From Erythrobasidium yunnanense (lineage: Eukaryota > Basidiomycota > Cystobasidiomycetes > Erythrobasidiales > Erythrobasidiaceae): a stretch of DNA of 64,000 nt. The notes under the pieces were generated by a model. The model did not search any database and was not told the origin of the DNA. It was given only the letters and a program-made list of their open reading frames with translations. Each line of letters opens with the position of its first letter. Position 1 is the first letter of the stretch. The stretch spans positions 4,697,652 through 4,761,651 of the forward strand of contig BCJC01000001.1 in assembly GCA_001600175.1 (NCBI GenBank), in the 5' to 3' direction. Of the stretch, positions 1 to 64,000 are shown piece after piece. Both the position numbers and the translations under genes were made by a program.

Positions 1-1216
1 GCCGGTCATGAATCTGCTGGCGAGATCATCGCTGTTGGTGAAGGAGTGACACAATGGAAAGTTGGCGACCGTGTTGCTGTCGAGGCGGGTGTTCCCTGCG
101 GAGAGGCGAAATGCGATGCGTGTCGGACCGGACGATACAATGCGTGTAGGCAGCCTTTCCTGGCGCTGGCGGCCCATTCTGACATTGAAAGTTATGTGAC
201 ACACAGGTCCCAAGGTCGTGTTCTTCTCGACTCCACCTTATCATGGTAAGCGTTCTATCAAGATCTCAGGAGTCAGAGGTTGACAAATATTGTTCCTCTG
301 CTTCAGGAACACTCAGCCGCTTCCACGCTCACCCCGAGGATTGGCTACATCGGCTTCCAGACAGCGTTTCGTTTGAAGAAGGCTCTCTGTGCGAGCCTCT
401 AGCTGTCGCTCTAGCAGGTCTTGAGCGCGCAGAAGTCAGACTAGGCGATCCCGTACTCATTTGGTAGGTTTTCCCCTCTTCTGCAGCTGGCGAGAGTTTC
501 CTGACAAGTAACCGCAGTGGAGCTGGTCCCATTGGAATAGTCACGTTGCTAGCATGCCATGCTGCTGGCTGCGCACCCATTGTCATTACCGATCTCTTCC
601 AATCTCGGCTAGACTTGGCGAAGAAGCTCGTACCTCGCGTGCGCACGGTCTGTATCCAGAGAGGTCAGACTTCCGAAGAGATCGGCGAGCAAGTCCAGAG
701 TGTGGCAGGCATGAAGGTCAAGCTCGTGATGGAGTGCACCGGAGTAGAAAGCTCGGTCAGAGCAGGAATCTTCGTAAGTTTAGAGTTCATGCACGGAATG
801 CAACTATCGCTAAGTGTCAACGTATCACAGTCTTGCCAATTCGGCGGAAAGGTGTTCGTCATTGGCGTCGGCAAGCCTGAGATTTCAGTAGGTCTCGTCA
901 GAACGTGGACAGTCATGTGGATGGCCGTCTAATTTTCATTGTGACTGCAGCTCCCGCTCATGCATCTCTCGGTCAACGAGATCGATCTGCAATTCCAGTA
1001 CCGCTACGCGAACCAGGTTAGCAGACTGTTTGCCAGATCAGCTCATAAGCTGAAGCATTTCCTCAGTATCCGAAAGCTTTGCGACTAGTAGGCGAAGGCT
1101 TGATAGACTTGAAGCCATTAGTCACACACCGTTTCCCGCTGGAGAAGGCGATCGATGCCTTCCATACATCAGCTGATCCTTCGTCAGGGGCTGTAAAGGT
1201 GCAGATCTTGGATTAA
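1..1216 (+). CDS. Polyol (sorbitol/xylitol/L-arabinitol-type) dehydrogenase, 5' end missing
   Basis: Zinc-dependent medium-chain dehydrogenase of the sorbitol/xylitol/L-arabinitol group, which interconverts sugar alcohols and ketoses with NAD(P). The window opens inside the gene at [15 protein letters not shown], the conserved GHE block. Next come GDRVAVE and a structural-zinc-like Cys cluster ([17 protein letters not shown]). The Rossmann dinucleotide loop reads [12 protein letters not shown]. The C-terminus runs through [20 protein letters not shown] to the stop. At least five introns are visible; for example the exon ending in RYNA joins [14 protein letters not shown] across an intron near 149-209, and another starts gtaagc at 247. 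Exact substrate cannot be decided. The subfamily call is solid and the substrate open. It ends 88 bases from the convergent HSF-type gene. Confidence 0.85.
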
Positions 1217-1304
1217 GGACGCTCTACAGATATGCTGTTATTTTATACATGCGGTTGTCTATGCTAGGAGCCGGAACGGTGAACTATAACAGAAGATCGT
1301 GGTT

Positions 1305-3859
1305 TTAGCAAGCCTCTATTGCTTGCATATCGAAGTTCTGGCGAGCGGCACTGCTTGGGAGGTCGTTCATGAATCCAATACCGTCTGAGCCTTCCTGTTG
1401 TACGTTCATGAGCAGGTCTAACGCTTCTTGCTGTTGGTCCTGTCCGAGTGTTGCATCGAGAGGCGTAGCTGGAATCCTCGCCGATCTCGGTGTAGACGGA
1501 GCAGCCTGTACTTGCGCATGGGCCAGAATCTGCATGTAGGCGAGAGAGCTGATGGCATTCGCCGTGCTTGGCGTAGCCAGAAGGGCGGCGGAAAGCATTT
1601 CGGCATCTTCTTGGTGAGCTGTACCTCTTTCCTGACTAAGAGGCTGGCGGAAAGGACCTTGAGGCGTGCCTGGCTGATTGAGCATCAGAGCAGATGGGGC
1701 AATGGATTCTTCCTCCTTCTTGTGACTGCTGATGGATCCGAGAAAGCCTTGCGACACGGTGCGGTCCAGCTCCGCTCCAGGTGTAAAGCCTTGTAGCCTG
1801 TCGCTGTCACCCAATCCACTGTGCACTGGCTGATTCGCCGTATCTTGGCCCACAGTGGAGCTTTCTGCTCCCTCCATAGCAGCGATCTGAGGGCTATGGA
1901 AGACCAGACAACACTGGCCCACGCTGCCAGCCTCAGCGCTGGCCTCGAGATACAGTCTCTCCCTAGAATAGGCCTTGGAAGGGTGATCGTTCGTGGAGCA
2001 GTCCCTCAGATACGCTGGAACACCGATTGGACGTGGAGGTCGTGACGCGTCACTGCAGGCGATGTACAGGAGCGTCTCGGTATTGAAAAGATCCCAGATG
2101 ACCCATGATCGCATAACGTCGCCAGCAAGAACGAAGCGGGATTGTGCGAAGTCGTCCACCCAGATAGGGATATCGAGCCTATCACGAGCTACCACGACTG
2201 GGGTGGTGCTCGAGTCCTCCTTGTTGCAAGCGACATAGACCTGTGCAGTGGCTTTTAGCTCTGGACACTAAGTGATTAGCATGGCAGCTCACATCAACAG
2301 AGTTGGTTGGCAGATTAGTTCTCCTGACCGACAATAGTCCAGGCAGCAGCTTGTAGCCGGTTCCCCTGCTATTGTTCTTTCTGTGGCCGAACGTACTGGC
2401 AGTCTGTTCGCTCGAAGAGGATGCATTTGACAGGGTACGAGCATGTTCGCGATAACGCATGTTCGTCGGTATCATCTTGACTGGGGCGCTGGAAGCGACT
2501 TGTGCTTGCGTTTCGGGTACGCTGAGCTTCTGTACGACGTTCCTCAAAGAGTACGAAGAGTCCGAACGAGTAAGGCGAGAGGAGATAGACTCTGCTGGCG
2601 AGGGGAGTGAGGTGTCTCCGTAGGTTCTACGCGTCTGAGAGCCCATGCGCAAAGGCAGAGGCCTGACATGCCGGTCGCCTTCTACTGTCGCTGGAAGTGG
2701 TAGATCAGGCTCGACTGCCGTAGCCGGTATAGTATGGAAGGTGGGCTGAGCTTTATAGTTGGTGAGGGTGATCTTGCCGATGCGCTGTTGCGGTTCGCGG
2801 AAATCAGATTGAGAAGTCGGCACGATTCTTGTAGACAGCGCGGAAGCTTGGGCATATGCTTGTGCTGACACTACAGGCCGAGGCCTGCTGAGCATCTGTT
2901 GATCTGCTTCGGGACTGTTCCTGGCGTCTCGCTTGACCTTGTCAGTTGCGTTGCGCTTGACATTCTTGAGATCCTCCTCAGACTGTCGTGGCAGAACTCA
3001 GTTTGGCCAAGGAACAGGGAAGGATTGGCTTACGGTGTTGCGCTTTACGTCTGGATGCTGCCACATCGTGACGTTGTGTTCAGCTGCTGTGATAGTGCCG
3101 CATGGCGACACCTGTAGACGGCGAAAACCATAGATATTCACTGATGGACAAGAACAGGCGGTCAATCAAGCGAAAGGCTGCCGAGACTAGGCAAGATCCT
3201 TACATTGACGTGCAAGTGATGCATACGATTTCTGGTTGAACATCTTCGCAATGATTGTTTGCACTGCGAGCTCATTTGTCAGTTTCTTTTTCACGACATC
3301 AAAGGCATTGAATTTGCTTACTCATCATCTCTTTGTTTAACACGACGAAGTACTCGCCTGAATGCGCCCATCTGCGATATGACTCTTCAGCAACTGGCTC
3401 TGGACCCAGGGCGAGCAGAACTGACCTCATATACGGGTTAGCCGGATTGGCATCGAGGAATGCGCACAGCGTGTGCAAGAACGTAGCAGGTCTAGTAGTA
3501 GATGAAGAGTTTGAGGTAGAGGAGCCCGCCGGGCTAGGCTCCCTCTGAACTTTGCTTGCATGCCACTGCGGTTCGAGCAGTTGGGTGTTGGAGACTTTGC
3601 GCTTTCTAGTATTGAAATCCTCGATAGAGCCTGTGCTTCCGGTACTACTGGTCCGGTGATGTCTTTGAACGCTCAAACGGGCGACTTGCGGAACCTCTGA
3701 GGGCATGTCTGACAGAGCGTTCGCATCTGAGACCGGCTATCAAGCGGGATGCCAGACAAGGTCAGCGACGAGCATGTAGTATAGAGTGTTAGTACTGCTT
3801 ACGATATCTTCCCTCTTTACTGTGGTTGAGCCTTGCTCAGCATCCCGCGTCAAGATCAT
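1305..3859 (-). CDS. HSF-type DNA-binding transcription factor
   Basis: Spliced gene whose N-terminal half carries a heat-shock-factor fold. It reads FLHTLCAFLDANPANPYM, then a loop, WAHSGEYFVVLNKE, KMFNQKSYASLARQ and LNIYGFRRLQ. HSF proteins have a matching W-x-GxSFxV, FxHxNFxSFVRQLNxYGF pattern. The start ATG at 3859 gives MILTRDAEQG and joins DANALSDMPSEV across an intron. Further introns fall inside the domain after KEMM and after ARQ, and the junctions restore the HSF consensus exactly. The last intron is best taken as a 61-base one starting gtcagg in the codons after GLLS. The C-terminal half is Ser/Pro/Gln-rich and disordered, typical of activation regions. A loop about a dozen residues longer than in canonical HSFs sits between the first helix and the central Trp. 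It could be an Hsf1, Skn7, Sfl1 or Mga1 relative; I cannot tell which. Confidence 0.82.
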
Positions 3860-5038
3860 GGCAAAGGGGTGGGGCGGAAGGTGAGGTCAGAGATTGTCGA
3901 TGGTTAGATAGATTAGGGTGGTCGATAGAGAAGATGGTAGAGAAGAGCTTGAGAAGCCGGGAGAAGAGAGTCGAAGCCCGCTGAAGTCAGATCAGTCTCA
4001 AATGCCAACTGCACAAACATGCTCCCTTCCTTTGCTTCACATATGTAAGGGAGGCCATACGCAGGACTTACAAAGCTGCTCACCGGAGCCTGAGCGCTCT
4101 GCTGTCCTTCCGCACCGGCCAAACTTTCGCTATTGGGCCAATGAAAGGTATCTTATCGGACACGACGAGCGAGATGTGGGAATTCGATGTCGCACCAGCA
4201 TTAGTAATGCGAGAGCTGGTCCTGGCCCGCGCTCGCCAGGAACGAGCTGCCCGCTACTTCATATCGTATGAGGTCGCAGAATGACTTGAGGACTTCGCTC
4301 GCTGAGCATCATCCTCGGTAATGACAAGAGCTTCAAGGAAACTCGGAGAAATAGGTCGCTCGCAACGATTCGAGGATTGTCTTCAACAGCGATAGGCCGA
4401 TATGTCTTCTTCCCTTGCATTGCTGCATGATCATCGGGAAGCTTGAAGGCATAGGAAACGCAGAATGCAATGAGAATGAGCAGGCGACCATCTTACGTGC
4501 GACGTTCTGGCCGCAATATCATATGGAGATGGAAAGAGAAGAAGACGAGCCTGGATTACGCTCCGATGAAGCACGGCCTGCGCAAGCAACCCGCTGCAAC
4601 ACCTTGATATCATCAAGAAACGCAAGTATTCTCATGCTATCGGTGTCTCTGCCATCCTTGGTCTTGTCCGGCCGTCCGTCATCGATCCCACTTTGTGCAA
4701 TGTTCGCTACGTCCATAGAACACTGACGGCCAGCGGGTCCATTGTTGACGTACATGCTCTTGTCAAGTCTGCCTGCACGCTGCAGACGCGCTGACCTATG
4801 CCTTCAAGCTGGCCTCTGCAGGCGATGTCCAAGTTTGGACAGTGGTCCTACTGCATCGCTGTCTCACGTCAGAAGCATCTTATCGCCATGCGACATCGTC
4901 CCTCCGTTACCGCCCTAGTATTGGGTCACATCCGATAACTCGTCCCGAACATCGCCTTCAGCATTGGGCAGAACCCGACAAGACCGGACCTCCCACCTTG
5001 TCTCTCCTTCACTCACGCAAGAACATCAACAACGAAAC
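3860..5038. other. Unresolved 1.2 kb block between two divergent genes
   Basis: No confident gene. It should hold the promoters of the HSF-type gene (minus) and the RTA1-like gene (plus). Several coding-like scraps occur. A plus-strand frame is open from about 3992 to a stop at 4284 and contains WEFDVAPALVMRELVLA; its only ATG in the open part is at 4141. A minus-strand stretch has a good donor (gtaaga) and acceptor (atgcag) between about 4490 and 4426. A plus frame around 4620-4790 contains HAIGVSAILGLVRPSV. None joins into a model I would defend, so one or two small spliced genes may be hidden here. Confidence 0.4.
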
Positions 5039-6410
5039 ATGTCGAGCCTCGATGGATGTACGATACAGCTTCATGACTACTTGCTTTGGTTGCACTGACC
5101 CAGCTCCTTCCCCTTGTTTGGTAACATCAAATTTTACACAGGCGACATCCGCAACAACGTCGTTGGATCAATCAACTCCTGCACTGGAGAGGTTGAGTAC
5201 AGCTATTACGGGTATAATCCAGCGCTCTGGGTCACAATCCTCTTCACAACCCTCTTCGGACTCACTCTACTCGTCCATCTCGCCCAGGCTGTCAGGTACA
5301 GGCTGTGGTTCCTGCTGGCGACCGTATGTGTATGCGCGCTCGGAGAGACTATAGGCTGGGCTGGCAGGTAGGTCTTATCGTCTCCTGATCTGGCATATCT
5401 AACGTCCGTCACAGAATATGGTCTAGCAAATCGGCAGTCTGGGATCCCGCTTTCGGAGGTTACTGGGATTCCAATAGAAACGCATTCATGCAACAGATTG
5501 CTTCGCTCATCATCTCGCCGGCGTTCCTCGCAGCAGGTGAGTAAAGGTATTCCGCCCTCGATACAAATGGCTGACGGAAGTACTTCAGGCTGGTACATCA
5601 TGCTTCAACGCGTAATTAACGTCCTTGGCCCTCGATACTCGTCTGTTGAACCCAAGTTCTACGCTTACGTGTTTGTCGGAGGAGACCTCATTTCCCTGGT
5701 CGTCCAAGCATTAGGAGGGGCTTCAGCGGCTGGCGCAGAGACCAGCGACGAAGCTAGACAGGGCGCAAATATTATGGTCGCGGGAGTGTGAGTTTTTCTG
5801 AATTTTTCCCTTGTCCCCGGAAGTTTTCGAGCCAGGCTGACTGAACTTGGCCATGACTCCTTCTGACGCAATATCCACTCCCATTTCCTACTACCTCTAA
5901 CAACACAACTTCATCCAGATGCTTGTCATGATTCTCTATGTCCTGGTCCTGGCAGACTTCGTTCGAAGATGGCTGCAAGACAGACCTGCTAAGCACCAGC
6001 TGGGCATTAAGAGATGGAAGAGAAAGGCTCTTGATGCTCATTCTGGTCCCGTCGACTCTTACGAAGGCCGAAAGGCCAAATTCCTCGTGGCCGCCATCGT
6101 ATTTTCGACTTTCGTTGTTTTCATTCGGTACGCTGCATCGCGCTCCTATTACCAAGCTACTTACTGATGCTCAAGCTATGTATGCAGATCTATTTTCCGA
6201 TGCATCGAGCTCCTATCCGGCTGGGATTCCGATCTCAACGAGAATGAGGCCCTCTTCACGATTTTGGATGCTCTTATGGTCTTCCTTGGTCTGGCTGTCT
6301 TCAATGTGATCCATCCTGGCCGATTCCTGCCTCGCTCCAACGGCAATGCTAACATACCAATGGAGAAGCGAGGAGACTTTGATAACAGCAGAGGAGAGTT
6401 GATCAACTAG
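5039..6410 (+). CDS. RTA1-like seven-helix membrane protein
   Basis: Member of the fungal RTA1/RSB1 family of multi-pass proteins linked to resistance to toxic lipids and azole-like compounds, at the plasma membrane. Visible family marks are YYGYNPALWVTILFTTLFGL, the GETIGWAGR segment, LIISPAFLAAGWYIMLQRVI, PKFYAYVFVGGDLISLVVQA, and the C-terminal SIFRCIELLSGWDS and FNVIHPGRFLP. About seven hydrophobic helices can be traced. The proposed start (ATG 5039, MSSLDG) needs a roughly 85-base intron to CDIRNNVVGS; this start is the least certain part. Further introns follow GWAG, FLAA, IMVAG (donor gtgtga) and VVFI, each keeping the frame. Function beyond family membership is inferred. The promoter is probably shared with, or close to, that of the upstream unresolved block. 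Confidence 0.88.
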
Positions 6411-6675
6411 GTCACATCATTCATCACACTTCTTCAGGCTACTCTTTACTAGATGCGCTTCTGATTGGACACTTGTCTTTTGTGACAATGCAAATCGACA
6501 ACGCCTATTGGCGGTTCATATTTTTCAAAGCTGGTATGAATTGCCTGTCTCCACGGCCTGTTCTAGTAAAGCAGTCCGCTTCACACTCAACTCGTCTGTA
6601 GTGAGAGGCCATGGGTTTGTGTTCGCGCTGTTGGACTCCAAGTCAAGGTCTGTAAAGATGAGCCGGGCGAAAGAC

Positions 6676-7455
6676 TCACTTGAAAGCAACTGTGTATTCG
6701 TCCACGGCTTGCATCAGCTTGGTGTATAGCTCGTTCTCCGTCGGCTCAAGCAGCCCCATAGCTAGGCTTCGTCGCTTTTCGTCTTTCCACATCATCGCAA
6801 AGACGTTTGTTTTATATAGGTGATTCTCAGGATCTGTAATAGGCCATGCAGATAGCGTATTACGTGGGGGAGGCTGCATGAGAGCGTGCCATGGGTTGTC
6901 AGATCGAGGACGAAAACGAAGTGAGAGGTGCGCTCTCAGTGCCATGATGAATTTCGCCGAAAAGAGAGCCATCCTGAACTGCCGAGAGGAAGAAGCTCCG
7001 TCTTGACCGCTAATAATGTACCAGAAGCACCTGTTGGTCAGGTTCGACAGGTGATGTTCAAGTCGATCTCGTCGTATTCTAAGTAGGAGCTGAGTTGCAT
7101 AGGTGCGCGCCTGGAGAGACTCGGCAGGGATCGGGGTAAGGGTTACCATTATGCTCAAAATTTTCGTCTGATCGCTAACGTATGGCATGGGCGGCATGGA
7201 GGGAGGTGTAGGAGGCTGCATTCGAGAGCGTCTCCTTCTAGACGCATTCGCTCTGGTGCCTTCGAGTATCTCTCGAACACCCTCCGATGAGATGCTGCTG
7301 CCTGAGGAGTAGGTGACGGGGCTAAAGTAGCCTGACTCGTTGCTTGCCATAGATGGAAGTGGACTAGATCTTTGAGGTCTGTTACTCGCGGCAATCAAGC
7401 TGCTTGTATTGCTACCACTGGAGGAGGAGCTGCGCGAGGATCTTGATCGATTCAT
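6676..7455 (-). CDS. Unknown protein with Ser-rich N-terminus
   Basis: Open frame of 259 residues, not recognised. The first 90 residues are low in complexity and Ser/Arg-rich (RSSRSSSSSGSNTSS), then RRRRSR, a possible nuclear signal. From about residue 95 it becomes a folded-looking, helix-rich region with conserved-looking Trp residues (NRCFWYIISGQ, SDNPWHAL, MMWKDEKRRSLAMGLLEPT) and ends VDEYTVAFK. The terminal codons lie inside a perfect donor-like string (CAA|GTGAGT). The true C-terminus may therefore continue in a further exon to the left; no good acceptor in frame was found within a normal distance. A cyclin-like fold was considered because of the spacing of helices, but no diagnostic residue supports it. 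Confidence 0.55.
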   Translation of the reverse strand: MNRSRSSRSSSSSGSNTSSLIAASNRPQRSSPLPSMASNESGYFSPVTYSSGSSISSEGVREILEGTRANASRRRRSRMQPPTPPSMPPMPYVSDQTKILSIMVTLTPIPAESLQARTYATQLLLRIRRDRLEHHLSNLTNRCFWYIISGQDGASSSRQFRMALFSAKFIMALRAHLSLRFRPRSDNPWHALMQPPPRNTLSAWPITDPENHLYKTNVFAMMWKDEKRRSLAMGLLEPTENELYTKLMQAVDEYTVAFK

Positions 7456-7912
7456 GTTCGGCTAGCCTTAGCGTGTTGTGATGACTAGATTGTCTTTCCT
7501 ACTTGACGAGCACTTTTATGAAGGACAGAGAGCAGAGGAGAGCATCTAGTAAAGTCGTAGCTCTTGTTGCGGCGGTGCCATGTTCCGTCAGCCTTTGTTT
7601 ATAGGGTGAATTGTCGGTAAAGGTAAGCGGCGCATATCAGTTGTTAGTGGTAGACGCTCGTCGGAACAGTATACCCTCGATAAACTCCTTGCGCCTAATA
7701 TGGTTAGTTGAAGGATGATCAGCAGCTTCATTCCAACAGGACACAGGGGAATACAGGAAGAGAACAACAAATGACTGCAGGTGACATTCGTCAGTTTAGA
7801 TCGGCTCTAGGGTTGATGCTACATACCTGCATGCAAATGCTTCACGAGAGCGCTAACGCGCCCGCATAGAGGCGCCTTAGCGCCTAATGGCGTGTATATG
7901 TGATCTCGCACT
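7456..7912. other. Intergenic, 457 bases
   Basis: Upstream of the unknown minus-strand gene and downstream of IWS1. A 60-codon minus-strand ORF (7588-7770) begins with a hydrophobic run but has no other coding sign. Nothing else seen. Confidence 0.5.
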
Positions 7913-9464
7913 CTACAATCGCTTCGACTCCTGCCTTGACGCGTCCAGCCTAGCTTTCATGCCCTTAAATCTGGTACCACCTCTTCCACCATCCTTCATA
8001 TCCACTTGTATCGATGACATCGGGCTCACGGTATAGGCAGTGGTTATCGCTTGAGGAATAGCAGCGTGTCTTCGTCCAACTTCGGTCTTGTCTTTCAAGG
8101 CGGCGGGTACGCCGCGAGATCGAGCGGCTGGCCGGGCGGCACCTGCTTCTGCACGTATGACTTGTCGATCCCGCATCTGGGCAGAACGCCTGATGATCGG
8201 TCTCATCCAATTCACTGAGAAAATCACAAGCAATCAGTGAGCGAGTGTGCTTAGATTTTTGCGCGAAGGGGAAGAAGAAGCGGCAGCTTACTGACTAGCT
8301 GATCTGCCGTACGTCGAATAGCAGGATCGAGCTTTGTATTCTTTGTATAGAAAAGGATGACCTTGCCTAGCTCGCTCGCTTTGAGCTGAGACGACTCGAT
8401 GTCCATCTTGAGGAGTGCATCCAATAATGCTCGTTGAATATTCATAGCAGGCATAGCTTTGCCTATCGGTTCTAGCCAACGTCGCATTTGCGTTAAGATA
8501 TCGGCTTCCAGGATAGTCGTTTCGAGGTGTCCTCTGGCAAAGGTTTTGTCAGCATCGCTTCATGCGCAGCTGTAGATTAACTGACTTCTGTAATACTGCC
8601 ACCACCTCAGGTAATAGCTTGAGCTTCTCAATAGCAGGTCTCCCATCCTGGACTGCCTCTTTGTCATTCTCAGCGGCCATGTCCATAGATTGCCGTAGTC
8701 TATAGACTTCCTCATCCGCCATCTCATCGAGATCTTCTTCACCCGGCTTGCGCTTTCGCGGTGCCTTCTTCTTCTTGTTCTGCAGGATAGCATCGAGGCG
8801 AGCGGCGCGTTCTGTAGCAGAAATACATGAGCGGGCATTAAAGACATATGTTGTGAGGGGTAGACTCGCCGACTGCAGGGTTGATGGGCATAGCTGGTCC
8901 GACATCGTCGTCGTTGACACCCTTCTTCTTCTTCAGGCGCTTCCTGCGTGCGCTCTAAGTCAGCGCCTCTATCTTCATTGTCCGTGATGAATGTGAACGT
9001 ACTTCGGCCTATCTTCACCATCTCCAGCGGCTCTCTTGCCTGCTCCTCCCTTCTTGAAGCTAGGCAATCTATCTCTCGCACCACCAGTTGCTCCCTCTGC
9101 ATTCTGATAATCGCCATCTACCCTCGTATCGTCGTCTTCTCTATCTGCTTCTTGTTGCAAGTACCGAGCTTCGTCCTCTGCTTCTTCGCAAGCGGCTTCG
9201 TCGTCGCTGTCTGTTTCGCCTGCTCCAAGACCAGCACCAGTCCCAGAGCCTGCGCCAGCTAAAGGACGTGGAATGTCATCTTCATCGACGTCTGAAAGGT
9301 CGGAGCCACCTCCGAAGATACTGCAGAGTCAGGTCAGCGGATGGACCAGCTAGCGAAAGCTCGGAGAGAAAGCATACTCGTCGTAAGCACTCGCTTTGGG
9401 AGGCTGTAAAACCATTCAATGATCACATATTGTAGTAATCAATGCGAGAGGTTCGCCCTACCAT
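7913..9464 (-). CDS. IWS1: Transcription elongation factor IWS1/Spn1
   Basis: IWS1 (Spn1) binds Spt6 and RNA polymerase II and couples elongation to chromatin and mRNA export in the nucleus. The diagnostic core is a TFIIS N-terminal-like bundle. It reads LRRWLEPIGKAMPAMNIQRA, KASELGKVILFYTKN and RRTADQLVSKWMRPIIRRSA. This follows the family's LPDxxLPNxxIR...GLGKVIMFL...L...WSRPIF plan. The N-terminal half is acidic (SDLSDVDEDDIPRP, ETDSDDEAACEEAEDEA), then a Lys/Arg-rich run with PKKRLKKKKG and the AERAARLDAIL helix. The first exon is only the ATG at 9462-9464, followed by gtaggg; the next exon reads PPKASAYDD. About seven introns can be placed. The C-terminal tail is basic and ends QESKRL. 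Confidence 0.9.
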
Positions 9465-9581
9465 TTCAGCGCAAGAGAGTCGTAGTCAAGAGGCAAGAAA
9501 GGTCGCGTGCTTTCGAACCCGAAGTTTTGGTACAACGACAGCTCGGAAGACCGCTGTATACCACACTCAAGTGAACTGACT

Positions 9582-9737
9582 ATGTCGGAGCATCCAGCAA
9601 CTCAGCCAACAACCGGCTTTTCTCAGCATGTCCAGCCGAGCGTCCCTCCATACTACGCATCTCCATCAGCTCAAGCCCATAGACCAGACCGAGACACACA
9701 CTCACATCTTGATAGTCTCGCTGATCTGCGTTCGTAA
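9582..9737 (+). CDS. Possible 51-codon micro-ORF between two minus genes
   Basis: ATG-initiated frame reading MSEHPATQPTTGFSQHVQPS through PPYYASPSAQAHRPDRDT to a stop at a gtaagtg string. The stop codon sits inside a consensus donor (TTC|GTAAGTG), so this could be the first exon of a spliced plus-strand gene; no clear second exon was identified. The composition (Pro/Gln/Ser/His) is that of a disordered leader. It lies directly upstream of IWS1 on the opposite strand and downstream of the unknown gene ending at 9763. It may be spurious. Confidence 0.25.
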   Translation: MSEHPATQPTTGFSQHVQPSVPPYYASPSAQAHRPDRDTHSHLDSLADLRS

Positions 9738-9762
9738 GTGTTTAGGCACTTTATATGTGAAA

Positions 9763-11153
9763 TCAGGCAACTTGGAAGCAGCATGCATCGAATCTGAGAA
9801 GGTCCTGCAGCATACATTAGGCAGTGCATATTGAGAGAGGGGAAGGAGAGTGTGAACGTACTTGAAGATACGGTCGTCTCGGCCAAATTGATAGGAAGGT
9901 AGTAGTCCTCCTCCGATCTTATCAGTGACGAGAGACCAGAAAGCCATCATTACGAGGTCGTTCGTTGCATTCGAGAGGTAGCTGTAGGCTCCTGGTCGTC
10001 AGCCTTGAGTTCAGGCATTCAGGGGAGACGGGAACGCACTCCTCCACGCTCGCTACCGCATTCCCTTTCTCCAACTGTCTCAGTTCCCTCGTTGCGAAGT
10101 TCTTGACCGCATCTCTAGCCCACATGACCGGTCTCTCCTCCTCCCCTCTACTTCCCACTATCCCGCTCTTGGCTCTCAGTATGAGCGCCAGGTTCTGCGT
10201 CTGTTCTTTCACCCATCGATCGCCCTCTGCCATTATTATAATCTGCAAATAACTGCTTATGAGCTCTGTTTGGTTGTTTGTGAGAGATTCGTTGATTGCT
10301 AGCTTTAAGTTGGCCCGAACGGCGCGGATTTGAGATTGAAGTTCGGGAGTCAGCTGCGAGGCATCGTCGGGCAGCTGGTTCACGAAGCGGGATAGAGCGC
10401 CGGTGAGGAGGATAGCTATCTCTTTGTGTGATTTGCCGATGCCTAGAAACGTTGTTTGAGCACGCTGTACAGACGGCGGTTACGATGAGCAGCGGACTCA
10501 CGGGAAGCATAGAGTAAAGGCGTTTGTGAGCCCGTCTTCTGCACAAGCAGACTAAAGGCAGCATCTCTTATCTCGAAGAGCGTCATGAGGTCTTTCTTCT
10601 CTGCGAACAGCATCAGACATAAGCTTGCAGGCCAGCCTGGTTTTACACGATAAGGTCGCCCACCTATCGCCCTATACACATCATGGCTCTCCCAATTCCT
10701 CTTCTTCCCTCCACCACTAACAGACGCTTTCGGAGTACTCCCTTTCCCAGCTGCTCCCTTCATCAGACCCGACAGCCTCCTCCTCGACAGCGTCGGCGGA
10801 GGCGATACTTGTTTGAGCGCTTCCAATTCAGCTAGATCATTCTGCTCTTGTAAAGCCGAGGAGAGTGCGATGTCCATCTCTGCTTGAAGTCTTGATTGTT
10901 CTTCGGATAGAAGCGCTTGTTGGTGCGCTTCGCGTTCGAGATGCGCGAGTGGAGGAAGACCAGCGACTAGCGTCTACGAATAGGAACGATAAGTATGTTG
11001 AGCGTAGGTGGGAGATGGACTGCAACTCGCCCATTCATGCTGTTCGGTCACTTGGCGCTGCTTGCCCTTCAGACGACGCTTCGCAGCAGCAATAGCTTCA
11101 TCTTCATCTTCATCTTGGAGTAATAATGAACGTGCGACATATTCGGGGTTCAT
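9763..11153 (-). CDS. Unknown helical protein, about 390 residues
   Basis: Not recognised, but clearly protein-coding across five or so exons. The start MNPEYVARSLLLQDEDEDEA is followed by a basic segment KRRLKGKQRQ. Next is a coiled-coil-prone stretch (EREAHQQALLSEEQSRLQAE). After a Ser/Gly linker there is a folded core: DVYRAIGGRPYRVKPGWPAS, AEKKDLMTLFEIRDAAFSLL, GKSHKEIAILLTGALSRFVN, AEGDRWVKEQTQNLALILRA, and finally DLVMMAFWSLVTDKIGGGLL with GRDDRIFKDLLRFDACCFQV. The first intron is best modelled with donor gtgacc after KQRQ; a GC donor a few codons later is an alternative. The core looks like an all-helical domain and may be conserved in related fungi. It is divergent with the Gln-rich gene. 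Confidence 0.7.
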
Positions 11154-11583
11154 GGTGGCAGGCTAAGCCAGGCAGGAAGGGTATCAGATGAGAACACGGC
11201 GCGCCAAGTATGATATGGGCCAGTCTTGATAGTTCGCAAGGCGTTCGGAGCAGCTTTACATGGGAGATAGAGAAGCAGATCAGGATGATACGAAGGGCCA
11301 GCACAGAGATATCAGCTTGCGAAATGGAGGCAGTGTTGGCGGTTGACAGAGGCAGACACGCATGCATTTGGCAACATGAAGCAATACTTGCAAGAAGAAT
11401 GACTAGACTTTCTGAGTATTCTGATGTAATAAAGCATAGATCAATGTATGGGAGCCATGAAGAAGCGACAGAACTGTAAGAGTCGAGACGATGACGATAG
11501 TTGCTTCGGCTTGACTCTGGACGCATTGGACATTGCAGTCATCAGAGACATAATCCTCCTCCCTCTCCTAACCTCACCCTACC
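11154..11583. other. Divergent intergenic region, 430 bases
   Basis: Lies between two start codons pointing away from each other, so it should contain both promoters. A CT-rich run (ctcctccctctcctaacctcaccctaccATG region, about 11557-11583) precedes the plus-strand start and is the kind of pyrimidine tract seen at fungal transcription starts. A 138-codon minus-strand frame (11110-11526) runs through the block but overlaps the coding start in another frame and has no protein-like pattern. Confidence 0.5.
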
Positions 11584-13032
11584 ATGTCACTCTCCAACAA
11601 CCCCTTTGCGCTCTCAGCAGAATCTCGGTACCCTGACATCAACCAGCAGCAGCAGCAGCCTCAGTACGCTCAGCAGTATGGTCAGCAACAGGGATACCCC
11701 CAGCAACAGCAGCAGCAGCAGTATGCCCAGCAACAGTATCAGCAACAACAAGCTGCTCCCCAGATGTATGTCCAGCCTACCGGATATGCCGGCCAGGCTT
11801 CGGGGTTTCAGCCCTCATCGCAGTTTGTGCGTGTTCTCTTTCTTCCCATACTCAGATTAGTAGGCGCGGTATGCTGATTAGTCTATGTGTGATGCGGATC
11901 GCAGGGCCAGATGCTGCAGCAGTCTGGGTCGCAGCTCAACTTCGGAGGAGGAGCTGGAGGACAGTCTGGAAGCAGTGCATTCTACAACCCTACGCCTCAG
12001 CCGTACAACAATCAAGCAGTTGCAGACTTGGATCCTTTCTCAGGCCAGCAGCGCATGATGGGCGGGCAATCTTCCTCCTATGGCCAACCGACCCAGCAGC
12101 AGCAGTCTCAGCCGCAGCAACAGCAGACACAGCAATATCTCACCACGCCCCAGCAGCAAGCTTCGAAACAGGAAGAACAGTACGGCGAACATCCACGAGC
12201 ATTCATGAAGAACAACAAGAATGCCCTAGAGCAGTGGAATACACAAGCCTGGGGAAGGGTGAGGACCTTATTTGCACAGCTGGAGAAAGCGTGGGAGGAG
12301 AGGAAGAAACTCGTGAGTGAGTGGCAGACGTGGAATATGGGTTACGACGATAGGGAGACGTGCAGGAAGGTGGGCCTTGCACCTCTTTCGTATAAACTGA
12401 GTGCAAAGGCTGATTTGTGTGTCTGTGCAGCTCCGTAAAGAAGCGGACGAGAATATAGATGTAGTAGCTGCATATACGCTGCAAATCAAAGAAGTCTTCG
12501 ATTCTTACGTTAGTCCATCCCACTCCAAGACACATCAACAGACGCACTGATATTCGAAACACAGCGACACTCTTCAGACAACTCCTCCCGCGCACAAGTT
12601 AGACAAGCGATGAATCAAGGCTTGGAAGTCCTGCCCGACTGGTGCGCCCATCTTTCCTTTTTCATTATAGCTATACAAAGGCTAATCTAGGGAGTAAATT
12701 TTAGGCCATTGACCTTACAAGCTCCTCCCCGGCTTCCGGATGGTCAATCTGCGCAATCCCAACAATCTTCTCAGCAGACTTCTTTATTCGATAATCTGCC
12801 GAGCGGACCTTCGAACCAGTCCCAGTCTCAACAACAACCGAACTACTATGGCCAACAGCAACAGCAGCAACCGCAATACGGACAACAGCAAGGGCAGCCG
12901 CAGATGTACGTCCAGCAGACGGGATATGGAGGAGGGCAGATGCAGCCTCAGCCTCAGCAGGGTTATGGATATCAGCAATCACAGCCTCAACAACAGATGT
13001 ATGGGCAGCAACAGCAATATAGGCAGTGGTGA
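11584..13032 (+). CDS. Gln-rich protein with NPF and DPF motifs
   Basis: Starts MSLSNNPFALSAESRYPDIN. The N-terminal part is poly-Gln (QQYGQQQGYPQQQQ), then QMYVQPTGYAGQASGFQPSS, GGGAGGQSGSSAFYNPTP, DLDPFSGQQRMMGG and more Gln. A folded middle reads HPRAFMKNNKNALEQWNTQA, TLFAQLEKAWEERKKL and LRKEADENIDVVAAYTLQIK. The C-terminus is Gln-rich again, with a second copy of the QMYVQQTGYGG motif, ending MYGQQQQYRQW. NPF binds EH domains and DPF binds adaptor-protein ears in endocytic proteins, so a clathrin-coat accessory role is an inference. The Gln/Tyr/Gly composition also fits a prion-like condensate protein. Introns of about 50-70 bases separate five exons (e.g. after SSQF, after CRK, after FDSY, after LPDW). 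The middle domain is not one I can name. Confidence 0.75.
11647..11757 (+). repeat. CAG/CAA microsatellite coding poly-Gln
   Basis: Runs of CAG and CAA codons code for the first poly-Gln block of the Gln-rich protein. CAA interruptions are frequent, which would limit slippage. A related block is at 12088-12180 and a third at 12811-13020. Confidence 0.85.
12811..13020 (+). repeat. Second Gln-rich repeat block
   Basis: Imperfect CAA/CAG-rich repeat coding for the C-terminal Gln/Tyr/Gly tail of the same protein. It contains a near copy of the QMYVQxTGY segment found about 1.1 kb upstream, so part of the tail probably arose by internal duplication. Confidence 0.7.
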
Positions 13033-13462
13033 CGCTACAGCGCTGAGTTGAGAACGAAGAACGAGAAGGAGTCATAACCCAGCCGAGAATCGGTCACAAT
13101 TGTACAAGACCTTCGCTTTCCCGAGCAATGTAGCACATTCACACAGTACCGTACGCTCAACACTTGAGAAACCAGCTTACACAGTTACAATGTGGTCTAC
13201 TCTCGACTAGTCTACTGACATTCAGACGGGGCTGACTTCGCAGCTCAAACCGGATCGTATCGCGTGTGTTCACGATAGAGTGTTCATGTTGTAGAATGCA
13301 TAGATCGCCTTCTCAGCTTCTTCGCGTCCGCTCCACCAAGCTCCGTCGTTTGCCGCGCCTTCGAGCAAGGCGCCATCCTTGCTGATCTCGGCCAGGAAAT
13401 CTTGAAAGCTTTGCAAATCTTCTGCTTTCGCTTTCAAGATATCTCTAGAGTAGTTATATACG
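13033..13462. other. Intergenic, 430 bases, with a protein-like antisense frame
   Basis: 3' flank of the Gln-rich gene and 5' flank of MET10. A minus-strand frame (13270 up to about 13452) reads LKAKAEDLQSFQDFLAEISK and GREEAEKAIYAFYNMNTLS before its stop, preceded by an acceptor-like ctctag. It is more protein-like than random but overlaps the MET10 promoter, and its upstream continuation would run through MET10 exon 1. Confidence 0.4.
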
Positions 13463-16400
13463 ATGGCTAGAGTAGCTAGTGCAAAGCGTACTGCGACTGA
13501 GCCCGACGCGACGCGAAAGAGCAAGCGCACCAGAAACGCCGCTGCTCATCCGGCTGCCGATGCAAAGGAAGTGCAGGGTGGGTGCCAGATTTAACAGCTT
13601 TTAGCTTTCAAAAGCTAATGTCCTAACGATCTGTTACAGCCGTGCTAAGCAAGGCCATCGACATCCTCCAGGAAAAAGCCTTTGAAAGCTCGTCGGCCAC
13701 TTTTGTCCTCGATACATGGCCTTCGTACGCTTCTATCAGCAAAGGAGATGGCATCTACAAGCTTGAAGCACGTCAAGGTGTTGGCTCTGCCATTCAAGGC
13801 TTCGTCGCAGCTTCTGCTGCATCTGGTACCGACAAGCCGATTTCAGTCCTTGCTGATCCAGCAGCACTCTCACTCATCGCGCCTGCTATTGCGGAAATCT
13901 CAAATGCAAGCGCATCCCTCGTCGTTCAAGTAGCGAGCAACAGAACAAACGTCGCAGCACTCTACGATGCGCTCCGAGTCCTCCAATTGTCGGGAGCAGG
14001 CTTCAAGGGCGAAATCATATTCAGCGGTGCAAAGGGTGGAGAAGAAGTAGTAGCAGCAAACGCTTATGCATACAAGCAGACTGGCAAAGTCATCCTCCAC
14101 ATCTTCGACGATGTAGAAGCTGCACAGGAATTGTCCATCTTTGGCGGATCTGGTGCAGCGGACGAAGCGGCTTTCGAGCCTATCACGTACACAGGACCGA
14201 AAGAACCATCGACTGTGCTCTTATTGCCTTCATCTCAGCATGCAGCTGTAGCTCTTGCGGCTCTCGCAAGCATGGAATCAGCAGCTACCGAGAAAGTCGG
14301 AATTTTGACTGTGCACTCCGTCTCAGGCGAGACGTTCGCCGAAGCACTAGCTGCACATCTCCCCAGCAGTACACAGAGCGTCTACGCTCCCACCGCAAAC
14401 AGCGACGTCGATGTATCTGCTACCTGGTTCTACGACCTCGCTCTAAGCAGTGTCGTATCTTCTGGAAAGAGCACAGCTACTGTCTTCCCTCTTCCTCTCG
14501 TAGCTACATGGACCATCCACGAATGGGCCGCTACGATCGTCCGCATCGCTTCTCCCAGCTCGAGCAAAGCCTTCAGCACACCCAGCATGAAGCCTCTCCT
14601 TCCAGCAACCAGCTCAAGCAAGCTCGCGTCATTCTGGTCTTCCGACATTGGAGCTAGTGCAAAAGTAGCACCTGCCATCGCTGCCGCATTTGCCGAAGTC
14701 GCGAATAACGCATCTGAAGGAGGCGTAGCACCCAGGTTGCTGGAGACATACGATAATCTTGCAGGAGGCAAGAACGCGAATGGCCTAGGTGTCAAGAGTG
14801 CAGACTTGCTTTTGTCAAGAATCGACAGCTCGGAAGAGAACCAGAAATTGTCAGAGACGGCTCTTTCAGCTCTGACACTTACATCGACACCAAGCTTCAT
14901 TTTCGTATCAAACCCGAAGTCAATCCTCTCATCGTACAATGCTATCGAGCGAGCTGGTTCAGAGACACAGATCGTCTTCTCAGGACCTTGGGCCGCAGAG
15001 GAGTACAAGGAGAAGTTGGGCAGACATGAGATTGGCAAACTATCAGGACACCAAGGTCTCTGGACCATCAACGCCGATGCAGTCGCCAAGGATGCTGGGT
15101 TCGCTGCCGAGAAGGTTCAAGAAGCCGTTTCTACCATTGAACAGATCGCTTTCTGGCGCTTCTACTTGAACAACGACGATCCTGCACAGATCAGTGGGTT
15201 GGTCAAGAGCGAGTTGTCCGCTGAAGATGTACAGAAACTCGTACCGGCTACAAAGACGGCGCTGTACAAGATCGATCTTTCGTCTTCCGATATGGAAGTA
15301 GACGAAGAAGCGAAAGCTACTCCACTCAACCAGCTCGCTCCGGGAGAAGCGGATGCTACGGTTCTTGCGCACCCTTCGTTCATCGCTTCTACAAAAGCCT
15401 CATACGGACCCAATCTTTACAAGACAAACGACGAGATTCTGCCTGAGGCGAAGAACTGGCACTTGGCAGCTAAACAGCTCTTGTACCCTGAAGCGTACCA
15501 ACTGCCTTCGAACGACAAGGAGAAGATGCGACCTGATCTACCCGAGGAGAACTTCGTCATTACAGTCACTGAGAACAGACGCCTTACTCCACTCGACTAT
15601 GACAGAAATGTCTTCCACATGGAGTTCTCGACAGCTGGAACTGGACTCAAGTATTCAGTCGGAGAAGCTCTAGGTATTCATGGATTGAACGACGAGGAAG
15701 AAGTACTCGAGTTCATTGAGTGGTATGGCTTGAAGCCAGATACACTCGTCACGTACCCATCTCGCACAGATCCAGATGGCAAGCTCGAGACAAGGACTGT
15801 CTTCCAGCTCTTCCAGCAGACTCTGGACATTTTCGGCAAACCACCAAAGTCCTTCTATGAAGTGCTCGGCAAATACGCTACTACACGCGAGGAAGCTAGA
15901 CAGCTCCGCTTCATCAGCAGTGCTGAAGGTTCTTCTACATTCAAGAAATGGGCAGAATTGGATACAGTCACCTACGTCGACGTGCTCAAAGCTTTCCCTT
16001 CCGCAAGAGCAAACTTCGGCATCCAAGAGCTTATCAGGGAAGTATCCAGTATCAAGCCTAGACATTACTCGATTGCGAGCAGCCAGAATGCAGTAGGAGA
16101 TAGCGTGCACTTGCTCATCGTCACTGTCGATTGGGATACGCCGGCTGGAAGAAAGAGATATGGCCAGTGCACTAGATACCTAGTCAACCTCAAAGTAGGT
16201 CAAAAGGTTATGGTTTCCGTCAAGCCGTCCGTTATGAAGGTGAGTCCTTGATTTAATCACGCTTCCAAGCCGCCCATACTGACCCGATAGTTCCTTCGCA
16301 GCTCCCTCCTCGCGCTACGCAGCCTATCATCATGGCAGGTCTCGGTACGGGTGCTGCGCCTTTCCGAGCCTTCTGGCAAGAGCGCGCCTGGCAGAAGAGC

Positions 16401-16769
16401 CAAGGCATCGAAGTCGGACCTCTTCTCTACTACTTCGGAGCTCGTTACCGCTCGGCCGAGTATCTGTACGGCGAAGATATTGAAGTTGCACTCGCAGATG
16501 GCGTCATCTCGCATGCAGGACTAGCGTTCTCCAGAGATACGAAGCAGAAAGTCTACATCCAGCACAAGATGAATGAGGATGGAAAACTCCTCGCTGATTC
16601 ACTCGATGATGGTGTCTTCTACCTCTGTGGACCCACTTGGCCCGTGCCCGATGTGCATAAGGCCCTCACGGACGCTTTCGTCAAATATAGAGGAAAGAGC
16701 GCGCAAGAGGCTGATGCATACTTGGAGGAACTCAAGGAGCACGAGAGATACGTCTTGGAAGTCTATTAG
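13463..16769 (+). CDS. MET10: Sulfite reductase [NADPH] flavoprotein component (alpha)
   Basis: Flavoprotein subunit that passes electrons from NADPH through FAD to the haemoprotein subunit (MET5) for reduction of sulfite to sulfide in sulfur assimilation; cytosolic. Three exons: 13463-13577, 13640-16240 and 16302-16769. The family's C-terminal FAD/NADPH reductase module is intact. It has NFVITVTENRRLTPLDYDRN, GEALGIHG, the FAD-binding KPRHYSIASS, RKRYGQCTRYL and VSVKPSVMKLPP. The NADPH part follows with MAGLGTGAAPFRAFWQE, FYLCGPTWPVPD and the C-terminal Tyr in RYVLEVY. The N-terminal pyruvate:ferredoxin-oxidoreductase-like region is also present (ADPAALSLIAPAIAEI). Exon 1 encodes a basic Lys/Arg-rich leader (KRTATEPDATRKSKRTRN), unusual for this enzyme; translation could instead begin in exon 2. 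It lies among unrelated genes, with no other sulfur genes nearby. Confidence 0.95.
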
Positions 16770-17021
16770 ACGCCTTTTGCGCAAGCTTGTGCATAGCGTT
16801 CCGTATAGCCGTCTCGCCTTGTTGGTGTTCCGAATGCAGTATGCATGTCTGTTTGCTATCTGGATAGAGCGATCTGTAGATAGAGAGCAAAGGCATACTT
16901 CTGCACATACCAGACGCTACGCACGTCAAGCTTTCAAGCCTATTGCATCTTGCGAGTCCGCATATACACCGCGAGCTTACATTTGTCGAGAACTTACATT
17001 GACAGCTGACATCGAAGTATC

Positions 17022-17735
17022 TCACTGATTCATACGCGCTACATCGATTTTACGCTCCTTTCTACTTCTGCCTCGATGATGGCTCGCATCCGGTTCCTCG
17101 TCATCAGCAGGATCCAACTCGTCATCAGCATCGCAGTCCATGTCGCTGACTTCGGAAGTGGCAGTCGTAAGAGGAGGAGGGCTGTGTAGAGGTGTAGCTG
17201 CTCCAGAGGTAGCGAATCGGCCTACAATCTTGATCTTCGAGATGCTGTGACGGCGAGAGAGAGGTGCTGAGCATGCATGAAGAATAGTAGATCGTATGTT
17301 CAGCTACTACACAGGTCTGTATACGAGGTCTTGTGCCCACTCACCGACTGAAGCCGAAGACGCAGACGACGACCTGGATCGTCTGGAACGATGTTTGCTT
17401 CCGGACCTGCCTTTCTTTCCAGCTCGCTTTGAACGGTGCCCAAGACTTGAATAGAGCTCTCCAATGTCCAGCAAGGAGAGGGGTGTCGCAGAACCAGTTG
17501 CGAGAGCGGGAGTGCAGGGCGACATGGGGAGCTCAGATTCATCTACACTGTACCCGGAGCAGGAGCGCTCAGTCATGATGGTGGAGACGCTGGACATGCT
17601 GCTGTAATCGGCTTTGTCGTTAATTGGAGGCGGATTCCGTCTGCGTGTCCCGTATTGCCTGTCTGAGTGGGTCGCTTTGCAAACTCTGAGAGGACGCGTA
17701 GGACTCCGCTGCTGCAGCGGATCCCGTACTTGCAT
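17022..17735 (-). CDS. Unknown Ser/Arg-rich protein
   Basis: Two-exon gene coding for about 210 residues. Exon 1 gives MQVRDPLQQRSPTRPLRVCK, a Ser/Thr-rich middle, then GKKGRSGSKHRSRRSRSSSA. The donor gtgagt after SASV joins an acceptor at gctcag, giving APLSRRHSISKIKIVGRFAT and an acidic tail (DMDCDADDELDPADDEEPD) ending RKIDVARMNQ. The RRHSIS string is a good basophilic-kinase (PKA-type) site. Mostly disordered by composition, possibly nuclear. No family recognised. It is divergent with the next small gene, 206 bases away. Confidence 0.6.
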
Positions 17736-17941
17736 AGCCCAACCGGACTAGACCGCTTTCGAGGAGACCCTTTGTCTGGCGATTTTTGTGGGGGGTCAGG
17801 TTGCGAGCCTAAACATCGAGGAAGACATCCGTACTTAGAGTCTTTGATCCTTTCGCCAGACTAAGCTTTGGCAGAGTGGCTGAAGGCTTGAAAAAGCGTG
17901 GATCGGCGCCAGCTGTTGTCTTTTGAAGCGTCAACCTGATC

Positions 17942-18570
17942 ATGGCAGCTCATATGTTACACATCATGCCTCAAAACCTGCTCGTCGAGGAGGCAGCTAG
18001 ATTGTCACTTGATGACATCTCCAGGCCGAATGAGGACCTGGCACCTGGGTTTAGTGTGTGCGCCGTAGAGGATTGCCATCAGGTCTTGCGTGACAGACCA
18101 GCCGCCGGCAGTCATAATCTGTGAGCGACAGATGAGCAGAGTTTCCCAAGGCATCCGCTAAGACCATTTCGTGCAGCTGCCGTCAACATGCCAAATCGGT
18201 AGCCAAATTGATGGAAGAGACTTTCGTCCAGCGAGACGGCATCTCGAAGAGCGTTCTCGCACAGCGCTACAGACTCTTGACAGCTGTGGTCTCGGCTCGT
18301 CACGTCGAACGCAGGACTGAAAGGGCAGCACCGGAGCGTTCGTCTCTCGTATCGTGGATACCAGGCATTTCCAATCCTACTTCAGCAGGATATGAAGACG
18401 ATGCTTCCAGTGATCAGGCGGTTGAGGATGCAGATACTACAGTATCTGCTAAAGTCAGGAGCTTGCCTACGCTGCCATGGATTGAGGGAACCAAACTCAG
18501 TGCGGTCCAGGAGAGCGACGAGGAGACGGATGAGTACGCTTCTTCAGCGGGGTCTGGGAGAAGCTTTTGA
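17942..18570 (+). CDS. Small unknown protein with a Cys/His cluster
   Basis: Two exons coding for about 190 residues. Exon 1 ends at ...HNL with donor gtgagc, and exon 2 resumes CRQHAKSVAKLMEETFVQRD. Across the junction a possible zinc site forms: CAVEDC, then about 19 residues, then CRQH (C-x4-C...C-x2-H). After a helix (KSVLAQRYRLLTAVVSARHV) the tail is acidic and Ser-rich. The pattern is assembled only by splicing, which supports the intron. I do not recognise the family; a small zinc-binding regulator is an inference. Confidence 0.6.
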
Positions 18571-18804
18571 GAGCTTCACCAAGAGGTCAAGCATATTGAG
18601 ATTGCGTTGCGAAAGCCGGTCTTGAGGGCTAGTATCAAGCCAACGCTTTCTGTGTAGCAGATAGATAGAATCATACTTGTTCTTGTAGCGTTCATCGTCA
18701 ACATATCTTGATATTCCATTGCGAAACAGGCTTCGAATGGTACAAAGTCAACCTGCAGCTTTCTTTGCTCAATTCGATACCCAGTTTGAGCGCGAACGGC
18801 AGGC

Positions 18805-19697
18805 ATGTCGAAGGCAGCGACAGCAGGTGGCATACAGGCTGTGCGGTGCGTGCAGGATCGTCCACGGTTGCATGAATCAGTAGTTGACAGAAGTCACGAT
18901 TTTGGAATCGCCAGGTTGCTCGTTCCGGCTGCGAAAGCGACCGTAAGTCCAGATCTGTAGTCGCTGTACAACATCGCTAATGCTTTGTCTTCTTGTAGGC
19001 TGCGCCGCCTGTAGGACCGGCTTTAGGTAGGCTGATTCTGGACATTTCAAGACCGAGATGAATGATTACAGACGCTCGTTCGCAGGTGCCCGAGGTGAAG
19101 ACGTCGACATTTCTACCTGCCAGAATGCTTGCTGACGATTTCTAACGCGAAAAAGGTCTAAAGAGCATTGATTTCGCAAGTCTACCTACATCTTGCCTGG
19201 CTTATCAGAAGCTAATCGCGGCTATGCAGGTCAAAGAATTTAATGCAAGGACAGCACATATGGTTCCAGGGACGCCTACGCCGGTCAAGATGGCCGTAGA
19301 CACCTCGAACCGATCCTTCACATTCACAATGAAATCTCCCCCTACTTCCTGGTTATTGATGCAAGCAGCCGGTATCTCGAAAGGATCGGGGACACCTCCA
19401 GCTGGCAAAGCGTTAATCCAGCTGGGCAACGCACCGAATCCCGCGACGCCTGCGGATGTCAATATACCAACGACGGCATTCAAAGAGCTCGGGACGGTCA
19501 GCTTGAAGCATGTATATGAGATTGCAAAGATCAAGAAGAAGGACGAGCATTTGAAACATGTGGGTTTGGAGGAGTTGGCGAGGAGTATACTTGGGACGTC
19601 GCGGAATATCGGCATTCGCGTCATCCGTAAGCGACGTCTCCGTATCATTGTGATTCGTTTGTATGGAGTTCGCTGACGATGCATCCCTACAGCGTGA
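18805..19697 (+). CDS. MRPL19: Mitochondrial large-subunit ribosomal protein uL11m
   Basis: Mitochondrial homologue of bacterial L11, which forms the GTPase-associated stalk base with 23S-like rRNA. Exon 1 (18805-18845) gives MSKAATAGGIQAVR and exon 2 (18915-18942) LLVPAAKAT. Exon 3 (18999-19026) gives AAPPVGPAL, the Pro-rich thiostrepton-loop signature. A fourth exon from 19156 gives LKSIDFA and then QVKEFNARTAHMV, RSFTFTMKSPPTSWLL and the C-terminal LARSILGTSRNIGIRVIP. The last intron ends at 19692 and the stop follows at once. Between DFA and QVKEF an in-frame segment (SLPTSCLAYQKLIAAM) is not expected in L11. It is either a retained lineage insert or an intron with a weak donor. MRPL19 is the yeast name, used by homology. 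Confidence 0.88.
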
Positions 19698-19807
19698 CCC
19701 AGACCAGCATCCTCACTTATCGCAAACAGCCATACCCATCGTTGTCTCCCAGAACCTTATGCATTGTGGTAATAGTAGTAACAACAGTCTTCCTCGTATT
19801 CTCTTCT

Positions 19808-21687
19808 CTACCACCTGACCTCTAAGCTGCCCGTCAAGTGCGATCTGAGCGCTTTGTACATACTATATCTCTCTCCCTCGACTTTCAGGTTCGTGATACT
19901 CAAGCCTGAAATATTGCTCAGAGGAGCTTTGAAGATAACATCCAGCGTCGGAGACGGTCTATTGCTACTGCTACTGCTCTTCTTCGAGTCGTCGAATAAC
20001 CACGTCCCGCTCAATGTCGGAGAATTGGATTGCAGCTTCGGTATCCGCCACATTAGCGTATGTAAAGTAGTTTCGAACTCCCACGATCCTCCGGTGGGCA
20101 GCGTATCGCCTGGTCCACGAGGTGTAGATGATTGAATGCGGCTTGCACTGCTTGCAGGCGAGGATATGCTGCCTTTCAAGCCAGTGGCATTCTCGCCTAA
20201 CCTAAGCGAAACTACTACGTCTTCGAGCTTGGTTGCTCCGCCAGCTGTGAAGCTAGTAGGTGGAGAAACCGTAATACTGAACGATCCGCCGACCTCCCCA
20301 ACCGTAATGACAGGTCGAATCCGCAGCGGTATAGGTAGACTCGCAGAAGAAGCAGATGATATCGAAGTCGCCGTCCGCCTCGTTGTACTACTTTGTTGCG
20401 AGGATGAATCAAGTCGGTAACCCATGAGCTCGAACTGCCCGTCTGGAGGAACGAAAGACAGCACTTTTGACGTAGTCCATCTCGCTAACCGCACGCAAGG
20501 GTGGAAAGATGTATCTTGAAGCATACTCGCGTTGGAAAAGTTCACCGATAGATCGGGCATGCCTGACAAGCGGGATTTGCAGTCTATCCGGCCCCAGATA
20601 TCGCCAGTGATGACGTTGCCGTTTCTGTAGAGGAGGGGAGCTAAGCGTATGTTTTCTATACATTCTCGTTACGACCCACTTGTCCAGGATGGCCTTGACT
20701 TCCTCTGTAATATCGAAGTAGACCTCATTCTGGGCATAGCGTATCCCTGCTCTTCTCCAATGCAGCGGCGACGAGAATGGCGTTATACCTTCTCTTCCCG
20801 GCAATATAGGCGTGGTATTCCCACTCCCACCACTACTCGCAGCAGCAGACGCCTGGCTCGCAGCCGCTAATCCCGCACTAAGTACTTTATTGAACAGCGC
20901 GAAATTCGTACTTGGCACGAGTTCCGATAGAGCTGAAGCGTCTGTCGAGATGGGGTAGGGCGCATTGAACGTCTCGGACAAGAGTTGGAGAACAATGTCG
21001 AAGTTGTCGCGGAGGGAAATGTCGGAGATCTCCTCGTTTATATAGGTTCGCAAAACGCCGAGGAGGGAATAGAGGTACGAGAAAGCTACTGCTGGATCGC
21101 CTATATAACAACTTGGCATTAGCAGGCCTGTCGAGATGGGCTAGTTACGGACTCACATTCTCGCCGGACAGGAACAAGGAAGTGTAAGCTATTATGTGTG
21201 ATATGACAGCATGCATACGCATTTCCAGGCGATATTGCAGTCAACGCAGAAGAAGAGGGTCCAGCAGCGCCATTCCATTCGGCCTGTGCATCTTCCTCGT
21301 CTTCTTCGCTCGAGTCGCTGCTGTCTTCATCTTCGTCACTCGTGACGGTATAGCTACCCCTTCGTCTCGATTTATGCCGCTTGCTGCCTGTCTTGCTACT
21401 CGTGCTCGCGAGCGGGCCTTGAATATCTTCTATCGCTTCAAACCAAATCACAGGATCCACAGAGCTTTTGTTGTTACTATTGCTCGTCGCATGACTGCGG
21501 TTGGTGCTGGATGGGCTGGGCCGTGACCGTTTCTGGGCGAGGAACGCATCGACTGCTAGACTGGCTATCTGAGGGCGCTCAAAGTAGGATGACAGTAGTG
21601 ATTTACTGTAGAATCGTAGGTTAGATGTAAGTTAAAGGAAGAGAGTTCACAGGCATACTTATTTGAGACGATCACGATACCCTCCAT
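19808..21687 (-). CDS. APM3: AP-3 adaptor complex subunit mu
   Basis: Medium chain of AP-3, which sorts cargo from Golgi/endosomes to the vacuole. Start ATG at 21687 gives MEGIVIVSN, then an intron to NKSLLSSYFERPQIAS. The longin-like N-terminal domain includes NAYACCHITHNSLHFLVPVR and AVAFSYLYSLLGVLRTYINE. It has a lineage-specific acidic/Ser insert (SDEDEDSSDSSEEDEEDAQ) after DPVIWFEAIEDIQ. The mu-homology domain starts near NEVYFDITEEVKAILDKNGN and contains SGMPDLSVNFSN, ARWTTSKVLSFVPPDGQFEL, TGGSWEFETTLHTLMWRIPK and SGTWLFDDS. Assignment to mu3 rather than mu1/2/4 rests on the IDCKSRLSGMPDL segment and overall divergence. It ends about 110 bases from the convergent uL11m stop. Confidence 0.85.
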
Positions 21688-21863
21688 GGCAAAGAGCCAA
21701 GAAGCAATGCAAGCTACAACACCAACGATAGCTCGCTAGCACCGCGAAGAGTAAAACAGAGTGGAAGATTATTCTGCACTGCTGTATATGAGATTGCGCT
21801 ACAACGTCTGTATTTGGCCTTTTCTGCCAGCTTCCTCGAGGCTGAATCGGGGTCTAAGACACT

Positions 21864-22690
21864 CTATGGGCATGTACCTCTGGCGATGAGTACGCTGCAT
21901 GGTGCGTCCTTAATGATTGCGTCAGAGACAGACCTGCGAAACAGACACGGAAGAAATCATGTCAGTCCGGTGCGATACAGATACCATAGACCGATGTTCC
22001 TCACTTGGTAGTCATTTTCTTGAGTCCTGATAGCTTTCTCTTTCCAAGGATTATGAGCTGGGCATTGTGCTTCTTTGCGACCTTCAAGAGCTGTCCTTCA
22101 GGTCTGCCATGCACGATATGCGTGAAAGTCGTTACTCCGCTATCGAATTCTTGGGCAATCTTGTTTACAGCCTGGACTTGGTTGTCGGAGCGCAGTCGCA
22201 GCTTGTCTACTCCACTATCACCTTCCCTGTATACAGCGAAACAACCATATGATATGTCAGCCAGCGGACTTAAGGGAAATTAGTGATGCCAAAGCGGGGC
22301 CTTACACTTTCGCGAGGACGTTGAAGAGGACGACAGTGTCGCCGGCCTTTGCTACATACTTGGCTTCTCTGGTGACATTCTAAGCGACGGAGAGGCAGGA
22401 AAAAAGCATTAGTCACGGAATCGATGACGGGGTTCGCAAGAAAGCGCCAGCTAAAGCACCTGAACATGCTCATCGTGGTTGAAGTCGAGTGCAGCAATGA
22501 TGACTCTTCCAGATGGTCCTGTAGTTTCCTGATTCTCTGGGATGGTCTTGCCATGTCTATCGACGATCCTGGATCGCTCTTCAGGTCGGAGCAAGGAAGC
22601 TTCGGGATAAGTATCGTTGTCCAGATCTTCTAGCGAGTACTGAGGTGCGATGACCTTTGTGTCTTCGGGGACATAGACGTTCTTCGACAT
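21864..22690 (-). CDS. Universal-stress-protein-like (USP fold) protein
   Basis: Five short exons rebuild one USP-like alpha/beta domain of about 190 residues. The leader is MSKNVYVPEDTKVIAPQYSL. Strand 1 is RVIIAALDFNHDEHVQ, followed by NVTREAKYVAKAGDTVVLFN with LAKV. After two introns come VNKIAQEFDSGVTTFTHIVH, GRPEGQLLKVAKKHNAQLII and LGKRKLSGLKKMTTK. The final exon gives SVSDAIIKDAPCSVLIARG. Bacterial and fungal USPs share this order (IIVAxD..., HGxP...AD-LIVMGxRGxSGL...GSVSxxVLxxAPCPVLV). The ATP-loop glycines (G-x2-G-x9-G-S) are only partly kept, so nucleotide binding is uncertain. A role in stress signalling is known for some relatives but inferred here. Confidence 0.72.
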
Positions 22691-23100
22691 GATGGCTGAT
22701 TTGAGAGGAGAAGAAGAAGCAAGCTCTTGGCTTATGACGACAAAGAGTTGTTTCTCGATTCTCAAATTGACGATACATACTGACAGCTAATGATGACTGA
22801 CGATAAGCTGATGTGTTCTTTGTAGAGACTATACTTTCAAGAGTTCTGGTGCGGCATGCCGACCTGGCATCCTGGCTCATGCATGAGCTAACATGATCTC
22901 TCATCACTCGCTCTCGGAAACAGCGTAAACATCAACTTCCTGGAGGATGTACCGCTCTCCTTCTCCTCTCATCCTACCGCTCTCTTGTTATTCTGCATCG
23001 CCTCGACAGCTCTGACCAATCTGAAAAACATCGTCTTTTTGAAAAGACATTAACCTCCTACCCTCCAATACCACCTCACATCCAGGAGAACAAGCACACA
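22691..23100. other. Divergent intergenic region, 410 bases
   Basis: Lies between the USP-like gene (minus) and the first member of the tandem small-protein family (plus). Strong pyrimidine tracts (tctccttctcctctcatcct, about 22956-22975; cctcctaccctccaatacca, about 23053-23072) precede the plus-strand start and mark a likely transcription start region. Confidence 0.5.
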
Positions 23101-23532
23101 ATGTCCTCTAGCGAACTATCCGGCTTAGCGACCGATTCGAACGGCGAGAGGTACTTTGTCGACATTAAAGACCGAGACGTCTACCACAAGCGAATGGCAG
23201 GATACCACAACATTGGTGGTAAACGGGTACCAGGTACCGAGCACTCTATCGCAAGACTCGGCGAACCAAACCCGAATGTAGTCATACCTATCGAAGAAGC
23301 GAAAATGCGCCTAGCTATGACCGATGAAATGCTCAAAGCATTAAATCCGAAGAAAGGCAAGAAAAGCAAAAGAGGACACGCAAACACCAACCCATCAATA
23401 CCAGCAAGGACTAGGGTGAAACGCACGGACGCGGAAAGAGTCGCTGCCGAAGTCGCTAGACTTGGAGTCAATCAAGGCAGCGGAGTCATCAAGGGTACAA
23501 GAACTCGAGGCGTAACAGCACAAAAAGGCTGA
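23101..23532 (+). CDS. Tandem small-protein family, member 1
   Basis: Intronless gene for a 143-residue basic protein, not recognised. It reads MSSSELSGLATDSNGERYFV, DIKDRDVYHKRMAGYHNIGG, RVPGTEHSIARLGEPNPNVV and EEAKMRLAMTDEMLKALNPK, then a Lys/Arg-rich tail (KKGKKSKRGHANTNP) with a helix (AERVAAEVARLGVN). The core is shared with two neighbours at 23974-24378 and 25742-25981: a TDxNGExYF box, a (Y/H)HNIGG box, an IxRLGxPxPNxVI box, then a Met-rich helix. No signal peptide or membrane segment is present. The basic tail suggests a nucleic-acid or nuclear partner, which is inference only. Confidence 0.7.
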   Translation: MSSSELSGLATDSNGERYFVDIKDRDVYHKRMAGYHNIGGKRVPGTEHSIARLGEPNPNVVIPIEEAKMRLAMTDEMLKALNPKKGKKSKRGHANTNPSIPARTRVKRTDAERVAAEVARLGVNQGSGVIKGTRTRGVTAQKG

Positions 23533-23973
23533 AGGGGTTGCATGTTTCATGTTTGTGCTGCGATGTTTCTAAGCACATATGCGATTATGCTTGCCCATCT
23601 CTCACCTCATCCAGGACCTTCACAAATTGTCAACTGACCCTATGTCTACGGAAGAGAGCACTCCTTATCGCCCTGCCCTGTTCATCCGTCTTCGATACCT
23701 CCAAAGCACAACGAGCAGAACTACCTGCGCTCCCATACACATGCGATATTCACTTACACATACTATACTCACATACCCATGCAGTCCTTACATACAAATC
23801 CGAGATGACGTTATGCAAGCACAACAGCCCTCCACCGCCTCTTGCGCCTAGATTTTGTGCCCTATCCTATGCAAGCGCCCTCGAACAGATGCGATGACAA
23901 CCTCTCTCTCTCTTCTGCTCTGAACGGCACCCACAGGGACCTCCGACACTCCAATCCTCGCATCTGCCCAAGC
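23533..23973. other. Spacer between tandem family members 1 and 2, 441 bases
   Basis: No confident gene. Two overlapping plus-strand frames occur but are rich in stops when compared with the family's pattern. The stretch should hold the 3' end of member 1 and the promoter of member 2. A ct-rich run (cctctctctctcttctgctc, about 23900-23919) lies 55 bases before the member 2 start. Confidence 0.45.
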
Positions 23974-24378
23974 ATGCCAAAACGTTTCCCTACGTACGAT
24001 GTATCTTACAGATTCCCGACAGACAGGAATGGGGAGCCTTACTTCATCAGCGAAGATGGCTACAGAGTCTACCCAAAGCGCAAATCAGGCCATCACAATA
24101 TCGGAGGCGAGATGGTCGAACCTACCGACTTCACGATCAAGCGTTTAGGCCAGCCGGATCCTAATAGAGTCATCTCGAGGAAGCACGCCGATAAGCTCTT
24201 GGGGATGACGAACGATCAGCATCGTGGATGGAAGAAAGGCAAGAAATACGAAGAGAAACGAGCGGAGCGTATAGCTCAGCGCGACGGACAGGCTAGTTCA
24301 TCTAGAGATTCAAACAGAAACAGGAGCTATGGCTCATCGGATGAAGAAAGTGAGGGCGGGCGAAAGAAAAGACGCTGA
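23974..24378 (+). CDS. Tandem small-protein family, member 2
   Basis: Intronless 134-residue protein. MPKRFPTYDVSYRFPTDRNG leads into EPYFISEDGYRVYPKRKSGH, HNIGGEMVEPTDFTIKRLGQ, PDPNRVISRKHADKLLGMTN and a long basic/Ser tail (WKKGKKYEEKRAERIAQRDG, SDEESEGGRKKRR). It aligns with member 1 along TDxNGExYF...VYxKRxxGxHNIGG...IxRLGxPxPNxVI without gaps over about 65 residues. The start at 23974 is preferred over an upstream in-frame ATG because similarity to member 1 begins just after it. The tail ends in a nuclear-signal-like cluster. Function unknown. Confidence 0.68.
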   Translation: MPKRFPTYDVSYRFPTDRNGEPYFISEDGYRVYPKRKSGHHNIGGEMVEPTDFTIKRLGQPDPNRVISRKHADKLLGMTNDQHRGWKKGKKYEEKRAERIAQRDGQASSSRDSNRNRSYGSSDEESEGGRKKRR

Positions 24379-24766
24379 GGCAGATCATGCTGGCCAATGC
24401 TCAGTGATTGGCTCGTGGGCGCCTTTCCAACAGACAGAATGCTCCTTTACATTGACGAACTGCTACTTTGCGGTCTTGGGAAGGACATGTGAACATTGGT
24501 TACGGACTTGTCTACCCATTTTGGGTTCTTGCGCATGTAGCTCTGCTTCCGTCTAATTGAGGGAGCTTGCTCTTGCTTCCGCGTACGTACACGACCTGCG
24601 ACAGTATTGCTACAACGGCGACGTGAAGATCACATCCAACTCCACTAGCTGATCCCATGTTGGCTTGAGGCATATTTCGCGGACAAGCATCCCAATTGAC
24701 ATCCTTATCTGGCGCTGCCAACTCGTAACACTTGGAAGCTCAGTCTTCACACAAGCTACTGCCTGC
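24379..24766. other. Intergenic, 388 bases
   Basis: Between member 2 and the unrelated spliced gene. The frame of the following gene stays open leftward to about 24670 without an ATG, so its first exon might lie inside this block. No trace of a further family copy was seen. Confidence 0.4.
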
Positions 24767-25501
24767 ATGCCTCTCAGGTTCATTGACGACTTCGTGTGGT
24801 CGTTGGTCGAGCGACAGCAGAAAGCCAGGCGAGCAGCCGACAGCCGGGCGCCATTCAAGGATCCACAGACTCTGGATCAGTTTCTGGCCGACCTGCAGTA
24901 TGTCGACGCCGCTGACGTGCCATATGGAGCAGATGCACAGAACTGACTATGTTCTCCAGATGGCTAGAAGACGAGGTGTCTCACATTCCAATCACACTGG
25001 CTCCGAAGGTGTGGGAACGTCAGTTCCAGGAGAGCCTCATCAATCACTGTGTAGGTGTCACTTATATATTGTCGACTTTCAAGAGCATCTAGCCTAACAC
25101 AAGAGGTCTCTTTTTTATCATAGGGTCGCCTACTCCGCACAATCGAGGCCGTACGCACTATTTGCCAACAGGATGCCTTCGACGTCTGGCGTCCTTTTGT
25201 GCAAATAGTTTTGGAAGGTATCCCCGAGGTCAGAGAATTGGGCATGCAAAGGATCATGAAGGAAAAAACATCTTGGAACCCCTGGCTGCTTAGCATGTGT
25301 CTCGCCAACATGCACTCCAACATGATGCGTGTGATGACTGATGTTGGATACAAGGACGTAGCAGGTGCGCCTCGACTCTCTTGCCTATCACACTGGGCTG
25401 ACCGCTCGGCGGACCTTCTGACTACAGATCGACTCGCACAGCAAGATATGGCAGTTCAGCGAGAAGAAGACAGCAAGTCCAAGACAGCGAATACGTCCTG
25501 A
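24767..25501 (+). CDS. Unknown helical protein inserted between family members
   Basis: Four exons. MPLRFIDDFVWSLVERQQKA and FKDPQTLDQFLADLQ join, over a 67-base intron with consensus donor gtatgt, WLEDEVSHIPITLAPKVWER and QFQESLINHC. A second intron leads to GRLLRTIEAVRTICQQDAFD, VWRPFVQIVLEGIPEVRELG, MKEKTSWNPWLLSMCLANMH and MMRVMTDVGYKDVA. A third leads to DRLAQQDMAVQREEDSKSKT. The protein is helix-rich, with five Trp residues. No family recognised. It shows no similarity to the small proteins flanking it, so it interrupts rather than belongs to that array. The frame is open for about 95 bases before the chosen ATG. Confidence 0.6.
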
Positions 25502-25741
25502 CTTTCACCATACTATCGCTGCCCACTCCACCAGATCAACGATTGACAAATATCTGCTCTTTGCTCCGCATCGATGGTAGCAACACGACGAAGGAGGCAC
25601 AAGCATATCCTGCTGGTGTTGCAGCGCCTTAGTCCGGCAAGGGCCTGCCCTTTCATAAAGCAGCGCTCCTACCCTGTCTTCGATCAGAGTCTTCTGGCCG
25701 CTTACGTCTACACCCCAACAATCTAGCCTAGATCGCAGAGT

Positions 25742-25981
25742 ATGCCACGGCGGTCATCTCGTCATACTTCTGCACAAGTACAGCAAAGCCGGACGTACCA
25801 TAACATCGCCGGGAAGCTAGTCCAAGCGACCGCCTTCACCATCGAGCGTCTAGGCAGGCCAGATCCTGATCTTGTCATCCCTGCGGAAGACGTACATGCA
25901 CTACTTCGAATGTCAGATCGGGCTTTTCAACGAGCCCAGAAACAAGGGGGCACTACAATCGTTAAAAGGGAAACAGTATGA
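25742..25981 (+). CDS. Tandem small-protein family, member 3 (short form)
   Basis: A 79-residue frame: MPRRSSRHTSAQVQQSRTYH, NIAGKLVQATAFTIERLGRP, DPDLVIPAEDVHALLRMSDR and AFQRAQKQGGTTIVKRETV. The HNIxG, TIxRLGxPxPxxVI and Met-helix boxes match members 1 and 2. The N-terminal TDxNGExYF box is replaced by an unrelated basic Ser-rich leader, and the long basic tail is absent. It may be a functional short form or a decaying copy; the matching boxes have no break. No upstream exon carrying the missing box was found. Confidence 0.6.
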   Translation: MPRRSSRHTSAQVQQSRTYHNIAGKLVQATAFTIERLGRPDPDLVIPAEDVHALLRMSDRAFQRAQKQGGTTIVKRETV

Positions 25982-26289
25982 GGAGCCAGGAGTCGAGACT
26001 TATGTCAGGAGTCATCTAGATGGCGTCGGTAAGATCTCTAACGGTTAAGACGTAAGAATCAGTGACACTGGCCAGACGCTCGGAAGTCAGATGGATGTAG
26101 GCTAGATGCATAACGTCGTCAACTCCAGACAGATCAAGAAGGATTCTGAAGAAGTATGTACATGGCTTGCTAATGCTTACAACAACCCTTTCCCACAACG
26201 ACATCCAGCCAGCCAGACAGAAAGACGGACCGCAAATGCTCTATACGTACATCTCACTCCTTATGTATTTGACAGTATGACAACCAGAG

Positions 26290-27026
26290 CTACGGCTCTG
26301 TAGACGTCGCTTCGTATCTAGCTTTTGATCCAGCGAATAGTGCAGCTTGATGTGCGAGTAGTTCTTCTTCCGTCATTCCTGATTGCGCGAGCTTGTTTGT
26401 CACTTTGCGCGCTCGGTTGTCCTGCGTGACAATATCATATCAGCTTGTGATGCGGGGGGTACAGTAACGGTCGAATTGACCTTGCTCTGCTGTTTATGCT
26501 CTGAAGCTACCTCGTCGACCTGGTCTACGAAGGCTTCGTAGCCTAAGGACTGTATCCAAAACATAGTCAGTACAGTCCTTTGTTCAAGCTACGCAAGTAG
26601 AGTAGAAGCCATCCTGACACACCTTGAGCGCTCCAATGATATGTTCGGGGAGGATGGTCTTCTTCGAGTCCTTTTCGCATATCTCATTCGCTTCACTTGA
26701 TATGAGGAGGATGAACTCTGTATTTCCACTTCCTCTCAGCTTGTACGCTCTGGGGATTTGGATTGTCCGGCCTCTCGATAGCCATAAGAGACGGACCTTT
26801 CAAGCAGTCACCGAGGAATTCCTTGACGTCTTTTGCGCATGTCATGTCGTCTGATAGGTATTCTGATGTCGTTCGAAGCGTCAGTATACAGTTAGAGAGG
26901 CAGGGGATAGCTAAGCAAGGCCAGGCCAGGCTGACCAGACACGAGTTTGGCGACTGTTGCTTTTGGGAGAGTCAGGTCATCTGGATTGGGCGTTCCCGCA
27001 GCAGCTGGGCCTTCGTTGTCGGACAT
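26290..27026 (-). CDS. NCB2: NC2-beta (Dr1) histone-fold transcription repressor
   Basis: Beta subunit of negative cofactor 2, which pairs with NC2-alpha (Bur6) through histone folds and binds TBP on DNA. Start ATG 27026 gives MSDNEGPAAAGTPNPDDLTL, PKATVAKLV, then, after an intron, EYLSDDMTCAKDVKEFL. The next exon carries the signature TEFILLISSEANEICEKDSK and KTILPEHIIGALK. Then come SLGYEAFVDQVDEVASEHKQ and a short basic C-terminal region (NRARKVTKLAQSGMTEEELL) ending EATSTEP. Human and yeast Dr1 show the same order: (D/L)PKA...EFIxxISSEANEIC...TIxPEHVIxAL...LGF. Divergent with SmF, whose start is only 97 bases away. Confidence 0.93.
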
Positions 27027-27123
27027 TGTGTACGTTCTTGACAAGTAAACCGAAGGAAAACAGGCGACTCTTTCGTTGATTCAGGACAATTTAAACCAAT
27101 CTTCAACCAGATTTCAAGCCAGC

Positions 27124-27624
27124 ATGGCCATCACACCCGTCAACCCTAAGCCATTCCTGCAAGGCCAGTCTGGCAAGCCTGTCCTCGTACGGCTCAAGTG
27201 GGGGATGGAGTATAAAGGCTACCTCGTATCCACAGACAGCTACATGAACGTGCAGGCGGGTAGCAAGATAGCATCAAGGTAGAAAAACAGCTTATACTTC
27301 ATTTTACAGCTCGCAAACACCGAGGAAATCCAAGACGGTGAATCCAAAGGCTCGCTGGGAGAAGTCTTCATTCGGTGTGTTCAGACTCATCTAGCCAGGA
27401 TGACGATATGGCTGACTTGACTGTATCTGGAACAGCTGTAACAACGTGTGTAGCCATCGCTTTTGGAGGTTCCTATGAGCCTGACATGACTGACATTGAC
27501 TTCTGATGATTTGGGATTCTACAGGTTCTATGGATGTAAGCAGCACTAAACATGATTCTTAAAGAGTATATGCTGACATACAAATGCTCTGTGCTGCAGA
27601 CAAGAACTCAAGGACGAGGAATAG
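27124..27624 (+). CDS. SMX3: Small nuclear ribonucleoprotein SmF
   Basis: Sm-ring subunit F of the spliceosomal snRNPs. Exons give [80 protein letters not shown]. Sm1 ([16 protein letters not shown]) and Sm2 (GEVFIRCNNVLWI) are complete. Total length is about 85 residues, as in the family. Four introns cut this tiny gene. The first must begin with GC rather than GT: exon 1 ends at 27255 after the CAG of MNVQ and the intron starts gcgggt. A GT donor six bases earlier would delete two conserved Sm1 residues. Shares a 97-base promoter region with NC2-beta. Confidence 0.92.
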
Positions 27625-27955
27625 ACTGCTTCTGTCGCAAGATTTCGCTGGATCCGTCGTGTACGATACGACCGCTCGCTCGCTTTCGAGCTGTACTTTT
27701 AGGAGGACATGATATACAGGATGATATACAAAGAAGAAGAAGGAATGGTGGGCATCAGCAGCGGTAGATCGAATTAGGCTGGCTTGCAGGATGCTACTGG
27801 ACAGACCGCCCAGCTCTCAAAGCGTTCACTAGCTTTCGAGCCGTGCGCAGTTACTGTGCTGCTATTTCATGCAATGCGATACTATCTATGCTATTCCAAA
27901 CCGCTTTCTTAGCATCACACCTCTTGCATCTACTCACTCCAGATTGATTGCCGAC
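27625..27955. other. Intergenic, 331 bases
   Basis: 3' flank of SmF and promoter of ERB1. An in-frame upstream ATG at 27869 would extend ERB1 by 29 residues (MQCDTIYAIPNRFLSITPLA...), but the extension is not ERB1-like. Nothing else seen. Confidence 0.45.
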
Positions 27956-30628
27956 ATGGCTCCCATCGCTGGACCCAGCAATTCGCGCAAACGAGGTGTG
28001 AATGGACAAGAGCGCGCGCCAAAAGCAGTAGAGACGTCGTTCGGTGCGCTCGAGCTGGGCGGTCAAGATATTGGTCAAATAGAGGAAGGCTCGGTAGACG
28101 AAGACTACAGCAGCGACGACGAAGAAGCGGATTTCCCAGAGATTGATGCTGGTTCAGATGAAGATGAAGACGACGAAGACGATGAAGATTTCGACGGCGA
28201 AGATAGCGAAGAAGAACAGATTTTGAGAGAACTTGCAGAAGAAGAAGATCTCGAACGGGATTTGCAAGATACTTCAGATTCCTCATTCTCATCAGATGCA
28301 GACGACGACGACGCTGTCCATGATAATGATGATCCAGACGCGCTTGGCCATGCTATTCGGAAAGCGATCACGAAACCTCACGAGGACTACGATGCATCTG
28401 AGGGTCAGGATCAGGTGTTCAACAAGAACAACATCATGGGCTACGATACACGAGAGTACTTTGATCGAGCTCTTAAAGGAAAATCGGCAATTACGGGACA
28501 GGACAGAATGACCTGGGCTGAGATAGAACCGGGTTGGGAGAGCGACGAAGGTGCTGAGGAAGGTCCTAATAGAGTAGGCAAAATACCGGAATACTTCTAT
28601 GATGGAATGCCCCATGTTGGATATGATATCGATGGAAAGAGAATTATGCGACCGGTAAAGGGAGACGAGCTAGACAAGTTCTTGGCTAGTATAGAAGATC
28701 CTTCGAGCTGGTGAGCATCCCTAATTCCCATCTGCTTCCCCTGGTATCAGCTAATGCGTGACATGCAGGACTTCCGTTGAAGACAAGCTTCTGCAGAAGA
28801 ACGTACAGCTCACAGACCAAGAGCTAGATCTAGTTCGCAGGCTAGCAAGAGCCGAGAATCCGGATGCTTCTTACGACCCGTACGCACCTACTATCGAGTG
28901 GTTTACTGGAAAGGGCAAAGAAATGGCTATGCCTCTTACAGCTGCGCCGGAGCCGAAGAGACGGTTCATACCCAGTAAATGGGAACACAAGAAGGTGAGT
29001 CACCTATCTGCGAAATTTGCGAGTGATACTCAATGATGTGCGAGCGCAGGTCATGAAGATTGTCCGAGCGATTCGACAAGGTCGCATACTGCCTCATGGA
29101 CCTAAAGCGCCTGAGAAACCCCAATTCTATGCCATCTGGTCCAACACGGACGAGCCACTCAACCTGAATCACCCAATGTCCATGCCCGCCCCTAAACTAC
29201 GTCTACCAGGGCATGAAGAGTCTTACAACCCACCCGCCGAGTATCTATTCACAGCTGACGAGAAGAAAGAATGGGACGAGACGGACTCATCAGATCGCAA
29301 GCTAGATTTCGAGCCTGCGAAATACGACAGTCTGCGAAAAGTACCTGGGTACAATAATTTCATGAAGGAAAGGTTCGATAGATGCTTGGATCTATACCTT
29401 GCACCCAGAGCCAAGAAGCGTAAACCCAAGATCCTGGAAGGCGTAACGAAGCCTGAAGATCTACTGCCGAAGCTACCGGATCCGAAGGAATTGAGGCCAT
29501 TCCCTACGTATTGCGCTATCACGTATGAACATCCTGAGAATGTCAGAGTCAGGTGCATAAGCGTAGACCCCACTGGAAGCTGGGTCTTAACGGGCGCAGA
29601 TGATGGACGGTTAAGGTTATGGGAATGCAGGCGAGGGAAATGCTTCATGCAGTGGAAGCTGAGCGACGGAGCAGTACAGAGCGTTGAATGGTGTCCGGAC
29701 GCAGACAAATTCCTCTTTGCAGCAGCTACAGAAGGCAAGCTGTCCATCGGCTCTCCCCTCGATCTTCTTCCTCCTTCCCAAGCTACTTCCCTACTCGAAT
29801 ACGCTCACGCGGCGTTCAGTATGTCAAGCGAGAACCTCCCCGCAGCAGTCGATGGCGTGAAATGGCAGAGACCCACCACTGCCTCTATAGCAGAGCAGAA
29901 CGGGATATTGCTGGAGATATCGGTGCCGGGTACGCCGAAACAAGTGACGTGGCATAGGAGAGGTGACTACCTGGCTTCAGTAGCGCCAGAAGCGGGCGCA
30001 AGAGCTGTCCTTATGCATCAAATTACAAAACATTCGACACAAGCTCCGTTCAAGAGGACGAAAGGAGTGCCGCAGAAGGTCGCTTTCCACCCTACTCGAC
30101 CGCATTTCCTGCTTGCTGTGAGTCTCGGCTGTCAACCAGCTGAGCGAAGGCAGTACTGACCCGGTGCTCTCGTTGCAGACCGAGCGCCTTGTCCGCATCT
30201 ATGACCTCATGGCGCAGACACTTGTCAAGCAACTTCAGCCGAACGTGCGACATGTCTCATCAGTCGACGTACATCCGAACGGGGACAATGTTCTTGTTGG
30301 AAGCTACGACCGCCGTTTGGTATGGCACGATCTCGATCTATCCGACAGACCATACAAGACACTCCGCTATCATCCTCGAGCCATCCGATCCGTCGCTTTC
30401 TCAACCCGCTTCCCGCTCTTCTTGTCTACGTCCGACGATGGTACGATACAGGTCTTCCATGCGACTGTATACTCGGACCTAGTCACCAATCCGCTTATCG
30501 TGCCGTTGAAGGTGCTTAAGGGACATAATGTGACGGAGGGATTGGGTGTTCTCGATGCCAAATTCCATCCGAAAGAACCGTGGATCATAAGTGCAGGTGC
30601 AGATGGTACTGCCCGTTTATGGATGTAG
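27956..30628 (+). CDS. ERB1: Ribosome biogenesis protein ERB1 (BOP1)
   Basis: ERB1 works with NOP7 and YTM1 (PeBoW complex) in the nucleolus for 27S pre-rRNA processing and 60S assembly. Four exons code for about 850 residues. The N-terminus is highly acidic ([20 protein letters not shown]). The BOP1NT region follows: [96 protein letters not shown] and [23 protein letters not shown]40 propeller follows, with [50 protein letters not shown] and the final [12 protein letters not shown]. The start at 27956 ([14 protein letters not shown]) fits the family better than the upstream ATG. Introns lie near 28712-28767, 28996-29048 and 30119-30178. Confidence 0.95.
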
Positions 30629-30727
30629 AGCTCCACTCTCTCCTATAGACGTCATTGTCTGTACTTGGTAGTCGTGCTTGTTGTAACCAAATTACAGCTA
30701 CCGCATGCTCTTTCAGCAGCTTCCCGT

Positions 30728-31792
30728 TCAGAGCGTCTCGCCTGCTGACATTCTCGCTTCTACTGCTTGTACGTATTCTAGATCCACTACTGAGTCGATC
30801 GTGATTGTCGGTTCCGCCAAATGTTCTCGAATGAATTGCCCATTCAGCATGTCAGACCCGTCGACTGGAATGCATCATGATCAGCATCGGGCGTTGACTA
30901 TGCCAAGGAGGCGGCTGACCTCTCGCTTCAGCGGATACACGGTCAGGCTCGATACCTGATTGTAGATGCCTTTCTATCAAGCGGTTTCTTGCGATTTCAG
31001 GCGGGCATTCCACCCAGACCCGCTCATCTAGCAAGCTAGTCGCTCCGTCCCAAGGGTCGCTGTTCAGCAGGACATAGAGTCCTTCGATTATGATTATGCG
31101 ATGTTGCGGAAGTATAGGATGAGGAGCGACTTCGGGATCCTTCTTGCTGTGCGAGAAAGTTCGGTAAGGTATTGGGGGTAGTAGAGGTGTCTGTCGGAGT
31201 GACTGGACGAAGGAAACATAGTCTGCAGCATCGAATGTGAAAGCGGCTCCCTATAGGTCCACTTCAGAAGCGACCAGAATGCTTTGGCATAACCAGCTCA
31301 CCCTCCGTCTACGAGCCTCGGCAGGGTCCTGTCACGCTGAAGTATAAATTGCATGTCGAAGCAAGCATCTGACTGCTTCGCACCGGCATACGATCCAGGT
31401 CAGCTCGAGTAGTATGCCAGCCGTCCAATGACACTGAGATGGCTATCTGGTCTGATTGATCATGAATCCTCGATGCAAGCGCCTGTTTCTTGTCTATATG
31501 CGCGTGATCTTGCAGATGTGCGCCTAAAAGCTCATTGATTTGCTCGACGACCGGGAACGCTATTGTCGATTTTCCAGCTCCAGGCACTCTGAGATGCTGT
31601 GTCAGCTTGCTGAGATGACCGACGTATAGTTTGCACACCCTGCGACTCCAACCAGTATACGCTTGTCATTGGGCAAGCTGCAGCGGACAATGCTTAGAAT
31701 TGTTGGAATGTTACAGGCAAGGTGGAGGAAAGCATTCACTTCTTGTACTTGTCCACAATGAGGCGCGCCAGGTCATCTACAGAGCGTTGCAT
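30728..31792 (-). CDS. P-loop kinase of the uridine kinase/phosphoribulokinase group (YFH7-like)
   Basis: ATP-dependent small-molecule kinase-like protein. Splicing joins MQRSVDDLARLIVDKYKN, LPNDKRILVGVAG and VPGAGKSTIAFPVVEQINEL, giving a Walker A of GVPGAGKST. Next come ISVSLDGWHTTRADLDRMP (the DxW/DGFH-like substrate motif), AAFTFDAADYVSFVQSLRQT, RTFSHSKKDPEVAPHPILPQ, the strand IIIIEGLYVLLN and the Arg-rich lid RNRLIERHLQSGIEPDRVSA. The last exon gives VDGSDMLNGQFIREHL and ends ARMSAGETL. Each junction restores the family's order. YFH7 and related fungal proteins have no settled substrate, so none is given here. It is divergent with YVH1 and convergent with ERB1. Confidence 0.82.
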
Positions 31793-32072
31793 GGTAGCTT
31801 GCGGGGATAAGGGAAGGTCCGCAACATCATACATAGTAGGCAGGTCAGACGAGCTTCATCTTCGCATTGAATTGAGGATTAAAGGACGAACAGAACCAGT
31901 TCTTCAAGGGTTTCTCGAGGAGCTGTTTCGCAATCCAAACTTGCGCCGAAATCGACTCCTTTCAGATCAGTGCCAAATCAAGCTGGAAACCTGGAATCAA
32001 GCAAATCTTTGGGCGACGACTGTTTCTCTCTTCTGCTCCCACCAACTCGCTGGCTGGCTTGTTCTGCGCGTG

Positions 32073-34366
32073 ATGAGCCTCACGATGATGTCGGATCCGG
32101 ACGAAGCCTGGCTGCAGCGTGCGATGCAAGCGCAACAAATGGAAGAAGCCAACAACGACGCCGCCGATGATAATACGAAGAACGAGACTGTTGTGCTCAC
32201 CACTGAAGGCGACGGCAGCGACAGGGAGCCTGAAGCTGTCGTCTATTGCAACATCCAAGAAATCGTGCCCGGACTGTTCATTGGCGACTATACAGCTGCC
32301 ATAGATGGTCAGCTCCTCAAAGAGAAGAATATTACATTCGTAGTCGCAGCCAGTGCGTTGAAACGCCAGAGTCCGGTTATAGCAGCCCGATATCTGATGA
32401 TGCTTGAAACCCCTTTCAATCGCAGTGCGACAGCGTTATACTCCTCCAGAGGTGTGTAATCCGGGTCTGATCTATACACCGGCAACGCTAAGCGTATTCG
32501 CAGGGCATCAGGCTACATCGCATCATGATTGACGACACAGCCAAGACAAACATCATCCGCTACGTAAGTTTGGACAGCATACGTTATGCTGTCAATGTAT
32601 ACTTACGCACCTTGTTAGTTCAAAGAAGTCAATTCTCTGATACGCCAAGCTCGTGCGAACGGTGAAAACGTGCTTGTACACTGTCAAGCTGGAGTATCGC
32701 GAAGTACTACGCTGTGTACGGCTTTCCTCATGGAAGAGTTTGATATGACAGTTGATGGTGAGTCACCGTTCTTCTCATTTCGAGAAGGACTTGCTGACCG
32801 AAGACACGCAGATGCCATCGACAAGATCGCATCTGTCCGAAGCGTCGTCAGCCCTATAGAGTTCTTCATCCACCAGCTAGAGCTGTACGAGCGCTGCGAA
32901 ATGGATCCGGATCCTTCCAAGTATCCAGAGTATAGGCGATTCCTCATGAACTACATGGCGCAGGACATGCTGGGTAGGCTTCTAGCCTGCATGTATTACG
33001 AGAGCATAGCTAAAGTCCTGCGTGTACAGACGGAGACGGTGTCGATCAGCTCATCTTGGCATACTATCCTACTCCGGCACCAAGTCCGCGTCGTTCGCCT
33101 GGTCTGCCAGATCCTTTCCTCTCCATGACACCAATGAGCGGCACAGCGCCTGGGACACCGGCGATTCGCTCACGTCGTGGATCTTCTGTCTCCATTACCT
33201 CGCATGAAGCACGAAGTGAAATCATCGCTAGAGTGCGCAGACCTAGCTCAGGTGCAATGAGCGGTGGTCTGAGCATGACGAGCATGAGTGGCAGTGGAAG
33301 TAGTAGTAATAGACGCTTGAGCGACGGACAGCATGTTGGTGGAGATATGCTCAGTATGACGAGGCGGAAGTCAAGCCGAACGAAAAGCTCTGGCGAAAGA
33401 TCCGCAGAGATACAGAAGCTGCGCACCCTCCTCGAGGAGAAGAGGAAGATGGAAGCTGCTGAAGTCGCCAACAAGCAGAAGCAGGAAGGCAATGATGCAT
33501 CAAAAGCGACTGTCTCTTCAGCACATAAGATACCATACCAAGGTAGGAAACTACGCTGCAAGATGTGTCGCAGAGAGCTGGCAGCTCGCGAGCATATACT
33601 CGAGCATGAAGTAGGACAGGGACAGCGAGCTTTTGCGCCCAAGCGAAGAGACATGACGCAACATCGCAAGGAGGTTCAGAGGAAGAAGGACGATAAAGAG
33701 AAGGAAGTCGAGGCTAGACGACTGGAAAGACAGCGTCTGGCTTCAGAAGCTGCAGACGATATTCTGCAAGAGGCGGAAGAGGCTGTCGCTAGCGATTCCG
33801 ATGATGATGAAGACGGTGATCAAGAAGCGCCTACATCTGATAAGAAGACGGGAGCGTCTACCTCTGCGCAACAGACTCCCAGGAAGCCTGCTCCTCAAGC
33901 TACAGCTAGTCCAGCAGCGGACAAGGGCGCTACGCCCCGCTCCCTGGCATCAAGGCTCCCTCCAGCATTAGCTGCTCTGAGAGTAGCAATGCCTCAGCCT
34001 ATGTCGCACGATTACAATGCAAGTGGCTCAGCTATAGAAGATGACGAGCCTACGCCTATTACGGAGAGCCCGCCAAGTCCTCCTCTTCTACCCTCCTCAA
34101 TGTGCACAAGCTACTTTACGGAACCTCTGAGCTGGATGAGACCACTCCTTGAGAGCGGCGACCTGACTGGCAAAATCATTTGTCCGAACACGAAGTGCGG
34201 AGCAAAGCTTGGTAACTTCGATTGGTCGGGATGTGAGTCGTCTTGACTCCGGCGAGTTAGCTATCGCTAACGCGCAAAATGCTTCGCAGTGAGATGCTCT
34301 TGTGCAGCGTGGATCTGCCCAGGCTTCGCGCTTTCCGCATCGAAAGTCGACGAAGTCAAGTTTTGA
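32073..34366 (+). CDS. YVH1: Dual-specificity phosphatase YVH1 (DUSP12)
   Basis: YVH1 has a phosphatase domain and a C-terminal zinc domain; in yeast the zinc domain releases Mrt4 from pre-60S particles. Seven exons. The catalytic part reads EIVPGLFIGDYTAAIDGQLL, KEKNITFVVAA, MRQRYTPPEG, IRLHRIMIDDTAKTNIIRYF and the active site VLVHCQAGVSRSTT (HCx5R, with the general-acid Asp in IDDTA). VSPIEFFIHQLELYERCEMD follows. The zinc domain is split by a long disordered insert. LRCKMCRRELAAREHILEHE comes first, then SSMCTSYFTEPLSWM, NTKCGAKLGNFDWSG, and LRCSCAAWICPGFALSASKV across the last intron. The whole is longer than yeast YVH1 because of Ser- and Glu/Lys-rich inserts. ATGs at 32085 and 32088 are alternative starts. 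Confidence 0.93.
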
Positions 34367-34665
34367 GCATCAGCATCGCATCATTGTCCTTTTATACCCC
34401 TCAGGATACTGCAAGAAATGTATCATTGCGTACTATGTGCTAAACTGCATAACTGGGTACATTTGCAGGAAGGGTATAATAAGACTGTTGTACATCGCAC
34501 CATGCTAAGCTCAGAACTACGAAGGTGAAAGGTAAAGAAGACTCGGTGAATGATGAAGACGGGTATCTCAAAGCAGTTGCGAGTATATCAAGTCGGTGAC
34601 GCTAGAAAGCGAAGAGCGCAGCTTGCTTGCGGCTGTTCGGACACATCGTCAGCCTTGTCTAACGA

Positions 34666-37600
34666 TCATCGAGAACGCTCCACATACCGTCCGAAACTGT
34701 AAACAATGAAAGACGAGAAGAAGAGACCGACGGTAATGCCGATAGCGACCTGTACCATTCTGAAACCGATAACCAGACCATTGGAATATGAGTCGCCATC
34801 GTTCGTGCTCGCAGTCATAGCCAGACCACCTGCGGCTGCGATACCAGACTGTTTAAGAAGATGTCATCAGTATACGTACCATCACCTAACTGCCCATACT
34901 TACAGGCACCATGAAGAGAATGCCCGGAACCATGACTACGAAACCAGTGCCTTTGAAGAGGCGAGAGTAGAGGTTGCCTAGAATACCCACGACAAAGGCG
35001 CCAATGAATGATACGATGTCGGAGTGGTCGAAGATGTCTGCGTCATAAAGACTCAGCGCGGGTAAAAGACCCAGAGCGAAGCAGAACTTACATCTGTTCG
35101 CCAGCATGTTTGTCACGTAGCCGATGCATGCTATAACAATCATGACCGGCAGCTGTCTGCTGCGGACCGGTTGCAGATTGACCACGCAGAGGAGGAACGA
35201 GAAAGCAGGTACCATAGCAATGGCAGCATAGGGCGTAACGCTTGATCTCCACCACTCCCAGTTCGGGTCGCGAGGGCATGTCACATTTCCCTTGAATAGG
35301 TTGCTGTGTACCGCGTCGCTCATAGTCTGGTTTACGAAGGTGAAGGTGCCGGTCCAGGAAATTGGGGAGGTACCGTTTGAGGCAGTGAAGCTTCCGTCTA
35401 CCGTCATCGTGTTCTGCGCAGCAGCAGGTGCGGCATCAATTAGTCTCGCACGCGGATCAAAGAGGTACCACATGTCCGAGCCAACGATGATGCCAAAGCC
35501 CTATTCAGGCGAGTTCAGCGATATGCCCCATTATTGTGCTGCGATGCTTACCAAGAACAGAGAGTAGATAATAGCGTATACCATCCTGACTGAGCCGGCT
35601 ATGAGGTTTCGCGAGGCCAGCTCTAGAGAACCGCATACTGCAAGCGAGTCAGCGTGTGTGCGGGGTCACCCTTCTCAGACGACGCGGCTTACATATAGCA
35701 TAACCGGGCAGCACACCAACGACACCGGAAGATACTAGTGCTGGGTAGCAGAAGTAGTCGGTTGTTGACAGACCACGAGCAACAAAGGACGAGAAAGTAG
35801 CAACCGAGATCCTAGGCACGAAAGCGGTGTCAGGATTTATCATGCCGAGTATATCGCAGGATGAGCTCACTCAAAGATCGGGGCGTAGTGTGCTGACTTG
35901 CGAACAACGTATAGCTGCAGGAAAGCCAACAAAGCTCCGAAGCCAGCAGCTACCCACTGCGGTAATCTATCAGCAGTCATATCGAAGGTACGAGCAAGTG
36001 AAACTTACAGCATCTACGAAGCTTCCACCGAAGCCCAAAGGACAGATAATTCCAGCTATACTAGCTGCGATGAGCATGCGCTGCCAGAGGTTGTAGATAG
36101 GTTCGCTTCTAAGAAGCCGAGAAAGAGCAGCTGATCCCTCTTGTACACCGACTTCGTCGTGTACTACTTCTCGATATATATTGTGAACCTTGTGTAATTT
36201 GCCCAAGTCAAGACCGCCAGCAGCCTTAACGAAGTGTGTTTCGGAAGTATGGGTATCTGGGTCACCGAAAGAGGCGATGACGATAGCAGGAAGATGAATG
36301 AACTGAGCATCGACTTCCAAAACGGAAGCGGTCGCAGCGAGCTGAGATTCTAGTCTGTGACTGGGTGCTCCGTAAGTCATCAGAGCTTTGGCCAGCTTTA
36401 GGATGAAGTTGTGACGTTGAAGAATGTCTGAAGACGAAACATTTTGTCAGTATGGAGATCAAAGGTATACTGTCAGCAACGCACCTGCAACATTGCGTGT
36501 GATAGACAGCCGCCTCTGCTGATTCTGCGACTTTACATTCGTTTGACGAGGTTTGCCAGTCAGATCACTGTAAAGCATGTCCTCATCGAGTGCGAATGAG
36601 CGTCTGCGTCGCATCATGTCCTTGACTGAGGGTTTCGGGCGGATACTGCTCGAGTCGCCTTCGGCTGCGGAGACGCTGTATCGACGGGTCTTTGTTCCGA
36701 TGGGAGCCATGCAATCATCATCTTTCTTGTGATGGGTCTTCTCGTCCAGTTCTCCATCGAAAGTTGTAGTAGCGACGGAGGCAGAAGAATCGAAGCGTCT
36801 CAGACCCTGTCTTGCGGGCGCTATATAGGAGGCTTCAGAAGCGGCGCGGCTCATGGCACCGCTATCACCTCCAGCCCATTGAGAATCGCTCGACTTGCTG
36901 CGCCGCGGAGCGGAACTTGTACCGTACAGTTGTAGGATGTTGGAGAGCACACCAGCGCCTCGATGCTTGTCCGAGTGTTGTGATGACTTATCCCCAGCGT
37001 GCTTGAGGATAGCGGTGTGGGTGTGAACGAGCCCTACTGCATCACGCGTAGTCTGTCTAGCCTCTTGTTCTGTTTCCGTACGCTTCAGTGCAGGTTTGAG
37101 GCCCGACTTAGTAGGGGACATATCGCCATAAGCAGGAAGTCCGGCAGGTACGGTATAGGCGGAGTACTCTGGAACTGGGTTGTAGGTAGTAGGACTCTTC
37201 TCGAACTCGGCTTGACCGTACATGCGAGCGTCGTCTTCTGCCTTCGTGCGTGCTGGAGCTGGTAGGGTATAGTCGCTGAGCTTGGAAGAGGCCTGTGAGA
37301 ATGGCTGAGCCGGTTGCTGAGTTTGTGCTGGCTGACGCATGATGCCACGAGACCTCTGCAGGCCAGCCGGCTCCCAGATTGGCTCGCTGTGTCGTCTGTC
37401 GTCCTGCATAGACTGCCAATGTTCCGTGTGTCTGGGAGAGGCATAGACCGAGGGAGGAACTCTGAAGGGATCGGAAGGAAGACGTGGACTAGCTCTAACA
37501 TGAGCTGCATATGGCTGCTGCGGCGCCACAAACATCTGCTGCTGACGAGGTGATGCTTGCTGGGATGGATAAGGCTGATTGATAGAGCGAGTAGCGGGAT

Positions 37601-37964
37601 GAGGTTCAAAGCTTCTGGGAGAGATGTCCTCGTTGATAAAGTGTGTTGGAACGCTAAGCGATGCTCCGCCTCGCGAAGCAGGAGCAGGGCCAGTTCCAGC
37701 AATTCTACCTCGCTCCGACTCTCCCAAGCCACCTTGAGGTGCACTTTCCATTGGCCTGGCTGATTCTCGACGTGAAGAAGGAGCGTCGAAATACTCTTGT
37801 GCGCCCGAGTCGATGTCTCCAGATCTGTATATCTCCAGAGGCCCCGGCGTTTCGACCGTCATGGCAGGTACACTTGCTGTTTCGTCGCTGTCGAAACGGA
37901 CTCGGCTGAGACGCCGCTCCCTCAATCCAGGTCTTGACAAGCTTGCATCGTTTCCACCGGACAT
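34666..37964 (-). CDS. ThrE/Prm10-like (DUF1212) membrane protein
   Basis: Large protein with a long disordered cytosolic N-terminus (about 500 residues, MSGGNDASLSRPGLRERRLS...) and a C-terminal threonine/serine-exporter-like (ThrE, DUF1212/DUF3815) module, as in yeast Prm10/YJL108C. The module starts at LKLAKALMTYGAPSHRLESQ, then ASVLEVDAQFIHLPAIVIAS, a family hallmark with the charged Asp in FGDPDTHTSE. KLHKVHNIYREVVHDEVGVQ and about ten hydrophobic segments follow (MLIAASIAGIICPLGFGGSF, FCYPALVSSGVVGVLPGYAI, IYSLFLGFGIIVGSDMWYLF, GAFVVGILGNLYSRLFKGTG, VVMVPGILFMVPSGIAAAGG). The C-terminus after the last intron is FSSFIVYSFGRYVERSR. Transport of amino acids is known for bacterial ThrE; for the fungal proteins it is inferred. 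The N-terminus has many S/TP and RxxS sites. Confidence 0.85.
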
Positions 37965-38238
37965 AGCAAGAGTGCGGTTTGAGCGAAGTATGATTGTGTG
38001 CTGTCCTTAGCACGCCTTGCAATGCCGCCGTACCCGCGACGCTGCTGTAAGAGGGGCGCTATTGACAGTTGGCAGAAGGTCAGCCGGTGCTTTGTTTACG
38101 TTCATTAGCCGAGTAATCCAAGAATGCCGAAGCAACAAGAATTTCGAATTGGGCTGGCCAGTTTCGAAATGGTATCACATGCCGAGAGTAGTGTAAATGC
38201 TTGTGCAAGCCATGTGCTATTGTTGCGTGTGGACCGCA

Positions 38239-38590
38239 CTATGACACAATAGTCTCGAAGTTCGGCGTTCTCCCTGTAGCTTCAAGAATGGGGTTAGAGG
38301 AAGAAGCGTGTTCGCCAGGCGATGTACTAGAAGTTGTGTAAAGTTAGGAACAGAGTATGTACGGTTGACGAACAGATGAGATACCGCCTACTGAGTTGCA
38401 GGCACATTGGATGCTGACCCCAGAACGAGGCTCGCAGAAGGCTTTGGATGTCGACAGTATCGGCGGCGAGAGACGGTATCAGCTCTTCCAAAGTGCTACG
38501 CAAGTTGCAGACTGCGCCGAGCCTTTGAAGAATCGCTAAGCTTGAAGCTCGAGGCGTGCATACGAGAAGAGTAGCGTGATACTTTGGCAT
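38239..38590 (-). CDS. Possible two-exon small protein next to SOF1
   Basis: Exon 1 codes MPKYHATLLVCTPRASSLAI, LQRLGAVCNLRSTLEELIPS, LAADTVDIQSLLRASFWGQH, PMCLQLSRR. A donor (gtatct) and acceptor (cttctag, with ctaact branch) then lead to TSPGEHASSSNPILEATGRT, PNFETIVS. Total about 97 residues, divergent with SOF1 at a distance of 134 bases. The exon junction keeps a frame and gives a natural C-terminus. No family was recognised. Without the intron the frame still runs on to a stop at 38327, so the spliced model is a proposal. Confidence 0.4.
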
Positions 38591-38724
38591 GTAGCGAACA
38601 TCAATTGCGTTGTTGTAGATAACGCTATACGAGTGCAGTTGATGCTTGGTACCAAGACTGCGATTTATCGAACAGAATCGTCTTTCTTCTGCCCGCTTCC
38701 GACGTTCGAGATAGGTTCGCCAGC

Positions 38725-40521
38725 ATGAAGTTCAAGGTGATTCAACGCAGTCTGGACGATACGATGCCTGCGCAGCTTGGTGCGCCTGCTCCTCAGCATA
38801 GGAATCTGGATCCAGCGCTGCATCCCTTTGCGAAACCTCGAGAATACCAGCGAGCGCTGACGGCCGCAAAGCTCGAGAGAATGTTCGCCAAACCTTTCGT
38901 CGACAGCTTAGAAGGGCATAGCGATGGTATATACTGCTCAGCAAGGGATCCAGACAGGTTGGGATGCGTGGCTACTGGCGCTGGTGATGGAGGTAAAGCA
39001 AACCCTGACCTTTCTCATCGAAAATCCTGCTTTGAAGGCTGATTTTCGGTTCCTACAGATGTCAGATTATGGTCACTGCCAACAAGGAAGACGCTCGTCG
39101 CTGTTCCCGGTGCCCACAAAGCTATGGTCAAAGATCTAACTTTCCTACCTACGGCTGTTGGCGATGCCACAGCAAGCTCAAGAGCATCAACGTCTAGGAT
39201 CAAGCTTGAGGATACGCTTGCGAACGATGAGTATGATGAAGAAGACGGCGAAGATCAAGATGCAATCATGCGCCAGGATGCCGGAGGGGAAGAGACTGGA
39301 GGCTACAGCCGCTTTCTGTCATGTTCCTCAGACAAGACTATCAAGCTATGGGATGCTCAGTCGTTGAAGCAATCAGCAATGGAGTCTGGAGATGCCAAAA
39401 TTGCAGCGCGGCCTCTGCAAACGTACTTGGGTCGCATAGGATTCAAGTAAGCTCGCGTGCTTTCTATGTCAATCTGACGCTGATGGCTAGTATTTACCAG
39501 CTCCGTCTCCCATCACCGCTCGGATACAGTCTTCGCTTCAGCTTCCGATCGCATAGATATATGGGATGAGAACAGGTGAGGCGGCCTCGACTAGGATGGA
39601 GCAGTCCAAGAGACTGATTAATCTTGCTTGATAGGTCTGAGCCACTTATGACCATGTCTTACGGGTCCTTATCTACTTCTCGAGCGAAAGATAAGGATGT
39701 CGGTGCTGGCGATCACTTACTCAGCGTGCGCTTCAATCAGTCGGAGACGTCAATGTTAGCGTGCACGGGCAGCGACAGAACGCTCTGCTTGTACGACCTC
39801 CGAAGCGGAAAGGCGACTTCACGGATGACTTTCGATACACGGGCGAATCAGCTATCTTGGAATCCACTTCAACCGCCCATCTTGCTGATGGCATCCGAGG
39901 ACAACAATGTCTATACATTCGATGTCAGGAAATTGACAAGTGCGACTCAGGTATACAAGGGTCACGTTGGAGCGTATGTGCACAGTTCCGCTATACAAAA
40001 GAAAGACTAGCTAATACCCTTGGCATTACAGTGTCATGTCTTGCGACTGGTCACCTACAGGACGAGAGTTCGTCAGCGGCGCCTACGACCGTACTGTCCG
40101 AATGTGGTCAGCCGGCCAAGGCAAATCAACCGATACATACCACACCCAGCGCATGCAGCGTGTCTTCTCTACTCTGTTCACCCTCGACGCACGTTTCGTA
40201 CTGTCTGGTTCAGATGATGGCAATCTACGCATCTGGAAGTCGCGCGCTTCCGCCAAGCTGGGCGCCATGAGCAGCAAGGAGCTCGGGAAGATGGAGTACA
40301 GAGACAGTCTACGCGAAAAGTGGAAGAATGTCGGAGATGTTGCGCGCGTCGAGCGACAGCGTCATGTCCCCAAGCCTATCTTCAATGCAGCTAGACTTCG
40401 CAGAGAAATGGATACTGCAGCCAAGAAGAAGGATGAGAATCGTAGGAAGCACGCGCCAAAGAGTAGGCCTATGGACAAGCCAGCGCCGGAAAGAAAGAGG
40501 GGTATTCGGAAGGTCGACTAA
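38725..40521 (+). CDS. SOF1: SSU processome WD40 protein SOF1 (DCAF13)
   Basis: SOF1 is a U3-snoRNP-associated WD40 protein required for 18S rRNA maturation. Start MKFKVIQRSLDDTMPAQLGA leads to NLDPALHPFAKPREYQRALT, AAKLERMFAKPFVDSLEGHS, DGIYCSARDP, the classic SOF1 N-terminus. After an intron near 38992-39059 the propeller continues with VRLWSLPTRKT, SRFLSCSSDKTIKLWD, FASASDRIDIWDENR, MLACTGSDRTLCLYDLRSGK, ILLMASEDNNVYTFDVRKL, MSCDWSPTGREFVSGAYDRT and FVLSGSDDGNLRIWKSRASA. The family-specific C-terminus follows: YRDSLREKWKNVGDVARVER, QRHVPKPIFNAARLRREMDT, ending GIRKVD. An acidic loop (DEYDEEDGEDQDAIM) is inserted between blades. Confidence 0.95.
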
Positions 40522-40745
40522 ACACCCTTACCGAGCGTTCTGTCTGTCTTCGTCTGGCACAACCCAGCGCAGTCCGGTGCTCGTAAATCCGCAAGGCTCC
40601 TGTCTTTGTTGTCATCCGCTTACTTAGCTCACCGAAGCAAATAGACAAACTCGGTCGACTGACCAAACAAAGTCGGTGACGGATCCCGAAAAAATCCGTC
40701 TCTTTCTCTCTTTCCTTTCTCAAAACCCGTCCTTTTTCGATCTTC

Positions 40746-41733
40746 ATGTCCTATCTGAACACAGCTACCGCTAAACCGCGATTTCCTGCTACATTCGGTA
40801 CGGATAACCCGCATCTGACAACGCCTCTGGAAGAATACGACGTGGTCCGTGCTCGGGGCCTGAGCGCACAAGGAAGACTTCGCTAACACGAGGGCTATGG
40901 CAGAACTACGTGTATCCAGTCAAGGTCCTCGAAACCCATGCTGTCCGGGTCGAACCGTTCATCGTACGCATTTTTCTGAGCTCCCCATTCTGCAAGACAA
41001 TCTCAACAGCATATGGATATTGTACTGACTTCTACCAATGCTTCAGCCTAGTCGCCACATCCACGACACAGTCAAAGCATGGTCACAGGATGCCTCAATC
41101 TTCAACTATATGCCCTTCGACGCCCCCGAGACATTGACTGAGTCGTTGGGTCGCCTCGAATTCAAAAGATGCATGCCAGACCGATGCCTACTTGCGATAA
41201 TCGACAAGCAGCCCAACGGCCGCGATCTTCTGGCTGGATCCATCTCGCTCGCCAATACAGACACCGCAAACCTCAGCGTGGAGCTGGCGCCAGTCATGAT
41301 ATACCCTGACTTTCAAGTATGTGCTGCTGGACCTTGATCTTTCTGTGCTCTACCGGATCTGACACTCGTTTTCGGTCTTCTTTGATGGCAACAGCGCACG
41401 CATGTATTGACTCATGCAATCTCTCTGTTGCTGCATTACTTGTTCGAAGATCTTGGATTACGTCGGGTCCAGTGGAGTGCTGACCAGCAGCACAAGGGCA
41501 GCATTACAGCTGCGACAAGGTTGGGCTTCAAGGAGGAAGGCGTATTGCAATGGCATCGAATCCTTCCAAAGCACAAGGTTGGATTGGGTATTGACGAAAG
41601 TGAAACGTTGGGAACGCCTTCAGCGGGTCCTGGCCGTCACAGCGTCATCTTGGGACTCACCTGGGAAGCTTGGAAGAACGGCGTGAAGGACAAGATCGAG
41701 GGGTTGGTAGCTAGAGAGGTAGTTAGGCACTAG
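40746..41733 (+). CDS. GNAT acetyltransferase, tandem copy A
   Basis: RimL-type GCN5-related N-acetyltransferase. Exons give MSYLNTATAKPRFPATFGTD, LTTPLEEYDV; NYVYPVKVLETHAVRVEPFI; PSRHIHDTVKAWSQDASIFN, RDLLAGSISLANTDTANLSV, ELAPVMIYPDFQ; RTHVLTHAISLLLHYLFEDL and GLRRVQWSADQQHKGSITAA, TRLGFKEEGVLQWHRILPKH. The acetyl-CoA part (FQRTHVxTHAxxLLL...LGLRRVQW...A.RLGFKxEG) matches fungal RimL-like proteins. The C-terminus is TPSAGPGRHSVILGLTWEAW. Substrate unknown. It is the most divergent of the three copies. All three share the same intron positions, so the duplications were of genomic DNA. Confidence 0.85.
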
Positions 41734-41947
41734 CTGTCCTCCGACTATGTGTGTCGGTTGGCATTTCAGTCAGTTCTCAGATGGAGAGGATAAACACCAA
41801 GCCAACTCTCATGAGGTACCATCTTCTTCGTTTTAGCGGCTCATTACATGTAGGAAGGCGACTACAATACATCTTCGCTCGTCGGCCAGCATCATGCCTG
41901 CCCTTCTGCAGGTTGCATTTCCTCCAATCTTTCGGCTCAGAACAAAG

Positions 41948-42876
41948 ATGACCTACCTGAACTCTGCTTTACAGACGAAAGCTCCCTTGCCAATTCAAGA
42001 CTACCATCTTTACACACCCATCGCCGAATATGACCTCGTTCGCGACCGAAATAAACTGCCTTAGCATTCAGTCGCAAGGCTTACACAGAATGCTAGAACT
42101 ACGCCTTCCCGGTAAAAGACCTGGAAAGCAACGCCATCCGCTTGGTTCCTTTCATCGTAGGTCGAACTGCGGCTGGGCGTGTCTTGCTGAGAGAATCGCT
42201 TCGACTTCGGGTAGCCCTGCCTACATGCTGTCGAAGCTTGGACTCACCTGTCTTCTGACCCTGGATTATATACCTACATGTCCGCCCAACCTCCTGCTAC
42301 AATAACCGAATACTTGACGGCTATCGAGAAGGCACGACTCGATCCTACTTCTCAGGCGTTCGCAATCATAGATAAACATCCCGACGGTGAGAGACTGGCC
42401 GGTATACTGTCTTATGAGAACACAGAAGCTGCGAGTCTTGCTGTCGAGATCGGCGCCGTCTTCATCTTCTCGCAATACCAGGTTTGTACGCCTCCCAAAA
42501 TTCAAGTGCTAGTCTGATCTTCCAGCTTCTGAATCAGCGAACGCACATCAATACTCATGCAAATTCCCTGCTTCTACGCTATGCTTTCGAAGAACTCGGC
42601 TTGCGGCGGGTCCAATGGAGAGCAAGCACGCTCAACGCTGCAAGCGTTTCAGCAGCTAAGAGGTTTGGCTTTAAAATGGAAGGTGTCTTGGAGTGGCATA
42701 GAGTCCTGCCTGCAGGAAAGGCAGCAGGAGTACCGATTCCTCTCCATCAAAACTTGGGCAGTCCAAAAGCCGGACCTGGAAGACATAGTGCGAACATGTC
42801 TATAACCTGGGAAACATGGGCAGAGAGCGTAAGAGACAATATAGACAGATTGATGGCTAGAGAGGTCAAGCGGTAA
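41948..42876 (+). CDS. GNAT acetyltransferase, tandem copy B
   Basis: Second copy. MTYLNSALQTKAPLPIQDYH, LYTPIAEYDL joins NYAFPVKDLESNAIRLVPFI. A third exon gives YMSAQPPATITEYLTAIEKA, AFAIIDKHPDGERLAGILSY, ENTEAASLAVEIGAVFIFSQ. The last gives RTHINTHANSLLLRYAFEEL, GLRRVQWRASTLNAASVSAA, KRFGFKMEGVLEWHRVLPAG and ends DRLMAREVKR. Closely resembles copy C. The acceptor of the last intron may be slightly upstream (LLNQ) or at RTH; the RTH junction agrees with copies A and C. Confidence 0.84.
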
Positions 42877-43072
42877 GATGCTCCATCTCTCGTCGCTAGC
42901 TTTTGGGGAGAGCTGTCTCGCCGGCTCGTTAGAGCATTACTCGTAGTATAGAGCACTTTGCACTGCCAACGATATACGCAATAAGGTGCCTTGCACGTGT
43001 CGGCTTTGTAGTACGCCGAGTCAGTTTGGGTATAGCAATCTCATCTTTCCGCCAACTGTTTCGTTTGCAAGA

Positions 43073-44004
43073 ATGACCTATCTGAACTCTGGCTTGCAAG
43101 CTAAAGCAAGCTTGCCCGTTGAAGACTATCACATCAAGACGCCTGTCGCCGAATATGACCTTGTCCGTGCCCAAAAACAGATTGTCGCCAGACCAACATG
43201 AACGCTTACTTCAGATGACAGAACTACGCTTTTCCTGTGAAGGATCTTGAAAGCGATGCTGTTCGCTTAGTCCCGTTTATCGTGCGTCAATCCGACCGCG
43301 TCGCAATACTTTATGCTTACTAGCCTTGGAAACCTGATAGCCCAGTATCCACGCTGCCGAAGCATGGGAGAATCTGTCATCTGATTCCGGAAAAGGACTT
43401 TATACCTACATGCCATTCGACCCTCCTGCATCCTTCTCTCATTTTCTGACATCCATAGAGATATCCCGTCGTGATCCGACATGGCAGACGTACGCAGTTC
43501 TGGACAGGCATCCTGATGGAGAACGGATGGCCGGCATGATCTCGTACATTAATACGGAAGCAGCGAATCTCGCGCTGGAGATTGGAGCCGTCTTTGTCTT
43601 CACGCATTACCAGGTGCGTCGATATACATTTCTAAGAGGCCTTAAGCTGATTCATACTGTCTACCCTACAGCGCACACATATTAATACACACTCAAATTC
43701 TCTGCTTCTAAAATATGCTTTCGAGGAATTAGGCTTACGGCGCGTTCAATGGCGTGCAAACATGCTCAACGCGCCAAGCGTAGCAGCAGCAGAGCGTCTG
43801 GGCTTCAAGATGGAGGGCGTCATCCTGTGGCATAAAGTACTTCCGCAAGGAAAGCCGGGTCTGCAGATTCCCGATCACAGATTGGGCACCCCTGAAGCTG
43901 GACCCGGTAGACACAGCGCAACTTTGTCGATTACCTGGGAAACTTGGGAAGAAAGCGCGAAAGCAACAATAGATAGAATTATGGCTAGAGAAGTTAAGCG
44001 GTGA
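43073..44004 (+). CDS. GNAT acetyltransferase, tandem copy C
   Basis: Third copy. MTYLNSGLQAKASLPVEDYH, IKTPVAEYDL; NYAFPVKDLESDAVRLVPFI; YMPFDPPASFSHFLTSIEIS, YAVLDRHPDGERMAGMISYI, NTEAANLALEIGAVFVFTHY; RTHINTHSNSLLLKYAFEEL, GLRRVQWRANMLNAPSVAAA, ERLGFKMEGVILWHKVLPQG and ITWETWEESAKATIDRIMAR. Copies B and C are nearer to each other than to A over the whole length, so B/C is the younger split. No copy shows a break in the catalytic core. Confidence 0.85.
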
Positions 44005-44365
44005 CCTTGGTTCGATGTAATAGGAAGCTACAGGTGACACGAATGATAGGCATGGCATTACATCCTTCCCTCGCGCATTCTTCGACCTTGCTCTTCGCGT
44101 CCTGCCAACACCCTTTGCCAATATCGGCTCCCATGCCTGCAGAGGCCAAGAAATCCTGCGCCTGTCGGCCCTATCTCGAGAGCCAAGCCTAGCAATCTGA
44201 CAAAGAGTCACCACAGACCCTGTTGATGCCCCTGTTCGCGAGCCACTCCTCATGCGTCAACAGGCCCTTCAGTGGACGTGCCAACTGAGGCTGGGGCTGC
44301 CGACCAGCCCAAGCGAGAGCCCCAATTGTATGCCATAGCTTCGGGCGGATGAAACTCGGTGCCGC
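44005..44365. other. Intergenic, 361 bases
   Basis: Convergent 3' flanks of GNAT copy C and the GT92-like gene. A short plus frame ends MPAEAKKSCACRPYLESQA but has no start context or homologue I know. No fourth GNAT copy or remnant seen. Confidence 0.45.
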
Positions 44366-45948
44366 TCAAGTATTGGAAGGCTGCTTGTTGATGATCTCTG
44401 CCAGGGCATCTCTCTCGTGCCAGAGGCTGTCAACCCAGTCTCCGTGCTGCTGCGTGACATCGAAGGGCCGATTGTAGGGCTGGCCTTCGATCTTATCATA
44501 GCGAGCGTGCAGTATATGAGGCACCCCCTCTTGTTCCTGTCTATACTGTGTGTACTCCGGGCGGTATGCCTCTCTATAGCTCTCCGGCCAATGCACGAAA
44601 ACTTGCTCGACTGCATCAACTCGGTGTAGACATTTGCTGTTCCATTCTTGCTGAGATCTTCGAGTAGGTAGCTTCGATCCGAGGGTGTTGAGCAGAGGCG
44701 GCGGAGTATCATATACATCTCCTTCGAATAAAGGAGGTCCTCGAATGTCCGTCCGGCCAATACAGATAGACGAGTTGGTGTGAGCGTCAACGAAGTTGCT
44801 AATAGCGGTCCTGGAGGCGTTAAGCGAGGAAGGCATGAAGAATTCGTCTAGGTCGATGAAGGCTAGCCATTCGGTTGGATTCGTGTGCTTCGAGCGGGCG
44901 AGGCAGTCCATGTAGTAGGGAACCTGCGTTGGACACAATGTGAGTGTGGGAAGGAAGACTTTGCATGCAGGAGTCCTCACCTGATCTGCGTATGCACCTT
45001 CTTGATGCATATACTGTGTCGGCTGGAACTCGTTGTCTAGGAGGTTAGGAGCAAGTCCCCAGGTATCTTTGACACGCAGATTCTTGTTCCACACAGCTAT
45101 CCAATTCTGTAGCCTGCTTGTTGGCTCGCGCGTATACCAATGAATTGTTGCAAACCCTAGTCTCGCATGGTGGATCCTCCATTCCAGAAGGCGAAGTATG
45201 TCTATATCACCGTATAGAGGAGACACGCATATGCCCAATTTTGCTCGCGAAGAGGGTATCGCAGCTGTCTCTAGCTTGATTTCTTGTTGGAAAGGCGCGC
45301 GGGCATCAAGAAGATCCATTCGGAGCTCGAAGGACGGAAGATGAGCTGCTGCATATGTAGGAGGAATTGAGCATCGATAAAGCAGAGCTCGTGGCCGATC
45401 TGCCGTTTTGGAACGGCTGGCCTCGGTAAGTGAACCGTCAGGAAAGCGGCACTCGCTTGATGTTATGACATTGTCGAGGATAGCTGAGAATGTCTGGGCA
45501 CGATTGCTTGTGTCGGCTGGAGCAAGCTTATGAGATAGATCTTGTACGCAGCGGAAAGTTGTTAGAATGACCTACAAGGTATGAAAGCCAGTATCTCGAT
45601 CACACTCTCATTGCCTACGTTGAGCACGTTTGCATGCAGAAAGTTCCACTGCAGCACTCCATATGGTTCGGGCAGACGCGTTCGCTGTAACGTGTCGTTG
45701 TAGATGGCTATCGGGCCATGGAGGGCAGCATCCTGTGTACTGCCGAGCGCTTTCGTGTCTATAGACGGTCTACGCTTGTAATAAATGAGGAAGAAGCCCG
45801 TTATGCAGAGGACCGCCAAAAGAGCATTTCGGACGAGTCTTGCGCGTGAAGGCTTTGGTAATCTTTGCTTGTGGAGGCTAGACGATGCTTGATTCCACGA
45901 TTTCAGTTTGTTGCTGCGACTGTCAATACGTTCTTTGGTCCATCGCAT
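44366..45948 (-). CDS. GT92-family (DUF23) glycosyltransferase, type II membrane protein
   Basis: Golgi-type glycosyltransferase-like protein. The short cytosolic tail (MRWTKERIDSRSNKLKSWNQ...) is followed by one signal anchor, NALLAVLCITGFFLIYY. The luminal part includes GVLQWNFLHANVLNVGNESV, IEILAFIP, AILDNVITSSECRFPDG, DRPRALLYRCSIPP and AKLGICVSPLYGDIDILRLL. Next are EWRIHHARLGFATIHWYTRE, VPYYMDCLARSKHTNPTEWL and the catalytic-type AFIDLDEFFMP (DxD in DLDEF). WNSKCLHRVDAVEQVFVHWP, RPEYTQYRQEQEGVPHILHA follow, with C-terminal HERDALAEIINKQPSNT. The order C-V-x-P-x-Y/G-D, E-W, Q-x-x-x-x-D-C, IDxDEF is that of GT92/DUF23. The sugar and acceptor are unknown. The start is the first ATG after a stretch lacking one. 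Confidence 0.82.
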
Positions 45949-46171
45949 AACATCGGTCTCTGAAAGAAGTCGGTCTCTGGGCAAGCTTGGTTCAGAAGGC
46001 TAGACACTGGTAGGTGAAGGAGCAATAGCACAGGACTTGAATCATGGGTAAACCAGATGATGAGCCGCCAAAAGCATCTCGGAGATATACGTCCCTCTGC
46101 ACAACAGTATTCTCTGCAGGATCTAACGTGTCTGACCACACAGCTTCAGGCATAGCCTACATCTTGCAACT

Positions 46172-47730
46172 TCACCTCTTCTTGTACAAACACGGCTTCA
46201 GCAGCTTTGCTGACCGCTCCATCAAAGCCTCTTCGTCTGTCTCAGCATTGATCGCAGCGCCTTTCCTGACGACTTTAGCGAATTCGAAGATGACGAAGTG
46301 GGTATTTGAGTCGTCTTTGCTCTGTAGCTTGAAGCCGACTTGCTGGATCAGATCGATGAAGCCTGGAATATCGGAGAAGCGGGAGGAGACTTCTGCTATA
46401 CGAAGCTTGCCGCTGATGAAGGGAAAGCAATGCGAAAAGAGAATATTAGCAAAGCTACGAACCAGGACAATGAGAGGTAGACTAACCCGCTCTTGAGTAT
46501 CCGCCTTGACTCCTTGATCATGTTGATCCAGTCATGTCCCATCAAACTGAGACAGCAGACTACTACATCCACCACCGCTCCTTCTGATTCATTGCCCATC
46601 GAAGTATCTGAGCCAGGCAGCGGGACGTGTTTCGTACATTGCGCCTCCACGATCCACGGATTCGCTGCTATCAGATCGAAAGAAAGGACGGTGAAGCCTT
46701 GAGCTGAGAGCGTCTTCGCAAGCTGCGCATCACCGCAGCCTAGATCGGCTATGATGGGTCGAGATGGACTGGAAAGGAAAGCATTGATGAACAGCTGGAT
46801 CGGCTGGGAAGGCCAAGATGCAGCTTGGGAGCGGAAGCCAGAGTGGTACTGCCGGACGCAGGCACGCAAATAATTAAGAAGGTTCGTAAGAATATCCTAG
46901 TGTGGTCTTACCTCCTCGAACATTGAAGGATCCTCCTTGATGAGCTCATGGGCGTTCTCGCCCGAAGTGGTATACTGCGTTCGCACTCGTTAGACATCGA
47001 TCTTGTCCTATGCGGTGAAGTATTAACAGCTTACCAGCTGCTCGTTGATCCATCGAAACCTCGCGCCTCCCAACTTCTTCTGCAGACCTTTCTGCAAGTT
47101 CGTCAAGCCTGATGGTTGCGAGCTGCCATCCGTCTTGCTGCTTGCTGAATTATCGATGGTCTTGGCAGATTGGTCCAGCAGCGGTTTCACAGGGCTCTCA
47201 GCAGAAACAGCAGAACCGCCTTTCGCGAGGTTTGTGCTTTGCTGCGCCGCTTTCTTGCGTTGTCTTTCTTCTCTCTTTGCCAGAGCTGCTGCATCAGGGA
47301 TGTAAGGCTCTTTCTCTGGCTTTGCTATTTTCTGCTTCTTGTGCTTTGGCTGCTTCTGCGCAACAGCTTTGACAGAGGTTGTTGCATCTTCATTCTCCTT
47401 GGAAGATTCTTGAGGCTCCTGCATCGATACGTCCGCGGCCTTTGCTGTTTCATCGTTCTTTGCATTCTGGTTTGGCTTTGCTGTGCCCTTTCCTTTCGAA
47501 TTTCTGCTGCTTCCATTCCCACCTTCCTGCAACTTCTTCATGAGCTTCTCAAGATTGACATGGCTCTGTTCGCCATGCGTTGCGCTCTGAGAAGACGTCT
47601 CTCCTTCAGCTGCTGGCCCCGATGTGCTTGGCCTTTTGCGTTTCCTGGCTGCAGCTATCGACGATGCAGACGATGACTCTGCAATAGGAGCATGCGAATC
47701 GACTGCGAAACCAGTCTGGAAGAGAGACAT
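46172..47730 (-). CDS. RRP8: Ribosomal RNA-processing methyltransferase RRP8
   Basis: RRP8 makes m1A in 25S/28S rRNA in the nucleolus. The N-terminal 200 residues are Lys/Ser/Gln-rich with nuclear signals (AARKRKRPSTSG, QKQPKHKKQKIAKPEK). The catalytic region begins LQKGLQKKLGGARFRWINEQ, LY, then ENAHELIKEDPSMFEE and YHSGFRSQAASWPSQPIQLF, the RRP8 signature. The SAM fold follows: IIADLGCGDAQLAKTL, VLSFDLIAANPWIVEAQ, VVDVVVCCLSLMGHDWINMI (motif IV) and KESRRILKSG. After one more intron come GKLRIAEVSSRFSDIPGFID, LIQQVGFKLQSKDDSNTHFV and a C-terminal LLKPCLYKKR. Three introns. Confidence 0.95.
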
Positions 47731-47990
47731 CGCAAACGATCAAAGTGCAATTGTGCAGAGCACAAAGCGCGATTTGTGCAGCACTTCAAATATTTCTGGC
47801 GATATGCATATTGATCCAACGTGGTTTACATTCTACCGCGTTCTGAGAGCATATCGTCACTTCAGTACTTCTCCACTTTGTCGGCATCTTCCAATCTAAG
47901 ATAGCATTAACCCCTACAGCGCCCGCCCACATTCGCGAATACTGCAGTTAATCCTTTCCATGATACAGACTGGATGACTCCTCCCATAGA

Positions 47991-49123
47991 TCACCCGCGC
48001 GATACGGCTGCCCTGCAAAACAGGAATCCCACGCTACATAGCAGCTTCCCGCTTGCAGTAAGGATCAGAGCCGTCTCTGGCAGTGAATATCTGAACGCCA
48101 GCCCGCCAATTACACCGCCTGTTGATAACGTCAGCGAAGCCACGAATGTATCGCGCCTCCAGCGCCTCACCAAGGAAGAAAACGACTATGAATGCCAAGC
48201 GCTCGTCTCTAGCTTTGTTGTTCCCCGGAGCAGCGAGGATTTTGGGATCGCTGAAGAAGTCTGCCATCACGCCCGTCGCGACTTGTGTCGGTATATTGGG
48301 CGAGCTCTTCAACGCTTTCACGATCACAGCTTGAGATCCCATACTGAACGACTGTGGGGAAGTCTCGGATCAGCTATAATCGGGATCGTACTGTGAGCTG
48401 CATGAGCCTACCAGCAAAGAGATGGCTGCATATTCTGTCCTATCGTCGTGATAATGCAATACGTGACCGTAGAAGAGGCCAGCGCATAGGTACGCAAGGA
48501 GTGCTTGGAACAGGAACTCCAGCGAGAGAAAGCCACGCGTTCTCGCTCCAAAGCGCCTGATCATGAGACCGCTGGGCAAGGATGTCAACAGTGTGAAACT
48601 AGCTCCGGTTGAAGAGAGCCAAACGCACGCATACGCAGAACCGAGCCATGAAGAGACGAGAGATATAGAACAGTGGATTGGGTAGACGAGCTCTGGAAAG
48701 GATGGTCGCAGCTGCGCTGTCGCCAAAGCTAAGAGTATGATGTTGCCAGTCTTTGCAGAGTCAGGATTGTGTCAGACAAGATGGACTCGAGTCTGGCCAT
48801 AACGCTGCTACTCACATTGTTTGCAACGAAGACCTGCAGAAGTTATCAGCGCGAGCCATCTCTACACAGCAATCTGGAATGCGCGTGCAGAAAGGGTGGG
48901 TATGCTATACACATCGATGCCTAGAACGGATTATCAGCAAGGGAATGGCGACAGGCAACAGCGCCTTACTAGCAGATGCAAAGGATAGAGAGAGAAGGAT
49001 AGGTAGATATGCTTTTGGCGGCAGTGCGACTTCCTCGCTCAGGGCAGCACAAACAGACGAGGCAGCGCCAGTAGGCGGCAGCGCCTTCTCCTCAGACTCG
49101 ACAGACGCAGAGTCGGGAGGCAT
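47991..49123 (-). CDS. DUF1275 (YoaK-like) membrane protein
   Basis: Six-helix membrane protein of the DUF1275 family, common in bacteria and found in many fungi; function unknown. Splicing yields MPPDSASVESEEKALPPTGA, YLPILLSLSFASASIDVYSI, then VFVANNTGNIILLALATAQL, the family's F-V-x-N-x-T-G-N box. SISLVSSWLGSAYACVWLSS, RRFGARTRGFLSLEFLFQAL, LAYLCAGLFYGHVL and SMGSQAVIVKALKSSPNIPT follow. Then come QVATGVMADFFSDPKILAAP (TxVxTGxxxDxxxD box), RDERLAFIVVFFLGGVIGGL and AFRYSLPETALILTASGKLL. The donor gtgagg after FFLG restores the last two helices, which no single frame contains. Five introns. Confidence 0.85.
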
Positions 49124-49442
49124 GAGCGTGTATCTTGCAGGGTTGGAGGATTCACACGGTCTGAAGCGGCCGATCTCGATATGTAGTAGTAATCACTGCT
49201 CTGCCGGACGCTTGCGTCGAGCAGCACCTGTAAGCACTGAGCAGCAGCAAGCAGAAGACAAACAAAAGGTCAATGCTTGCTGATGATTGTCGCACGCCTA
49301 AGTGATCTCCGCCGCATTTCCGGCCCCACACAGGTTACATATCATCGCCGAGTGTCCGACGTCGACAGCTCATAAATAGCTCCTAAGGCAGTCTTCGCAG
49401 CTCTTCTTCTGCTCAAACAGTAACGACACACAATCAACCACC

Positions 49443-50831
49443 ATGTCTGTCCCATCGAAATGCAAAGCTGCAGTCGTCAAGAAAGCCGGTGCTCCATTCG
49501 AAATTGTCGAGATTGACGTTCCGATACCCAAAGCTGGCGAGGTCCTCATCAAGGTTCGTCACCGACTTCAGCAAAGCAGCGCAGACAGCTTTCTGATAGT
49601 CAAGCCTTACAGCTCCTTGCTTGTGGGGTTTGTCATAGCGATGATATGGTTGTCCACAAAGCGATGCCCAACATGACCGAACAACCCGGTCATGAAAGTA
49701 CGCTTCCTCGAGTTCGCAGCACTCGCACTTTGGCAACATGCTGACCCTCCTTTCTGCTTTCAACTCTCTCAATCTACGTTTCCGCCCTCTCCTCCCTCTT
49801 TGCTCTCTCCTCAATCGTTTCTTCCTTATTAGTCATCGGAAAGATTGTCAAACTAGGCGAGAACGAGTCCCACTGGAAGGAAGGACAGGTTGTCGGTGGA
49901 GTACGCTAACTTTGAATTCGAGTCTAGAGAAGATTCGCTGACAATAATTGCTACACGTAGGCCTGGCATGGTGGTCACTGCTTCACCTGCAAGAACTGCC
50001 GCCGTGGAGACTTTGCGACATGCGAGAATCAAGCTGTGAATGGTATCTCGAAGGCAGGAGGATATGCCGAATATGTGATCCTTCGAAGCGAAGCGGTCAT
50101 TCCCATCCCAGACGGTATGGATCCAGCCGAGGCATGCCCTCTCCTCTGCGCCGGCATCACTGTGTTCAACTCGATCCGAAACATGGACAAACTACACCCT
50201 GGCGATCTTGTGGGCATACAAGGTATTGGAGGATTGGGACATCTCGCCATTCAATTCGCCTCGAAGATGGGGTACAGAGTAGCAGCTCTGTCAAGTTCAG
50301 ATTCCAAGAAGGACCTCGCTATCGAGCTGGGAGCACATGATTATCTAGATGGATCCAAAGTCGATCAAGCTGAGGAGCTTAACAAGCTTGGAGGCGCAAA
50401 GGTTATTGTCTGCACGGCGCCAAATCCAGAGGTCATCAACAAACTTGTTCCCGGTCTGGGAGTAGATGGAACACTGCTCGTTCTGGCTGCTATGCCAGAA
50501 CCCATCTCCGTTTCGTCCAGTAAGCCGAGCAGTTTTCTCTCGTCCTTGCTCGGAGAGCTGACCAGTTGGCATATGACAGTCGCAATGATTCAAAAACGTC
50601 TTTCTGTTCGCGGATGGCCTGCTGGATCACCTCGAGATGCCGAAGACACGCTTGCATTCGCAAAGCTGCACGGAGGTAAGTGACTTGTATTTACGTCGGA
50701 GGCTTAGTATTGACATACAGTCGTGTACAGTCAAGTGCCGCATCGAGAAGTACAAGCTTGAAGACGTCAACAAGGGTTTCGAGGGCATGATGAACGGCAA
50801 AGCTAGATTCAGAAATGTTCTTGTCTTCTGA
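49443..50831 (+). CDS. Zinc-dependent alcohol dehydrogenase
   Basis: Medium-chain ADH of the class that includes fungal Adh1-like and cinnamyl-alcohol-type enzymes. MSVPSKCKAAVVKKAGAPFE, IVEIDVPIPKAGEVLIK joins LLACGVCHSDDMVVHKAMPN, MTEQPGHE, VIGKIVKLGENESHWKEGQV and VGGAWHGGHCFTCKNCRRGD, FATCENQAVNG. Catalytic zinc ligands are the Cys of CGVCH and the GHE pair; the structural-zinc cluster CFTCKNCRRGDFATC has four Cys. The nucleotide loop is GIQGIGGLGHLAIQFA. After an intron near 50674-50730 the C-terminus reads VKCRIEKYKLEDVNKGFEGM and ends FRNVLVF. Four or five introns. The start sits in CCACCATGTC, a strong context. Substrate not decidable. Confidence 0.9.
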
Positions 50832-51439
50832 TTAGACAAGCGATATCTGTCATGCTTAGATGTATGTCCCAGCATCAAGTTCGTAGCGATATATGTAAGA
50901 AACGTCAAATTTTCCAAGCACTTTACGCGCGAGGCATAATAGTCGCCGCGAACAATTAGCCGGGACGCCAAGAAAGGCTGAGAAAGCTGAGGCGTCCCTG
51001 GAACGGATCGCCGTATCAGCGCATTGCTATCATGAATCATGAAGAGAGGCTACATCAAGGTACTCCACTGACGTCTGTCAGCGGTCCTGGTATGATATGC
51101 TAGCACTAAGACTCTTCGATCCCCGCTGTCGACAGCTCCTCAGCCCTATTTTATTTGTGTTCAAACCTCTGAATCGGACTTTATTTTTGATTTGTGCCTC
51201 CCACTAGCCTTGGCAGGATGGCCAAGACTTCGGAAAGCGTCACCGCTCCTCCCTGTTGAGGGCGAAATGGATGATATGAACCTCGCTATCGATGACAAGG
51301 ACAAGGCTTTACTCCTGATTACTCACTTGCGAAATTCTCGAGAAGAAAGCAAGCAGAAGCCGGGCCTGAAAGATATCCTTATACCATCAAGACTTACGAC
51401 GATAGCAAACAGTACATCAGATCGCAACGATAGCCCGCC
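50832..51439. other. Intergenic, 608 bases, upstream of the cation ATPase
   Basis: 3' flank of the ADH gene and promoter of the ATPase. A 121-codon plus-strand frame (51192-51557) overlaps the ATPase start in another frame and encodes MDDMNLAIDDKDKALLLITH from an internal ATG at 51268. If transcribed, this ATG would be an overlapping upstream ORF that could restrain ATPase translation. Confidence 0.45.
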
Positions 51440-54400
51440 ATGGAGAATGCGATGGCCAGCAAAGAAGACACAAAGCGGAGCGATGGCTCATCTACGCCTG
51501 CCGCACCAGATTGGCTCCCGGCTCCCCCTCACACCCTGGACGCTGAAGCGTGCTTGAAGACGTTCAAAGTCAGCGCGAGAAAAGGTCTCTCGGAGAGCCA
51601 AGTTGCCGAATACAAATCGACCTTTGGTCCCAATAAGCTGAAGGGTGAGGTCGGCAAACCGTCAGAGAGCAAGTTGTCTGGACTAACGCCCTGATCTCTG
51701 CAGAAACTCCGCCTCCGACCTTCTGGGGCATTCTCTTGCGAAACACTTTGAATGGTACGGTTTCCTTCGATCGAGAGTGGACAGAGAAGAGTACTGATAG
51801 GTATGATAGCCATGACAATGGTACTCATCGCCGCAATGGCAGTCAGTGAGTTTGAGGCAACTTAAGCGCAATGATAGCCAAAGCTTGGGTTTCTGACAAG
51901 ATCTCCTCCTCCTATCTCTTTCTTCTGTTCCTGCTTCTTGGCACCCCACGTGATCTCATTTGTGCGACGTAATCAGGTTTCGGGACGCAAGACTACATCT
52001 CTGGAGGCGTCATCGCAGCCCTTGTAGTGCTTAACGTAGCAGTAGGGACCATCAACGAGTACAAGGCCGAAATGGCAAGCCAGAGAATTGCACAGCTTTG
52101 AAGCGCAAAAATACTGACATTTTGGACTCTAAAGACTGTTGCTGCTCTAGAAGCTGTTGGATCGCCGGTCGCAGTCGTTATCAGACAGAAGGCGAATTCG
52201 AAGAGCGAAGATGGAAGCACCCAAACGATTAAGACCGACGAGGTCGTGCCGTGAGTCCTTTCCGTAATCATGGTCGTGCAGAGATGCTAAAACCCCTCTC
52301 TAACACAGCGGTGATATTGTACTCATCAAGATTGGAGATGTGGTCCCTGCAGACTGCAGACTTATCCCTGAACACCTTTCTGGGATCGAGTGCGATGAGG
52401 CCCTCCTCACAGGAGAGTCTCTACCAAGTGTAAAGCAAGGCGAACCAATCGAGGATCCCAATTGCCGTAAGCCTCTACTCACCATCTGTATCCCTGGAAG
52501 CGGTGTTTGTGACTAACGACATTTCGGATCTGCAGCCGTTGGAGATCGACTATGCATGGTGTACTCAGGCTCTCAAGTCGTCAAAGGCAGAGCGAGAGCA
52601 GTCTGCGTGGCTACGGGAATGAAGACTGAACTAGGCAAGATCTCGGAAGCTATGGGTCGCAAAGAAACAAATAACAGGAAAGGCTTTGCAAAGACCTGGC
52701 ATAAGATCAAGGTCTTCCTGGGTCTGGCTGAAACCACACCGCTACAAGTCAAGTGAGTCGCGCTTAGCTTCGCTTGGGTGTCCACACAAGCTGATCTAAT
52801 CGGCGCCTCCTCCCCGCTCTAGGCTCAATACTCTTGCTTATATTCTCTTTGGAGTCGCGTGTCTGTTGGCTGTTATCGTCGTAGCATCGACTGGATTCCA
52901 GAACGTCCCGTTGACAATTGGTACGTTTCGAGAAGCTTCTGACTGCTCGGGCTTCAGCGCTGATATTGGCTTTGATTGCCTCAGCTACCTACGCCGTCGC
53001 TGCTGCTGTCTCCCTTCTACCTGCCAGTTTGCCTGCAGTAGTGGCTTTGTCCTTGGCTACCGCTTCCAAGACTCTCGCAGCCAGCAATGCTCTTGTCAGA
53101 CGGATGGATGCTATCGAAACACTCTCCGCGGTCACCGATGTGTGCTCCGACAAGACTGGTACAATCACCTTGGGCAAGATGGTCATGCAAAAGGCATGGA
53201 TTCCCGCAACATTTTCACGGATGGACTCAGAAGCGAAGGTCACTGTTGATACTACGGAAGGTCAAATGTACGCGGTCGAGACAGGTTCCGATCCCTACTA
53301 CCCAAGAGGAAGAGTCATGGCTATCGGGCCTAACGAAAGCGGACAAGTTTTTGGAGATGACGATGATGACACAGACCCTGAGAGAGACGAGGACCTGGTT
53401 GATAAGGATAGCATTGAACCGCCTCTCAGAGACTTCACCCTCTGCGCGTCACTGTGCAACTCTGCGACTGTACAGAGATCGCACAACAAGGAGGACGAGG
53501 GTAAAGGTAGATGGGAAGCCCATGGTGATGCTACTGAAGTAGCTTTGCAAGTGGTGAGTCTATACGGTACTTCACGCAGTCCTGAACAACTTCACTGACT
53601 ATCCTGATGTCTCAAGTACGCTTACAAAGTCGGTCACGGTCGACCTCATCTTACGCACCGCCCCAATCTCAATCGTCAAGATACAGTGGAGAGCGTTCGT
53701 GTGCCTAAGACCAAAACTCAAGGCCACTACGAACAGCTCATCGAACATCCTTTCGATTCTGGAATCAAGAGAATGACTGTCGCTTATACTTACCATGCTG
53801 CTGAGGGCGCTCAGCACACCGATGAATCGCATGTCATGGTATTCATTAAGGGAGCATACGTGAGTAGAGTAGCGTGGCGGGTGGTGGAGTCTGCTGACAG
53901 GTTTTGATTGCGCAGGAACGAGTCTTCGAGCGATGCACCCATATCCTGACTGGCGAAGCCAGCGTTCCCATCACAGCTGAGCACAAGCAAGCTATCCAAA
54001 AGCAATACGACAATTTGGCGGGTCAAGGTTTACGAGTCCTGACACTATGCGGCAAGAGAATGGGTCTTGATCAAAGAGAAGAGGTCGTCAACATGGAACG
54101 TGATGCACTCGAGCAAGAAATGTGCTTCTTTGGTCTTGCAGGAATCTACGATCCTCCTCGCCCTGAATCCGCTGCTGCTGTGGCAGACTGCCATCAAGCT
54201 TCTATCACCCCTCGAATGTTGACCGGAGACCATCTGGCAACTGCTACAGCCATCGCCCAGCTTGTAGGCATCATCGGAAAGGACTTCCCAAAATCGGCCG
54301 TCATGACTGGACCTCAATTCGATGCTCTGAGTGAAGACGATATCGACAGGCTAGATCAACTACCAAGAGTCGTGGCTCGATGTGCACCGGAAACCAAAGT

Positions 54401-55750
54401 AAGAATGGTAGAAGCTCTCCATCGTCGCAGCAGAATGTGTGTCATGACGGGAGATGGTGTCAATGATGCCCCTTCGCTCAAGCGAGCAGACGGTAAGCGT
54501 GTTCCACATCTAGAATCCCGGTGAATGCTAATAGACCATCCCCAGTCGGTGTCGCTATGGGTATGAACGGATCTGATGTCGCAAAGCAAAGTGCCGAAAT
54601 CGTATTGGCGGACGACAACTTTTCCACCATCATCACTGCTATTCGAAAAGGCCGTGGTATCTTCTACAATCTCAAGAAATTCATGCTCTACTTGCTTTCT
54701 GGCAATCTGGCCGAAGTGCTGGTCATGATGATCGGTCTAGCCTTCATCGATACAAATGGCGAGAGTACATTCCCCATCTCGCCTGTCGGAGCTCTGTGGA
54801 TCAACACCCTCGCAGCTGGACCTCCAGCTCTGGCTCTTGGATTGGAACCGACCCCTACAGACGCAATGGACAGAGGTCCCGATGAGTTCAAGAACATCTT
54901 TACACCTTTGTGGTATCTCGATTTGGTCGTTTACGGTTTGATCATGGCCGGTCTGGCATTGGCTAACTTTGCACTCACGATGTGGGGCTACGTAAGTTCG
55001 GCATACAAGCTTTACATTCAAAGCTGAAATGTTTCGTCTTCAGTTCGACGGCTATCTTGGCTACGGATGTAACGAGAGGCTCGACAGTTCAGTATGCTAC
55101 AACACCGGCCAAGCTCGTGGTGCTTGCTTTGCGTCCTTCATGATGGTGCTCATGGGTAAGCCTGATAGCCTTTGACCTCGCGCCTGTTGCTGAGCTATAC
55201 ACCGCAAATCAGTTCACGCTCTTACATGCAAACACGACACAAAGTCTGTTTTCCAAATGAAGCTTTGGGACAACAAGACCCTGCTAGTCTCCGTGGTCGT
55301 CATCATTTTGAGCGTATTCCCTATTATCTACATTGTGAGTCAGCTTAGATTGCTTAGCCGAGCACATTGCTGACCGGGGTCCTTCAACAGCCCGTCATCA
55401 ATACCGATGTCTTCTTGCTTGGCGATCTGCATTGGGAATGGGGCATGTAAGCAGTAGAGCAACTTGTCTGACAGGCTTGTTACTAAATGACATGGCATCA
55501 CAGGGTATTCGCAAGTCAGATTGTCTATCTTGCATTGTAAGTAAAGGAGAGAGCTCTTAGTTTTTTTCGCGTACTAATGCATTCTCTGTTCGATAGGGCC
55601 GAGTTGTACAAAGTAGTACGTCGTCATTTTGAACGAAAGCATCAACGCGAGCGTCTAGCTCTTATGGAGCAAGGCGATCAGCCGAGTGCAGCGCTAGAAG
55701 CGCAACACGAGAAGAACAAGGTCACGAACAAGGGAGAGAAGGCAGTATAG
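51440..55750 (+). CDS. ENA1: ENA-type P-type cation (Na+/K+) ATPase
   Basis: P-type (IID) ATPase that pumps Na+/K+ out of the cell and gives salt and alkaline-pH tolerance in fungi. Domain order: cytosolic N-terminus (MENAMASKEDTKRSDG), LSESQVAEYKSTFGPNKLKG, first helices LRNTLNAMTMVLIAAM and GGVIAALVVLNVAVGTINEY. The actuator carries IECDEALLTGESLPSVKQGE (TGES). Next is helix 4, AVSLLPASLPAVVALSLATA, and the phosphorylation site VCSDKTGTITLGKM. The nucleotide-binding part includes FIKGAYERVFERCTHIL, FGLAGIYDPPRPESAAAVAD, RMLTGDHLATATAIAQLVGI and RSRMCVMTGDGVNDAPSLKR. The C-terminal helices are EVLVMMIGLAFIDTNGEST, PVGALWINTLAAGPPALALG, LVVYGLIMAGLALANFALTM and VSVVVIILSVFPIIYI. About eleven introns. 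The long loop with ...GDDDDDTDPERDEDLVD is typical of ENA pumps. ENA1 is a name by homology. Confidence 0.93.
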
Positions 55751-56081
55751 ATATCGTGTTGAATGCAGCCCAGGAAACCGTACATAGTCTGCAATTCCTG
55801 TGTAAAATAGAAGCTACACCTTGTGTACAGCTCTGATGTAGCAAAGGCATGTCAAACGCCCTTCTAATCGTGTACATCTTATCATGCACGTAATGAAAGC
55901 AAGCGAATGTTTGAAGACTCCTAAAACGTCTGCAGCTTCCTTGACATCAGGAAATTATTGGCTCTGCAAATACATTTACGACAGGACAGACTTCGAGGAC
56001 CTAAGATTGTTGACCGTATATACATGCACTAAGTGATTCGTCACAAGACTTTCGGTACTACGTCCCAAGACCGAAAACTGC
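55751..56081. other. Convergent 3' region, 331 bases
   Basis: Lies between the stop codons of the ATPase and BEM1. AT-richer than its neighbours and probably holds both polyadenylation regions. No gene seen. Confidence 0.5.
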
Positions 56082-58643
56082 TTAGTCAACATAGGCTACG
56101 AGCCTCTGAGCAGCTCGTATCCACGTATCGAGCTCCGCATCGTCCCTGAGCTCGATAAGTCGGGTACCTCCAGGTAGACTGAGAGCTCCCTGCGCCTGTC
56201 CTGAGCTCAGGCGTACATTTCCTTCGTCTCTGTACCTGACGTGCTCGACATCCCCACCTAACCGCTCTCGCACCTTGTCAAGCAGCGCATCGAGCTTGAT
56301 ATTCGGTGGTACGCGGATAGCGATGAGATCGTCGGTGTTCCTGTGGAATATCTTGATCTTTACGAAAGGAGGAGGAGCTGATTGCGGTGTTGAGCGCCCT
56401 TGTGAAGATAAGGAAGTGGTGGAAGTCGAGGCTTGTTGATTGTTCGAAGCCGTGAAAGGAGATACGAAGCTGATGCCAGATCCAGCAGAAAGCGGTCCAG
56501 ACCGATCTTGCAGACTGCCCGAGGTAGGACTAACATGTCCTGGTCCACCTTGTTGTGAGTAGCCGGACGGAGGACGGTGCTGATTTGACTGATTCCGCTG
56601 ATGCTGACCTTGCTGAGACGCATTTGACAGACTATAGCCTGGGGCAAAGGGGCCATTCTGAGTCGTGCTCAGCGGTGGAAGATTGCCGGCTTTCCCGCCC
56701 GGCTCACTCCCTCCGACTTGCATCTTGTCCAAGTACTCCACAACTTCTTCATCCAGGCCTCTCTGCCGCATGCCCGCTGCTGAACTTGCCATCTCGCGAT
56801 CACGCTCCCTATCTCTTGCTTTCTCCGCTTCCCAGCGCGCTTGCATGTTCGCATCGGGTACGACGGCTTCCACATCGCCTGGCCGAGGTACGAAGAACTC
56901 GTAAAAGAGCGGTGAAGATCGCATGTAATCAGGTAGACCGCACAAGCCCTTCAGGTAGACTGTAAGATCGTCCACCCTTTGCGCACAGACGACCTCGTCT
57001 ACGAAGTCGACAGGACCAGGCATCTTGGGTATGATGCGATTCGGCTGCGCTTCTGGAGGTGCATCTTCCGGTACGGCTTTTCCAGCCTCGATAGGGTGAT
57101 CGTCCATGAGCGCATATTGGAACTCCAAGAAATCGTCGTAGAGGCGGTAGAGAATGAGAGTATATCCAGATTGAGAGAAGTTGACGCGAAGATGGAACCA
57201 ATAGTTCTCTTCTTCGCTGTGAAAGGACTCGACAGTCGCGCTTGTGACAAGGCCGTATTTCTCATAGTATGCTCCTGCGTCCTCTTCGCCTGCTTCTCCT
57301 TCCTCAGATCCAGGTTCGCCGTTCTGGAAGTACTGGTCCGCAATGCCTCCCACACTATCATTAGACGATTCCTGTCGGCGCGAATCTGATTGTTGCGACA
57401 TGTGATTTGAGGAAGAAGATGCGCCAGGGTAGTTGTCCTGGCTATACGTATGTTTCTGCAGATACTGCTGTGCGATACTAGGCTGTCGGTTGTGCTGCAG
57501 CGAGCTTGTAGATGATTCAGGAGAGAAGGTCTTCTGCCCAGGACCTGATGGCGGCCGCCCAGCAAGACCACTCCCAAAGCTAGAAGCACTAGCTGCTTGA
57601 CCAGCATTGTTGCCGTAGGGATGACTGGCATCATTCACGGTTGCAGGTGTCGCGGGACCGGAGAAATCGAAGCGGCCAAGAGGGATCGAAGCTTGCTTGT
57701 ATTCTGCTGTCATCTTCTTCCATTCTTCTACAGGCGGTACCATCCCACTTTCCACCATTTCTCGCACTTTCTCAGGCTTAAGCGGTTCGCCTGACAAGGA
57801 GCCAGGAAGGTCAGCATAGGCCGGCATTGCAGGAAACGACAACTGACCCGTTGTAGTGTCACTTATTGCAACAAAGCTGACGGGGATAAGGCCTGGCCCG
57901 CCAAGACGTCCTATCGGTTTCGCAACGAACCATTCGTGATTGCTCTGTGCGATAACGATGATTGATTCTCCCTTCTTTGCATCTAATTCGTCCGCCCTCT
58001 CTGCTCTGAAATCGTACTGCACGACACCGTACAGCGGTTGGTGCTTCCCTCGAGGTTTATTGCCAGACGGTGTTCCTCCACGGTGCGGGAAAGTCCCAGA
58101 AGCGGGGGAAACTTCATTTGTAGATGATCCACCAGATGTCCTGTTGTGTATTCCTTGCCCTGCGCCTGCGAATGTGCCATTGCCTGGTGGACTGAGGCTC
58201 GATGCTCCAGCTCCAGCTGTACCTCCGCTACTACTGCCGGCAGTACCAATTCGCAGCCCACCTTCCTTTTCATTTCTTCCTAGGACTTGGAAGCAGTGTG
58301 CAGGGACGAGGCCTCGTGCGCCTGTCAGCGGGTTTGCAGCGTCAAACCATTCTGGCTGTTGATCTGAGCCGCCTCGCTCCCCTACGACATGGAAGAAGTC
58401 GCCAGCTTCGAACGACAGTTCTTGGGGAGATCTTGAGCGGTATCCAGTGATTGCACGTATCACGCTCTTTGGTGGAGTCTTGCCTTGTCCAGGCTTCGAG
58501 ACGGTGATTCCATTCAGGCCGTTCTTGTCGGCGCTCCCGCTGCCCAAAACATGATGATGGGCGCTCGTATGGGATGTCGCAGAGCCTGCAGAAGCTGGTG
58601 GAGACGCTCTGTCGTTCTTGAGCGACCGCCGTATCGACCTCAT
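56082..58643 (-). CDS. BEM1: Polarity scaffold protein BEM1 (Scd2)
   Basis: BEM1 gathers Cdc42, its exchange factor Cdc24 and PAK kinase at the site of polar growth. A single uninterrupted exon of 853 codons. First SH3 at about residues 59-122 (VIRAITGYRSRSPQELSFEA, PEWFDAANPLTGARGLVPAH). Second SH3 at about 205-265 (YGVVQYDFRAERADELDAKK, HEWFVAKPIGRLGGPGLIPV). PX domain at about 470-600 (YWFHLRVNFSQSGYTLILYR, LYDDFLEFQYALMDDHP, with RIIPKMPGPVDFVDEVVCAQ, RVDDLTVYLKGLCGLPDYMR). PB1 at about 770-853 (FVKIKIFHRNTDDLIAIRVP, VEHVRYRDEGNVRLSSG, ELRDDAELDTWIRAAQRL). PB1 and the second SH3 are the known Cdc24 and PAK contacts. Linkers are Gly/Ser/Gln-rich. It lacks introns in a window where most genes are intron-rich. 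Confidence 0.96.
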   Translation of the reverse strand: MRSIRRSLKNDRASPPASAGSATSHTSAHHHVLGSGSADKNGLNGITVSKPGQGKTPPKSVIRAITGYRSRSPQELSFEAGDFFHVVGERGGSDQQPEWFDAANPLTGARGLVPAHCFQVLGRNEKEGGLRIGTAGSSSGGTAGAGASSLSPPGNGTFAGAGQGIHNRTSGGSSTNEVSPASGTFPHRGGTPSGNKPRGKHQPLYGVVQYDFRAERADELDAKKGESIIVIAQSNHEWFVAKPIGRLGGPGLIPVSFVAISDTTTGQLSFPAMPAYADLPGSLSGEPLKPEKVREMVESGMVPPVEEWKKMTAEYKQASIPLGRFDFSGPATPATVNDASHPYGNNAGQAASASSFGSGLAGRPPSGPGQKTFSPESSTSSLQHNRQPSIAQQYLQKHTYSQDNYPGASSSSNHMSQQSDSRRQESSNDSVGGIADQYFQNGEPGSEEGEAGEEDAGAYYEKYGLVTSATVESFHSEEENYWFHLRVNFSQSGYTLILYRLYDDFLEFQYALMDDHPIEAGKAVPEDAPPEAQPNRIIPKMPGPVDFVDEVVCAQRVDDLTVYLKGLCGLPDYMRSSPLFYEFFVPRPGDVEAVVPDANMQARWEAEKARDRERDREMASSAAGMRQRGLDEEVVEYLDKMQVGGSEPGGKAGNLPPLSTTQNGPFAPGYSLSNASQQGQHQRNQSNQHRPPSGYSQQGGPGHVSPTSGSLQDRSGPLSAGSGISFVSPFTASNNQQASTSTTSLSSQGRSTPQSAPPPFVKIKIFHRNTDDLIAIRVPPNIKLDALLDKVRERLGGDVEHVRYRDEGNVRLSSGQAQGALSLPGGTRLIELRDDAELDTWIRAAQRLVAYVD

Positions 58644-58909
58644 CGGCGAGCCGGTGTCGCTTCTCTCGCGCGCCCGCTACTGTCTCTAAAGTTTTGGATA
58701 CGTTGAAGCTTCTGCTTGCGACCTTTCTTCCTCGACTTTCTTTTCACGTCTTCGTCGCGTCAAGTTGGCGGAATCAGAGGTCCGCTCCATACGAAAGCGA
58801 GCAAGACCAAGGCAAAGGCAAGATAAACAGACTGAGGCTATCTATCTACGATACCGTATCACACCTTCTCAGCTCCCAGAGAGCCAGCGGTTCTGACACG
58901 ACGCATCTC

Positions 58910-59962
58910 ATGGCGGATGATGCTCTACACACCTGCGCGTGGGGTTTCGACACCTCGATGCCCAGTCTCTGGCAAGCTGCTCTCGCTTGGACGTACATCA
59001 AGCTCTTTCGACTGGCCAGACTACGCCATCGGGCGATGTACAAATCTTCCAGTACTCCTTCTCTCGCATCCCTGCCCATGGAGATCACAAGTCTGATAGA
59101 AGCCAATATCATCGAGGAGGCGTCTTCTGATGCATTTGAAGACCTCCCGCAAAACGCGTGTCTCTGCAAAGACCTGACATCCAAGTTACTGAAAGACGAG
59201 GACTTTCGGGCCGCCTTTGGCGAGTATAGCCATGCTGAGGGTATGTCTGCCAGCCCCGACACGGCAGAGGCGTCCCGGCACTTCAATGCGTTCACAAAGA
59301 CCCCTGAAGCCGAAGAGTTGTGGAACGAGTTTCTCGCTGATCATGCCTTCGATTGCGAGGGTATGAAGCAGGAGGGGTCCTTCTGGAAGGGAACTCGCGA
59401 TGATCTGTGGAAGATTTCGCTCGCTCACAACGCAGTCACGGACGATGTGAGCGCATTCATTTGGCAAGCCTACAACGGCACCCCTCACACGACACTCTCG
59501 CCAGCTGTATGGGGCGAAACGCCTACTGGACTTTCTGTCGGATCATGGCTTGCGAGTTCTGCAAGTCTATCGGAGTAGGTGCACGCTCTTTGACAACGCC
59601 GAATCGGGACTAATGCGGCCTATTCGATGCGTTCCAGATTATGTCGATCCATATAGCGTGACCTTAATCTTCTCCAACACCATTGTTTACCGGACTGAGG
59701 AAGGCGCCGAAACCGCCCCGCCCTTTCCTTACGCTAGAACAGAAGTCGTACGCAGACTGAATGCCCTCGGCGTCTCCTCTTTGGACTGGGAGGACACGGC
59801 TTTAGAGGAGGACCCGCTTATAGAATGGATGATTGAGTCATGTTAGTGATCTTCTCATATCCCAAAAAGCTTCTAATCTGATGTCGCCAACTTTGCTACT
59901 TCACAGCTGAGGAGAGTGACGAGGAAAGTGATCTGTGGAGTGACCAGTCTTCCGACACGTAA
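58910..59962 (+). CDS. Unknown protein with a CAWGFDT N-terminus
   Basis: Start MADDALHTCAWGFDTSMPSL, then LARLRHRAMYKSSSTPSLAS, LPMEITSLIEANIIEEASSD, AFEDLPQNACLCKDLTSKLL, EEGMKQEG-type helices (EAEELWNEFLADHAFDCEGM), FWKGTRDDLWKISLAHNAVT, DDVSAFIWQAYNGTPHTTLS, PAVWGETPTGLSVGSWLASS. A 73-base intron ending in ttccag at 59638 (ctaat branch) probably joins this to YVDPYSVTLIFSNTIVYRTE, RTEVVRRLNALGVSSLDWED and, after a last intron, EESDEESDLWSDQSSDT. The donor of the first intron is weak (gtctat), so that join is uncertain. LPMEITSLIE recalls the start of F-box-like helices, but evidence is thin. A short fragment related to its N-terminus lies 600 bases downstream. Confidence 0.55.
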
Positions 59963-60574
59963 CGGCGATTCAATCGAGCACCAAGGCAGAATACAGAACA
60001 GCGTTGCAAAGCAAGAGGTTGTCTTTCATCCACATATCGATCCAGACCGATTGTCTTCTGTCAAGCAACAAGTCGATTGCAGCCAAAAGCCGCAGCAGAG
60101 AGCGGTACTTGGTACAAAATGGTGACTGGTGAACAACACTCCTTTCCAGCTCTTTGTAGGCTTTGCAAACTCTGTCTTATAGACGATTCTGGCCGAGTAT
60201 CGCGAATATCGTCGTGCTCGTTCAGCACCGTATCCCACAGTAATTTACGTTGCATTATGCCCATCACTTGAACCTTCTGCTTGCTTGGGTCGCAACTTGC
60301 AAAATTCGCCTATTTACATTGGCCTTCTGACGCGTCGACCTGAAACTTTACGAAGAACCGGCACAAATGACAGGACTGATGCTTGCATCTACACTATCGA
60401 ATTGCCTTACAGCCAGAAGAACAACGGCCGTAAATCACAGCGAAGCCTGGCTGGCTTTGGTGAACGTCAAGACCGCTGCCCTTCTTCGCTTCCCTGAACC
60501 TTTATCACTTCGGCACTTCCTGTTCTTGCTACAACGTAGTTCATCATCAAGAATTACAGCAAGCTGCCCGCACA
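59963..60574. other. Intergenic, 612 bases
   Basis: No gene supported. Several small plus and minus frames of 60-70 codons exist but none has a protein-like pattern or splice signals. It ends at the fragment that resembles the CAWGFDT protein. Confidence 0.4.
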
Positions 60575-60682
60575 ATGTCGAATGCTGCTGTATACCTCTG
60601 CGCATATGGCTTCGACACGACCGTGCAGGACGTCTTCAAGGCGCTAGACCGTGTCATGTGCGCCTATGTGCTTTGCGACTAG
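60575..60682 (+). pseudogene. Truncated relative of the CAWGFDT protein
   Basis: A 35-codon frame, MSNAAVYLCAYGFDTTVQDV through FKALDRVMCAYVLCD, aligns at its start with MADDALHTCAWGFDTSMPSL (positions 58910 on). It shares the A(V/L)xxCAxGFDT box and the following helix, then diverges and stops. It overlaps the 3' end of the opposite-strand gene by 29 bases, so no room remains for the rest of a full copy. It is either a remnant of a tandem duplicate cut off by the neighbouring gene, or a first exon whose continuation I cannot find. Confidence 0.45.
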
Positions 60683-62499
60683 CCTCACGCTTCTCCTTCC
60701 TGACGTCGCGCGCCTTCTTTTCCGTAGCCCTTTGCTTTACATTATGCTGGCGACTCCGCTCCTTCTCTCTAACCTTTGCCTCTGCTTTCTTGCCAGTAAG
60801 CTTGCCAACTGTGGCTCTGTGCTCTAGGAAAGCATAATATTCCTCAAGCTTCACCGCGTCTTTCCACGGTTCCGTATCTCCGTGAAATAGCTTCACCTTG
60901 CTAAGATAGTACTGAAGTTTTTCTCGAAAGCCGTTCTTATTCTCCAAAGTAAGCAGGTTGACGTTCTGCCCAGCAGCCTCGAGGCACAGGGTCAAATCTG
61001 TATCGCCTTCCTCGGTCGTGAACCTCCTGAGGGTGAAGATAACCTTGTCTCCTTTGACAGGCTTTGATGCCCTCGCTCCATCCATGCTTAATCCAACTCC
61101 AGCACACTTTTAACTGGATCAGTCTTGTACTTCTGACCTGTTCGCCATCAACTATGTCCCACTCCAGGAATCGAATATTGAGGAGCAAGTCGTTGTTTGC
61201 TTGAAGGGGGGACCAGGGCTGCACCAGCTACGGACCACATAGTTAGCAATGCCTATATACTGAGCAGAATGACAACACTTACACCGTCCTTGAACATTCG
61301 ACTGAGTGTGTAGTGACGGGACGTTCCCCCAATGGCGCCGTAGTTGTGGGCTTTGGTGATTTTCCTACCACCTGCGGCGCTTTCTCTCGCGGCCACGGCC
61401 CTTCTGGCAGCAACTAGGTTCTGATGAGTGATTGCAGGGTCTTGCTTGACTCTTGGAGCTTTTCGTCGATAAGTGCTCTTGGGCACAGCGTAGGGAGCGC
61501 TCGTGTTGCAATTTATGATAGAAGCGGGTTGTGGAACCCCGTCGGCAGCTCGTGCAGAAGTTCGGATAGACTTGAAGGCATCAGTGCCGTAGCTATGAGT
61601 TAGATCGCAAATGGCTGCTTCGAAAAATAGAGTCGGTGCCCTCATGCCATGAAAGCTTGCAGGAATTGTGAGAATTTCGAACGCTAGAATGCATGGTTTT
61701 TCGTAATCTGAGGAGTCGGTCGCTGGGTCTCCAAAACCATATTGGTAGAATTGCTTGGGACCCTCGTTGGTCTGATCCCTGAGACGCTCCGTTTGATCCT
61801 GTGATCTCGTCAGTACGGATAGAGCAACGCTGTGAAAGCTATACTCACTCCATGCTCGTACGCTCGTTTCGAGCCTGAAGGTGTGTCCTCGCCTTTTTGA
61901 TTGGCTGAACCAACGTAATAGCGGACAATGTTGGGTCCTAGCTTGCTTTTGTAGATGTTTTCGCCGTCCACATTGCGTGGGCGTGCGATGAGGATGTAGA
62001 TGAGAGGTCCGCTGTTACCTCCAGCATAGACAGGAAGCAAAGATTCTAGTTCCTCTCTTGTAATTGCGTCGCCTCGATTTCTGGCTAGGATGAATTTCTT
62101 TTGTTCAGGAGAGAGGATCCACAATGTCATAGCAGCCATCTCTTCAGCAGGTACATCCTTCATTCAGAGCTTGCATTGACGGAAGACGCTACTTGCTTTG
62201 CCGTCGTCGTCTTTGAATGACGTTTCTTTGTAGATGATTTTGTAGGCATCTAGGAGCAGATTGTACAGATGCTGGTCTTCTTCTTCTGCAGTCTGTGGTG
62301 TCCAGCGTTGAAACAGCGCGTGTCCCCCTGAAGGATCGTCAACGGTAAATTTGAAGCCCGGAACGGTGGGATCAATCAGGTCCTCGATGGATGTCGCATT
62401 GCGACGTAGTGCGTTCTCAGCGATTCTGACGTGTGCTATGGAACGTGGCATCTTGGAAAAGACCTGCTTTTTCAGTTGGTTTCCGGGCAAGAAGCTCAT
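60654..62499 (-). CDS. Unknown protein with a GIY-YIG-like pattern and a basic coiled tail
   Basis: Four exons code for about 515 residues. Exon 1: MSFLPGNQLKKQVFSKMPRS, IAENALRRNATSIEDLIDPT, VDDPSGGHALFQRW. An in-frame TGA at 62164-62166 is removed by a 51-base intron (gtagcg...ctgaag) that joins DDDGKA to MAAMTLWILSPEQKKF. Next comes PLIYILIARPR, then IVRYYVGSANQKGED, KRAYEHG. After another intron there are ILAFEILTIPASFHGMRAPT and LFFEAAICDLTHSYGTDAFK. The arrangement Y-I...Y-x-V-G-S...R-x-x-E-H...E resembles the GIY-YIG nuclease core, but this is inference. Then FLEWDIVDGEQ and, over a short intron (31 or 46 bases), MDGARASKPVKGDKVIFTLR. The end is a Lys/Arg/Glu coiled coil (KKAEAKVREKERSRQHNVKQ). 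Confidence 0.6.
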
Positions 62500-62626
62500 A
62501 TGCGCGAGACGAATCCTTTGTTTTTTTCAAGGCAATCCGCTCGCAAACCCTGTCGGGAGCTCGCAATCTTTTGCGACACAGTATATCAAGACCATACAAT
62601 CATATATTGCGCGCGCAACCCTCGAA

Positions 62627-64000
62627 ATGGCTCCTTCGCGCACTTACGGCTCAAGCTCGCGACCGGCCAGACGAGCTGGAGCGCCTTACAGCCCTTCTAA
62701 GCTACAAGCTTCAAGTAGTAACACATCAAGAGCATCAGGATCATACAGAAATGCGGTCGCAAGCTCATCCAGAGCGACCAGCAGAATCCAGTCTCCATCG
62801 CCTGCGGGACCAGAACTCGACGCTCCAGATTCTGGAATCGATCTCGATAGCTCAGTATCACTTTCTTCTACATACAAATCTAAGAAACGTTCAAACAATG
62901 CGAAGAAAGCATCTTTTGTTCCAAAAACCACAATCTCATCTTCCGCTTCTTACGTCAAGCCAGCTGACACAGAAGAAGCTGACACACACACTACTGAAGT
63001 CCATCACGCTTCTCCTTCGTCTATTGGCGTTCCGAGGAGCAAGATAATACATCGTTCAAACGGATCCGCAACAGACTTGATCGATATTAACGATCCCTTG
63101 GAAGCAGAAAGCGGTAACGACACTGCTGATCAGACAACATCACAAGCGCATCCTTCTTTCAATTCCAAGAAGAAGAATCCTTCGTCAAACAAGTCCGCCA
63201 GAAAGGGAGATGCATCCACTTCCTCTACAGCAGATAGCGGAAATGCTGTCAATACAAATAGAAGAAACACTTCCAGCAAGCTCCTTACTAATCTAACTGA
63301 TGCAGCTCAGCCTGCCATAATCACGTCAAAGCGCGCTACAAGAGCTCGTTCATCCACATTCTCGTACAATGAGGCCCTCAATGCTTCTGCTGGAACATCT
63401 AAGTCCATCAAGTCGTCCAAGCTCCAGGGCATTGAAGAAGAGGACGAAGATGATGTCGGTCCCGCTAACTTACACGCTAAGAAACGAGCTCGTAAGGACG
63501 ACCCATCTAATTACGAACATGACGGACACAAGCAGAACGACGAAGGCGATGTCGTTGAAGATGAGGGTCTAGCCTCTATTATTGGAAATCTGGCTGTACA
63601 AGAGGGAGATGCAGAATACGCGGAAGAAGATGAGCGCACTGAAGAAGAAAGGTAGATGATCATACGCGTGCGCTCAAGCACTGGAAGGAAATGTTTACGA
63701 AGAAGCAGAAGGCCCTGCCATCTGTGAATGTAGGTCCTACTGAGGCCAAAGGAATCTCGAAAGAGGAGGCTATTGCCTTGGTCGAAGAAGCTCGAAAGTG
63801 AGTCGAAAGTATATTCTGGACATCAATACGAATCTGACGAGATTATTGATATCTTTGGTAGACAAAACTTGATTTCCAAGACCTTCGCCCTCGGTGAGGT
63901 CGGTAATCCAACCTTCTTTGTGGTCTCCTGGAACCCCAGCACGTTTTCCAAGGACCTATTCTACGCAAGAAAGCTGCTTGAAGACCTGTCCAAGCAAGAA
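62627..64000 (+). CDS. Ser-rich unknown protein, 3' end missing
   Basis: Starts MAPSRTYGSSSRPARRAGAP. The first 320 residues are disordered and Ser/Lys/Asn-rich (SSNTSRASGSYRNAVASSSR, NSKKKNPSSNKSARKGDAST, KRATRARSSTFSYNEALNAS) with an acidic end (GIEEEDEDDVGPANLHAKKR, EGDVVEDEG-like). The frame meets a stop at 63653. A 56-base intron (63595-63650, from gtacaa to gaaag, ctga branch) keeps it open, joining SIIGNLA to VDDHTRALKHWKEMFTKKQK, ALPSVN. A further intron near 63799-63861 leads to QNLISKTFALGEVGNPTFFV, VSWNPSTFSKDLFYARKLLE and the window edge. The C-terminal part is folded-looking (Trp, Phe); no family recognised. The first intron donor is unusual. Divergent with the GIY-YIG-like gene, 127 bases away. 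Confidence 0.55.

Follow-up and report, generated by a model that had tools for sequence, protein, structure and literature searches.

A small family of intronless genes for basic proteins in Erythrobasidium yunnanense: an apparently old tandem pair with a shared core and unlike tails, and a shortened third copy

Three single-exon genes on the plus strand of the Erythrobasidium yunnanense genome encode small, basic proteins that are paralogs beyond doubt and share a conserved core of 49 residues. They look like an old, small and probably lineage-restricted gene family of an ordinary kind and not like a recent arms-race burst. Our preferred reading, which we hold tentatively and at a little below even confidence, is that this intronless, lineage-restricted family provides an intracellular, most likely nuclear adaptor associated with nucleic acid or an RNP, the copies having diverged by their tails. 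The window (the whole stretch of DNA analyzed, 64,000 nucleotides) corresponds to C1:4697652-4761651 in an assembly of 20.9 Mb and 10 contigs, of which C1 comprises 4,947,887 bases. All three open reading frames reported by an earlier, sequence-only reading of this DNA are present where it placed them, and are listed here with their main features (P0001, P0002 and P0003 are metagenomic relatives described below):

23101..23532, plus strand: copy 1, 143 amino acids, basic, single exon; type common to P0001 and P0002
23131..23157, plus strand: N-terminal box of copy 1, TDSNGERYF
23203..23349, plus strand: conserved core of copy 1, 49 amino acids, YHNIGG to ALNP
23428..23460, plus strand: predicted C-terminal helix of copy 1, DAERVAAEVAR; P0001 and P0002 conserve it, and P0003 has a stretch resembling it
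23974..24378, plus strand: copy 2, 134 amino acids, basic, single exon; type common to P0003
24019..24045, plus strand: N-terminal box of copy 2, TDRNGEPYF
24091..24237, plus strand: conserved core of copy 2, 49 amino acids
24298..24375, plus strand: Ser/Arg/Glu-rich tail of copy 2 ending GGRKKRR, resembling the RD/RS-rich tail of P0003 that ends GGKRKR
24767..25501, plus strand: spliced gene, not a family member, located between copies 2 and 3; about 178 amino acids, modeled by eye
25742..25981, plus strand: copy 3, 79 amino acids, core intact, without the N-terminal box and long tail
25796..25942, plus strand: conserved core of copy 3, 49 amino acids

The proteins are basic as claimed (pI 10.3, 10.0 and 11.2 for copies 1, 2 and 3), and their intronless structure is borne out by the alignment of copy 1 with P0001 over 100% of its length and by a start of copy 2 in register with that of P0003. 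For copy 2 we preferred the start at 23974 over an in-frame upstream ATG at 23869, which would add 35 residues and give a protein of 169 residues (23869-24378, +), because the start of P0003 is in register with 23974. The accompanying claim that most neighbors are spliced stands for the two genes that we modeled by eye, both of which need introns: the gene at 24767-25501 (+; introns at 24898-24959, 25051-25123 and 25365-25427 in the model), which has no Pfam match at E ≤ 1, and a universal-stress-protein (Usp) family gene at about 22001-22690 (−), upstream of copy 1 (Usp E = 1.1e-10 for the spliced reading). Because the former lies between copies 2 and 3, the three copies are not strictly adjacent. 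The locus lies about 224–227 kb from the end of contig C1, in the vicinity of genes encoding a medium subunit of an adaptor complex, the Usp protein and ERB1/BOP1 (best match of an ERB1 exon among PDB sequences, 8i9p at 301.9 bits; next, 8fkp at 279.8 bits). For the acetyl-CoA synthetase of this genome, a 312-aa frame matches PDB 5ifi best (474.5 bits) and 7kq6 less well (426.0 bits), a one-gene lead to Basidiomycota that the ERB1 scores do not settle.

As a separate observation on this assembly, the repeat found at contig ends is not TTAGGG but a telomere-like unit of 11 nt, TTTACAGAGGG, with the variant TTACAGAGGG. The 16-mer CCCTCTGTAAACCCTC occurs 73 times genome-wide (control 0), with 70 of the 73 occurrences at contig ends, namely both ends of C1, C3 and C4, the right ends of C2, C5 and C9 and the left end of C7; no telomere-like repeat was seen within about 600 bases of the C7 right end or the C9 left end. 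Judged by title, the literature matches listed for 11-mers of TTTACAGAGGG include no telomere paper. The three interior exact matches of CCCTCTGTAAACCCTC, at C1:2218270-2218285 (−), C3:564802-564817 (−) and C5:1621216-1621231 (+), are candidate telomerase-RNA templates or interstitial repeats, and none matches Rfam. The best candidate is the site on C1, which overlaps no frame above 60 amino acids; on C3 there are two overlapping frames, of 123 and 98 amino acids, and on C5 likewise two, of 62 and 157 amino acids, the longer of which contains what we take to be glucose-6-phosphate isomerase sequence.

Paralogy of the three copies was established by pairwise comparison, with Smith-Waterman scores of 169, 110 and 108 versus best scores of 59, 49 and 60 in 1000 shuffles each, and blastp E values of 1.6e-20 (copies 1 and 2), 3.0e-14 (1 and 3) and 3.0e-14 (2 and 3). 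The sequence-only reading had described an ordered set of boxes, most of which reappear when the copies are aligned box by box. The TDxNGExYF box is limited to copies 1 and 2, as claimed, and all three have (S/T)IxRLGxPxP(N/D)xVI, in which copy 3 has D where the other two have N. From the longer VYxKRxxG(Y/H)HNIGG box, the HNI(G/A)G part is common to all three, but the VYxKRxxG part is confined to copies 1 and 2, copy 3 retaining 'RTYHNIAG'. The proposed 'Met-rich helix' has a single invariant methionine, M73 in copy 1, and hardly qualifies as Met-rich. Besides the core, which is all that copy 3 retains, copies 1 and 2 thus share VYxKR and the N-terminal box. Across all six family members (copies 1–3 and P0001–P0003), the invariant core residues are H36, N37, G40, T46, I50, R52, L53, P56, P58, V61, I62 and M73 (copy-1 numbering), and the N-terminal box, as (T/I)DxNGExYF, is present in five of six, being missing from copy 3.

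Searches of about 5.8 billion proteins recovered three relatives, all metagenomic and either called 'hypothetical protein' or unnamed: P0001 (E = 8.9e-51; 65% identity over 100%) and P0002 (E = 9.4e-47) with copy 1 as query, and P0003 (E = 2.3e-26) with a five-member alignment as query; copy 2 as query returned zero candidates from this collection. Since none of the window's own proteins was listed there, the collection may include few fungal genomes, and the lack of further relatives in it says little. Pattern matches in viral contigs (n = 16) and in bacterial and archaeal genomes (n = 8) yielded no confirmed relatives. P0001 and P0003 (both from JGI) are each found on one contig of 11,647 bases; from this equal figure they are probably on one and the same contig, and therefore probably linked there as copies 1 and 2 are here.

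Copy 1 shares 66% identity with both P0001 and P0002, and copy 2 shares 52% with P0003. In reverse searches, identity to the other paralog was 45% for P0001 and 41% for P0003, versus 66% and 52% to the best partner, and copies 1 and 2 are 45–46% identical to each other. Since the copy-1 and copy-2 types are each closer to their outside partner than to each other, the duplication looks, from these comparisons, older than the split of this fungus from the organism that carries P0001 and P0003. A tree of the 49 core residues from the six sequences groups copy 2 with P0003 (support 87) and places copy 2, P0003 and copy 3 apart from copy 1, P0001 and P0002 (support 96); copy 3 has the longest terminal branch, and its placement is uncertain because the tree is built from six short sequences only.

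The family had been called undescribed, with a strong match to a known domain named beforehand as evidence against this. We found no such match in Pfam, NCBIfam, PHROGs or PDB sequences, and the description holds in these four: none of the six members matched a Pfam family at E ≤ 10 or an NCBIfam family, PHROGs gave chance-level matches only (best 0.014, each family in one of six members) and the best E values among PDB sequences were 1.5 (copy 1 query) and 0.41 (profile query). By title, no such family appears among the literature matches listed for the string 'HNIGG'. 'Not described' therefore refers to the libraries searched and to the titles among the literature matches listed.

Across the 49-codon core, pS is 0.88, 0.79 and 0.66 and pN is 0.37, 0.38 and 0.34 for pairs 1–2, 1–3 and 2–3, respectively, with synonymous sites near or at saturation. 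In neutral simulations at equal nucleotide identity (3000 runs), the observed amino-acid identity was reached in 0, 0 and 0.37% of runs for the same pairs. This shows that the core has been under constraint along the path between copies, a statement about the path and not about each copy separately. An open frame alone proves little, because the probability of finding no stop under neutrality is 17–19%. Measured against random synonymous codons, copies 1 and 2 use codons much as neighboring exons do (z = 3.5 and 3.7; 5.1 for an ERB1 exon that is itself in the reference). Copy 3 does not (z = 0.2), its own frame scoring below its two other frames.

This last result bears on whether copy 3 is a decaying relic in a family with two working genes, a proposal that concerns copy 3 only, is compatible with the other readings and comes, in our judgment, close to an even call. 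The missing N-terminal boxes and long tail, the low codon-usage score beside those of copies 1 and 2 and a terminal branch longer than any other in the core tree are all consistent with decay. No upstream exon with the missing box was seen when three frames were read from 25380 on. However, the core frame of copy 3 is open, its identity to copies 1 and 2 exceeds that in the neutral simulations (0 of 3000 runs for copies 1 and 3; 0.37% for copies 2 and 3) and its 79 codons leave little power for the codon test.

When the 20.9-Mb genome was searched in six frames with the protein sequences of each copy, P0001 and P0003, only these three sites were found; as such searches score the best candidates only, three copies is a lower bound. 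A degenerate DNA pattern for HNI(G/A)G matched the three copies and one site on contig C7, which we took as chance (no RLG box in frame; best tblastn E = 0.44 to any copy). We also considered and rejected a transposable-element protein: the three copies all lie within 2.9 kb, and only 12–22-nt repeats were found in 22800–26400.

The sequence-only reading had interpreted the genes as a local amplification of a fast-evolving gene under lineage-specific selection, for example in dealings with a host, a rival or a mobile element. The genome search instead gives three copies and not an expanding array. Nor did 'fast-evolving' survive comparison with both types conserved elsewhere at 66% and 52% and with a core pN of 0.34–0.38 versus a pS of 0.66–0.88. 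The selection proposed is likewise unsupported; a hydropathy scan found no secretion-like N-terminus, which weighs against an effector facing a host or rival. Conflict-driven, rapidly evolving, lineage-specific genes, engaged with a host, a rival or a mobile element, could well be small, basic, tandem and uncharacterized, with no Pfam or NCBIfam match and chance-level PHROGs matches only, as these are. Yet we consider this explanation very unlikely, given the conservation of both types in another lineage, the small number of copies found, core nonsynonymous differences well below synonymous ones, the absence of a secretion-like N-terminus, the presence of at most one cysteine in each of the six members and the position of the locus relative to the contig end and the genes around it. 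A secreted effector in particular finds no backing, as a Kyte-Doolittle hydropathy scan, the only secretion test used, detected no hydrophobic N-terminal signal segment in any of the six members (best 12-residue N-terminal hydropathy, −0.75 to 0.96).

Together, one constrained core and two unlike basic tails suggest a partner-binding core with tails that set place or target. The pointers to the nucleus are a pI of 10–11, K[KR]x[KR] clusters in five of six members (copy 3 has none) and the RS/RD-like tail of P0003, all of them features of composition. Because shuffling the five cluster-bearing proteins also produces a K[KR]x[KR] cluster in 34–48% of cases, we infer the nuclear location from them and do not read it directly; nucleic-acid or RNP binding is likewise proposed from composition, and a division of labor between copies 1 and 2 would be a further inferred step. 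A nucleic-acid-binding domain is not backed by any fold match. A protein-protein adaptor in a cytoplasmic complex, with a basic tail that has no nucleic-acid role, is a possible but doubtful alternative: the conserved Pro/Gly loop RLGxPxPNxVI in the core may be a partner-binding surface in such a complex, although the basic tails of both types and the RS/RD-like tail of P0003 favor the nucleus without being decisive.

In the preferred reading of a nuclear adaptor, the family would have arisen by an old tandem duplication, and its proteins would be intracellular and most likely nuclear. In each, some 50–75 residues would fold into a core (beta-hairpin HNIGGKxV, helix, short strand and two short helices) that binds one conserved partner, and the basic, probably disordered tail of copies 1 and 2 would bind nucleic acid or an RNP and carry the nuclear-localization-like cluster. 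With the core kept and the tails diverged, the tails may decide place or target, the copy-1 type having a conserved helix around TDAERVAxExARL and the copy-2 type a tail rich in RS, RD and KR, such that copies 1 and 2 might act as two specialized versions. Copy 3 would be a shortened, core-only form and could be a third version of minor importance or else a gene being lost. A bolder extension, which we regard as unlikely, is that the core represents a small domain not described before, which arose in one fungal lineage, was duplicated before the lineage radiated and was split by tail change into two specialized nuclear factors; if true, the pair would have been added to a conserved nuclear machine in this lineage only. 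This is apparently one of many uncharacterized lineage-restricted fungal families, with a clear anatomy: two old partners, each with a conserved tail of its own, and a stripped-down third copy. It offers a tidy case of new small proteins settling into a genome, with no direct bearing on a long-standing open question.

The sequence-only reading had called for structure prediction of the shared core. AlphaFold models of copy 1 and of the copy-2 core have the same order of elements (hairpin, helix, strand and two helices), with best 10-residue blocks at pLDDT 85 and 91, respectively; the two were built from alignments of nearly the same six sequences and are not independent (pTM 0.36 and 0.52), and confidence in the full copy-1 model is low. 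Foldseek searches with both models returned no significant match to a solved structure.

Among known systems, the adenylate-forming (ANL) enzymes share a look-alike stretch with the family, and their hairpin-helix segment stands before the C-terminal domain. HNIGGKxVxxTE resembles the segment INVSGHRLSTAE of the genome's own acetyl-CoA synthetase, and ANL enzymes account for 50 of 162 and 50 of 82 of the weak Foldseek matches listed for the two models. Domestication of part of a transposable element or of a larger enzyme, such as this segment, is nonetheless a highly improbable origin for the family: there is no enzyme around the family core, sequence similarity does not exceed that of shuffles and the fold match is not significant. 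The histone-like DNA-binding protein HmvA (PDB 8bdk) is the sole profile match among PDB sequences and covers part of the core and tail, but at E = 0.41 the match is at chance level; the histone fold has no beta-hairpin, whereas the predicted core of this family begins with one, and we rejected a histone fold on both counts. Compared with the helix-turn-helix of excisionase and MerR-type proteins, VIPxExAxxLLxMTD is similar in having two short helices with a three-residue turn, but its conserved alanine stands five residues before the turn Gly/Ala, versus four in the usual pattern, and neither Pfam nor the fold searches gave a significant match for this identity. The metagenomic proteins, finally, are alike in type, with P0001 and P0002 corresponding to copy 1 and P0003 to copy 2.
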